Part shown: in pieces, positions 1 through 42,529 of the stretch | Numbering within the stretch: position 1 is the stretch's first letter | How the letters are laid out: each line of letters opens with the position of its first letter | Origin: Bdellovibrionales bacterium | GTDB lineage: Bacteria; Bdellovibrionota; UBA1018; CAIMNF01 | Length of the DNA stretch: 42,529 bases | Reading direction: 5' to 3' | Assembly (NCBI GenBank): GCA_947462765.1 | Contig: CANHQK010000015.1 | Coordinates: 1-42,529 of the forward strand | The notes under the pieces: model-generated | What the model was told of the DNA's origin: nothing | Database searches by the model: none | The model's input: only the letters and a program-made list of their open reading frames with translations | Made by a program: the position numbers and the translations under genes

Positions 1-639
1 AGAAAAGCTCAGGGTGCGATCTTGGTCTCCGAGGATTGGGCATTTTTCCAGCATCAAGGATTCGATGAGAAGCAGATCCGGGAGACATTGAAGGATAGCC
101 TGGAGGAGGGACGTTTCACCCGGGGTGCCAGCACCATCACCCAGCAGGTGGTCAAGAACGTCTACCTCAGCCATGAACGGAGTCTGATCCGGAAGATGAG
201 AGAGCTCTGGTTAGCGTCCAAGATTGAAAAAGTGGTGGGAAAAAAGCGGATCCTGGAAGTCTACCTGAACATTGCCGAGATGGGAGAGGGCATCTATGGA
301 GTCGGGCAGGCGAGCCGCAGATATTTCGGCAAATCCCCCGCTGCTCTGACCGCGAAAGAAGGGGCTTTTCTGGCCATGTTGCTGCCTTCTCCTAAGAAAT
401 ATGCTGTTTCGTTCCGGAAGCGGGAGCTCACTCCTTTTGCCAGGAAAAGAGTCCGGGCCATTCTCAACAAACTCGTCATGGCCGGGTACCTCACTCCGGC
501 AGAACGGGACGAGGAGTGGCGGACTCCGCTCTCTTTCGAGGCGAGAACCGATTCGAGTGTTCCGGTTGAGGATGGGTCTGGGGACGAGGAAGAAGATCAG
601 GATTCCCAGGATCAGGATTTGCACTCTGGAAAATCTTGA
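1..639 (+). CDS. Monofunctional peptidoglycan transglycosylase (GT51), 5' partial
   Basis: Polymerises lipid II into glycan strands on the periplasmic side of the inner membrane. The reading frame is open to base 1, so the membrane anchor and the true start lie outside the window. All the GT51 motifs are visible: the SEDWAFFQHQGFD block with the catalytic Glu, RGASTITQQ, RKMRE, and the KKRILEVYLNIAEMG block followed by GVGQASRRYFGK. After the catalytic domain the chain ends in a very acidic tail (DEEEDQDSQDQD) with no transpeptidase domain. Its stop overlaps the TTG start of the downstream transpeptidase gene, so the two are probably translated together and act as a split bifunctional synthase. 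The family is certain; whether it is MtgA or a shortened PBP1 relative is not. Confidence 0.9.
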   Translation, partial: RKAQGAILVSEDWAFFQHQGFDEKQIRETLKDSLEEGRFTRGASTITQQVVKNVYLSHERSLIRKMRELWLASKIEKVVGKKRILEVYLNIAEMGEGIYGVGQASRRYFGKSPAALTAKEGAFLAMLLPSPKKYAVSFRKRELTPFARKRVRAILNKLVMAGYLTPAERDEEWRTPLSFEARTDSSVPVEDGSGDEEEDQDSQDQDLHSGKS

Positions 640-1943
640 GTCACAATCAAGGAATGCGCCACGTTGACAAGGGATCTGTCAATTTTCAAACGCAGTCGAC
701 CGGAATCGTTAAGCTCACGCTGGTGATCGCGTTTTTGGGCGTGATTTTCCTCGGTGGCTGGTACTTCGGTGCCAAGATCGGGAGAGGGGCACCTGGTGCC
801 GCCCATCCCGGTGATCAGGCGCTCCTGACCAAAGAAGAACTCCGGTCCAGGCTGGCCCGCTCCTCCTCCGGGAAAGAGGTCTTCGAATTCAAGCAAAACG
901 AGGTTTCCTTGCCCGGAATCGCTGAGCCGGTGATTCTCGACTATGCTTTCGATCCGAGCCTCCAGGCCATGGCTGAGGACTTACTCGGAAAATACCGGCC
1001 CGATCTGGGTGTGATGGTGGCGATGGACGCTTCGACCGGACGGGTGTTGGCCATGGCGTCGTCCAACAAGTCATTCGATATTGACGGGAATCCAGCCATC
1101 CAAACCACCTTTCCTTCTGCCTCCGTGTTCAAGGTCGTGACCGCTGCTGCCGCGATCGAACAGCAAAAGGCCAACCCGCATACCCTGATCGCCTACGCCG
1201 GGCGTGATCACACTCTCTACAAGTCACAAGTGTTGAAAGAGAAGGTTTCGGGATGGAGGAGGATTTCTTCCCTGAAGGAAGCTTTCGGAAAGTCGATCAA
1301 CACGGTGTTCGGACGTTTGGCGGTCTTCAACATCGGAAAAGAGCCTCTTCGGGCCTTTTCGAATCGCTTCGGATACAATGAGCCGATCGAGTCCGAATTT
1401 CCCGTCGAGCTATCCCGGTCGGCGAATCCGGAAGACTCTTTCGAGCTCGCAGAAATGGCCTCGGGATATACTCAGGATAACGTGATGACCCCGCTTCATG
1501 GCGCGATGATCGCCGCCGCCGTAGCGAACGACGGGGTGATGATGCAACCGTACTTTATAAACGCGGCCTACTTGAAGTCCGGCAAAACCATTTACCGCTC
1601 GGAGCCAGCTCCCCAAGTCAATACCGTCACCCCGGAAACCGCTAAAGAGCTCCGCACCCTCATGGCTGAAACGGTGATCAACGGGACCTCCAAGAAGACC
1701 TTCAGAGGGTTCTTCAGGGGTCGGTTCAGCGAGCTCCAAGTGGGAGGCAAGACCGGTCACCTGACCGACCGTAACTTCAAGGGGCGGGTGGATTGGTTTG
1801 TCGGGTTCGCCCAGGCTCACGGTCGCAAGATCGCGGTTTCAGTCATGACCATGCACAAGAAGTACTGGACGGTGAAATCCTCCTACTTGGCCCGGAGGAC
1901 CTTTGAGACGGCCTTCAGTCAGAAAAAAGTGGCAGAACGCTGA
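636..1943 (+). CDS. Penicillin-binding protein, membrane-anchored transpeptidase
   Basis: Cross-links peptidoglycan stem peptides in the periplasm. One N-terminal membrane segment (about residues 23-46) is followed by a transpeptidase domain with the three serine-acyltransferase motifs in order: SVFK with nucleophile Ser163, SIN at 220-222, and KTG starting at Lys372. There is no GT51 domain and little room for the dimerisation domain of large class B proteins (435 residues). The start used is TTG at 636, which overlaps the upstream stop; an ATG at 654 is possible but its AAGGA lies too close. The pairing with a GT51 gene suggests a class A enzyme divided over two chains. It could instead be a specialised PbpA/FtsI relative. 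Confidence 0.85.
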   Translation: MSHNQGMRHVDKGSVNFQTQSTGIVKLTLVIAFLGVIFLGGWYFGAKIGRGAPGAAHPGDQALLTKEELRSRLARSSSGKEVFEFKQNEVSLPGIAEPVILDYAFDPSLQAMAEDLLGKYRPDLGVMVAMDASTGRVLAMASSNKSFDIDGNPAIQTTFPSASVFKVVTAAAAIEQQKANPHTLIAYAGRDHTLYKSQVLKEKVSGWRRISSLKEAFGKSINTVFGRLAVFNIGKEPLRAFSNRFGYNEPIESEFPVELSRSANPEDSFELAEMASGYTQDNVMTPLHGAMIAAAVANDGVMMQPYFINAAYLKSGKTIYRSEPAPQVNTVTPETAKELRTLMAETVINGTSKKTFRGFFRGRFSELQVGGKTGHLTDRNFKGRVDWFVGFAQAHGRKIAVSVMTMHKKYWTVKSSYLARRTFETAFSQKKVAER

Positions 1944-1995
1944 TCGCAAAAACCTTCGGATTTTCAAGCTTTTGGGGGGCTGGTCGCGGAAGGGT

Positions 1996-2024
1996 TTGAA
2001 ATCCATACAAAAAAGTAGTATTTT
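1996..2024 (+). promoter_or_regulatory. Sigma70-type promoter for iscS-iscA-fdx
   Basis: TTGAAA at 1996-2001 and TATTTT at 2019-2024 are separated by exactly 17 bases. Transcription would start near 2031, giving a leader of about 12 bases before the iscS ATG at 2043. No IscR-type operator was recognised. Confidence 0.6.
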
Positions 2025-2042
2025 GAGTGCCGAAAGTCTTCC

Positions 2043-3239
2043 ATGATTTATCTCGACGGACATTCCACCACTCCTCTCTTGCCCGAAGTTTTCGAGGCGA
2101 TGAAGCCCTATTTTTTGGATTGCTTCGGAAATGCCTCGCAGGGCTTGCACCGCTTCAACTGGGAGGCACGAGCCGGGGTGGATCGTGCCCGGGAGCAGCT
2201 GGCCTCGGCGCTCGGCGTTCGGGATCGGGAGATTATCTTCACCAGTGGGGCGACAGAGGCCAATCACCTGGCCTTGCTCGGTGCCTGGCCGGCCCTGCAG
2301 GCGGCCGGCAAAAAGAGAGTTCTTTCGATTCGGATCGAACATGCCTCGGTTCTCGGGGCTCTCGAACTGATGCAGGAACGGGGATGTCGTGTGGAGTGGA
2401 TCCGTACCGATGCCTCAGGGCGCGTCGACTTCGATCACCTTCGTGTTTTGTTGGGAGAGGATGTGGGTCTCGTTTCAGTGGCCCTGGCCAATCATGAGAT
2501 CGGAACCTTGCAGGACTTGAAGCGCATTTCAGACCTCGCCCGGGGTTACGGGGCGTGGGTCCATACCGATGCGGTTCAGGCTTTCGGAAAGCTCGGATTC
2601 ACTGCCGACTCGATCGGAGCCGATCTCATCACGCTGAGCGCACACAAGATTCGCGGTCCGAAAGGGGTCGGGGCTCTTTATGTCAGACGGAAAAATCCCC
2701 GGATCGAGCTCGAGCCCCTTTACCTCGGTGGAGGGCAGGAACGTGGCTTGCGTCCGGGCACACCCGATACGCCTGCAATCGTTGGCTTCGGCTCGGCCGT
2801 TGAATCCGCCTTCCGTTCTTTTGACCGGGATGTGGAGAGGGTGCGCACACTCCGGGACCGCCTTTGGGCGCATCTGAGCGGTGCGATCGAGGGCTGGGTC
2901 CGGAACAGTCCCCCCGACGGGTTGCCGAACAATCTCAATCTATCCATCCGGGGCGTCGATGGTGCCGCACTTTTCGGGAGACTGAAGCAGGTTGCGGTCA
3001 GCAATGCATCCGCTTGCTTGAACGGGATTCAAGATTACTCGCAGGTTCTGACCGAGCTCGGAGTCGAGCGGGATCTTGCCCGGGCCACGCTCCGGATCGG
3101 GGTCGGCAATTGGAACACCGAAGCGGAGATCGATTTGGCCGCCGAAGAAATTGTCCAGGTGGTCCGGGAACTCCGGGCCATGGAGCTTCGTTTTGCGGAG
3201 CAGACCGGTATTTTTTCAATGAACGGAGAAAAACTATGA
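2043..3239 (+). CDS. iscS: Cysteine desulfurase (IscS/NifS family)
   Basis: PLP enzyme that takes sulfur from cysteine as a persulfide for Fe-S cluster assembly and, probably, tRNA thiolation by MnmA, encoded at 28509-29651. Visible features are the N-terminal YLDGHSTTP, the TSGATEANHLA segment, HTDAVQAFGK, the LSAHKIRGPKG block with PLP-lysine Lys202, and the active-site loop SNASACLNG with Cys325. Length (398) matches IscS. The ATG lies 18 bases after the predicted -10 box; the ribosome site is weak (GAAAG). The stop overlaps the next ATG (ATGA), which couples it to iscA. No iscR, iscU, hscA or hscB is present nearby. Confidence 0.92.
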   Translation: MIYLDGHSTTPLLPEVFEAMKPYFLDCFGNASQGLHRFNWEARAGVDRAREQLASALGVRDREIIFTSGATEANHLALLGAWPALQAAGKKRVLSIRIEHASVLGALELMQERGCRVEWIRTDASGRVDFDHLRVLLGEDVGLVSVALANHEIGTLQDLKRISDLARGYGAWVHTDAVQAFGKLGFTADSIGADLITLSAHKIRGPKGVGALYVRRKNPRIELEPLYLGGGQERGLRPGTPDTPAIVGFGSAVESAFRSFDRDVERVRTLRDRLWAHLSGAIEGWVRNSPPDGLPNNLNLSIRGVDGAALFGRLKQVAVSNASACLNGIQDYSQVLTELGVERDLARATLRIGVGNWNTEAEIDLAAEEIVQVVRELRAMELRFAEQTGIFSMNGEKL

Positions 3240-3565
3240 TCACCATGACCCAACAAGCCATCCAGGAGATCAAAAGGATTCGTGAAGCCGACGCATCCCA
3301 GAACTCAGCCCATTTGAGAGTACGCGTGGTGGGCGGCGGCTGTTCGGGGATGAGTTACAAACTCGATTTCGAAACGGTACCTCCAGCCGGTTCGGATCGG
3401 ATTTTCGAGCAGGAGGGTGTGGCACTCGTGATCGACCCGAAATCACTCTTGTACCTGAGCGGGACCGAGCTGGACTTTTCGGGTGGACTGAACGGCAAGG
3501 GTTTTGTATTCAGTAATCCGAATGCCAAGCGGACCTGCGGATGCGGTTCCAGCTTTTCCACCTGA
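3236..3565 (+). CDS. iscA: A-type iron-sulfur carrier (IscA/ErpA/HesB family)
   Basis: Small 109-residue carrier that receives Fe-S clusters and passes them to client proteins. The three conserved cysteines are at Cys36 (GGGCSGMSY), Cys101 and Cys103 (CGCGSSF near the C terminus), as expected for the family. Start is the ATG at 3236, inside the iscS stop (4-base overlap), preceded by CGGAGAA. The ferredoxin gene begins 14 bases after its stop. ErpA or SufA roles cannot be separated from sequence alone; the iscS-iscA-fdx order supports the IscA name. Confidence 0.9.
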   Translation: MITMTQQAIQEIKRIREADASQNSAHLRVRVVGGGCSGMSYKLDFETVPPAGSDRIFEQEGVALVIDPKSLLYLSGTELDFSGGLNGKGFVFSNPNAKRTCGCGSSFST

Positions 3566-3579
3566 CCAAGAAGGATCCC

Positions 3580-3873
3580 ATGCCTAAAATCAAGTTTCTG
3601 CCCTCCGGAATCGAAGTCCAAGCGAGAGACGGTGAGGCCCTGCTCGACATCGCCCTGGCGAATAATGTCTCGATTCAGCATGCCTGCGGTGGGTTTTGCG
3701 CCTGCACCACCTGTCATTGCGAGGTGGTCGAGGGTGAGGCGAATCTATTGCCTCCGGATGAGGATGAACAAGAGCGTCTCGGCGTACTCGACAACAGGAC
3801 TTCCCACTCGCGCCTCGCTTGCCAGTCGAAGGTGAGGGGAGATGTGGTGGTTCGGGTGGTCAACCCTGAGTAG
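3580..3873 (+). CDS. fdx: 2Fe-2S ferredoxin, adrenodoxin/Isc type
   Basis: Electron carrier for Fe-S cluster assembly. The 97-residue chain carries the ligand pattern C-x5-C-x2-C (Cys36, Cys42, Cys45, in HACGGFCACTTCHC) and a fourth cysteine at Cys81 (RLACQ), matching E. coli Fdx. The ATG at 3580 is chosen over an in-frame upstream ATG at 3541 because AAGGA sits at 3571-3575 and because the upstream start would run into iscA. Its last 14 bases overlap the end of the convergent serpin gene, with no terminator between them. Confidence 0.93.
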   Translation: MPKIKFLPSGIEVQARDGEALLDIALANNVSIQHACGGFCACTTCHCEVVEGEANLLPPDEDEQERLGVLDNRTSHSRLACQSKVRGDVVVRVVNPE

Positions 3874-5050
3874 GATCCAAGACCCGTCCCATAAAGTAGA
3901 TTTCGCCGCTTTTCGGATGGATCAGAAGGAACAAGAAGGGCTCATCGGCATAGAACGGCACCGCTGAACCTTCGAAAAGACTCGAACGTTCAAGCATGAC
4001 AGCCGTTGCAGCAGCTGCCTCGGTGCCTTCCTCCCGGACATCGAGTGAGATCGCTTGAACCACATCGGTCGCCGTCAACTCTCCCGAGGCAAGCACCTTC
4101 GGGAAAGCTCCTTTGATAAACAGCTCTCCGAATCCGGCAGCCTTCATCAGAGGTTGGAGGCTTTGCTTGAGTTTGACCGAAAAGCGGGGCAGGACGAGGT
4201 CAACTTGTCTGTCTTTCCAGTTCGCTCCGATGGTCTTCACGAAGTCGGGTCCGATCCGGCTCTCGATCGACTTCAGGTCAAAACGTTTTTTTGGCAGTCC
4301 GATCCACATGACCAGAGGCGTATCCTGATAGGGAAGCTCCACCCATCTCGAAATCGGGTCCTCCTGAAAACGGAATCGCGCACTCTGTTGCATGAGCGGA
4401 ACGACCTTGGTCGCGTGCGGTGAGGGCTGGAACCTTCCCGGTGCGGTACGATCTTTTGAGAAGGGGCGGGTCCACAGTGCTTTCAGGTAGAGAGTATTGA
4501 GTGCGAGAGCCTGGGTTGAGGGCTGGATCCGGTCAAGAAGCTGGGGGATTTTTCCGCCAGTCGCTTGATTGACCCAGGAATTCAGTTCTTTTAGCTGAAG
4601 GCGGTTCGTCTCCGTCCGGAGATTGGATAGGGACTTCTTGAAGTCGGCATGAATCTGTTTCGGATCCTTGAGCCAGATCGAGTTGGTGATTGAAAATTCG
4701 AAGCTCTTTTTGTTTTTTCGAGTCTCGTCCAGCAGTTCAAACTCGGCAGGGGCGATGGCGGTCTGATTGGCATTCAGCCCGAAAAGTGCCTCGAGTGATT
4801 TTTTTGCACTTCCGGATGCGCCCGGCTGGAGGATGCCGAATGCCATTTTCAGACTGAGTGGCGAAAGCGCCACATTCTTCGGATCGTGTGCAAGCAGACG
4901 GTAGAGATCGAAGACGGATCGGGAGGGTTCGACTATCCGGGCTTCATTCGTGTTGGCAGGGGTCAGCGTTTCGGGTGGTGCTGGGTCGGGAGTCGGTGAC
5001 CGGTTGCAGGAAGAGAGCAGGACCAGGGAGCAAGCGAGTAAGGATCTCAT
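3860..5050 (-). CDS. Serpin (family I4 protease inhibitor), lipoprotein
   Basis: Suicide inhibitor of serine (or cysteine) proteases. A lipobox signal (LLSSC, Cys15) would place it on a membrane facing the periplasm or exterior. The serpin fold is clear: NVALSPLSLKMAFGILQPGA, LNTLYLKALW, VLPRFSVK, and the C-terminal PFLFLLIHPKSGEIYFMGRV. The hinge at residues 340-350 (EEGTEAAAATA) is the small-residue type seen in inhibitory members. By standard numbering P1 falls on Ser356 with Arg355 at P2, so the loop may be cut after Arg355 by trypsin-like enzymes; it is a few residues longer than in antitrypsin. Start: ATG at 5050; a GTG at 5056 is also possible. Neither has a good ribosome site. It ends the long minus-strand run. 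Confidence 0.93.
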   Translation of the reverse strand: MRSLLACSLVLLSSCNRSPTPDPAPPETLTPANTNEARIVEPSRSVFDLYRLLAHDPKNVALSPLSLKMAFGILQPGASGSAKKSLEALFGLNANQTAIAPAEFELLDETRKNKKSFEFSITNSIWLKDPKQIHADFKKSLSNLRTETNRLQLKELNSWVNQATGGKIPQLLDRIQPSTQALALNTLYLKALWTRPFSKDRTAPGRFQPSPHATKVVPLMQQSARFRFQEDPISRWVELPYQDTPLVMWIGLPKKRFDLKSIESRIGPDFVKTIGANWKDRQVDLVLPRFSVKLKQSLQPLMKAAGFGELFIKGAFPKVLASGELTATDVVQAISLDVREEGTEAAAATAVMLERSSLFEGSAVPFYADEPFLFLLIHPKSGEIYFMGRVLDPTQG

Positions 5051-5071
5051 AGACACACTCAGGATAGCACG

Positions 5072-5911
5072 TTACTGCCCGGACTGAGAGCCGATCGAAC
5101 TCTTTGGGTCGAGAATGTCCCGGAGTGAATCACCGAGGAAATGGAAAGCGATCATGGTGATGAAGAGCGCCAATCCCGGGAAAATCATCAAATGAGGATA
5201 GCTCTGGATCCCGCGGAAACCTTCGTTGGCCAGCGTTCCCCAACTGGAATAAGGGGGTTGGAGCCCGAGTCCGACAAACGACAAAAAACTCTCGGTCAGG
5301 ATGTTATTCGGAATTTGAAAGGTGAGCGAGACGATCATCGGTCCGAGCAGGTTCGGAACGATATGCCGGAAGAGAATTCGCCCATGGGTCAAACCGATGG
5401 CCCGACCCGCCTCGACGTAAGGCAGCTCCCGGGCCTGAAGCACCAACGCCCGGACCAGGCGGGCTTGGGTCACCCAGGTGGTCATTCCGATGGCCAGGAA
5501 GATACCGGTGAATCCTCTGCCGAGAAGGAGAGTGAGGAGAATGGCAAGGAGCAACATCGGAAAGATGAAAAACAGGTCCACCAGCCCCATGAGGACCCGG
5601 TCCCAGTTCCCACCGAAGTATCCGGCGACAGCCCCGGTCACGGTTCCCAGTACCAGCGCGAACAGTGCCGTGCAGAAACCGACTGCCAGTGAAAGGCGGG
5701 CCCCGAAAAGAATCCGGCTGAACAGATCGCGCCCGAGGACATCTGTTCCCATCCAAAACCCCGGCACCGGCGGCGAAAGGTTGGGACCCACGGAAACCGC
5801 GTCGTAAGCGAAGGGGGCGACCCAATCAGCAAAAAGTGCGAGCAAGCACAGTACGAAAAGTGCACCGGCACTCCAGACGAACCTCCGGTCTTTCAGGAAA
5901 CGCTTCATCAT
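5072..5911 (-). CDS. Peptide ABC transporter permease, OppC/DppC type
   Basis: Inner-membrane permease of a peptide or nickel type importer. The 279-residue chain has a first membrane segment near residues 15-32, the conserved MGTDVLGRDLFSRILFGAR block, about five further hydrophobic segments, the cytoplasmic EAA loop (EAGRAIGLTHGRILFRHIVPN) that contacts the ATPase, and the typical SFVGLGLQPP and LGDSLRDILDPK ends. The start ATG at 5911 overlaps the stop of the OppB-type gene by 4 bases, and GGAGA precedes it. No ATPase or binding-protein gene is adjacent. The substrate cannot be read from the sequence. Confidence 0.9.
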   Translation of the reverse strand: MMKRFLKDRRFVWSAGALFVLCLLALFADWVAPFAYDAVSVGPNLSPPVPGFWMGTDVLGRDLFSRILFGARLSLAVGFCTALFALVLGTVTGAVAGYFGGNWDRVLMGLVDLFFIFPMLLLAILLTLLLGRGFTGIFLAIGMTTWVTQARLVRALVLQARELPYVEAGRAIGLTHGRILFRHIVPNLLGPMIVSLTFQIPNNILTESFLSFVGLGLQPPYSSWGTLANEGFRGIQSYPHLMIFPGLALFITMIAFHFLGDSLRDILDPKSSIGSQSGQ

Positions 5912-6834
5912 TTCACATTCTCCAAGCGGACCCGCGGATCGATGATTCCATAAGTGAGGTCGACCATCAGGTTGCAGAGGATCAGAATCATCCCGTAAGT
6001 GAGGGTCATGCCCATCACGAGGGGATAATCGCGGTCGATGACCGAAGTCACAAAGTACTGACCGAGTCCGGGGATCTGGAAAATCGTCTCGACCACATAG
6101 CTCCCGGTGATCAGGGAGGCGGTGATCGGCCCGAGCAAGGTCACCACCGGGATGAGAGCATTCCGAAGTGCGTGTTTAAAAATAACCGTGCGCTCGTCGA
6201 GGCCCTTGCTGAAAGCGGTCCGGACGTAGTCCGCATGAAGCACTTCGAGCAGGGTGGTCCGGGTCATCCGTGCAATGATCGCCAGGGGTCGTAAGGCGAG
6301 TGTGGCCACCGGAAGGACCATCGAGAGCTTGTCCTCCCAGAGTGCGGGCGGTAGCCAGCCGAGCCAGCTCGAGAACAGGAGCACGAGAAGGGTGGCAATC
6401 AGGTAGGTCGGCAAGGTGATGCCTGAAACCGCGATAAACATCGACGAGAAGTCGATCCAGGTTCCGCGTTTCCAGGCGGAGAGGATTCCGAGAGACAGTC
6501 CCAGGAGCAATGAAATCAGGAGTGCGATCCCTCCCAATTGGAACGATGCAGGCATCGCCTCCCGGATGATCTCGGTGACGGGCGTGCCGACGTAATGGAA
6601 GGATTCACGCAGGTCTCCGCGCAAAAGGTCGCCAGCCCAGACGAAGAACTGAGTTGCGAGGGGCTGGTTCAATCCGTACTTGGCCTCGATGTTGGCCTGA
6701 ATTTCAGCGGGCCAGACTTTCTCGCCGTCAAACGGCCCCCCCGGTGCCAGCCGGAGCAGGAAGAAAGTCGTCACCACCAGAAAGGCCAGAGTCGCCAGAG
6801 TCTGGATCAGTCTTTTGAGCAGATAGGTCGCCAT
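5908..6834 (-). CDS. Peptide ABC transporter permease, OppB/DppB type
   Basis: Partner permease of the OppC-type protein. It starts with YLLKRLIQTLATLAFLVVTTFFLLRLAPGGP split around the first membrane segment, has the KYGLNQPL region, and the EAA loop as RTAFSKGLDERTVIFKHALRN, then VVETIFQIPGLG and a C-terminal DPRVRL. The ATG at 6834 is preferred to a GTG at 6837 because AGGAGG lies about 4-5 bases before the ATG, which would put it against the GTG. The ATG shares one base with the stop of the upstream DUF429 gene (TGATG), and the 3' end overlaps the OppC gene by 4 bases, so all three are translationally coupled. Confidence 0.9.
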   Translation of the reverse strand: MATYLLKRLIQTLATLAFLVVTTFFLLRLAPGGPFDGEKVWPAEIQANIEAKYGLNQPLATQFFVWAGDLLRGDLRESFHYVGTPVTEIIREAMPASFQLGGIALLISLLLGLSLGILSAWKRGTWIDFSSMFIAVSGITLPTYLIATLLVLLFSSWLGWLPPALWEDKLSMVLPVATLALRPLAIIARMTRTTLLEVLHADYVRTAFSKGLDERTVIFKHALRNALIPVVTLLGPITASLITGSYVVETIFQIPGLGQYFVTSVIDRDYPLVMGMTLTYGMILILCNLMVDLTYGIIDPRVRLENVK

Positions 6835-7751
6835 CACTCCTCCTCGCCTTCCTCGGTCTCGTACGTCGAATCAGGATCCAGCAAGGAGGATTTCGGATGG
6901 CAGATCCAGCCTGACTCGACTGGAAAGCCTTTCGGAGGAGAGACGCATTCTCCCCGGTCTTGCAAGAGCACGGTGTATGCAGAAAGGAAGGCATCGAAAG
7001 CGTTCAGGTTCTGGGTCAGCTTTTTGAGATCCCGATCATAGATGAAAATGTCGAGATTCTCGCACATCCGCTCAATGAGTGTTTGCCTGGCCTGCGCTCC
7101 GTTTTCGATCTGACGGTGCTGGAGGATGGTGCGCTGGGGAATCTTGAGGTGGGGCATGAGCAGGGCGACAGACAGTTTCGGAAGGACCTCGAGCAGTTCA
7201 TAGCGGCGCAAATGGCTTTTCAGAAAATGCATGCGTGCCGAGAGCGGGGCGCGATTGCCCCCGAGGGTCTCGTCGATCTCAAAACGGATTTTCTCCGGGA
7301 TCCTTCCGAGCACCTCGTTCTTCAGGTAAAGCTCGACCGGACGCTGGGTATAAGGCGTGAAATACTCTTTCAGGCGCATATTGCGCTTGGACGCTGTTTT
7401 TTTACGGGGCCGGGCGAGTGAACTCCGGACCGCATGATTCCGCATCCATCGGACTTCCGGAACCGTACAGGCAGCCGGCATCGGACAGGTTTTTCGGGTG
7501 CAGGTGATACAGGGGGGGAGGGTCACGGGAACGTTGACCCCGATCTTCAAATCCGGGTGTCCGTCGGCATGATCGAGCAGGGTTTGGACCAGCACCTCGT
7601 CCGAGCTGGCGGTCTCATCTGCGCCGATCCCCTGATGCACGTCGAGGACAAAGACCTTTTTCTCCTTCGGATAATACTCGAGCACCGCCAATGTGGTTTT
7701 GGCGTTTTTGGCTCCAGAAAGATCGAGGCCCAGATACCGCTTTTGATTCAT
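6834..7751 (-). CDS. DUF429-type protein (predicted RNase H-like fold)
   Basis: Biochemical role unknown. The N terminus YLGLDLSGAKNAKTTLAVLEY matches the first strand of the DUF429 family, a predicted RNase H-like fold, with Asp10 in the place of the first acidic residue. A cysteine cluster follows (PPCITCTRKTCPMPAAC), which could bind metal or only form a local structure. The middle and C-terminal halves are rich in basic residues and helices, and the end is acidic (DSTYETEEGEEE). The start chosen is the ATG at 7751, which overlaps the upstream kinase stop by 4 bases and has CAGGAC before it; a longer reading to 7943 would lie wholly inside the kinase gene. 305 residues. Family assignment is moderately sure; function is not. 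Confidence 0.65.
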   Translation of the reverse strand: MNQKRYLGLDLSGAKNAKTTLAVLEYYPKEKKVFVLDVHQGIGADETASSDEVLVQTLLDHADGHPDLKIGVNVPVTLPPCITCTRKTCPMPAACTVPEVRWMRNHAVRSSLARPRKKTASKRNMRLKEYFTPYTQRPVELYLKNEVLGRIPEKIRFEIDETLGGNRAPLSARMHFLKSHLRRYELLEVLPKLSVALLMPHLKIPQRTILQHRQIENGAQARQTLIERMCENLDIFIYDRDLKKLTQNLNAFDAFLSAYTVLLQDRGECVSPPKGFPVESGWICHPKSSLLDPDSTYETEEGEEE

Positions 7752-8827
7752 GTCCTGACCGTGAGTCCGTGCGGAACCGCTTCGAAGGGAAGGGCCCTGA
7801 TCTCGGAAGACCTCAGAACAGCCTGCTTCACCTTTTCGCGGATCTCGGGATTTTTCTCGGGGAGCAGGATGAAGAAGCATCCTCCTCCACCCGCACCGCA
7901 AACCTTGAAGGCAAGATCGGTCACTTCGCGGGCTCTCTCGCACGCCGCTTCCATTTCAGGGGTGCTGATCCCCGGAGCCAGGGTTCTACGGGTTTCCCAT
8001 TCTTCCCGTACAGCGGCGACCACCGCATGGAAATCCCGCTTGAGGAGAGCGTCCTCGAGCTTTGCGGTGGCTGAAACGATGGCGCGGAATTTACGATCGA
8101 TCTCGGGATCCTTGTCGATGAGCCCCTTGAACAGCTGCCAGTTATTGATTCCCGAATTACGGGATTTACCCGAATAAAACAGGAGTGTACGGGCCTCAAG
8201 CTCTTTCAGGGTTTCGACTGGAAGAGTCTCGCGGGTGTTGCGGGCGATATTCCAGCTCAACACTTGCAGTCCCCCGAAAGCGGCTCCGTAATAATCCTGG
8301 AGTCCGGCGGGACCGTACAAAACCTGGCTTTCCACATCCCGTGTTAGGGAAATCAGGAACTCACCGTCACGTTCGAGGTCCAGGGGAGTCCGGGGATTCA
8401 TCCATTTCCAGAGCGCACCGATGATCGAAATGCTGAGTGCCGAGGAACCGCCGAGGCCGGCTCCTGCCGGACTCTTGGCTTCGGTACGGATTTCGAGCGA
8501 AAGGGCCCGTGGGTGGGTGTGAAGTTTTGCAAAATACCGGAGCAGACGGACCGGGAGGTCCAGTTCCGGAATCGCCCGGGTGTGCTCATCGAGGATTTCT
8601 TCCCAGGAGAACTCTTGGGATTTGGAGAGATCCACGGAGGAGATCCGGACTGAGGGCTTGGTGGAAGGTTCGCATTCGAGTACCGTGCGGGCAAAAAGAT
8701 TGATCCCGAAGTTCACGGTCTTGGGCGAATCCAGCAGGAGGTAAAGGGGCCAGATGTCGACGGTGCCTCCTGCCAGGTCCACACGGACCGGGGCTACCGA
8801 TTCGATTCTTATTTTTTCGATGCTCAT
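7748..8827 (-). CDS. GHMP-family sugar kinase (HddA-like)
   Basis: ATP-dependent small-molecule kinase of the galactokinase/homoserine kinase/mevalonate kinase family. PVRVDLAGGTVDIWPLY is the substrate-side N-terminal motif, SPAGAGLGGSSALSISI is the GHMP phosphate-binding loop, and VCGAGGGGCFFILLPE is the C-terminal motif 3. The closest remembered relatives are D-glycero-D-manno-heptose 7-phosphate kinase (HddA) and fucose kinase-like proteins; the sugar is not settled by sequence. AGGAGA stands 7 bases before the ATG. It sits between hpt and a DUF429 gene instead of other heptose genes, which makes the heptose role uncertain. Confidence 0.8.
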   Translation of the reverse strand: MSIEKIRIESVAPVRVDLAGGTVDIWPLYLLLDSPKTVNFGINLFARTVLECEPSTKPSVRISSVDLSKSQEFSWEEILDEHTRAIPELDLPVRLLRYFAKLHTHPRALSLEIRTEAKSPAGAGLGGSSALSISIIGALWKWMNPRTPLDLERDGEFLISLTRDVESQVLYGPAGLQDYYGAAFGGLQVLSWNIARNTRETLPVETLKELEARTLLFYSGKSRNSGINNWQLFKGLIDKDPEIDRKFRAIVSATAKLEDALLKRDFHAVVAAVREEWETRRTLAPGISTPEMEAACERAREVTDLAFKVCGAGGGGCFFILLPEKNPEIREKVKQAVLRSSEIRALPFEAVPHGLTVRT

Positions 8828-8848
8828 GACGGGTCTCCTGCAGTCGAG

Positions 8849-9394
8849 TCAGTTCAGGGTTCCGATGTAGGGGAGTCCCCTGAATTTCTCTGCGTAATCC
8901 AGACCATAGCCTACCACAAAGCGGTTGGGAATCTCGAAGCCGATGTAATCGATCCGGAGCTCGGGCGATTTCAGGGCTTCCGGTTTGAACAGGAGTGCCG
9001 CGGTCCGGAGCGATGCAGGATTTTTTACCCTGAGGTAGGAGATCAGGTAGGAGAGGGTCAGTCCCGTATCGACAATGTCTTCCACGATCAGGACGTGCTT
9101 CCCGGTCAACGGTTCATTGAGGTCCAAGGTGACTTTGACTTCGCCTGTTGACTCGGTGTGGTTGCCATAGCTCGATACGCCGAGGAATTCACAAACCACC
9201 GGCATCTTCAGGTGGCGTAGCAGATCCGAATAGAACACCACGCTTCCTTTGAGTGTGCAGATGGCGGTGATCTCCTGATCGCCATAGGTTTCATTGATTT
9301 TTTGAGCCAGCTCACGGACCCGGGCAGCGATGTCCGTTTCGGAAATGTAGACAGGCGGTTCGAAAAATTTCACGGTCTTTTGATCTTCAGACAT
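8849..9394 (-). CDS. hpt: Hypoxanthine phosphoribosyltransferase
   Basis: Purine salvage: converts hypoxanthine (and guanine) with PRPP to IMP (and GMP) in the cytosol. Diagnostic segments are ICTLKGSVVFYSDLLRHL, the flexible loop SSYGNHTESTGEV, the PRPP-binding VLIVEDIVDTGLTL, and FEIPNRFVVGYGLDYAEKFR with LPYIGTL at the end. 181 residues, normal for bacterial Hpt. The start ATG at 9394 lies inside the end of the upp gene (8-base overlap). Together with tdk and upp it forms a nucleobase/nucleoside salvage set. Confidence 0.95.
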   Translation of the reverse strand: MSEDQKTVKFFEPPVYISETDIAARVRELAQKINETYGDQEITAICTLKGSVVFYSDLLRHLKMPVVCEFLGVSSYGNHTESTGEVKVTLDLNEPLTGKHVLIVEDIVDTGLTLSYLISYLRVKNPASLRTAALLFKPEALKSPELRIDYIGFEIPNRFVVGYGLDYAEKFRGLPYIGTLN

Positions 9395-10208
9395 AGGCGT
9401 TGTTCATGATCTCACCGAACCCGCCACCCCCGGGAACGATGTATTGGTGTTCGTTCAACCCCCGCTCCCGATCCCAGAACGTTCCCGGTACGGTGGAGAG
9501 GACGTCAGAGGGAGAGAGTCCTCGGTCGAGGCGGATGGCATACACGATCAGATCGGGATGGGTGTCCCGCAATCGTTTCAGGTATTCAGGAGTCACGATG
9601 CAATGAATCGCGATCGTTTTTGCGGGCTGACCGTAGGACCGATAAAGATTCAGGGTCTCATCGAGAGTGGCCCCGGTCGCCCCCATCGGATCGGGAATGA
9701 GCAGGATGCTGTCGTCGACACTTCCACCGATCTTGTGCCCGGAAACCGCGCTGCCGGTCACATGGTGGGACGAGTCCGTCTGTCGAGCGATGCTGATATG
9801 GTCCTGGCGGACTTTCAGCGGATTCAAAAGGTGATTCAAGGCACGGTAACAGACGTGCGAGGGCAGGGTTCCGGCTCGGGCGAGATTCACCGTGACCGTT
9901 TTCTGTTCGGGATCGAGGAGGAGCGTCTCGAAACATCCTTCGGGATGGGCCTCCGCCATTCGCGTGCGAACTTCGGTTTTCCTTCTGGGAAATTCAGCAT
10001 TCACCACGGTCCGGATCAATGAGGCGTAGATTGACTCGACCAGGGTATTGATGAGGGGCTGTCCTGTTCCTGCCGAACAGAGTGTTGCCAACTCGCTTTG
10101 TAAACAGGCATCGGCAAGCAAGTGGACCTGAGGACCGTATCGATGCTCTTGCTCGGGTGCTCGGTGAGGAGGGTCTTGGAAGTAGTGGGTGTCGTTAAGC
10201 GATTTCAT
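9387..10208 (-). CDS. upp: Uracil phosphoribosyltransferase, N-terminally extended
   Basis: Pyrimidine salvage: uracil plus PRPP to UMP. The PRPP loop reads [15 protein letters not shown], and the uracil-binding C terminus is [18 protein letters not shown], both close to Upp. An ARAGTLPSH segment replaces the usual LRAGLGM region. At 273 residues it is about 60 longer than the common 208-residue enzymes, the extra part being N-terminal and variable. The ATG at 10208 gives a 14-base overlap with tdk; its ribosome site is weak, and a start further inside tdk (up to 10316) cannot be excluded. The order tdk-upp-hpt supports the salvage role. Confidence 0.8.
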
Positions 10209-10860
10209 TCTTTTCGAGCAATTTGCCCGTTTTTCCTGCAGATCCGGCAGGAAAAAGTCCCGGCTGGAAGGAAATGATGGGATTCGGTTCATGGCAGAAC
10301 CGGCAGCGGGCTTCATAATAATCGTGTGCTCCGACGAGGACTTGGTCCTCCATGGCAGCAGAACCCGGTTCGACTTCAGCCACCATGCGCTGGGAACGGG
10401 TGGCAGGAGATCCGCACACCACGCAGACGGCGGAAAGTTTGGTCACCGATTCCGCCACAGCGAGCAACTTGGGCATCGGACCGAAAGGTTGTCCGCGGAA
10501 GTCCATGTCCAGTCCAGCCAGGATGACCCGGGTGCCCCGGTAAGCGAGTTTCTGGGCGACGTCTACGAGGGTGTCATCGAAAAACTGCGCTTCGTCGATA
10601 CCCACCACACGGGTGTTGTCATCGATTTTTTCGAGGATCTCGCGGGCAGATTGCACCGGAATGGAAAGAATGCGGTTCGCATCATGACTTTGCACATGAT
10701 CCACGCTGTAGCGCTGATCGATCACCGGTTTGAACACCTGGATCTTCTGTTTCGCGTACTGTGCCCGCTTCAGGCGGCGCATGAGCTCCTCGGTTTTCCC
10801 GCTGAACATGCTGCCGCAAACCACTTCGACCATCCCCTGCTGAATCATCCCCAATGCCAT
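10195..10860 (-). CDS. tdk: Thymidine kinase
   Basis: Phosphorylates thymidine (and deoxyuridine) with ATP. The P-loop is [14 protein letters not shown] (residues 16-29), the Walker B and active-site region is [11 protein letters not shown], and the structural zinc site is formed by CVVCG and CRFCHEP. 221 residues, within the type II family range. The first ATG (10860) has no clear ribosome site; the ATG for Met10 ([10 protein letters not shown]) has an AGCAGGGG just ahead and is a plausible alternative. The gene lies 90 bases downstream of metG. Confidence 0.95.
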
Positions 10861-10950
10861 GGCTCAGGGTTACCCGAGCAGGGGAGGGGGTGTCAAGGAT
10901 TCGACGACCGATTCTTGCACCGCTTCAAGCTCGCGTGATTTTGAAGGATT

Positions 10951-12435
10951 TCAGGTCTTGGCCGGCTCCATCCGGGGAAAAAGGACCGGAGGATCTGACA
11001 GGTGGTAGGTCTCGGGCTTCAATCGAAGGGCGCCAGGGGTCTGACCCAGGGCAGCAAGGGCTTTTTGGCCGGTGTCCGGAAGGAAGGCCGAGAGCACTTG
11101 AGAAACCACGTCGATCCCGTACAGTCCATTCACCATGACTTCGATGAAGCGGTTCCGTGATTCCGGATCGGCGTCTTTCAGGGCCCAAGGGGCCTGATCA
11201 TTGATGTAACCGTTCACCCGGTTCACTTCCACCCAGAGGCGGTCGAGCGCCCGGTGGTGCTCCCTCTTGCCCATGAGCTCGGCGAGCTCGGTGATCAATC
11301 CACTGAAGTCGAAGTGCAGCGGGATCCCTGCGGTCGGGATCTCGTCACCGATTCTCTTCCGAGCGAGCTTCACCACGCGCATCAGGAGGTTTCCGTAGTC
11401 ATTACCGAGCTCGGACTGATGGCGCTTCAGGAGGTCTTCCATCACAAACGCTCCGTTGCTGTTCGAAGGAATGGCTCTCAAAATGTAGTAGCGGAATGAA
11501 TCGACCGGGACTTTTTCGATGACCTCGAAAGGATCGACCCCGTTTCCAAGGCTCTTCGACATCTTGCGCCCGTCCGCGGCGAGAACCATGCCGTGAACGT
11601 AAATCTGTTCAGGGAGGGGAATTCCGGCCGCGTGCAACATGATCGGCCAGATCACCGCATGGAACCACAAAATGTCGCGTCCGATAACATGGGTCGAGTT
11701 CGGCCAAAAGCCTCTCGGATCCGAGGCGGTATAGTAATTGATGAGCGCATCGAACCAGGTGTAGATCACATATTCGGGGCGCCCGGGCACCGGAATGCCC
11801 CAACCTTTCGAGGGCCGGGTGATGGAGAGATCCCGCATGGGCTCGCTTTCGAGTCGCGAGAGGATTTCTTTCCGTGACAGTTCGGGCACAACGAACTCGG
11901 GTTTGTTCCGGATATGGTTCACGATCCACTCCTGGTAACGCCCGGTTTTCAGGAAGAAGCCTTCCTCGGTCACCTTCTCGAGTGGCTTGTAGTGCGCAGG
12001 GCATTTTCCGTCCGGAGCCTGCAGGTCGGTGTAGTACGCCTCACAATTGGTGCAGTAAAGCCCCTCGTACTTCCCGAAATAGATGTCGCCCTTTTCTTCG
12101 AGCTTTTTCCAGATGGAATGGGTCGCCTGCTCGTGGCGGGGCTCGGTGGTCCGGATGAATTCGTCATAGGAAATCCGGAGTTTTTCGCAGAGATCCTTGA
12201 AGTGGGTCACGTTACCATCCACGAATTCACGTGTTCCCATTCCCGCAGATTCAGCACTTTTTACCAGGTTCTGCCCGTTTTCGTCTGTTCCCGTCAGGAA
12301 GAACACCTCGTGCCCGGTAAGTCGGTAGAAGCGTGCATAGGAGTCCGTGACGATCTTTTCATAGGCATGGCCGAGATGAGGCCTGCCGTTCGGATAATCG
12401 ATGGCTGTAGTGATGCTGAAACGGGGTTGGGACAT
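10951..12435 (-). CDS. metG: Methionyl-tRNA synthetase
   Basis: Charges tRNA-Met. Rossmann catalytic domain with the HIGH motif as HLGH (NGRPHLGHAYE) and KMSKS within DGRKMSKSLGNGV; TWFDALINYY and VIGRDILWFHAVIWP are family blocks. A single zinc knuckle is present as CTNC ... CPAH, so the fourth ligand is His in place of Cys, a known variant. 494 residues: anticodon-binding domain present, but no C-terminal EMAP/Trbp111-like tRNA-binding domain. GGGAGGAT precedes the ATG. It follows the Yip1-like gene by 21 bases. Confidence 0.96.
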   Translation of the reverse strand: MSQPRFSITTAIDYPNGRPHLGHAYEKIVTDSYARFYRLTGHEVFFLTGTDENGQNLVKSAESAGMGTREFVDGNVTHFKDLCEKLRISYDEFIRTTEPRHEQATHSIWKKLEEKGDIYFGKYEGLYCTNCEAYYTDLQAPDGKCPAHYKPLEKVTEEGFFLKTGRYQEWIVNHIRNKPEFVVPELSRKEILSRLESEPMRDLSITRPSKGWGIPVPGRPEYVIYTWFDALINYYTASDPRGFWPNSTHVIGRDILWFHAVIWPIMLHAAGIPLPEQIYVHGMVLAADGRKMSKSLGNGVDPFEVIEKVPVDSFRYYILRAIPSNSNGAFVMEDLLKRHQSELGNDYGNLLMRVVKLARKRIGDEIPTAGIPLHFDFSGLITELAELMGKREHHRALDRLWVEVNRVNGYINDQAPWALKDADPESRNRFIEVMVNGLYGIDVVSQVLSAFLPDTGQKALAALGQTPGALRLKPETYHLSDPPVLFPRMEPAKT

Positions 12436-12456
12436 GATCCTCCCACCCTAGCAGAA

Positions 12457-13197
12457 TCAGCGGGTTCCGAAAAGGGCCGCCAACAATCCGAGACCGATCC
12501 CGAAAATCCCTGCGAACAAGCATCCGACCACGAGCACTCCGAGCATCCCGGGAAGAACCAGGAGCACGACCGCCCGCAGCCCCGAAATCCTGAAACGGAC
12601 TTTGAGACCGAGCACGAGCAAGGCAGCACTGTAAATCCAGCCGATGAATCCACCGATTCCGACCGGAAGAAACCCGAGCCAGGAGGCGATCAGGTTCGGG
12701 GCAGAGGAGAACGCGGCAATCCTTACGAATACGGGAATTTCAATGGAGTCCTCTCCCTTGTTCCGGCGTCGGATCAAAAGCCACGCCCCGAGGAACAGGC
12801 TCATTCCGGAAAGTGTGAAATGAAGCAAGGACTGGAACGGAGAGAGTGCAATGCTGGAGAGCTCTGCAAGCCAGGCCGGAATCGAAGAGGGTTCAGCCCG
12901 TTGGTTCCAAAGCGTATCGGGAACATGGTTCCAGAACGGGAGACTCTCGAGTTGGCGTTTCACCTTCATCATCCCGTCGAGCAAGGATTCATTCTTAACC
13001 AGACGGGTGAGCCACTCAAATCCCGAGGCGAACCAGTTTACCACGATTCCGAATACGAGCGCCCGGCTCAATGAATAGGTCTCGAACCGTTCTTGAAAAA
13101 AACGGACGGGTTCGGTGAGCAAGAGGATCAGGTCGCTCAGGAATCTTCTTACCGGACCGGGCTCCGGCGTGACTGCGGGCAGTTGCTCATCTGTCAT
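12457..13197 (-). CDS. Yip1-like integral membrane protein
   Basis: Function unknown. 246 residues with an N-terminal cytoplasmic stretch (LPAVTPEPGPVRRF), a segment typical of bacterial Yip1-domain proteins (LTEPVRFFQERFETYSLSRALVFG), then about five membrane helices, the last two separated by RFRISGLR. The start ATG directly follows the stop of the DUF4340 gene (TGA then ATG), so it belongs to the GldAFG-type operon. It could be an accessory subunit of that ABC system, but this is inferred from position only. Confidence 0.6.
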   Translation of the reverse strand: MTDEQLPAVTPEPGPVRRFLSDLILLLTEPVRFFQERFETYSLSRALVFGIVVNWFASGFEWLTRLVKNESLLDGMMKVKRQLESLPFWNHVPDTLWNQRAEPSSIPAWLAELSSIALSPFQSLLHFTLSGMSLFLGAWLLIRRRNKGEDSIEIPVFVRIAAFSSAPNLIASWLGFLPVGIGGFIGWIYSAALLVLGLKVRFRISGLRAVVLLVLPGMLGVLVVGCLFAGIFGIGLGLLAALFGTR

Positions 13198-14613
13198 TCA
13201 TTTCAGTTTCCACGAATCGAGACTGAAAGGGAATGCTTTTCCGAGCTTGGATTCGAGTTCAAAGGCCTCGTTCCGGAGGGATCCCGTGATTTTCGCCCAA
13301 CTCCGGCCTTTCGAAGTGTAGAACTCGAAGCGGTGCTTCGCGGTGTTTTTGGCATCCCCGAGAATCAGGGCAACCGGGGTCCCTTCCGCACGGGGGGCGG
13401 GGGCGACGATCGAGGGAGAGTGCCCCTCTGAGAGCAGATTGAGCAGTTCCCGGACTTTTTCGGTGTCGAGCTTCGGCTCACCTGACTTTTGGACCCAGCC
13501 CTTTCCATCAAAAGAGAATGCCGCAGCCTGTGGAAAAGCTTTGCTCTCGAGCTTGAATTCGGTCACCCCGATTTTCTCGCCCTGGGTCAGCAGAAGGTTC
13601 CGCCTCAGGTAAGCGAGGGAGCGGTCCAGCTGCACGCTGAGGTTCCCTTCCACTTCAGTATCCTCCTTCAGCAAGGGCGATTTCAGATAGGTTGCGGTCA
13701 CTTGACTGCCCTTTAGGATCCGGGTCAGAAGTTCGAGTTTTCCGCTTCCGGAAGTGCCCTGCCACGAGATCTGGAGAGTCCGTTTCGAACCTTTCACCGA
13801 GGATGGTTCAGGAAAATCCTTGGCTCTCGCCTGAGCCAAAGAGCCCAGAAGTGTTTCGATTCTCTCGTAGTCACCCTCGAGGCCATTCACGGTCCAAAGG
13901 CCATCTTTTTTCTGTCCGACGACTTTCCCGGAGGAACCTTCGAGAATGAATCCCTCGATTCCCTCCCGGCCGAAAGAAAAAAGCTTTTTGTCGCGGTACC
14001 AGGATACGGTTTTTCCGAGAACGTTGTTCTTGTAGAAGTTCCCGATCAGGAAGACCGTGGTCTCGTTCAGCTTCCCGTCTTCGGCTGCTCCCACGAACTG
14101 CTTGTCGCCGACCGGATGGGGTTCGCCGAACCAAGCGGTGTGTTTCTTGCCGTTATCGAGTGTCACCTCGATCGATTCTGCACCCGTTCCCCCCCTGCGG
14201 GCTTCTCCGAGTCCGTATTCCTCAATCAGGCGCTTGCGTGTTTCAGGACTGTCCTCCGAAAGATCCACCGTTTCGGTGGCGGACATCGAATTCAGGTTCG
14301 AGAGCAGATCCCTGATGTGATCGGGATCTCCCGGGAGATTCACCGGTTCGGTGATGCTCCAGGTGCCGTTTCCGCTGGCCTTGCAGGTCTTCGCTTCAAG
14401 ACTCGAACAGGTTAGGGTGAGCGAGGAGCCGGCGTTCTGGATGCGGATGGAACGGATCTGGCGATCCTCGTCGATCGGAATCGGTTTTTTCAGCAGGGCG
14501 TCTGCACGCTCTTTCTTGGGTTTATGGGAGTACTGGAGCCAGTAGGCAAAGCTACCTGAAACCAGCAGCAGGGCGGAGAGTGCGAATGCGGATTTCCAGT
14601 TCGGTTGTCTCAT
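13198..14613 (-). CDS. DUF4340 domain protein, membrane-anchored
   Basis: One N-terminal membrane anchor (residues about 9-26) followed by a large extracytoplasmic beta-rich region. The pattern of repeated short modules (SIRIQNAGSSLTL near 55-67, then ETVDLSEDSPETRKRLIEEYGLG, and later KIGVTEFKLESK) is that of DUF4340 proteins, which in many proteobacteria are encoded right after GldG-type genes. 471 residues. It probably works with the ABC complex in the cell envelope, but neither substrate nor activity is known. The ATG at 14613 has GAGGTG upstream. It is not a substrate-binding protein of any type I recognise. Confidence 0.75.
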   Translation of the reverse strand: MRQPNWKSAFALSALLLVSGSFAYWLQYSHKPKKERADALLKKPIPIDEDRQIRSIRIQNAGSSLTLTCSSLEAKTCKASGNGTWSITEPVNLPGDPDHIRDLLSNLNSMSATETVDLSEDSPETRKRLIEEYGLGEARRGGTGAESIEVTLDNGKKHTAWFGEPHPVGDKQFVGAAEDGKLNETTVFLIGNFYKNNVLGKTVSWYRDKKLFSFGREGIEGFILEGSSGKVVGQKKDGLWTVNGLEGDYERIETLLGSLAQARAKDFPEPSSVKGSKRTLQISWQGTSGSGKLELLTRILKGSQVTATYLKSPLLKEDTEVEGNLSVQLDRSLAYLRRNLLLTQGEKIGVTEFKLESKAFPQAAAFSFDGKGWVQKSGEPKLDTEKVRELLNLLSEGHSPSIVAPAPRAEGTPVALILGDAKNTAKHRFEFYTSKGRSWAKITGSLRNEAFELESKLGKAFPFSLDSWKLK

Positions 14614-14633
14614 GTCGCTTGCACCTCAACAGG

Positions 14634-16022
14634 TCAGAGTTTCTTGCGGCGGACCCACATCAGGATCCCGAATACCGCTATCCCGAGTGGAACGATCACT
14701 ACCGAGATCCAGAAGATGGCGATCCCCTGGTTCTGTGAAAGTTCCATGGTTCCGGATTCGTTCTCTTTGGCTCGGATGGAGATCATGCTCTCGTCCTCGA
14801 CCGCCCAGCTCACGGTGTTCAGGAACAGATCGAGGTTGCCGCCGAAGCGCGAGTACTGGTTGTTGGCGAACTGGCTCGAGCCGAAGACGGCGATCCGGGT
14901 CTCTTTGGTGGCGGAAGTGTCCTTGCGTTTCCCCTGAACGCTTGCGGCTGTGGAGAGGGGGCCGGCCAGATCCGATCCGGAATTGAACTGTGCGGAACCT
15001 TTCGCCAGTCCCGACAGGTCGGATTCCGCCCACGCCTTGGGCGTGGTCTTGCCGATAAACGATCCTTTCAGACCCTCGGGGAGTTTCTCCACCACATCGA
15101 CAGGACGGGAGAACGGGAAATAGCACTGCTCTCCGAAGTCCTTGACGATGGTGTTCTCCTTGTTGAACTGGGCGATGATCGGTACCGACGCATCGACACC
15201 CAGCATTTTCGACACCGGATCGATCACGAGACCGGATTTGATCTCGAAGCCCCATTCTTTCAGAAGTCCGCGGATCTCTTTGGTCTGATCGGCGTTGGTC
15301 ACCACGGCATCGATACCCACTACCAGGCGGCCCCCTTCGGAAAGGTACTGGTTCAAGGTCTTCACTTCAGCCGGAAACAGGGCCTTATTTGCCCCCATCA
15401 TCACGACCACCGAGCATTCGGAGGGGATCTTGGCTTCTTGTGACAGCGGGAATTCACGGAAGAGATAGGACTGGTCTTCAAGTCCCTTCTTGGCCGCTGC
15501 AAGCCCTTGGGCTCCGGAGTCCCCGAGTGAGGCTTCACCGTGCCCGCTCACCATGCAAATGGTAGAGCGCCCCTCGCGGGTCAGTTTGATGATCTCGTTG
15601 GTGATCTTCTCCTCGGTGATTTCCTCGACCTTGGCGGTTTTTCCCTCATAACCCAGTACGAGAGTGTCCATTTTTTTGATGCCAGCGGCCTTTGCCCGGG
15701 TGGGTTCCTTGTTCGGATCCACCAGTTCGAATTTGAACTTGCCGGAAGCCTTCTTGTAGTTGTCGAAGACGGGACGGCTGCGTTCTTTCGAGCTGATGTC
15801 GCCGTAAAAAGTGGCAGTCAGATCGCTCTTCAGCGATTTCATCACCTTTTCAGTCTGGTCGGAGAAGGTGTGGAGTTTGTTCTTGGTGAGGTCGGCTTTT
15901 TTCGGGTATTGGGCTGCGAGGAAATTGATCACGCCAACGATCGCGATCACGGTCAAGGTCACAAAAGCCGAATTCACTCCGAAAGAGACTGCGCGTTTTT
16001 TTGATTCATTTTTTGGATTCAT
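14634..16022 (-). CDS. GldG-family ABC-associated protein
   Basis: Auxiliary protein of a GldA/GldF/GldG type ABC system. It has an N-terminal membrane segment (about 17-37), then the family segments DLTKNKLHTFSDQTEKV, TATFYGD, FELVDPNKEPTRAKA, a STICMVSGHGE strand with a glycine-rich turn, and GGRLVVGID, and ends with a second membrane helix and RRKKL in the cytoplasm. In Bacteroidota GldG belongs to the gliding apparatus; in proteobacteria the homologues are of unknown role, so gliding should not be assumed. GGAGGT precedes the ATG. The GldF-type gene ends 2 bases upstream of this start. Confidence 0.82.
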   Translation of the reverse strand: MNPKNESKKRAVSFGVNSAFVTLTVIAIVGVINFLAAQYPKKADLTKNKLHTFSDQTEKVMKSLKSDLTATFYGDISSKERSRPVFDNYKKASGKFKFELVDPNKEPTRAKAAGIKKMDTLVLGYEGKTAKVEEITEEKITNEIIKLTREGRSTICMVSGHGEASLGDSGAQGLAAAKKGLEDQSYLFREFPLSQEAKIPSECSVVVMMGANKALFPAEVKTLNQYLSEGGRLVVGIDAVVTNADQTKEIRGLLKEWGFEIKSGLVIDPVSKMLGVDASVPIIAQFNKENTIVKDFGEQCYFPFSRPVDVVEKLPEGLKGSFIGKTTPKAWAESDLSGLAKGSAQFNSGSDLAGPLSTAASVQGKRKDTSATKETRIAVFGSSQFANNQYSRFGGNLDLFLNTVSWAVEDESMISIRAKENESGTMELSQNQGIAIFWISVVIVPLGIAVFGILMWVRRKKL

Positions 16023-16024
16023 GA

Positions 16025-16807
16025 TTACCTCCAGCGGTACGAGTCGAGGACGCGGTGGGTGATGAACAGGCCGAGTCCGGTGAAGGAAAGGTAGAAGACC
16101 ACGTCAGTGGTGTCGATGATCCCCTGACTGAAATTATTGTAGTGCTGGATCAACGACAGATAGTCGAGGAAGTCGCTGAACACAGGGCCTGCGGACTGCG
16201 AAGCCCAGTTCACCAGCCAGAAAAAAAGACCGGCAGCGAAAGTGAGGGCTCCGGCTACGATCTGGTTCTCCGTCATCGAAGAGAAGAGCACCCCCATCGA
16301 GACATAGCACCCGGTCAGCATCAGGGTGCCGAGGTAGCTTGTGAAAATGACCCCCGGATCGGGGTTGCCGAAGACGATCAGCACGATCGGGTAGACCAAG
16401 GTCAGGAGCACCATGGTCGCGACCAACAGGAAGGCCGAGAGGAACTTGCCGACAATGATCTCACCCAAGGTGAGGGGGGCGGTCAGCAGGAGTTGGAGCG
16501 TCTGCATCTTTTTTTCCTCCGCGAACAGTCTCATGGTCACGAAGGGAACGAGGAAGAGCAGGATCACATTCATGTTGCCGTAGAGCGGCCGGATCAGTCC
16601 GTCCGTAAGGCTCATGCCTTTGCCCATGCCGAACTGTTTGTACTGGAGGCTCTGCAGGTTGAAGTGGGACAGATTGAAAAAGAACATCCAACCCATCAGG
16701 ATCAAAAAGCCCGCAATCACGATGTAAGCGATGGGTGAAGTGAAATAAGTCCGGTAATCCTTGGAGGCGATGGTCCAGGATTTTTTGAAGTTAAAACCGA
16801 GTTTCAT
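16025..16807 (-). CDS. ABC-2 type permease (GldF/NosY-like)
   Basis: Inner-membrane permease with six hydrophobic segments in 260 residues. The N-terminal KDYRTYFTSPIAYIV is the signature of this ABC-2 group, and the loop RLFAEEKKMQTLQLLLTAPLTLGEIIVGKFLSA carries the conserved E-K-x-x-x-T-L-x-L-L pattern. The start overlaps the stop of the ATPase gene by 4 bases, and GGAGGG lies upstream. Together with the ATPase and the GldG-type protein it makes a complete ABC unit. Direction of transport and substrate are unknown. Confidence 0.88.
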   Translation of the reverse strand: MKLGFNFKKSWTIASKDYRTYFTSPIAYIVIAGFLILMGWMFFFNLSHFNLQSLQYKQFGMGKGMSLTDGLIRPLYGNMNVILLFLVPFVTMRLFAEEKKMQTLQLLLTAPLTLGEIIVGKFLSAFLLVATMVLLTLVYPIVLIVFGNPDPGVIFTSYLGTLMLTGCYVSMGVLFSSMTENQIVAGALTFAAGLFFWLVNWASQSAGPVFSDFLDYLSLIQHYNNFSQGIIDTTDVVFYLSFTGLGLFITHRVLDSYRWR

Positions 16808-17733
16808 GTGTTGCCCTCCTGTGTGGTGAGCTGGAGGAAGACCTCTTCCAGGCTCAGTTTTTCGGCGGCGAACTCCAAGACCCCCATTTTGGAGAGGACT
16901 GCCGCTTCGACGATGCGGTCACGCTGTCCTGCTCCGTCGGGCAGGAGCTCGACGAGCAGGCGGTTGCCTTCGATGTCGACTTGTTTCACGCCCGGGACAT
17001 TTCGGATGGAATCGACTCCGGCCGGGTTCGGGTCCTTCACATCCAGATGGAACAACAGACCCTGTCGCATCCGGGTGGTGAGACGCTCGATCGAATCCTG
17101 GGCCACGATCTGCCCTTTGTTGATCACGATGATCCGCTGGCAGGTTGCGGTGACTTCGGGAAGGATGTGAGAGCTCAAAATGACCGTGTGTTGTCCGGCC
17201 AGGCCCTTGATCAGCTCTCTGATCTCGATGATCTGCACCGGGTCGAGTCCGACGGTCGGCTCGTCGAGGATCAGGACCTTCGGTTCGTGCACCAGGGCCT
17301 GGGCCAAGCCCACACGTTGCTGGAAGCCCTTGGAGAGGTTGCCAATGATCCGTTTTCGCACTTGCGTCAGACCGGTGCGCTCGATGGCGCGGTCGACCGC
17401 GTTTTTGAGCTTATTCTTTGGCACTTCGTGTAAGCGTGCCGCGTAAGACAGGTAATCCTCGACCACCATTTCCGGGTAGACCGGTGGGATCTCGGGAAGG
17501 TAGCCCACGTTCCGCTTGACGGCTACGGGTTCATCGAACACGTCGAATCCCGCCACCCGGGCGATCCCGGCACTGGCCGGCATGAAGCCGGTCAGGATTT
17601 TCATGGTGGTGGATTTTCCAGCACCGTTCGGGCCCAAAAAGCCGACAATTTCTCCGGCTTCGATCTTGAATTCGAGATTGGAAATGGCGGCCCGCGGGCC
17701 GTACAGTTTCGAGAGACCTGAAACTTCAATCAT
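16804..17733 (-). CDS. ABC transporter ATP-binding protein (GldA/CcmA-like)
   Basis: Drives the ABC-2 permease. Walker A GPNGAGKST is at residues 34-42, the ABC signature is LSKGFQQRVGLAQAL, Walker B is VLILDEPTVGLDP, and the H-loop lies in VILSSHILPEV. A C-terminal extension of about 90 residues (VKDPNPAGVDSIRNV onwards) matches the DUF4162-like regulatory tail of GldA-type subunits. 309 residues. First gene of the long minus-strand run, with AAGGAG upstream of the ATG and a promoter with a perfect -35 box at 17761-17791. Confidence 0.92.
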   Translation of the reverse strand: MIEVSGLSKLYGPRAAISNLEFKIEAGEIVGFLGPNGAGKSTTMKILTGFMPASAGIARVAGFDVFDEPVAVKRNVGYLPEIPPVYPEMVVEDYLSYAARLHEVPKNKLKNAVDRAIERTGLTQVRKRIIGNLSKGFQQRVGLAQALVHEPKVLILDEPTVGLDPVQIIEIRELIKGLAGQHTVILSSHILPEVTATCQRIIVINKGQIVAQDSIERLTTRMRQGLLFHLDVKDPNPAGVDSIRNVPGVKQVDIEGNRLLVELLPDGAGQRDRIVEAAVLSKMGVLEFAAEKLSLEEVFLQLTTQEGNT

Positions 17734-17752
17734 GATCGCATGCTCCTTGATT

Positions 17753-17837
17753 TTCAGAACAATAGAATGGTGGCCTCTACGCAGATGTCAAGAGGCCTTG
17801 CGAGGCCCTGCCATTCATGACACTTTATGGTTCTGAA
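17753..17837. repeat. Nested inverted repeats between divergent operons
   Basis: Three arm pairs enclose each other: TTCAGAAC (17753-17760) with GTTCTGAA (17830-17837), GAATGG (17765-17770) with CCATTC (17811-17816), and GGCCTCT (17772-17778) with AGAGGCC (17791-17797). A second copy, GAGGCC (17802-17807), competes for the same left arm. The set overlaps the predicted minus-strand promoter, so it could be operators or an RNA structure in a leader. Confidence 0.6.
17761..17791 (-). promoter_or_regulatory. Promoter of the GldA-type operon
   Basis: On the minus strand a perfect TTGACA lies at 17791-17786, followed after 19 bases by TCTATT (17766-17761), or after 18 bases by TTCTAT. Transcription would start about 20 bases before the ATG of the ATPase at 17733. 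The GGCCTCT arm lies in the spacer and the AGAGGCC arm begins at the upstream edge of the -35 box. Confidence 0.55.
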
Positions 17838-17864
17838 CATTTATCAACCGGGAGGAGGTCTGTC

Positions 17865-19580
17865 GTGGCCCGAATTGTTCTTGTTGCATCATGTCTTGCC
17901 TGGTCCTGGATCGCGGGTCCTGAGGCTTTTGCACTGGCTCCCTTCGGCAAACAGGCCGGGGCCGCCTACCGGTCATTACCTTCTGCCACCAAAGGAGGCA
18001 CGCTCTACCTGCGGTTGGCGTCGAATCCCAAAGTGCTCAATCCCTTTGTCACGGGAGATGTCGATTCTTCCAACGTGATCGATTTCCTGTTTGCCCACCT
18101 GCTCAGGAAGGATCATGAGACCGGGGAGTACTATCCCGAGCTCGCTGAGAAGTTCGATGTGTCGAAGGATCGTAAGGTGCTGACCTTCACTTTGCGCAAG
18201 GACGCGGTCTGGGAGGATGGATCGCCGATCACGAGCGATGATGCCGAGTTTTCATTCCAGACCCTGATGAATCCGAAAACAGATGCGGCTCCGCTCAGGA
18301 CTTATTTCGAGGGATACCGCTTCGAGAAGATCGATGCCCACACTTTCCGGTTCCTGGTCGACAAGCCCAATGTGAATACCGTCGATGAGACCTTGGATGA
18401 TTTCCTGATCATTCAGAAAAAGCAATTCTCGGGAGTGTCGGACTTCAATCGCTCCAAAGGCATCATGGAGCCCGTCAGTAGCGGGCCTTACCGGCTCAAG
18501 GCTTTCTCGCGCGACCAGAAGCTCGAGCTCGAGCTCAAGAAGGACTGGTGGGGATTCAAGCTGCCCGAATTCAAGAACCAGTATAATTTCCATTCAATCG
18601 TGTTCCGGATCATCCCCGATTCGGCGCTCTCTTACGAAAAGTTCATCAAGGGCGAAATCGACGTTTACGAGATGAATGCCGAGGTCTTCGGAACCCGGGT
18701 GAAGGGCTCCGATAAAGAGCGATTCGGAGCAGACGAGAAGGACTCGAAACCGCTTTGGGCCAAGCACTTCATGACCCAGGCTTCCGCTCCCTGGTCCTAC
18801 ATCGGATGGAACTTGAGGCGGCCCGTCTTCTCCGGTAAAAAAACCCGTCAGGCGCTCGCACATTTGATTGATACCGACGAGCTCATCCGCAAGGTTTATC
18901 ACGGTGAGGCCCGTCCCTGCATCGGTCCTTTCGGGTCGAGCACTCCGAACACCGCTCCCGATCAAGCTAAGAAAGCATTCAAGTACGATCCGAAGAAAGC
19001 GCTCGCCTTGCTCAAGGAGGACGGTTGGAGCGATCTCGATGGCACCAACACGCTCTCAAAGATGATCGGTGGCAAGAAGGTGAGGTTCGAGTTCACGCTC
19101 CGCTACAACTCCGAGAATCCGATGCGGGCGAAGATCGCACAAATCGTGAAGGAACAGTTCAAAAAGGCCGGGATCACGGCCCAGGTTCAGGCGCTCGAAT
19201 TCAATACCCTGCTCGGGTACATGGAGAATCGCGACTTCGACGCCATCATCATGGGGTGGGGCAAGGGGAGCCTGAACGCCGATTCGAAACAGCTCTGGCA
19301 CACCAAGTCCGCCGAGAATAAAGGATCGAACGCGGTCGGATACTCGAATCCCGAGGCCGACAAGCTGATCGAGCAGGCCACGACCGAGCTCGATGTGAAG
19401 AAGCACTTCAAGTTGAACCAGAAGATCGGTGCCATCATTTACGATGACCAACCTTACGCCTTCCTGGTGGAGGTTCCCGGATTCATGGCCGGATTCCAGA
19501 ACGGCAGGATTCGCGCCTCGCGGTGGGTGATGAGGTACAACGACACCGCTCCAGTCTCTCTTTATTCCGCTAAACCCTGA
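17865..19580 (+). CDS. Periplasmic peptide-binding protein (SBP family 5, YejA-like)
   Basis: Captures oligopeptides (or peptide-linked compounds) for the adjacent permeases. A signal peptide of about 25 residues ends near AFALA, followed by GGTLYLRLASNPKVLNPF, the conserved HLLRKDHETGEYYPELAEKF start of lobe I, TFTLRKDAVWEDGSPITSDD, and QALAHLIDTDELI. The start is GTG at 17865 because GGAGGAGG (17851-17858) stands 6 bases ahead; an ATG at 17817 in the same frame has no such site. 571 residues. The partner permeases are YejB- and YejE-like, so a YejA role is likely, although the ATPase gene is absent here. Confidence 0.85.
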   Translation: MARIVLVASCLAWSWIAGPEAFALAPFGKQAGAAYRSLPSATKGGTLYLRLASNPKVLNPFVTGDVDSSNVIDFLFAHLLRKDHETGEYYPELAEKFDVSKDRKVLTFTLRKDAVWEDGSPITSDDAEFSFQTLMNPKTDAAPLRTYFEGYRFEKIDAHTFRFLVDKPNVNTVDETLDDFLIIQKKQFSGVSDFNRSKGIMEPVSSGPYRLKAFSRDQKLELELKKDWWGFKLPEFKNQYNFHSIVFRIIPDSALSYEKFIKGEIDVYEMNAEVFGTRVKGSDKERFGADEKDSKPLWAKHFMTQASAPWSYIGWNLRRPVFSGKKTRQALAHLIDTDELIRKVYHGEARPCIGPFGSSTPNTAPDQAKKAFKYDPKKALALLKEDGWSDLDGTNTLSKMIGGKKVRFEFTLRYNSENPMRAKIAQIVKEQFKKAGITAQVQALEFNTLLGYMENRDFDAIIMGWGKGSLNADSKQLWHTKSAENKGSNAVGYSNPEADKLIEQATTELDVKKHFKLNQKIGAIIYDDQPYAFLVEVPGFMAGFQNGRIRASRWVMRYNDTAPVSLYSAKP

Positions 19581-19592
19581 TCCGAGGAACCC

Positions 19593-20627
19593 ATGTTCGC
19601 CTATCTGATCCGAAGACTGATGACGATGATCCCGATGTTCTTCCTGATGACCGGGGTCTATTTCGCTGTTCAGAACTACCTGCCAGGGGGGCCCGTCCAA
19701 GAAGTCCTGGCCCGGATCCAGTTCGGTGGCGGCGACGGAGGCGGTCGCTCGATGTCGGTGGATGACATCGCCAAATTGAAGGCCGAGCTCGAGAAGCAGT
19801 ACGGTCTAGACAAACCGGTGCCGGTCCGTTACTGGAACTGGCTTAAGAAAATCGCCGTGCTCGACTTCGGCGATTCCACTGCGACTCGCGAACCTGCCAT
19901 CCATACCATCGCCGAGCGGGTTCCGATTTCAGTGGGGTTCGGCATTCCCGGATTCTTTTTGACTTACATCGTTTGTATTTTGCTCGGAATGGTCAAGGCG
20001 CTGAAGGATGGCTCCCGTCTCGATATCGGAAGTTCGGTCGGGCTTTTCGTAGCCTACAGTATTCCGCCTTTGGTGGTTTCGGTCGTGCTGCTCCTGGTGT
20101 TCTGCACCGATCGGGTGTTTCCGGGAGGCGCTTGGTTTCCTCTCGGGGGGGCTCGTTCGGATGACTGGGATAGTTTCACATTCGCGCAGAAGTGCCTGGA
20201 TTACGCCCGCCACATGTTTCTGCCTGTCGCCGCATCGCTCCTCGGCGGGTTCACCTTCTTGACCATGCTCATGAAGAATTCTCTTTTGGACGTTCTCTCG
20301 AGCGACTTCATTCGAACGGCTCGAGCCAAAGGACTTCCGGAACGGAAGGTCATCATGAAGCATGCCCTCCGGAATGCGATCCTGCCCTTGATGGTGGGAC
20401 TTGGGGGATTCCTTTCCGCCTTCGTGGCCGGGTCCATCGTGATCGAATCTGTCTTCGGACTTCCCGGAATGGGTCGCCTCATGATCGAATCCCTGAACTC
20501 TCGTGACTACAATGTCTTGATGGGCGTGGCCGTGATTCAGTCTGGAGTGGTGATGTTCGGCCAATTGATGAGTGACGTGGCCTATGTGCTGGTCGATCCG
20601 AGAATCGATTTTAGCGGAAGGGGATGA
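19593..20627 (+). CDS. yejB: Peptide ABC transporter permease, YejB-like
   Basis: Inner-membrane permease of the microcin C/YejABEF type. First membrane segment at about residues 10-28 (RRLMTMIPMFFLMTGVYFAV), then a long periplasmic loop with a glycine-rich stretch (FGGGDGGG) and KQYGLDKPVPVRYWNW, four or five further helices, and an EAA loop RTARAKGLPERKVIMKHALRN. The long loop and the C-terminal DVAYVLVDPRIDF are typical of YejB compared with ordinary OppB. 344 residues. GAGGA precedes the ATG at 19593; the 3' end overlaps yejE by 4 bases. Confidence 0.82.
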   Translation: MFAYLIRRLMTMIPMFFLMTGVYFAVQNYLPGGPVQEVLARIQFGGGDGGGRSMSVDDIAKLKAELEKQYGLDKPVPVRYWNWLKKIAVLDFGDSTATREPAIHTIAERVPISVGFGIPGFFLTYIVCILLGMVKALKDGSRLDIGSSVGLFVAYSIPPLVVSVVLLLVFCTDRVFPGGAWFPLGGARSDDWDSFTFAQKCLDYARHMFLPVAASLLGGFTFLTMLMKNSLLDVLSSDFIRTARAKGLPERKVIMKHALRNAILPLMVGLGGFLSAFVAGSIVIESVFGLPGMGRLMIESLNSRDYNVLMGVAVIQSGVVMFGQLMSDVAYVLVDPRIDFSGRG

Positions 20628-21661
20628 AGAACATGTTTTCGATCAAATCCTCTTTTTCTCCGCTCACCCTGCGTCGTTGGAACTCGTTTTTTCGCCAGAA
20701 ACGGGCCTGGGTCGGATTGGCCGGTTTCTTGAGTGTGTTTTTCTTCTCGATGACCGCTGAGCTTTGGTCCAACAGCAAGCCCTTGTTACTGAAGCGTGAT
20801 GGAGGATGGTATGTCCCGGCGCTGGTGAACTATCCGGCTGCTACCTTCGGGATCACCGATTCATTCGTGGTCGATTACCGTGAGTTGGTGGCCAAGGACT
20901 TGGAAGCCGGTAAGCAGACTTTCGTGTTGTTTCCCATGAATCCTTGGGATCCGCTCGAGCAGACTCCCGATGTGATGGCCTCACCTTCGAAGAAACACTG
21001 GCTCGGGACCGACTCGCTCGGCCGGGATGTCACAGCCCGACTGATCTACGGGCTCCGCGTCTCGCTGTCTTACGGACTCATGTTCTGGATCTTCTGTTTT
21101 CTGATCGGGGTCACCATCGGTTGTGTGCAGGGTTACTTTGGCGGGAATACGGACTTTTTTACTGAGCGTGCCAAGGAGTTGATCGAGATCCTGCCGTTTC
21201 TTTCAGTGGTGATCCTCGTGAACGGTCTCATGAAGGCCGATTCGTTCTGGGTCACTCTGATGGTGGTGGTTCTGTTCTCGTGGGTCGGAATCGCGTCCCA
21301 GCTCCGCGCTCAAGTGCTTTCGATCCGGAATAGGGAATACTGTGAGGCCGCCCGCGCGGCGGGAGCCAAGAACGGACGGATCATTTTTCAGCACATTCTT
21401 CCGAATGCCATCACCCCCATTCTGACCCTGACTCCCTTCACGGTCTCTGGCGGAATCGCCACGCTCGCGGTTCTCGACTACCTCGGCTTTGGTCTTTCTC
21501 CCCCGACGCCTTCACTGGGAGAGTTGCTCCAGCAGGGGCGGACCTACATCCAAAACGCAGCTTGGCTCCTGGTGGCTCCGACGGTTGCGCTTTCTTGGAT
21601 GCTGATCTCGATCAATTTGATCGGGGAATCGCTTCGCGAGGCCTTCGATCCCCGGAAATAG
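20624..21661 (+). CDS. yejE: Peptide ABC transporter permease, YejE-like
   Basis: Partner of YejB. The segment SNSKPLLLKRDGGWYVPALV after the first membrane helix is characteristic of YejE and absent from ordinary OppC. It is followed by KHWLGTDSLGRDVTARLIYG, the EAA loop EAARAAGAKNGRIIFQHILPN, DYLGFGLSPPTPSLGELLQQG and a C-terminal GESLREAFDPRK. 345 residues. Start ATG at 20624 overlaps the yejB stop; an ATG at 20633 is a possible alternative. The usual fourth gene, the double ATPase YejF, does not follow: the next gene is a secreted protein with its own promoter. Confidence 0.85.
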   Translation: MKNMFSIKSSFSPLTLRRWNSFFRQKRAWVGLAGFLSVFFFSMTAELWSNSKPLLLKRDGGWYVPALVNYPAATFGITDSFVVDYRELVAKDLEAGKQTFVLFPMNPWDPLEQTPDVMASPSKKHWLGTDSLGRDVTARLIYGLRVSLSYGLMFWIFCFLIGVTIGCVQGYFGGNTDFFTERAKELIEILPFLSVVILVNGLMKADSFWVTLMVVVLFSWVGIASQLRAQVLSIRNREYCEAARAAGAKNGRIIFQHILPNAITPILTLTPFTVSGGIATLAVLDYLGFGLSPPTPSLGELLQQGRTYIQNAAWLLVAPTVALSWMLISINLIGESLREAFDPRK

Positions 21662-21684
21662 TCGGAGTTCATCCTTGAATTGCC

Positions 21685-21714
21685 TTGGCAAGGCCCGGAG
21701 TTCTCGGTTATGAC
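21685..21714 (+). promoter_or_regulatory. Candidate promoter upstream of the papain-fold gene
   Basis: TTGGCA (21685-21690) and TATGAC (21709-21714), 18 bases apart, match the sigma70 consensus at 5 and 4 of 6 positions. The start codon follows at 21744 with GGGGGAG as ribosome site. It suggests transcription separate from the permease operon. Confidence 0.4.
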
Positions 21715-21743
21715 TCCCTGCGCATCAAATTTTTGGGGGAGTC

Positions 21744-22652
21744 ATGCGGTCTGTTTGCCAATGGGTTTTATTCTGTGTTTTGGGTTTTGCCTCGATCGCA
21801 CAAGGGGAGGTGCGGATGGACGTGGTCTCTGCGGCCCAACAGGCGGGCGCGACGGTCGGAGTCGGTTCCCTGGTGGAGCTCCAGTTTGATTCCAATTCGG
21901 CTTCACATCGGGGTTTGTTTTTAGGGGATCTCGTCGCCGCCACTGGTCGTGCTGAGCAGCGCATGCTCCTCGACCTCGATCGGAGGAAGGTGGTCATCCT
22001 CGACCGGTCCGAGGTGCTGGCTCCACGCGCCCGCTACCAAAAAATTGTGCGCCCCTATGATCAGGTCGATGGGACCTGCACCGGTTACGCCATGGACCAC
22101 ATGATGGAGCAAATCGCGCGTAATCGTTTGGCAGGGAACGAGGCGCTCCAGACGCAATTTTCGACCGAGAAAGGGCGCACTCAATTCTTGGTTCGCGCCA
22201 TCAATGACTACTACATCTCCACCCTGCATCGCACCTCCATCCATGGAATTCTGAAAACCTACGGCAAGGAGTTCGGGCTCAATTGTGTGCTCCGGCAATT
22301 CCAGGACCCGGCCCGGGCCATGGCTCATGTGGCGGAGCAGGTGATGGCCGGGACTCCGGTACTGGTCTCCTTCGATATCGGGCCGAACATGTACGATGCG
22401 GATCTGCCCTTGGTCGCACTCATGGGTTCAAAGGCTTCCCGTTTGGATGGACGTCTCTGGCTCCCGCGTAAAATCGGCGAACGGAACAGTGGCGGGCATT
22501 CGGTCGTGGCCGTTGCCGCCTTTGAAGCACTCGGGAAAAAGCGCCTCTTGATGCTCGATTCCGATTGGGCCGAGCCCCGGATCTGGGACCTGGAGCAGGC
22601 CCTTGGGGGCCGGACTGATATTAAAACTATTGAATTTCATTCATGTAACTAA
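21744..22652 (+). CDS. Secreted papain-fold (C1/C39-like) candidate cysteine protease
   Basis: Signal peptide of about 21 residues (ends FASIAQG). The mature protein has a possible Cys-His-Asp set in the order expected for papain-like folds: VDGTCTGYAMDHMM with a Gln before the Cys and a helix after it, SGGHSVVAVAAFEA with a His before a beta strand, then LLMLDSDWAEPRIWDLEQAL. The hydrophobic strand spacing also fits. Overall length is 302. No exact family was recognised, so proteolytic activity is inference; an inactive or transglutaminase-like member is possible. It uses a good ribosome site (GGGGGAG) and follows yejE by 82 bases. Confidence 0.5.
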   Translation: MRSVCQWVLFCVLGFASIAQGEVRMDVVSAAQQAGATVGVGSLVELQFDSNSASHRGLFLGDLVAATGRAEQRMLLDLDRRKVVILDRSEVLAPRARYQKIVRPYDQVDGTCTGYAMDHMMEQIARNRLAGNEALQTQFSTEKGRTQFLVRAINDYYISTLHRTSIHGILKTYGKEFGLNCVLRQFQDPARAMAHVAEQVMAGTPVLVSFDIGPNMYDADLPLVALMGSKASRLDGRLWLPRKIGERNSGGHSVVAVAAFEALGKKRLLMLDSDWAEPRIWDLEQALGGRTDIKTIEFHSCN

Positions 22653-22694
22653 AATTGTTGATCAATTAAGTCCACTTTGAGATCCTGAAGGGGC

Positions 22695-24482
22695 ATGCAG
22701 CCCTTGTCCGTATTGCTGAGGTTGCTGTCTCTCTCCATGCTCCTGTCCGCTTGCGGAATCGGGGTCGATCCCTTTCCTGAGCGTCCACTGGCTCCCGCAA
22801 GGGTCCAAGTGGTCGTACCGCCTTATCCGGTCATTGCTGATGGGCAGGACTTCCTCTCGATCGAGGTCCGGTTCGAGGATGTTCTCGGGCGTGAGGTGCC
22901 CGGGGTGCAGCCTGAGTTTCTTGTATCGGGCACGGGGGGGGCATTGAATTGTGGTTCGAGCAATGCGAGGGGGATAGCCATTTGCACCTTCGTGCCATGG
23001 CCATGGGTAGCGGGTGAATCCCATATCGAGCTCCAGAGCCCACTTCGAGGCCAAGCCTCCTTCACCCTAACCGCATTGGATTCAAGTAGTTTCCAGTACC
23101 GAATTCAAGGGGGCGGGACGGTCGAATTACCGCTTCACTCGGGTGGGACCTATGCAGGTTTGACCGTGTACTGGGGAGATGGAAGCTTCAGTGCGGTATC
23201 TGGCCCCAACGATCCGTCACGATTCCATACCTATGCCGACAATTCTGAACGAATCGTGACCCTAAATGGCAGTTTTGACCGCTTGGTCTTTTACGGGCAC
23301 CAACCTGAGCGACTTCTCGATGTCCGCTACTGGGGCAACAATTGGAGCGTGATCACCGACATGAGGGACCTTTTCCGAGGGTGTACCAGGTTGAGAGTCT
23401 TCTCTGCGCGTGACACACCTGACACTTCCCTGGTGACGAGCTTCGAGTCCACATTTGAAGGCGCCATCCTGTTCAATGGGGATGTCTCTGATTGGGACAC
23501 CGCGTTCGCGACTAGTTTTTCGAGAATGTTCAAGGGGGCGAGGAGTTTCAACCAGGATATAAGTAGGTGGTCGGTCAGTAATGTGGTCGATTTCAGTGAG
23601 ATGTTCAGTGCAGAAAACATGGACCTCAACGATCCGCTGGATCCGGACCCGGCCCACCCGATGGTCTTCAACCAAAGTTTGACCAACTGGGAGGTGTCCA
23701 GTGGATTGAGTTTTAGCAAGATGTTCGCCGGAGCGGTTCACTTCAATCAGGATCTCAGTCCCTGGAATTTATTGTCGGCCACTGACTTGTCGGGAATGTT
23801 CTTCCATGCCCATGCCTTCAATATGGGAGATACGTCAGAGGGCATGGTCGACTGGGTCCAGGGCAATGCATCCAATCTCAGTCACATGTTTCATGATGCC
23901 CGAGCCTTCAATCAAGACATCGGAGCTTGGGATGTCGTTGCGGTCACAAATATGAGTTACCTGTTCAGGGATGCGGAGAGTTTCAATCAACCCCTCCCGA
24001 ACTGGTTGACAGATAGTTTGACAGATCTGAAAGGGATGTTTCGGGGTGCTAGCGCCTTCAATCAAGGTCTGAACCACCTGAATACACGTGGTGTCTCAGA
24101 TTTTTCTGAGGTCTTCATGAATGCCTCCAGTTTCGACAACCAAGGGATTAGTTTTCAGTGGGACACTGGCTACGCGACGAATATGGCTTACATGTTTTTC
24201 GGTACAGCAAATTATCAGCAGGGATTCGGTGCAAAATTCAATGTGAACGTTGTCACGAACTTCGATTCGATGTTTGCCTTTGCCACCTTGTTTAATGGAG
24301 ACATCAGCACCTGGGACACTGGAGTTGCGCAAAATATGAGCCATATGTTCGAGAGCGCGCAAGCCTTCAATGGGGATCTCAGTCTTTGGGATGTAGGTTT
24401 TGTGACTCAGAGTTCAAACTTCGATCTCGGAGCCAAGTCATGGGATCCAGTGAATAAGCCAAACTTTTCTGGTGCTCGGTAA
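22695..24482 (+). CDS. BspA/DUF285-repeat surface lipoprotein
   Basis: A lipobox signal (LLSAC, Cys20) anchors it to a membrane. Next come a beta-rich, Ig-like (Big_1-like) region at about 30-125, a PKD-like region with TVYWGDGS and FHTYADN, and, from about 220, roughly eleven DUF285 repeats of 23-27 residues with the pattern FNQDxxxWDVxxVTNMSxMFxxAxx. Repeats of this kind form surface solenoids used in adhesion, known in mycoplasmas, flavobacteria and oral pathogens. GAAGGGG lies before the ATG. The coding sequence and the leader (AATTGTTGATCAATT) look AT-richer than their neighbours, so horizontal acquisition is plausible. Its stop is 2 bases from that of ygiQ. Confidence 0.88.
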   Translation: MQPLSVLLRLLSLSMLLSACGIGVDPFPERPLAPARVQVVVPPYPVIADGQDFLSIEVRFEDVLGREVPGVQPEFLVSGTGGALNCGSSNARGIAICTFVPWPWVAGESHIELQSPLRGQASFTLTALDSSSFQYRIQGGGTVELPLHSGGTYAGLTVYWGDGSFSAVSGPNDPSRFHTYADNSERIVTLNGSFDRLVFYGHQPERLLDVRYWGNNWSVITDMRDLFRGCTRLRVFSARDTPDTSLVTSFESTFEGAILFNGDVSDWDTAFATSFSRMFKGARSFNQDISRWSVSNVVDFSEMFSAENMDLNDPLDPDPAHPMVFNQSLTNWEVSSGLSFSKMFAGAVHFNQDLSPWNLLSATDLSGMFFHAHAFNMGDTSEGMVDWVQGNASNLSHMFHDARAFNQDIGAWDVVAVTNMSYLFRDAESFNQPLPNWLTDSLTDLKGMFRGASAFNQGLNHLNTRGVSDFSEVFMNASSFDNQGISFQWDTGYATNMAYMFFGTANYQQGFGAKFNVNVVTNFDSMFAFATLFNGDISTWDTGVAQNMSHMFESAQAFNGDLSLWDVGFVTQSSNFDLGAKSWDPVNKPNFSGAR

Positions 24483-24484
24483 TC

Positions 24485-26443
24485 TCATCTCGAATCGAGC
24501 AAGAGCTTCTGCCCAAGCTTGCTCTTCGGAGCTTCAACCACGCTTCTAAATCGCTTCCCGTTCGCATCTCGTGGCGAGACCGCCTTCGAAAGAGGTTTCC
24601 GTTTGTCGCGCTCATACTCGCGCAAGATCTCCCGGTGTTCCGGTTTGTGCGGCTGGAGGAGCGCCTGCTGGATCTTCCGATCTTTCCATTCCTTGGCCAC
24701 AAAGAGCGGCTTCATGCTCATCGGGTTCAAGCCCGTCCAATACATTGCGGTGGCCAAGGTCATCGGAGTCGGGATGAATGCCTGAACCTGCTGGAGGTTC
24801 CAGCCCTTTTCTTTCAGGTAGTCGTAGACCTTTTCCATCTTTTCGTGGGTCGTCCCAGGAAATCCCGAAATAAAGTAAGGCACCACGTACTGTTCTTTAC
24901 CTGCTTCTTCGGAGACCTCTTTGAAGTAGCTCACGAACTCATCGAAGTTCTTGAGCCCGGGTTTCTTCATCAGGTGCAAAACATCGTCGTCCAGATGCTC
25001 CGGCGCGACCTTCAAATGACCGCCCACGTGGTGGCTGATCAGCTCTCGGAGGTACTCATGCCCCGCCTTCTTGTCAGACAGTGCCAGATCGTAACGAAGC
25101 CCCGAGGCAATGTGGATCTTCCGGATGCCCGGGATCTTGCGGGCCTTACGGAGCATGTCGACCTGCACCGTATGATCGTGTTGGAGCTGCGGGCAGACCT
25201 TCGGGTGCACGCAGGAGAGCTTCCGGCACTTGCTCTGGATCTCGGGGCTCTTGCAGCTGGTGCGGAACATGTTGGCGGTGGGGCCTCCGATGTCGGATAC
25301 AATGCCCTTGAAGCCCGGAACCTTGTTGAGGCCTTCGACTTCTTTCAGTACGCTCTCGGTCGAGCGGCTTTGTACAATACGGCCCTGGTGGAGGGTGATG
25401 GCGCAGAAGGAGCATCCGCCATAGCAGCCACGGACCGAGTTCACCGAGAAGCGGATCATGTCGGCCGCCGGGATGCGGTGCTTGTACATGGGGTGCTGCT
25501 CTTTGGTGAAGGGCATTTCGTAGACCGCATCCATTTGCTCAGTGCTGAGCGGAAGAGCAGGCGGGTTGATCACCACCGCTTTTCCACCATGGTACTGGAT
25601 CAGACGTTTGCCATTGTAAGGAGAGGCCTCGTACTCGATGAAATAGGCCGCCTTCGCGAACTTGCGCTTGTCGTCGCGCACTTCCTCGAAGCTCGGGATG
25701 GTCAGACGCCCCTCGAGTTGGCGAGCGTGGTCTTTGCTCGATAAAAACGCAATCCCGCGCTGGGTCTTGATGTAATCGAGTGCTTTCTGAGTGGCGGGAT
25801 GCGAGGTGGTCAGGGGGGCGCCGATCTCGGCCTCAGCCCCTTTGAAGGCCTCGACCATCATTTCGGTGGTGCGCTCACCCATGCCGAAGACCAGGAAGTC
25901 CGCTTTGAGTTCAGTCAAAATCGAGGGGCGCACCCGGTTCTGCCAGTAATCATAATGAGCGAGTCGACGGAGAGAGGCTTCCACGCCCCCGACCACCACT
26001 GGAGTTTCCGGAAAGGCTTTCCGTGCGAGTTCGGAATAGACAATGGAGGCGTAGTCCGGGCGTTTTCCGCCCACGCCCCCGGGCGAGTACATGTCGTCGG
26101 TGCGTTTCTTCTTGTTGGCGGTGTAATTGTTGATCATCGAATCCACGGTTCCGCTCGAGACTCCGACAAAAAGACGGGGCCGGCCCATGACCAAGAAATC
26201 CTTCTCGTCTTTCCATTTGGGCTGCGACACGATTCCGACCCGGAGTCCGAGCTTTTCCAGCCAGCGTCCGAGGCAAGGGATTCCGAAGGTGGGATGGTCG
26301 ACATAGGCGTCGCCCGAGACCAGGAGAACATCCAGTTCTTTCCAACCCCTCATCTCCATCTCCTCGCGGTTGGTCGGGAGGAATTTCAGGAGGGCCTCTC
26401 TGCGGACCCGCTCGTTCGTGATGGTTTCTTTTTGGATACTCAT
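24485..26443 (-). CDS. ygiQ: YgiQ-family radical SAM protein
   Basis: Uncharacterised radical SAM enzyme with an N-terminal cobalamin-binding-like region (DVLLVSGDAYVDHPTFG ... GRWLEKLGLRVGIVSQP) and a radical SAM core whose cluster ligands are in CYGGCSFCAITLHQGR (C-x3-C-x2-C). Further family segments are SDIGGPTANMF, LKVAPEHLDDDVL, and YFISGFPGTTHEKM. 652 residues, within the usual range. The GAGGTCAT before the ATG gives a reasonable ribosome site. The substrate is unknown for the whole family. It is the downstream partner of the HExxH gene (15 bases apart) in the same direction. Confidence 0.92.
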   Translation of the reverse strand: MSIQKETITNERVRREALLKFLPTNREEMEMRGWKELDVLLVSGDAYVDHPTFGIPCLGRWLEKLGLRVGIVSQPKWKDEKDFLVMGRPRLFVGVSSGTVDSMINNYTANKKKRTDDMYSPGGVGGKRPDYASIVYSELARKAFPETPVVVGGVEASLRRLAHYDYWQNRVRPSILTELKADFLVFGMGERTTEMMVEAFKGAEAEIGAPLTTSHPATQKALDYIKTQRGIAFLSSKDHARQLEGRLTIPSFEEVRDDKRKFAKAAYFIEYEASPYNGKRLIQYHGGKAVVINPPALPLSTEQMDAVYEMPFTKEQHPMYKHRIPAADMIRFSVNSVRGCYGGCSFCAITLHQGRIVQSRSTESVLKEVEGLNKVPGFKGIVSDIGGPTANMFRTSCKSPEIQSKCRKLSCVHPKVCPQLQHDHTVQVDMLRKARKIPGIRKIHIASGLRYDLALSDKKAGHEYLRELISHHVGGHLKVAPEHLDDDVLHLMKKPGLKNFDEFVSYFKEVSEEAGKEQYVVPYFISGFPGTTHEKMEKVYDYLKEKGWNLQQVQAFIPTPMTLATAMYWTGLNPMSMKPLFVAKEWKDRKIQQALLQPHKPEHREILREYERDKRKPLSKAVSPRDANGKRFRSVVEAPKSKLGQKLLLDSR

Positions 26444-26458
26444 GGATATGACCTCGGA

Positions 26459-27289
26459 TCAGTTTCGGGTGTAAGACCGCAGGAAAGTGTCGGTGACCCC
26501 GTCTTGAAGGGCTCTCGCAAAACGGGCGTCCGGACAGAACTGGGGAATAGTCCGAATGTCATTCAAGTAAGCGGACCGCTCGCGGTTCACGTGATCCATC
26601 AGGTTGTGCCCTCCGGTCCTCGACATGCATTCCTCCACCCGGGTCATCTGGGTGGTGTGCTCGAGTTCGTGGCGGACGGTCTGAATCAATACACAAGCGT
26701 GCTGGAAGGCGGACTCCGAGATTCGAATCTCGCGCTTGCCATGATCGGTCACCGCTCCCGCGTTCCCCATGTCCCCCATGATCCGGATCGAGTAACCGTT
26801 GGTCTTGAATCCGTACTCCCTGATCACGGCATTGACTGCCTCGGCTTTTTTACCGACTTTGATGAGCGCATCGATCTTCGACGACTTGGCGGCTTTTTCA
26901 CTCGGGTTCATTTGGGGGATGTAAAGATTCGGCGCGGGGGCGATGTATTCCGAGGCATCGAACAGCGGGTCGAGTGAAACCGCTTCTTTCGTCGCGCGAT
27001 TCAGAATGGAGACCTGCGTTCCGATGTTTTTGAAGTCGCAAGTGATCAACGCTCGATTGAGCTGTAAGCGGTTCAGATCCATCTGTGTGTGGAGACGCCA
27101 GGATCCATCACCGCCAGCCAAGGAGGCGCCGTCTCCTCCGCAGAAATTGTAGTCCAGACAGTTCTTCGCCAGGATGATGTTCCCGATCTCCGTGTCCCGT
27201 GTGGAAAACTGATAGGGAGTTCCGAATGCGACGGAGGGCAGGGTCAGGATGGAGAGAGCGAACGGGATCAGGGTTTTCATGCGGCGCAT
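26459..27289 (-). CDS. Secreted protein with HExxH-like motif (candidate metalloprotease)
   Basis: Cleavable signal peptide (MRRMKTLIPFALSILTLPSVAFG). In the mature part RHELEHTTQMTRVEECM carries HELEH, the pattern of zinc proteases, within a predicted helix. ACVLIQTVRHE precedes it, and DHVNRERSAYLNDI lies about 25 residues downstream and could supply a third ligand or an Asp/Glu. Four cysteines in the N-terminal half (CLDYNFC and ITCDF among them) could form disulfides. 276 residues. No Pfam-like match was recognised, so the activity remains inferred. An in-frame ATG at 27280 is an alternative start. Confidence 0.5.
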   Translation of the reverse strand: MRRMKTLIPFALSILTLPSVAFGTPYQFSTRDTEIGNIILAKNCLDYNFCGGDGASLAGGDGSWRLHTQMDLNRLQLNRALITCDFKNIGTQVSILNRATKEAVSLDPLFDASEYIAPAPNLYIPQMNPSEKAAKSSKIDALIKVGKKAEAVNAVIREYGFKTNGYSIRIMGDMGNAGAVTDHGKREIRISESAFQHACVLIQTVRHELEHTTQMTRVEECMSRTGGHNLMDHVNRERSAYLNDIRTIPQFCPDARFARALQDGVTDTFLRSYTRN

Positions 27290-27304
27290 TAAACCACGAG
27301 TTAA

Positions 27305-27333
27305 ATCAGAATTGAATAAAAAAGACGGATCAA
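27305..27333 (-). promoter_or_regulatory. Candidate promoter of the HExxH gene
   Basis: Minus-strand TTGATC (27333-27328) and TCTGAT (27310-27305) with a 17-base spacer, each matching the consensus at 4 of 6 positions. The AT-rich gap 27290-27384 between divergent genes is where promoters are expected; no equally good plus-strand pair for the Nif3-like gene was found. Confidence 0.35.
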
Positions 27334-27384
27334 TTTGATTTTCTTGAATTTAACGAATTCGATTGCGTCTGATAGAGTGGGGGT

Positions 27385-28524
27385 ATGGCCAAAATCACTG
27401 TTCAAACCCTTCTCAGACAGCTAGAAACCCGAATTCCCGCCTCTTTGGCCGAATCCTGGGATCCAGTAGGCCTGCTGGTCGGAAGCCCGAAGGCGGTCGT
27501 GCGAGGGGTGGTCACGGGAGTGGACCTGACCCACGCTCTTTTGGGCGAGGCGGTTCGCAAGAAGGCGAATGTCATCGTGATCCACCATCCCCCGCTGTTT
27601 CCGAAGGGCAAGGGCCTTTCCCGACTGGTACCGGGGGAGTCAGGCTCGCGTGAACAACTTCTGCTTGAGTGTTATCGGCTTGGAATCGCCGTAATCGTGG
27701 CCCACACCAATTTCGATCGCGGGGCCATCGATGGAATGGTGAAGCTCGCCCAGGCTCTTGGTGCCGAACCCACATCGCGGGTGCTTGAATTCCCGAAGGA
27801 CGGGCGGAGCCTGATGAAGAAACTCATCACGTACATTCCAGTCGATCATTTCGAGCGGGTGCGTGATGCGCTTTATCTGGCCGGTTGCGGGCATCTTGGG
27901 CAATACGATTGCTGCGGATTCGGCGTCGCAGGGGTGGGAAACTTCCGTCCGCTCAAAGGGGCTTCTCCTTTCATCGGAGCGGTGGGTGAGCTCGAGGAAG
28001 TCGAAGAGATCCGCTTGGAAACCCTGGTCGTAGCCGGGATGGAGGCGGTGGCCATCCGGGCACTGAAGGAGGCCCACCCCTACGAGGAGGTGGCCTATGA
28101 CCTCGTGCCGCTTGATCCGGTTCCGGGCATGAAGGGAATGGTCTGGGGCCTCGGGTACGGGTTCGTGGGCAAGCTGGAAAGCCCGGTTCAGTTCTCCGAG
28201 TTCGTCCGCCGGGTCAAACGGGTATTCCAAGTGAAATCCTTTCTGACCAATCAACACACACCGCAGTCCGTCCGGAGTATCGCATTCACTCCCGGCAGTG
28301 GCTCGGCTTTTGTCGGAGCGGTTCAATCTCTCGGGGTCGATGTCTACATCACCGGTGAGGTCGGCTACCATGCTTCACTCGAAGCTGCCCGGAATGGATT
28401 GAGTGTGTTCGAGCTCGGTCACCGTGAGAGCGAACATTACTTTCTGAAAACGATTGAGAGTTGGATGAAGGAGTGGAAACTCCCGGTCTCGATACTGGAC
28501 GAGAGGACTCAGCGGATCATCTGA
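27385..28524 (+). CDS. Nif3-like dinuclear metal centre protein
   Basis: Member of the NIF3/YqfO (DUF34) family, hexameric proteins with a two-metal site and an unsettled function (metal handling or GTP cyclohydrolase-like). Family marks are IVIHHPPLFPKGKGL, VAHTNFDRGAIDG, and GHRESEHYFLKT at the C terminus, which together give the metal ligands. 379 residues means that the extra PII-like domain of the YqfO type is inserted between the halves (about 135-260). GTGGGGG precedes the ATG. The last 16 bases overlap the end of the convergent mnmA gene. Confidence 0.92.
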   Translation: MAKITVQTLLRQLETRIPASLAESWDPVGLLVGSPKAVVRGVVTGVDLTHALLGEAVRKKANVIVIHHPPLFPKGKGLSRLVPGESGSREQLLLECYRLGIAVIVAHTNFDRGAIDGMVKLAQALGAEPTSRVLEFPKDGRSLMKKLITYIPVDHFERVRDALYLAGCGHLGQYDCCGFGVAGVGNFRPLKGASPFIGAVGELEEVEEIRLETLVVAGMEAVAIRALKEAHPYEEVAYDLVPLDPVPGMKGMVWGLGYGFVGKLESPVQFSEFVRRVKRVFQVKSFLTNQHTPQSVRSIAFTPGSGSAFVGAVQSLGVDVYITGEVGYHASLEAARNGLSVFELGHRESEHYFLKTIESWMKEWKLPVSILDERTQRII

Positions 28525-29651
28525 CGGCCGGTTTGCTCCTCGTACAAGCTCGGGCCGATTTTTTGGATGACTCCGCCGCCGAGGCAGACTTCACCCTGGT
28601 AAAACACCACGTACTGTCCGGGTGTCATGGCCCTTTGGGGCTCGGTGAACCGCACCCGGACCGAATCCGCACCGGTGAGTGAGACCCGACAGGCCTGATC
28701 GATTTGCCGGTACCGCGTTTTGGCGGTGCAATCGAAGGTCTCAGTTAAAGGAGTCCCGCCGAACCAGTTGAGTTCCGAGGCTTCGATTTCCCAGGCGTAG
28801 AGTGCGGGGTGCTCCTGTCCTCGGACGACAATCAGTTCATTTTGTTCGCGGTCCTTTCCGCAGACGAACCACGGCTCACCCTCGCCTCCGAGACCGAGAC
28901 CTTTGCGTTGTCCGAGGGTGTAAAAGGCGATGCCATCATGGGTGCCGACCCGGTTTCCATCGAGATCGCGGATGAGGCCGGATTTGGCATGCACATACTG
29001 GTTCAAAAAGGTTTTGAATTTCCGCTCCCCGATAAAACAAATCCCGGTGCTGTCTTTTTTGGTGCTGGTTGCAAGTCCAAGCTTTTTGGCGATTTCTCGA
29101 ACCTCGGGCTTGGGGAGGTGTCCGATGGGGAACAGGACCCGATCGAAGACCTGTCCTGGCACAGCGGTCAAGAAATAAGTCTGGTCCTTGTTCGGGTCGG
29201 ATCCCCGCATTAACTCCTGCTTCGCTCCGTTCGGAGCGCTTGTGGCTCGGGGGCGTACCTGCGCATAGTGCCCGGTGGCCAGGTAATCACACCCGAACTC
29301 GATTGCTTTTTTCAAAAACAGATCGAATTTGATCTCGCGATTGCAGAGCACATCCGGATTCGGGGTGAATCCGGCCTCATACTGGCGGAGAAACTCGGAG
29401 AACACATGATTCCGGTACTCCTCGATGAACTCGATCGAATAGCAGGGTATCCCAAGTTGTGCCGAGACCTTCCTGACATCCTCGTAATCCCGGGTCGCGG
29501 AACATTCGCCCGACTCGTCCGTTTCGTCCCAGTTCTTCATGAAGAGGCCGAGGACCTCATAGCCTTCCTCGAGCAACAGGTGAGCTGCCACAGAAGAGTC
29601 GACTCCTCCGGACATCCCGAGGATCACTTTTTTGCCGGTACCGGACTTCAT
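28509..29651 (-). CDS. mnmA: tRNA-specific 2-thiouridylase
   Basis: Makes 2-thiouridine at U34 of tRNA-Lys, -Glu and -Gln, using sulfur that probably comes from IscS. The PP-loop is LGMSGGVDSSVAA (about residues 12-24); the catalytic cysteines lie in NPDVLCNREIKF and TGICFIGERKF; HDGIAFYTLGQRKGLGL and GQYVVFYQGEVCLGGGVI close the protein. 380 residues is normal. The ribosome site is weak. The 3' end overlaps the Nif3-like gene. No tus-relay genes are seen here. Confidence 0.95.
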   Translation of the reverse strand: MKSGTGKKVILGMSGGVDSSVAAHLLLEEGYEVLGLFMKNWDETDESGECSATRDYEDVRKVSAQLGIPCYSIEFIEEYRNHVFSEFLRQYEAGFTPNPDVLCNREIKFDLFLKKAIEFGCDYLATGHYAQVRPRATSAPNGAKQELMRGSDPNKDQTYFLTAVPGQVFDRVLFPIGHLPKPEVREIAKKLGLATSTKKDSTGICFIGERKFKTFLNQYVHAKSGLIRDLDGNRVGTHDGIAFYTLGQRKGLGLGGEGEPWFVCGKDREQNELIVVRGQEHPALYAWEIEASELNWFGGTPLTETFDCTAKTRYRQIDQACRVSLTGADSVRVRFTEPQRAMTPGQYVVFYQGEVCLGGGVIQKIGPSLYEEQTGRQMIR

Positions 29652-29673
29652 GGTGCGGACTCTAGCACAGAAG

Positions 29674-30420
29674 CTAGTCCTTGAGCCACTTCTTCAGCAT
29701 CTGGATGCGGGTCGCAGACAAGAAGTTTGCGTAATTCACCACGTATTTTCCGCTGGCATCGGTGATGCCGCTTGAATGAACCGCAATCACGGCTCCCCCG
29801 GTGCGGATCGACGCCCCCGACATCCCGGCATAAGTGTCGAGATAGTGTGCGTTGGCATCGACCAAGGGGTTGGTCTTCAGGTAGCCTTTGGCCTCCCAGA
29901 GGGTCCCGGTCTCTTTGTCTCCGGGATAGCCGCTGATGATCAACTCCTGAAAGGGAAGCAAATAGGTGCTGGGGGCTTCGGCAATCGGCAGGGCGGGAAC
30001 GGGAAGGTCTTTGGCAAAATAGATCAGACCCATGTCGTTTTCAGTGATCTGGGATTTGGAATAGCCGGGGTGAACGCGCACGGCCACCCCCTCATGTTTA
30101 CCGTAGCGATTCTTGGAAGTGGCGATCGGGGTGGTCGAGCCCGGATAAAATACGATCTTGCTCGGAATTTTCCCGCCATCGACCAGGCAGTGAGCGGCAG
30201 TCAACACGTGTCGCTTTCCGATCACAGTACCCGAGCAGAGGCTTTCTCCCCCGGCAAAGGTCAAGACCAACTGGCCGACGCTCAAATGAGGCTGCCTCAT
30301 GTTGGCGCGAGTGATGGGATAGCGCTCGTCCGTGCCAATCACCCCTTCGAGGCCGGTCGGCTCGGCATGGGCGAACAGAGGGAGAGAGAGAACTAGGAAC
30401 CGGGCCAGGGACTTCAGCAT
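29674..30420 (-). CDS. Secreted trypsin-like serine protease (S1/V8 type)
   Basis: Signal peptide (cleavage near LFAHA) and then a chymotrypsin-fold protease. The triad is visible: His in VLTAAHCLVDGG, Asp in ENDMGLIYFAKDL, Ser in YAGMSGASI. The serine motif G-x-S-G-A and the few cysteines resemble glutamyl endopeptidase/V8-like secreted enzymes more than digestive trypsins. It may have a short propeptide (TGLEGVIGTDERYPI). 248 residues. AAGGAGG lies a few bases before the ATG, and a good promoter is at 30450-30477. Extracellular or periplasmic; target unknown. Confidence 0.88.
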   Translation of the reverse strand: MLKSLARFLVLSLPLFAHAEPTGLEGVIGTDERYPITRANMRQPHLSVGQLVLTFAGGESLCSGTVIGKRHVLTAAHCLVDGGKIPSKIVFYPGSTTPIATSKNRYGKHEGVAVRVHPGYSKSQITENDMGLIYFAKDLPVPALPIAEAPSTYLLPFQELIISGYPGDKETGTLWEAKGYLKTNPLVDANAHYLDTYAGMSGASIRTGGAVIAVHSSGITDASGKYVVNYANFLSATRIQMLKKWLKD

Positions 30421-30449
30421 GAGCGCCTCCTTAAGAGCTAACGCGGCGC

Positions 30450-30477
30450 ATCATATCCGAGCTGGGTCCATTTGCAA
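30450..30477 (-). promoter_or_regulatory. Sigma70-type promoter of the serine protease gene
   Basis: On the minus strand TTGCAA (30477-30472) and TATGAT (30455-30450) are 16 bases apart. It starts just after the terminator of the upstream gene and would give a leader of about 23 bases that includes AAGGAGG. Confidence 0.6.
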
Positions 30478-30480
30478 AGA

Positions 30481-30519
30481 AAAAAAGAGCCGGCCCCCAT
30501 CGGGGACCGGCTCTTTTTT
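30481..30519 (-). terminator. Intrinsic terminator of the Cys-rich secreted protein gene
   Basis: GAGCCGG (30487-30493) pairs with CCGGCTC (30507-30513), extended inward by CCCC/GGGG with one bulged base, and is flanked by six A and six T. On the minus strand the stem is followed by a run of T, 18 bases after the stop codon at 30538. Because A and T runs flank both sides, it could also stop plus-strand transcription. It is the only strong intrinsic terminator seen in the window. Confidence 0.85.
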
Positions 30520-30537
30520 CATAATTTCAGACATTCG

Positions 30538-31290
30538 TTAAGGAGAAACCAAGGTGCAGGTTGCGGCGCTGACCAGGTTCGCTGCGTAGGACTTCACGCA
30601 GTTCACACCGTTGAGTTGGAAGCCAGCAGGGCAAGTGCGAGCTGCGTTGATGAAGAAGCGTGAACCGTCTTGATCGTCGGTTTTATATTCCCCATTGATA
30701 CCACCCATGGATCCTGCGCCGATTGCGGCCCAGTTCGGAGATCCTGGCATGGAGTTCGGAGGACACGCTTGCTTCACGCACTTTGAGATCTGCGCTTCAA
30801 GCCAGTAGCCATTCGGGCAGCTCAGGGTTGAAGGCACGGTTTCGACACAATTCGGAACCATGGTCATGCTTTGATAATTCAGAGATCCCCCCTGAGGGCA
30901 GTTGTAAACGGCAGCTGTGCGCTGGACCTTACCCATGGTGTGGTCAATCGACCCACTCGGAATGAGTCCGGCTTTAGAAATCGCGTGGACTTTCTGTCCG
31001 CTTGGAACTCCGGCCGAGCATGCCCAACCGCGAAGGGTGTTAGAATTCGCACCGTCCCAATTGTAAGCAGCGCCATACGGAGACGAGGAACACTTTGCCT
31101 TACACTTGTTTTCAGCGGAGTTGGCACCAACACCAATGGTTTCTTCTGAAATTTTACCCCAATCCTTCACAAGGATCCCACCACTGTTGGCCCAATTAGT
31201 GCCCGTCTGGAATTTACAAAAGCAATCCTTTTTTATTGCATGCGCATTCAAAGAAATCATTCCCAACATACAAATGACCAAATACTTCAT
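30538..31290 (-). CDS. Cysteine-rich secreted protein of unknown function
   Basis: No known family recognised. A cleavable signal peptide (MKYLVICMLGMISLNAHA) is followed by a 230-residue mature chain with about 15 cysteines, several in repeats such as NCPQGG, LSCPNGYWLEAQISKCVKQACP and TCPAGFQLNGVNCVKSY. The two CPxGxxLxxxxxxCV modules resemble short disulfide-bonded extracellular repeats. The start is the ATG at 31290 with AAGGAGAG 6 bases upstream, not the GTG/ATG further back at 31314. Codon use looks more AT-rich than that of neighbours. It has its own terminator, so it is probably a single-gene transcript. Confidence 0.55.
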   Translation of the reverse strand: MKYLVICMLGMISLNAHAIKKDCFCKFQTGTNWANSGGILVKDWGKISEETIGVGANSAENKCKAKCSSSPYGAAYNWDGANSNTLRGWACSAGVPSGQKVHAISKAGLIPSGSIDHTMGKVQRTAAVYNCPQGGSLNYQSMTMVPNCVETVPSTLSCPNGYWLEAQISKCVKQACPPNSMPGSPNWAAIGAGSMGGINGEYKTDDQDGSRFFINAARTCPAGFQLNGVNCVKSYAANLVSAATCTLVSP

Positions 31291-31331
31291 TTTTGCTCTC
31301 CTTACGTACTGCATAGCTTTTGAAGCAGTGA

Positions 31332-31351
31332 TTTCAGGCGATGACCTGAAA
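31332..31351. repeat. Perfect inverted repeat upstream of the Cys-rich protein gene
   Basis: TTTCAGG (31332-31338) and CCTGAAA (31345-31351) are separated by 6 bases, 42-61 bases upstream of the start codon at 31290. A site of this size could be an operator or a small leader hairpin. The rest of the gap 31352-31525 shows only a weak pair, CTCCGCT/AGCGGAG (31427-31433 and 31452-31458), and no gene. Confidence 0.45.
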
Positions 31352-31525
31352 ACCCACCTTTGTTTAATATCCTCTTCCTGAGGTTTCTTATATTGTGGGT
31401 GGGTCGATGAATGGATTCAAGCTTTTCTCCGCTTCGGTACTTCATTTATGGAGCGGAGTCATTCATTTTAGTTTCAGTTGAGTGTTGAGTCAGCCGGCTA
31501 CCGTCAAATAAACAGCACGTTTGAT

Positions 31526-32656
31526 CTAAGCGCTTTTGATCACAGGGGGCTCGCCTGGTTTGGTTCGGTCGTAGTGGATGGATCCGGCTTCAACGGCATC
31601 ACACAGCTTCAGGCAGTGCTCCATCATCACCGTGATCTGGACCCGGTCGCCTGCTTTCAATTTTTGAGCATGTTCCATTTGTCCACGGAGTTGCTTCAAG
31701 ATTCCATTCACCCTGAATTCCAGATTCGGTTCATTTTTGATCCGGGCATCCGCAGCCAGACCGCTCGCTTGCTGGACCATCTGGTCTGCTTGTTGAACCA
31801 TGTCCTCGATGCGTCGCTCATGACCAATCTGTGAAGAACGGAGGCGACTCAATATCTCTTCGAGTTCCTTAAGCCATTTCGAGTAGTCCAAGGTCGCGTT
31901 TTGATTTTTTCCCGCCAGGTTTACGGGGGCGGTGGTTTCAATGGTGTCGGCAAAACGCTGAAAAAAGTCGGGTCGTACCCGGATTCCGATCACACCGACA
32001 AAGAAACCGAGAAAGGCGACCACGGCATACCAGATGAACTGGTTTCCGTTGGTAAACACCTCCCGTTTCTTCGGATCTTTGGGTAGAATGCGCTCCCGGA
32101 TATTCTTGAATTCCTCTTCGATCCGACCCCATGAATGGGCAGACGAAGTCGTGTCCCGGAGGCTCTGGGATTTGGTGTGGAGCGGCCTGTAGTCATGGTC
32201 GAGAATGCCCCGTTTGGCGATGGCGCGGGCTTGTGGAAACTGCCGATTCTCTCTCAGTGTCAGGATCTGGGTCACCGTGGCTGCATACTGTTTGAACTCC
32301 GCTTCGGCTCCTGCCTGCTTGGGAATCCCGCTTTTCTCGAGGGTTTCCCACTGGAGTTTGAGATCCTGGTTCAGTTCGGCCGAAAATAGCTCTTTTGGAA
32401 CTTCGTTGACGGGTACGGCCGCTCCGGGTGCCGGGTCGAGAGCCATGGCCCGCCACAGCGTGGTTTGGAATTGATCGAGTTCCTTCCATCCGGCTGGGCC
32501 AGATGCGGTTCCATCTTTTCCTTCTTTGATCGACTTCTCAAGGCTTTCGAAGGCTTGCTCCAGGCTCAAGGGAGGAGTGGTCTCCGAGCAGACCCCGGCC
32601 GGTACGGTCATCACGAGTGCGATCAGCAGTGCGATCCATTCCAGTTTCAGCTTCAT
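31526..32656 (-). CDS. Membrane protein with coiled coil, unknown function
   Basis: Signal peptide at the N terminus (MKLKLEWIALLIALVMTVPAGVCS), about 170 residues predicted to lie outside the cytoplasm, one membrane segment (about 212-232: FIWYAVVAFLGFFVGVIGI), then a cytoplasmic helical part with a likely coiled coil (WLKELEEILSRLRSSQ, IEDMVQQADQMVQQAS). The ATG at 32656 is preferred because AAGGA lies 6 bases ahead; the 19-residue longer form has none. 376 residues. It follows the M48 protease gene by 22 bases, so the two could form a membrane complex similar in layout to HflK/C- or FtsH-type pairs, but this is only positional. Confidence 0.55.
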   Translation of the reverse strand: MKLKLEWIALLIALVMTVPAGVCSETTPPLSLEQAFESLEKSIKEGKDGTASGPAGWKELDQFQTTLWRAMALDPAPGAAVPVNEVPKELFSAELNQDLKLQWETLEKSGIPKQAGAEAEFKQYAATVTQILTLRENRQFPQARAIAKRGILDHDYRPLHTKSQSLRDTTSSAHSWGRIEEEFKNIRERILPKDPKKREVFTNGNQFIWYAVVAFLGFFVGVIGIRVRPDFFQRFADTIETTAPVNLAGKNQNATLDYSKWLKELEEILSRLRSSQIGHERRIEDMVQQADQMVQQASGLAADARIKNEPNLEFRVNGILKQLRGQMEHAQKLKAGDRVQITVMMEHCLKLCDAVEAGSIHYDRTKPGEPPVIKSA

Positions 32657-32678
32657 AGGAAGTCCTTCTCCTGCTTTC

Positions 32679-33854
32679 TCATCGACGCGCTCCATCCAGC
32701 TCTGAACGGGCAATACTTGCCTGGTTGGACGCTTTAGGAGCGAGGTTCTGTGCTGACCAGAGGACTACCCCGATCACCAGCATCGAATAAGCAGAAAGAA
32801 ACGACTTTTGGGGCAGGATCCCTGAATCCACGGGCAAGCCATCACGAAGGGCGCTCAAGCGTTCCTCCAGCCTGGGATAGGGACCGATGGAGCCGGTGTC
32901 GAGTTTCACGAGTGCGCGGGCAAGGGCATCCGATCCTGCACCAAGGCTGACCGCTTCACGGTCGGCTTCGAGCTCCTGCCGGTGAATGACCCGGCCGAGC
33001 AACCACATCTGTGCCATTCCGGCCATGAGGAAAGCTGCGACCAGAAGGCCGGTGTCGCCAGGAAAGAGAAACGCTGCAGGAATCACGGTCCAAAAGCTAC
33101 ACAGAATAAACAAACCTAGAGCGGCGAGCCCGCGATTCCGGAGATGATGGAGTCGGACATGGGCCGCCTCATGCAGAACCACCGCATGCAGTTCGCTGTC
33201 ATCGAGGATTTCGAATAGCCCGAGCCCGATGAAGAGCGTCCGACCGAATGCTCCCCGGCCCATGCCGGTTCCCGTTATGAAGGCATTCCGTGAGCCGGTC
33301 CCCGTTTCATCGATGATCTGAATCCTCGATAGCGGGACACCGCTGTCGGCAAATGCGCGTTCGATCCTTTGCCGGAGAGGGGAATCAGCCATCACTTGCG
33401 TCGCATATTGGAGGCGTAGAAATGCGGGCATCAGGAAGGGAACCAGCACAGTTGCGATCAGGATGAGCAGAGGGTTCCATGAAAAAGCGGCACATAAGAT
33501 CAGACCGATGCACATCCTTGCAGCGCTTTGCCGGAATGACGCTTCAGGTTTGGCGGCGATTTGCCCTGACATGCGCGCCAGATAACGCCCACGTGTCTGA
33601 TAGAGGATCGAAAAAGAAAGGATCGAGGCTCCGAGTAACAACTGAGCGACTTTCCAGGAGTGCCGGGGGTACAAAAATGCACCTGCAAAAAGGGCTATGA
33701 AGATCATGCCAGAGAGCAAATTCGTCCGGCGGTCCAGTCGGTCCTGAAGCACGGGTCTCTCGCGGTCGAGCCAAACCTTGAAGTAAAAGGGGATGCCTGT
33801 GATCACAGCCAGGCAGATGAAAACCAAACTTTCTCCGAGTCCCGGGTTTGACAT
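32679..33854 (-). CDS. M48-family membrane metalloprotease
   Basis: Integral membrane zinc protease of the HtpX/Ste24/BepA clan. The zinc site is HAVVLHEAAHVRLHH (HExxH) with the third ligand in RQELEADREAVSLG. N-terminal membrane segments precede it (LVFICLAVITGIPFYFKV and three to four more), and two follow the active site. SRNAFITGTGMGRG and IIDETG are typical flanking segments. The start is the ATG at 33854 with GGAGGG about 8 bases ahead; a form from 33887 lacks a site. 391 residues. Likely role: membrane or envelope protein quality control. Confidence 0.85.
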   Translation of the reverse strand: MSNPGLGESLVFICLAVITGIPFYFKVWLDRERPVLQDRLDRRTNLLSGMIFIALFAGAFLYPRHSWKVAQLLLGASILSFSILYQTRGRYLARMSGQIAAKPEASFRQSAARMCIGLILCAAFSWNPLLILIATVLVPFLMPAFLRLQYATQVMADSPLRQRIERAFADSGVPLSRIQIIDETGTGSRNAFITGTGMGRGAFGRTLFIGLGLFEILDDSELHAVVLHEAAHVRLHHLRNRGLAALGLFILCSFWTVIPAAFLFPGDTGLLVAAFLMAGMAQMWLLGRVIHRQELEADREAVSLGAGSDALARALVKLDTGSIGPYPRLEERLSALRDGLPVDSGILPQKSFLSAYSMLVIGVVLWSAQNLAPKASNQASIARSELDGARR

Positions 33855-33938
33855 CCTTGTCACCCTCCTGAACCCCTTTCGGATCAATTCGCGTCCGGGT
33901 GAATAGGAATGAATTGCCGGGTCACCCCGGAGATGAGG

Positions 33939-34853
33939 TCAGTTCGAGATCACTTCCCCGGTTTCCACCCGGAGCTTGATCTGGCACTCGGTGATCGGAG
34001 TGGCGGTGGAGAGGGTCTCAAAGCATTTGAGGTTCATGCCACTCTTGATGTTGGCAGCAGTGTTTCCGGCGATGTTGCCCGGCTTGGCTTCGGTCCCGAG
34101 TTTCTTATACAAGGTCGCCGCAATCCGACCCCGAAGACGGATCAGGCCTTCATTGGCATTGAGGTATTGCCCACCGATTTCAAGGCTCTTGCCTGCATAA
34201 ACGCTGTCGGAAGCAGTGCCGGCCGCAGCCGGACGTCCGACGGGGTAATATTCGTAGAGGCGACCATCCGCCACGGCGATATCGAAATCGCAGGCGTAAT
34301 TTTCATCGCGCTTACCCTTTCCGTCCTTGAAGCACTTGATCACGGTTCCGGTCTTGATCCGGGTTTTACCCCGCTTGCCCGCCTCGACTTCTTCGCGAGC
34401 CATCCGCTGATACAGGGCTCGTGCATCCGCTCCGGTGATGGTGAGGGGAAGGGTCTTCGAATCGCAATTGATGCCGTCAGATCCGCCTGAGGTGTTTCCA
34501 TTCTGGCACTGGTTCATCACTTTTTTACAATCGCAGGGGGCTTGGATGCACGCGCATTGATCTGCGGTGTAAGCGACTCCGGTTCGGATCCCGCAGCCCA
34601 TGTTCCAGAATCCGTTGAAGTAGAACCCGGCATTCATCCGGGCCTGAGCGGTCATCATGGCCATGGGATCCATCATGGGGTTCATCATCGAATTCACACC
34701 GTTTTGGATCACGCCCGGCTGGTTCATGCCGAATTGATTCATTCCCGATCCCAGGTAAGGGGTGCCGGAGTTCGGAGCGTAGGCCCCTTCGGAGCAAGCC
34801 GAGAGCAGAGCGGGAAATACGGCAATCAGTGCGATGAAACGGGAAGAGATCAT
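33939..34853 (-). CDS. Lipoprotein with Met/Asn-Gly-rich region, unknown function
   Basis: Lipobox LLSAC (Cys20), then a low-complexity stretch at about 30-70 rich in Met, Asn, Gln and Gly (GMNQFGMNQPGVIQNG, MMNPMMDPMAMM), a cysteine cluster (DQCACIQAPCDCKKVMNQCQ), and a C-terminal part of about 180 residues with mixed alpha/beta pattern (GADARALYQRMAREEV, DFDIAVADGRLYEYYP, GLIRLRGRIAATLYKKLG). No family recognised. The start is the ATG at 34853, since GGAGGA stands 4 bases before it. A promoter with good boxes precedes it. Four of the later cysteines could form disulfides. Confidence 0.6.
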   Translation of the reverse strand: MISSRFIALIAVFPALLSACSEGAYAPNSGTPYLGSGMNQFGMNQPGVIQNGVNSMMNPMMDPMAMMTAQARMNAGFYFNGFWNMGCGIRTGVAYTADQCACIQAPCDCKKVMNQCQNGNTSGGSDGINCDSKTLPLTITGADARALYQRMAREEVEAGKRGKTRIKTGTVIKCFKDGKGKRDENYACDFDIAVADGRLYEYYPVGRPAAAGTASDSVYAGKSLEIGGQYLNANEGLIRLRGRIAATLYKKLGTEAKPGNIAGNTAANIKSGMNLKCFETLSTATPITECQIKLRVETGEVISN

Positions 34854-34877
34854 GGAATCCTCCAAAAAATTTGGCAC

Positions 34878-34907
34878 ATCTTACACAAAGTTGATGTAAG
34901 GAGTCAA
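34878..34907 (-). promoter_or_regulatory. Sigma70-type promoter of the Met-rich lipoprotein gene
   Basis: Minus-strand TTGACT (34907-34902) and TAAGAT (34883-34878), 18 bases apart. Transcription would start near 34870, giving a short leader holding GGAGGA. A weaker plus-strand pair, TTGGCA (34871-34876) and TGTAAG (34895-34900), overlaps it and could serve the flagellar operon. Confidence 0.55.
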
Positions 34908-34953
34908 GAAAAAACCGTCAGGCGGGCGAACTGGGTAAATTCCGTGAGGAAAA

Positions 34954-34985
34954 GCCCCGACCTCGGGGCAAAATTCCCCTTTTTT
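34954..34985 (+). promoter_or_regulatory. Two mutually exclusive hairpins in the flagellar leader
   Basis: Stem 1 pairs GCCCCG (34954-34959) with CGGGGC (34964-34969). Stem 2 pairs GGGG (34965-34968) with CCCC (34976-34979) and is followed by six T (34980-34985), as a weak intrinsic terminator would be. They share the GGGG and cannot form together, which is the layout of an attenuator. Rest of the gap 34986-35065 shows only the ribosome site. Confidence 0.35.
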
Positions 34986-35065
34986 ATCAGGGTGCTGGGC
35001 ACAGGTCCCAGATGAATTCAATGATTCGCACGATTGAACCGAAAAGGGTAAGGGAGGGTGGTGGA

Positions 35066-35434
35066 ATGAAAATCCAGACCTTTATACCGATTCAGGCCTC
35101 GTTTGGCCGGATCACCGAGGCGGGTAACGACAAGCAGGGGGGCGCGGGCTCCAATGCTTACGAACGCCAGAAGAAACAAGAGAAGAAAGAGGATCAAACT
35201 CCCGTCACAGCTGAGGCTTTGGAGGAGGCGATCGAGTCATTTTCCGTCGATGAGACCAATCTCTCTCACGGGATCAGCGCCTCTTCGGTGGGTAGCGGGC
35301 CCGGCCTCCGAGTGGTATTGAAGGATGGGGCTGGTGGAATCCTGCGCTCGGTCTCGGGTGAGGAGTTTCTGCGTCTCCGTGAGGCGATCCACTCGGGGAA
35401 CAAGTCCGGACGCATTCTCGATCAAAAAGCCTGA
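35066..35434 (+). CDS. FlaG-like flagellar protein
   Basis: First gene of the filament operon. The C-terminal part (PGLRVVLKDGAGGILRSVSGEEFLRLREA) resembles FlaG, a small protein that affects filament length and often precedes fliD; the N-terminal part is a charged linker (RQKKQEKKEDQTP). The start used is the ATG at 35066 because GGAGGG (35051-35056) lies upstream; the longer form from 35012 has no ribosome site. 122 residues. Its stop overlaps the next ATG by one base. The resemblance is short, so the name is tentative and rests partly on position. Confidence 0.5.
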   Translation: MKIQTFIPIQASFGRITEAGNDKQGGAGSNAYERQKKQEKKEDQTPVTAEALEEAIESFSVDETNLSHGISASSVGSGPGLRVVLKDGAGGILRSVSGEEFLRLREAIHSGNKSGRILDQKA

Positions 35435-36198
35435 TGGAACGCTTTCGCCGGGTGTGGGTCTTCTCGGATTTGCACCTGACCCGTACGGATGAGCCTTTGT
35501 ACCGTTCGTTGATTGCAGCCCTCGAGCAACCTGTGGGTGAGGGGGATGCAGTGATTTTTGCCGGAGATATCTTCGATCTGGTCGTCGGAGATTCCGAGTA
35601 CTACCGGATCAAGCACCGGGATTTCATCGACTCCGTCACCCGCTTGCTCTCAAGACAAGTGCGCATTTTTTATATCGAGGGCAATCACGACTTCCACCTG
35701 TCCGGGTTCATGCCCCGCGGGGTCCGCTTCGAGCCTGAGGCGGTCTGTATGGAACTAGAAGGAGCCACTGGCTTGCGTAAGCTTTATGTCGCACATGGGG
35801 ACCTCGTTGATCAGAGCGATGTCGGTTACCTGCGGCTCAGGTCTTTTTTCAGATCCCGCCCCCTTCATGGTCTGGCCCGAGTCCTGCCGGGGGCTTGGAT
35901 CGACCGGATTGCCTCCCGGCTTTCAAGATCTCCAGAGCGCAAGGCCAGTGAATTGCCGGAGAGCTGGCCCCCCCCGCGACGGGAGTCCCTGAGGCGAGTG
36001 TTTCGGGATTTTGCCTCCGGGGTCCGCTCGAGGGGGTTTGACGGGGTGATTCTGGGGCATTGTCATGATTTTGACTCAGCAGACGGTTATTACTTCAATA
36101 TGGGCTATCCCCCGGTGCACCGTCAATTTCTGGTCTGTGGCGATTTCCCTGAATCTGCCGGAGAAATGATCGGACGTCGCAATTTCCCTGGATTTTAG
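35434..36198 (+). CDS. LpxH-like metallophosphatase
   Basis: Calcineurin-fold two-metal phosphoesterase of the UDP-2,3-diacylglucosamine pyrophosphatase (LpxH) group. Metal and catalytic motifs in order: FSDLHL, FAGDIFDLV, EGNHDFHL, VAHGDLVDQSD, and LGHCHDF. 254 residues. LpxH acts in lipid A synthesis at the inner membrane, but this copy is translationally coupled to FlaG-like and fliD genes (TGATG overlap upstream, 48 bases to fliD), so a role in the flagellum or a sugar-nucleotide step is possible. It could also be a distinct LpxH2-type enzyme. Confidence 0.75.
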   Translation: MERFRRVWVFSDLHLTRTDEPLYRSLIAALEQPVGEGDAVIFAGDIFDLVVGDSEYYRIKHRDFIDSVTRLLSRQVRIFYIEGNHDFHLSGFMPRGVRFEPEAVCMELEGATGLRKLYVAHGDLVDQSDVGYLRLRSFFRSRPLHGLARVLPGAWIDRIASRLSRSPERKASELPESWPPPRRESLRRVFRDFASGVRSRGFDGVILGHCHDFDSADGYYFNMGYPPVHRQFLVCGDFPESAGEMIGRRNFPGF

Positions 36199-36245
36199 CG
36201 GGAAAGCCTTCAAAATAGAAGGTGAGGTCAAGGAGGACTTCAAGC

Positions 36246-37646
36246 GTGGGTTTACGTTTTGATCCCATGGGCGGAGGCCAGTTCAAACAGGCTTTGAACG
36301 CCATCATCGAGGCTGAAAAACAGCCGGTCAAATCGCTTGAGAAGCGCAAGGAGGCGGAAAACGCCAAATTGAAGCTCTTCGGTGAGTTCAAAGGCAAATT
36401 CACCTCCTTGCAAGGTTCTCTCGATTCGATGATCGGCTTCTCCAAATTCAAGGAGTTGCGTGCCGAACTCGGGGATGGTGCCCAACTCATGTCGGTGAAT
36501 GTCGACAAGGAAAAAGCGAACGTCGGAAGCTGGGAAGTCGAGATCAAGGAACTGGCCGAACGGTCCTCGATGATTTCGAACGGCTTCAGTGATCCGAACA
36601 AGAAGATTCTCGGTGTGGGCTACATCTCCTTCGATCTTGCCGATGGTAAGAGTCAGGACATTTATGTGACCGAGGACGATGCCTCGCTGTACGGCATCGC
36701 CAACAAGATCAATCTCATGCCCGACAGCCCCGTGAAGGCCACGGTGCTCAAAGATGTGACCGATACCGAAAAACCCTATCGTCTGGTCATCACTGCCAAG
36801 AAGGACGGGTCGGAGAGCGAGGTCAAATTTCCTCAGATGTACTTCGTGGACGGTCAGGAGGAATTGTTCATCGACCAGGACAAGGGGGCCAAGAATGCCT
36901 TGCTTGTGGTGGATGGATTCGAGGTGGAGTTGCCCGGGAACGAAGTTCCAGATTTTTTACAGGGCATCGGCGTCCAGTTGAAGCAGGCCAAGCCAGGACA
37001 GAAGTTCACTTTCAACGTGAAAGCCGACTATGCGAAGGTCACTGACAAGGTGAAACGAGTGGTCGAGGGGATCAACGGAGTCCTCGACTTCATCAACAAG
37101 CAGAACGCGGTAAACGAGAGCTCGGATACCAAGAGCACTTTCGCAGGGGATACTTCGCTCCAGAACATCGAATTCCGTCTCAGGAACCTCATGCACGAGG
37201 GTTTCGGCTCTCACACTGAGAACGAAGACTCCTTCAAGGTGGTGCACCTGAGCGAACTCGGGATTGAATTCGACAAAAAGGGCGTGGTCCAGCTCAAGGA
37301 AGAAAAGTTCCAGAAAGCGCTTGAAGCGGATTTCGAGGGGGTCGCGGAGGCGATCTCCGGCGAACGCGGGTTCATCACCCAGTTGAAAACCGTCATGGAC
37401 GGGTTCGCGAACGTGCAAGGCGGGGTCATGGTGGCGCGTGAAAAAGGCCTTCAAGCACGGATCCGTCAGATCGACGAATCCATCTCGAACAAACAGAGGG
37501 CGATTGAGAAAAAAACCGAATCGCTCACCAACCAGTTCAGCCGTCTGCAAGGATCCCTGTCCGAGCTACAGCGGCAACAGAGTTATCTCTCGGCCACCCT
37601 CGGGGGTGGCGGAGGCAATCCCGTATCGCAGTTATTAGGAGGATGA
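36246..37646 (+). CDS. fliD: Flagellar filament cap protein FliD (HAP2)
   Basis: Caps the growing filament and helps flagellin subunits fold into place outside the cell. The N terminus FDPMGGGQFKQALNAIIEAEKQPVKSLEKRK and C terminus (QFSRLQGSLSELQRQQSYLSATLGGG) are the coiled-coil ends typical of FliD; the middle holds the D2/D3 beta domains. Start is GTG at 36246, with AAGGAGG about 9 bases upstream; an upstream in-frame reading to 36222 lacks this. 466 residues. fliS follows after 4 bases with its own AGGAGG. Confidence 0.93.
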   Translation: MGLRFDPMGGGQFKQALNAIIEAEKQPVKSLEKRKEAENAKLKLFGEFKGKFTSLQGSLDSMIGFSKFKELRAELGDGAQLMSVNVDKEKANVGSWEVEIKELAERSSMISNGFSDPNKKILGVGYISFDLADGKSQDIYVTEDDASLYGIANKINLMPDSPVKATVLKDVTDTEKPYRLVITAKKDGSESEVKFPQMYFVDGQEELFIDQDKGAKNALLVVDGFEVELPGNEVPDFLQGIGVQLKQAKPGQKFTFNVKADYAKVTDKVKRVVEGINGVLDFINKQNAVNESSDTKSTFAGDTSLQNIEFRLRNLMHEGFGSHTENEDSFKVVHLSELGIEFDKKGVVQLKEEKFQKALEADFEGVAEAISGERGFITQLKTVMDGFANVQGGVMVAREKGLQARIRQIDESISNKQRAIEKKTESLTNQFSRLQGSLSELQRQQSYLSATLGGGGGNPVSQLLGG

Positions 37647-37650
37647 AACC

Positions 37651-38040
37651 ATGAGTAAGTTGAACGCGTACAGACAAACAGCCGTGACCACTGCATCCCG
37701 TGAGCAGGTGCTCATCATGCTTTACGAGGGGGCAATCAAGTACCTCAAGAAGGCAGCCGAGTGCACCCTGGCCAAGGATCTGGCAGGAAAAGGGGTGGCG
37801 GTTGGAAAAGCGCACGACATCATCAATGAGTTGTCCAATTCACTCGACTTCAATGTGGGGGGCGATATCGCCAAGAACCTGGAACGTCTCTATGCCTTCA
37901 TGATCGAACAGATCACCCGGGGCAATCTGGAAAACGACCCGACCAGGTTCGACCAGGCCCGGAAGCTTCTCGAGAACCTTCTCGAAGGCTGGAAGGGTGC
38001 CATTGAACAGGTCAAACAACAGAAAGTGAAGGCAGGATGA
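37651..38040 (+). CDS. fliS: Flagellin export chaperone FliS
   Basis: Binds flagellin C termini in the cytoplasm, stops early polymerisation and hands subunits to the export gate. The helical bundle starts with NAYRQTAVTTASREQVLIMLYEGAIKYLKKA, the FliS signature, and includes NELSNSLDFNVGGDIAKNLERLYAFM. 129 residues, as expected. AGGAGG sits 8 bases ahead of the ATG. The stop overlaps the next ATG by 4 bases. Confidence 0.95.
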   Translation: MSKLNAYRQTAVTTASREQVLIMLYEGAIKYLKKAAECTLAKDLAGKGVAVGKAHDIINELSNSLDFNVGGDIAKNLERLYAFMIEQITRGNLENDPTRFDQARKLLENLLEGWKGAIEQVKQQKVKAG

Positions 38041-38486
38041 AGATCATCAAACTATTCGAAGAGAAGCAGAGACTGCTCAGGAGCTTCCTGGAGCGGACCC
38101 GGAGTTTTCAGGAGTCCCTTTCCAAGGAGGGGGTTGAGATCGAAGAGAAACTCGATCTGATCGACGAGCTATCGGATGTCCGGGAGGCCAACCTCCGGGT
38201 GATGCAGGCCTTGGACGCCGAGATCGATCAGGCCAAAAAGGCCTTGGCGGCTCCGGAAATCGCCCGTTTGCAATCCGATCCGGGGTTCAAAGAGGTCCTC
38301 GACGGGGTGATGACAATCATTCGCGAGATTCAATTGACGGACCAGTCACTTTTTCTATACATTCAAGGTACGGGATACGAGCTACGTAGCCGGATTCTGA
38401 AAAGCCTCAAGGAAAAAGAGGCGGTGTCGAAGTTTAAAAGCCAGTCCCAACCCCCTACCGGAGACGGGATTGATCAAACGGTTTAA
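38037..38486 (+). CDS. FliT/FlgN-like helical flagellar chaperone candidate
   Basis: 149 residues, almost wholly helical (LLRSFLERTRSFQESL, IEEKLDLIDELSDVREANLRVMQALDAEI), ending in a polar tail. Position directly after fliS, with the ATGA overlap, is that of FliT in many bacteria, and the length suits FliT or FlgN. Sequence identity to either is too weak to see by eye. It probably binds FliD or hook-associated proteins before export. Confidence 0.5.
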   Translation: MKIIKLFEEKQRLLRSFLERTRSFQESLSKEGVEIEEKLDLIDELSDVREANLRVMQALDAEIDQAKKALAAPEIARLQSDPGFKEVLDGVMTIIREIQLTDQSLFLYIQGTGYELRSRILKSLKEKEAVSKFKSQSQPPTGDGIDQTV

Positions 38487-38500
38487 GTGAGACGAAAAAC

Positions 38501-39649
38501 ATGATGTTTGAACAACTGGGAAAGATTTCGCAAAACTCCACGTCCGACAACACCCGGTTTTTTCCTGTGGCCTCCCTCGAGGATGTGGCCATTCACCTTC
38601 AGGATAGCGATGAGGAGTGCACGTATGAGTACTACCTCGCTCAGATTCGCACCCCGAAAATGAAGGCGGTGACTCCGCCTCCATTCATGAGTGCCCCCGC
38701 TCAGGAAGCCGTCAGTGCCCCGTCCATTCCGGAGACCGGAACGGGTGCGGTCGCAGGCGCATCAGCCCCCGAAAAAGAAGACATCCCCTATCTTGCTGAA
38801 AACGCTCAGATTTTGCTTTCTGCCGGGGAAGTGGCTTTGGCTCGGAATATTTTCCGTGCCATCCTGAGAACAGGAGAAGCGAGCGACATCGCCTATGCGG
38901 GCCTGGCTGCCTGTTCGGATCGTGAGGGTTTGGTCGATCAAGCCATCCAGTTTGCTTGGGACTCCGTGGCCTTCGCTCCGAACAAGCAAGGGTATCAACT
39001 GCTGGCCCAGCTTCTGGTTCAGCAAGGTCGGGATCAGGAAGCGGCCCAAGCCCTTTCCAGGGCACTCCGTTCGTTGGACCTCGGGGTTCAGGAGAAAGCG
39101 GAATACCAGAAAATGATCGGTAACTGCATGTCCCGTCTCGGCCAGGTCGCCGATGCCGAGCGAGCTTACAAAAAGGCGCTCGAGCTGAGTCCTGCGAGTG
39201 ATGAAGTCCAGGCCAATCTGGGTTCGCTTTACCTCGAGCAAGGCCAGGTTTCGGATGCCAAGCGCTGTTACCAGGATGCGGTTGCCGCAAACCCCGAGAA
39301 TGACAAAGCCTGGGTCGGGTTGGGGCTCTGCCATGTCTCCGAGGGTACGAAAGAAGCTGCCCATGATGCTTTCGCCCGCTCCCTCGAACTCAATCTCAGG
39401 AATTCAACAGCCATTTTCCATCTCGTCAAATGCGCCTATGAGGTTAAGAAGTACGCAACTGCCGAGAAACTGCTTTCTTCATACGTGGATGTCGCTCCTG
39501 TAAGTCCGAGCCTGTTGTACAGTCTGGCCGGGTTGCAATTCCATGTGGGAAAGAAGAATGAAGCCGCGATCACTGCGAGAAGGATTCTCCAGATCAAAGG
39601 CGACCATCAGGGAGCGAAAGACCTGATGAACCGGATCGAGGCGGAGTGA
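38501..39649 (+). CDS. TPR-repeat protein of the flagellar operon
   Basis: About 95 N-terminal residues rich in Pro, Ala and Glu (FMSAPAQEAVSAPSIPETG) precede roughly eight TPR units from residue 95 to the end, with clear canonical copies at AEYQKMIGNCMSRLGQVADAERAYKKALELSP, split here for clarity, and NLGSLYLEQGQVSDAKRCYQ. Such domains bind peptides or partner proteins. It lies between a flagellar chaperone and a glycosyltransferase gene. TPR proteins in this context could present flagellin or its chaperone to the glycosyltransferase; this is inference from position. 382 residues. The ribosome site is weak. Confidence 0.75.
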   Translation: MMFEQLGKISQNSTSDNTRFFPVASLEDVAIHLQDSDEECTYEYYLAQIRTPKMKAVTPPPFMSAPAQEAVSAPSIPETGTGAVAGASAPEKEDIPYLAENAQILLSAGEVALARNIFRAILRTGEASDIAYAGLAACSDREGLVDQAIQFAWDSVAFAPNKQGYQLLAQLLVQQGRDQEAAQALSRALRSLDLGVQEKAEYQKMIGNCMSRLGQVADAERAYKKALELSPASDEVQANLGSLYLEQGQVSDAKRCYQDAVAANPENDKAWVGLGLCHVSEGTKEAAHDAFARSLELNLRNSTAIFHLVKCAYEVKKYATAEKLLSSYVDVAPVSPSLLYSLAGLQFHVGKKNEAAITARRILQIKGDHQGAKDLMNRIEAE

Positions 39650-39682
39650 ATCGACGCCCGGATCAACTGTCATGGAGGACAG

Positions 39683-39829
39683 ATGGTAGCTGATATCGAA
39701 CTTCTGCAAGGAAAAATCATTCAAGACCCGGATCAGAGACCCAAGAATACCGTACAGCTCGTGGAAGAGCTGGCTCTTGAGATCCTGACAGCTGAAGAGC
39801 TGGCGGTCGCCGCTCGGGAGGCGGTATGA
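39683..39829 (+). CDS. Small 48-residue protein, unknown function
   Basis: An intact frame from the ATG at 39683 to TGA at 39829, too short for usual gene lists. GGAGGA lies at 39674-39679, a few bases before the ATG, and the stop overlaps the glycosyltransferase ATG by 4 bases (ATGA), the same coupling used by other genes in this operon. The chain begins MVADIELLQGKIIQDPDQ and continues as a helical, acidic-hydrophobic part (VEELALEILTAEELAVAA). It may be a small chaperone or anchor for the enzyme that follows. No family recognised. Confidence 0.65.
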   Translation: MVADIELLQGKIIQDPDQRPKNTVQLVEELALEILTAEELAVAAREAV

Positions 39830-41568
39830 ACACCCCCGTTGAGGCGGCTCAGCAGGGGACGGTTCGTCCTCTTGAATTACTCATTGTCCAGCTGGGAACC
39901 TTGTCCGAGGTTTTGCGCGCACTGATGGCGCTGAAGGCTGTGAAGCAGCTTTATCCCGCTACACGGGTACGTATGTTGGTCCGCTCTGAAAATCTAGAGC
40001 CGGTTTCCCGGGTCGAGTGGATCGAGGAGGTCTTGGTCCTCCCGAGAGGATTGACTCGCGAAACCGCCATGCAGAGTGTGGCATCCTGGCTCGGGACCGT
40101 GGTCGAACGGAGGTTCGACATTCTGGCGAATTGGACCGGAAATGGGGCTTCTTCAAGAATGGCGGCGATCGCCACCACCTTGATTCCGGCGATTGTTAAG
40201 CTCGGGGATCATCTCCGTGAGGATTTGAGTCTGGGTTCGTATGATGCCTGGAGTATGTACCGTCATGCGTGGAGCCAGGGTGGGGTTGAACAGGACATCC
40301 ACGAGACCGATCTGGTCACGACCCAACTCCTGACAGCGCTTCAAATCCATGCCGGCGAGCCCGTTTTGGATGCCGGAAACCATCAAGTGACTTCCCGATA
40401 TTTTTTCAAGACAGTTTCACTCGACATACCTGGAGTCTGGACCGCCCGTCCCAAGGGGCTGAAGTGGATTGCGGTTTCTGCGACCTCCGCTCCTGCCCGG
40501 ATTTCCGAGTGGATGGAGAGGGTGCTTCGACGGAACCCGGATTATGGAATGGTGGTGGTCGGAGCAGGAGAGATTCGTGATCTTCCGGATAGTCCCCGCA
40601 TCATCCGCCTTGGCGCCGATTCGGGCTGGGATACCCTGCTGACGGTGTTCTCCCAATGCTCCTGGTTGTGCGCGGGCCAGGATCCCTTGGTGGATCTCGC
40701 TTCCCTGGTGAATTTAAGGGTGTTTTTCTCTGCAGGGTCTGAGTCCCGCGAGTTCGGGCTGAAGTGGGCCGAGACCGGACCTTACGGTAACGGTCATGTG
40801 GTTCTGGTCTCCGCAAAAGAGTGGGATCCGGACGCCGCCTATGCGACGTGGTCTTATTTCCAGAGTGAATGGTTTCATAAGAATTCACTGACCGTGCAGG
40901 GGCACTTCGACCATTTGGGGTGCAACCGACAGCTCGAGTCCGTGCAGATCTACAAATCCCGGATCCGACCTTCGAACGAGGGCGGCGGAGTCTGTTACGA
41001 ACAGTCCGCAGGTGCGATCCGCGAGTTTGAGTCCTGGATTTATCGGGTCCGGGGCCAGGTGGCCCGTGCGTGGTTTTGTGGATGGTTGCCCGAACTCGAG
41101 CAAGAAGCTTCCAGGCTCAGCTTGAGCCCGGCGCTGATCAAGCGAATCCGGAGTCTGCAGGACTCAGTACAGGTGATCGGTCAAGTGGTTCAAGGGGCCA
41201 GAGGGACCGCCCGTGAGCTCGAGATGCTGGCATCCCGTAACCGTTCCGGGCATTTGATGAGTGTCGAAGATCGTGAGGCGATCGAGACGTGCGGAAAAAA
41301 ACTGCTCGAGATGGAGGCACTCATCGGTCGGGTCACGCGGATCGAGCCCGAGCTGGATTGCCTTCTGAAATGGTACCGGCAGAGAATCCACAATCTAGAT
41401 AGCCAGACTCTTTCCGGAATGGCCAAGGAAACCATTCAAGCGCTTGACTTGATGATCGAGGGAATGGATCTCCTGAACGCTTGGACATCGAAAACCCTCG
41501 AGTTGGCGCGTCCACGCGCAGTCGAGACCGCCGGGAACGCCGGGCGGGGTCAGGGTCTCACCAACTGA
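39826..41568 (+). CDS. GT9-type glycosyltransferase with helical C-terminal extension
   Basis: The N-terminal half reads as heptosyltransferase (GT9, GT-B fold): LLIVQLGTLSEVLRALMALKAVKQLYP, then FDILANWTGNGASSRMAAIA, and a second Rossmann half with WIAVSATSAPARISEWMERVLRRNPDYGMVVVGAG and the nucleotide-sugar-facing CSWLCAGQDPLVDLAS. From about residue 360 it differs from heptosyltransferases: more than 200 residues of mostly helical sequence (LEQEASRLSLSPALIKRIRSLQDS, LLEMEALIGRVTRIEPELDCLLKWY). 580 residues. The position after fliD-fliS-TPR suggests flagellin or filament-protein glycosylation. Lipopolysaccharide core synthesis is the alternative, but no LPS genes are near. It overlaps the MBL gene by 19 bases. 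Confidence 0.75.
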   Translation: MNTPVEAAQQGTVRPLELLIVQLGTLSEVLRALMALKAVKQLYPATRVRMLVRSENLEPVSRVEWIEEVLVLPRGLTRETAMQSVASWLGTVVERRFDILANWTGNGASSRMAAIATTLIPAIVKLGDHLREDLSLGSYDAWSMYRHAWSQGGVEQDIHETDLVTTQLLTALQIHAGEPVLDAGNHQVTSRYFFKTVSLDIPGVWTARPKGLKWIAVSATSAPARISEWMERVLRRNPDYGMVVVGAGEIRDLPDSPRIIRLGADSGWDTLLTVFSQCSWLCAGQDPLVDLASLVNLRVFFSAGSESREFGLKWAETGPYGNGHVVLVSAKEWDPDAAYATWSYFQSEWFHKNSLTVQGHFDHLGCNRQLESVQIYKSRIRPSNEGGGVCYEQSAGAIREFESWIYRVRGQVARAWFCGWLPELEQEASRLSLSPALIKRIRSLQDSVQVIGQVVQGARGTARELEMLASRNRSGHLMSVEDREAIETCGKKLLEMEALIGRVTRIEPELDCLLKWYRQRIHNLDSQTLSGMAKETIQALDLMIEGMDLLNAWTSKTLELARPRAVETAGNAGRGQGLTN

Positions 41569-42386
41569 GCCTTGGCTCGCTGAAAGGCTTCGTTACAGTG
41601 ACAGGGGAGCAGGCAAACGGTTTCCGGAACGGCCCGTAGACGTTGTACGGTTTTCCCGTACTCTTCGGTGTCATGGAAAATCAGTTTCGCGCCCAAGGCC
41701 GGGGGTGAGGTCCCGTCGCGGATGGAGGAACTCAAATGGGCCGCGTCTCCGACGAAAAACCAGGCTTTACCCCGGAAGTCAGGTAAATACAGACCTTGGT
41801 GTCCCAGGCTGTGACCGGGGAGCGGGACCAGGAACAAAGAACCGTCATCGAAAAGATCCCGTCCTATGAAACCGGGGCCGAGTCCGGGCAGATCGGTTTC
41901 ACGTCCGGGTTCAGCGCTGCGCTGGATGAAGTCGGGTGGCAACAGTTCCGGGACGAAGGCGTGGCGGAGGCGTCCGATCCGGGAGAGTCCGCACATCCAA
42001 CGGTACTCCTCAGCCGAGAAATAAATACGAGCCTGAGGAAAGTCATTCACCCCCGCGATGTGGTCAGAATGGAAGTGAGAGAGGACAATATGCCGGATCT
42101 CTTCCGGTCGGACTCCGAGCCCCCTGAGCTGATGAACCGCAGTGCTGGCATAATCGATCCGGATCGAAAAAAGATTCGAAAACAGATGTTCCGGAAAGCG
42201 CCTGAGCAGGTGCCGCAGACGGGGTGTGACCCCGGTATCGAACAGCATCAAACCCCGGGTAGAGTGTTCGATCAGCACCACTGTGGTCGGAAAACGGATG
42301 GGCTGGAATCCACCTGAAACCGGGTTGGCAAGATACTCGGGTTGCTCGGAATGACCCGCCTCCAAAATCTCGATTCTGCGGATCAT
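41550..42386 (-). CDS. Metallo-beta-lactamase-fold hydrolase
   Basis: Two-zinc hydrolase. The motif HFHSDHIAG gives the HxHxDH ligands, PGHSLGHQGLYL the next His, and WFFVGDAAHLSSS the bridging Asp; the N terminus has LIEHSTRGLMLFDTGVTP. The overall layout (278 residues) resembles N-acyl homoserine lactonases and glyoxalase II-like members; which substrate is used cannot be read. A late CLLPCHCNEAF supplies a further His. The start ATG at 42386 has no clear ribosome site. It converges on the glycosyltransferase gene and follows the barrel-protein gene by 15 bases. Confidence 0.85.
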   Translation of the reverse strand: MIRRIEILEAGHSEQPEYLANPVSGGFQPIRFPTTVVLIEHSTRGLMLFDTGVTPRLRHLLRRFPEHLFSNLFSIRIDYASTAVHQLRGLGVRPEEIRHIVLSHFHSDHIAGVNDFPQARIYFSAEEYRWMCGLSRIGRLRHAFVPELLPPDFIQRSAEPGRETDLPGLGPGFIGRDLFDDGSLFLVPLPGHSLGHQGLYLPDFRGKAWFFVGDAAHLSSSIRDGTSPPALGAKLIFHDTEEYGKTVQRLRAVPETVCLLPCHCNEAFQRAKAQLVRP

Positions 42387-42401
42387 GTGGCGCGCACTCT
42401 C

Positions 42402-42529
42402 TCAGAAAACATATTTCGCCTCGAAAAAGAGATGGCTTCTCGAGCGGAGTGCGCCGAGCGGACGGTCGGGATTTCCGCCGTAAAGGTCAGCCCCGGTGAT
42501 GAGTTTCATATTGGTGAAGGGCGTGTATC
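42402..42529 (-). CDS. C-terminal end of a probable outer-membrane beta-barrel protein, partial
   Basis: Only the last 41 residues lie in the window, in the frame ending with the TGA at 42404-42402. Alternating pattern (KLITGADLYGG, RSHLFFEAKYVF) and the final aromatic residue are the classical signal of the last strand of an outer-membrane barrel recognised by BamA. The stretch is too short to name the protein. Confidence 0.5.
   Translation of the reverse strand, partial: YTPFTNMKLITGADLYGGNPDRPLGALRSRSHLFFEAKYVF

Follow-up and report, generated by a model that had tools for sequence, protein, structure and literature searches.

A fliS-linked GT9-like protein lacking known catalytic residues in a Bdellovibrionales flagellar operon, and its possible role in flagellin handling

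The flagellar operon of a Bdellovibrionales bacterium ends with genes for a TPR protein, a 48-aa protein and a 580-aa protein of the heptosyltransferase type, and in the genus concerned this last protein is without the known active-site residues yet under purifying selection. Our preferred reading, to which we give a probability of about 0.45, is that these genes ancestrally formed a cytoplasmic flagellin-glycosylation module, and that the enzyme survives in this genus as a probably non-catalytic partner in flagellin handling.

The DNA analysed (hereafter the window) is a stretch of 42,529 nucleotides, read from one contig of a 2.3-Mb genome that is 91% complete. Its flagellar features are the following:

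35066..35434 (possible start 35012), + strand, FlaG-like small ORF, adjoining the metallophosphoesterase in relatives too
35434..36198, + strand, LpxH-like metallophosphoesterase (PF00149 2e-11; TIGR01854 65 bits, cut-off 190)
36246..37646, + strand, FliD filament cap (PF07195 3e-39, PF02465 2e-11)
37651..38040, + strand, FliS flagellin chaperone (PF02561 2e-38; TIGR00208 over cut-off)
38037..38486, + strand, FliT/FlgN-like helical chaperone, a weak label (FlgN at E 0.33 only)
38501..39649, + strand, TPR protein of 382 aa (five TPR_16 and six TPR_19 stretches in Pfam)
39683..39829, + strand, 48-aa protein, with a same-slot ORF carrying a similar helix motif in 39/40 related loci
39826..41568, + strand, GT9-family (heptosyltransferase-like) protein of 580 aa, with an apparently degenerate donor site and a long tail, predicted as mostly helical

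From fliD onward the intergenic gaps do not exceed 33 nt, the FliT/FlgN-like gene overlaps fliS by 4 nt, and the 580-aa gene is followed by a convergent gene encoding a metallo-beta-lactamase fold. All the ORFs of the operon described in the earlier note, namely fliD, fliS, a chaperone-like gene, the TPR gene, the 48-aa ORF and the GT9-like gene, are present. A scan for promoters and terminators returned counts near those of shuffled sequences (4 vs. 2.3; 6 vs. 8.2). The first ORF, which we take to be FlaG-like from its position and look, had no match to the FlaG family in a Pfam scan; the pair that it forms with the metallophosphoesterase is kept in several loci, lying there away from fliD. 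The phosphoesterase scores 65-66 bits, below both LpxH cut-offs (134 and 190), and its identification as LpxH was rejected, TIGR01854 being under cut-off in 12/12 genomes of the genus; a role in lipid A may remain, because it is the sole TIGR01854 match in the window genome. The earlier statement that LPS genes are absent nearby has to be qualified for this LpxH-like gene just upstream of fliD. A Pfam scan of 30 window proteins gave no match to an LPS-core or O-antigen transferase.

Within the order of the window, the 580-aa protein is present in 48 of 58 genomes, a count that includes the window genome. Forty of the 48 loci were examined (those of the window and of G005, G033, G034, G037, G041, G047 and G050 were omitted), and the TPR and GT genes adjoin in all 40. 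Upstream, fliD and fliS were found in each of the 33 loci whose contig is long enough; the remaining seven contigs end before that point. An ORF of the 48-aa type, partly judged by eye, stands in the gap between the TPR and GT genes in 39/40 loci, the only locus without it (L074) having no room in that gap. The 48-aa protein contains LLQGK and an amphipathic helix predicted by eye; the LLQGE part is missing in the micro-proteins of L048 and L056. Its stop overlaps the GT start as ATGA, and such a 4-nt overlap occurs in 21 of the 27 loci listed.

Outside the order, a family profile of 35 rows had matches in 269 of 289 genomes, many of them probably to ordinary GT9 genes. Among the matches listed, which are the strongest ones, 41 genomes outside the order had both a GT match and fliS, and in 39 of these the two are at most 6 kb apart; in the two exceptions the match is on a contig ending in the TPR gene (G154), or the match and fliS are on different contigs (G125). 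The fliS-linked order that the earlier note proposed to look for is conserved, and the position of the GT homologues, beside the TPR gene in the order and, among the matches listed, near fliS elsewhere, goes against the location in LPS clusters that the earlier note had named as refuting its idea.

Of 18 loci selected from outside the order, 17 had two tandem GT9 genes (GT-A and GT-B); the usual module there consists of a TPR protein, a protein of about 200 aa with a weak resemblance to the N-terminal domain of Maf, and the two enzymes. Upstream of them lie fliD, fliS and a FliT-like gene in 16/17 two-enzyme loci (the contig of L105 ends in the TPR gene), and a profile of FliT/FlgN-like relatives found the same slot in 16/17, with a weak match in L098 (18 bits). 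The ~200-aa protein precedes the first GT in 16/17 loci and was not found in L110, and the TPR gene is present in 15/17, L098 and L102 having no room for it. The grouping of TPR protein, small protein and GT into one module, as proposed earlier, holds in that it is conserved near fliS; the missing TPR gene in two of the 17 loci counts against it.

The window's order has a single GT9, and the 48-aa protein occupies the slot of the Maf-N-like protein. No separate GT-A gene was seen among the matches listed for the order genomes, G021 and G023 aside, when 14 of the 17 GT-A rows served as queries (L098, L102 and L114 were omitted); in many of these genomes the best listed GT-A match had the coordinates of the fliS-linked GT, and in the window's genus the best listed matches were weak (3.5e-11 or worse). 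When 114 genomes were searched for the ~200-aa protein, 44 matches passed E < 1e-9, each of them no more than 2.4 kb from fliS. None belongs to the window's order, where weak matches in two genomes (G024, 6e-6; G010, 9e-4) lie away from fliS. Judged by these searches, both the ~200-aa protein and a second GT9 enzyme were either lost from the order or never present in it. It is quite possible that the fliS-linked TPR, small-protein and GT9-like genes represent a phylum-wide module for flagellin handling, with flagellin as the presumed partner.

Searched alone, the window GT gave no GT family match in Pfam or NCBIfam and did not reach the PF01075 cut-off. PF01075 is matched at E <= 0.01 by 21 of the 35 aligned family members, GT-A and GT-B of L095 reach 65 and 45 bits against a cut-off of 22, and the family profile matches heptosyltransferase structures (WaaC/WaaF; 2h1f, 1psw, 2gt1 and 6dfe) at 2e-8 to 5e-8, as well as structure 3tov at 5e-7. 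The GT9 features noticed earlier are borne out by these matches, and the 580-aa protein is, by its sequence, a long-tailed relative of the GT9 family (heptosyltransferases). Its tail (about residues 330-580) has related counterparts in both fliS-linked GT9 paralogues (hhalign probabilities 94 and 92), and would be mostly helical according to a low-confidence AlphaFold2 model of the window GT, which was built from six sequences and is poor (pLDDT 46.9). The window genome's four PF01075 matches are all on other contigs, and their frames, at 233-426 aa, are too short to include the long tail.

The key residues of WaaC are D13, K192, D261 and H266, and the substitutions D13A, D261A and K192A cause large losses of activity, as described in the cited parts of two studies (PMC5713226, PMC3559599); the second also mentions heptosyltransferases from which K192 or D261 is absent (PMC3559599). 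In the matching alignment columns, all four residues are kept in 15/17 GT-B, 14/17 GT-A and 13/35 order members; E222, a fifth residue named for WaaC, varies in all groups and was left out of the count. The window protein has none of the four. Seven of the eight aligned sequences of its genus, the window's included, likewise keep 0/4, and the eighth (L039) keeps 1/4: D13 is replaced by E and H266 by D in 8/8, K192 falls in a gap in 8/8, and D261 is replaced in 7/8. Two further members of the genus, L032 and L035, carry the same E and D (residues 28 and 290). The E at D13 could still serve as a base, and the uniform E and D of the genus fit re-modelled catalysis as well as loss; both observations count against a non-catalytic protein. 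On the tree the fewest changes of state are 6 for D13, 5 for K192, 7 for D261 and 10 for H266, which suggests that the catalytic residues were lost more than once and that other lineages lost them too, the donor pocket being judged from the alignment alone. Glycosylation of the filament by the window protein itself, as put forward earlier, has become doubtful, the known GT9 catalytic residues being apparently gone in its genus.

The GT has, compared with L036, a dN/dS of 0.052 (N-lobe 0.039, C-lobe with the donor site 0.086, tail 0.043); the values are 0.033 for the TPR protein and 0.034 for the 48-aa ORF, all rough ratios with dS at 1.6 to 2.4, near saturation. This last value and the recurrence in the same slot show that the 48-aa ORF is no chance reading frame.

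Ancestrally, the long-tailed GT9 enzyme, together with the TPR protein and a small helper protein, would have glycosylated flagellin on Ser/Thr, using a nucleotide-activated sugar for which ADP-heptose is the likeliest candidate. This transfer would have taken place in the cytoplasm, either ahead of or during the handover of flagellin from FliS to the export gate. The donor pocket would since have been dismantled in the window's genus, where the tail, the partners, the gene order and the 48-aa overlap are retained; the GT-like protein would act as a flagellin-binding scaffold or chaperone pairing with the TPR protein, without catalysis, and the 48-aa helix would be a docking piece. A flagellin role is by far the best guess because of the fliS linkage, and for the ancestral module glycosylation is the function we favour, because intact GT9 sites occur in many lineages. 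For the window's genus, we infer that a non-catalytic role is somewhat likelier than altered catalysis, because the site is dismantled.

Regarding the donor, the ADP-heptose epimerase HldD is over its cut-off in 34/40 genomes, the window's included; ADP-heptose genes are expected for LPS as well. NeuB, on which the donor of FlmG depends, gave no match in the window genome, whose completeness is 91%, and was found in 1/12 genomes of the genus and 22/40 of all those searched. Because of this last count, naming heptose the ancestral donor amounts to a guess, ADP-heptose seeming likelier than pseudaminic acid. PF01973 (MptE/Maf) had no match in the window genome and was matched in one of the 40 genomes searched. 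The window genome has eight Flagellin_N matches, five of which, among the matches listed, lie on other contigs; the five flagellins read from it measure 277-281 aa and so have no large outer domains. Caulobacter flagellins are short as well.

A rather unlikely alternative is that the window protein still glycosylates flagellin through a re-modelled active site, perhaps using a donor other than ADP-heptose, and forms with the TPR protein a split version of FlmG. In Caulobacter, FlmG unites a flagellin-binding TPR part and a GT-B part and uses pseudaminic acid as donor, according to the part of the study cited (PMC7591256), which offers a precedent for TPR plus GT-B. The order and the partners are conserved, the replacements are uniform and not random in 8/8 aligned members of the genus, and the N-lobe is strongly constrained (a rough 0.039). 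However, a donor site with K192 in a gap throughout and D261 replaced in 7/8 is difficult to reconcile with activity, the C-lobe that holds it is the least constrained portion (0.086 vs. 0.039 and 0.043, as rough ratios), and neither NeuB nor PF01973 was found in the window genome. The likeness to FlmG drawn earlier, compared by description, remains reasonable in the sense that the module may work like it, with a TPR part plus a GT-B part in the cytoplasm (PMC7591256, in the part cited). It differs in that FlmG is one chain, whereas the TPR and GT parts are separate ORFs in the window and in 40/40 order loci, in the additional 48-aa protein, and in the donor, which is pseudaminic acid for FlmG (same part of PMC7591256) whereas NeuB is missing from the window genome and from 11/12 genomes of the genus.

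It is distinctly improbable that the whole family never glycosylated, also outside the genus, and that its GT9 fold was recruited as a flagellin export chaperone: the long tail and the TPR partner would suit a chaperone, as would the recurrent loss of catalytic residues (6, 5, 7 and 10 changes for D13, K192, D261 and H266), but the four residues kept in 15/17 GT-B, 14/17 GT-A and 13/35 order members suggest selection for catalysis. An LPS-core or O-antigen heptosyltransferase sitting in the operon by chance would agree with GT9 membership and with the LpxH-like gene upstream, but its likelihood is close to nil given the phylum-wide fliS linkage, the presence of four further GT9 matches at other places in the genome and a tail common to the fliS-linked paralogues.

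The module preferred here, ancestrally glycosylating and probably non-catalytic in the window's genus, resembles WaaC/WaaF in its GT9 family and, in intact members, in the GD and D(T/S)xxxH motifs; it differs by the long tail, the fliS linkage and the apparent loss of catalytic residues in the genus. A precedent for a protein acceptor, compared by description, is given by TibC/AAH (BAHT), in which a GT-B heptosyltransferase fold acts on a secreted protein, this enzyme being, unlike ours, a dodecamer that modifies autotransporters (PMC4358343, in the part cited). Maf and FlmG are precedents for cytoplasmic flagellin modification before export (cited parts of PMC4065374 and PMC7591256). Both use pseudaminic acid and related sugars; if our reading is true, the fliS-linked GT9 pair with its Maf-N-like partner would constitute a further route of flagellin glycosylation, plausibly with heptose. 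The recurrent loss of the site with the gene kept would moreover open the question of sugar versus protein contact to a comparison of intact and decayed lineages. In Bdellovibrio bacteriovorus HD100, fliD is Bd0611 and fliS is Bd0612 (PMC9140294, in the part cited). In the literature searched, no paper was found on the genes behind fliS in Bdellovibrio relatives, and a GT9-based flagellin-modification module is apparently undescribed so far.

The likeness to Maf lies in the ~200-aa fliS-linked protein found outside the order, the differences being that an MptE-like catalytic domain is missing and that the window's order has the 48-aa protein alone in this slot. The ~200-aa protein carries a G(L/A)GSGxH-like motif and matches Maf_flag10_N weakly in L097 (5e-4) and L106 (0.01) and not in L095 and L101; two fliS-linked frames (218 and 227 aa) are just above the Maf_flag10_N cut-off, and family f16 has frames of 622-710 aa that exceed it. 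Its family profile matches methyltransferase structures better than 5mu5 (E 0.17), which we take to be a Maf structure. We consider it doubtful that the module repeatedly made its GT9 a pseudoenzyme that is still needed, with the 48-aa protein as the C-terminal docking helix left over from the Maf-N-like protein. Such a remnant is suggested by position alone; it was rejected on comparison by hhalign, in which the match to the expected C-terminal end (P 0.061) was surpassed by an unrelated FliS control (0.035).

In the tree, each of the three groups (order, GT-A and GT-B) is separated from the rest by a single branch, with SH-aLRT values of 87, 99 and 49. A midpoint-rooted drawing suggested the order GT to be the GT-B orthologue, a candidate that was set aside because three groups without an outgroup cannot tell. 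Among intact members, the order GT shows 28% identity to GT-B vs. 20% to GT-A, which favours GT-B, and a Cys/His motif shared with GT-A is present in 10/35 order members, 8/17 GT-A and 0/17 GT-B.

The pairing of the FlaG-like ORF with the LpxH-like metallophosphoesterase is kept in relatives, even on the opposite strand and kilobases off fliD, for example at the loci L053, L055 and L069.

35434-36198, + strand, LpxH-like metallophosphoesterase, partner of the FlaG-like ORF
41550-42386, - strand, metallo-beta-lactamase-fold protein, convergent at the operon end
22695-24482, + strand, protein of 595 aa in which DUF285 (PF03382, 2e-84) covers four stretches
3860-5056, - strand, serpin (PF00079, 7e-72)

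Outside the window's taxonomic order, genome G125 (locus L103 and contig C2) carries fliS and the GT9 relative on separate contigs, with a match to the Maf-N-like protein (2.8e-10) still adjoining fliS, an arrangement that possibly represents a broken-up module.

The product of the convergent gene is most similar in NCBIfam to AHL lactonases, its score for the AttM family (64 bits) being far under the cut-off of 390. DUF285 is a family whose name derives from Mycoplasma proteins, and serpins are protease inhibitors seldom met in bacteria.
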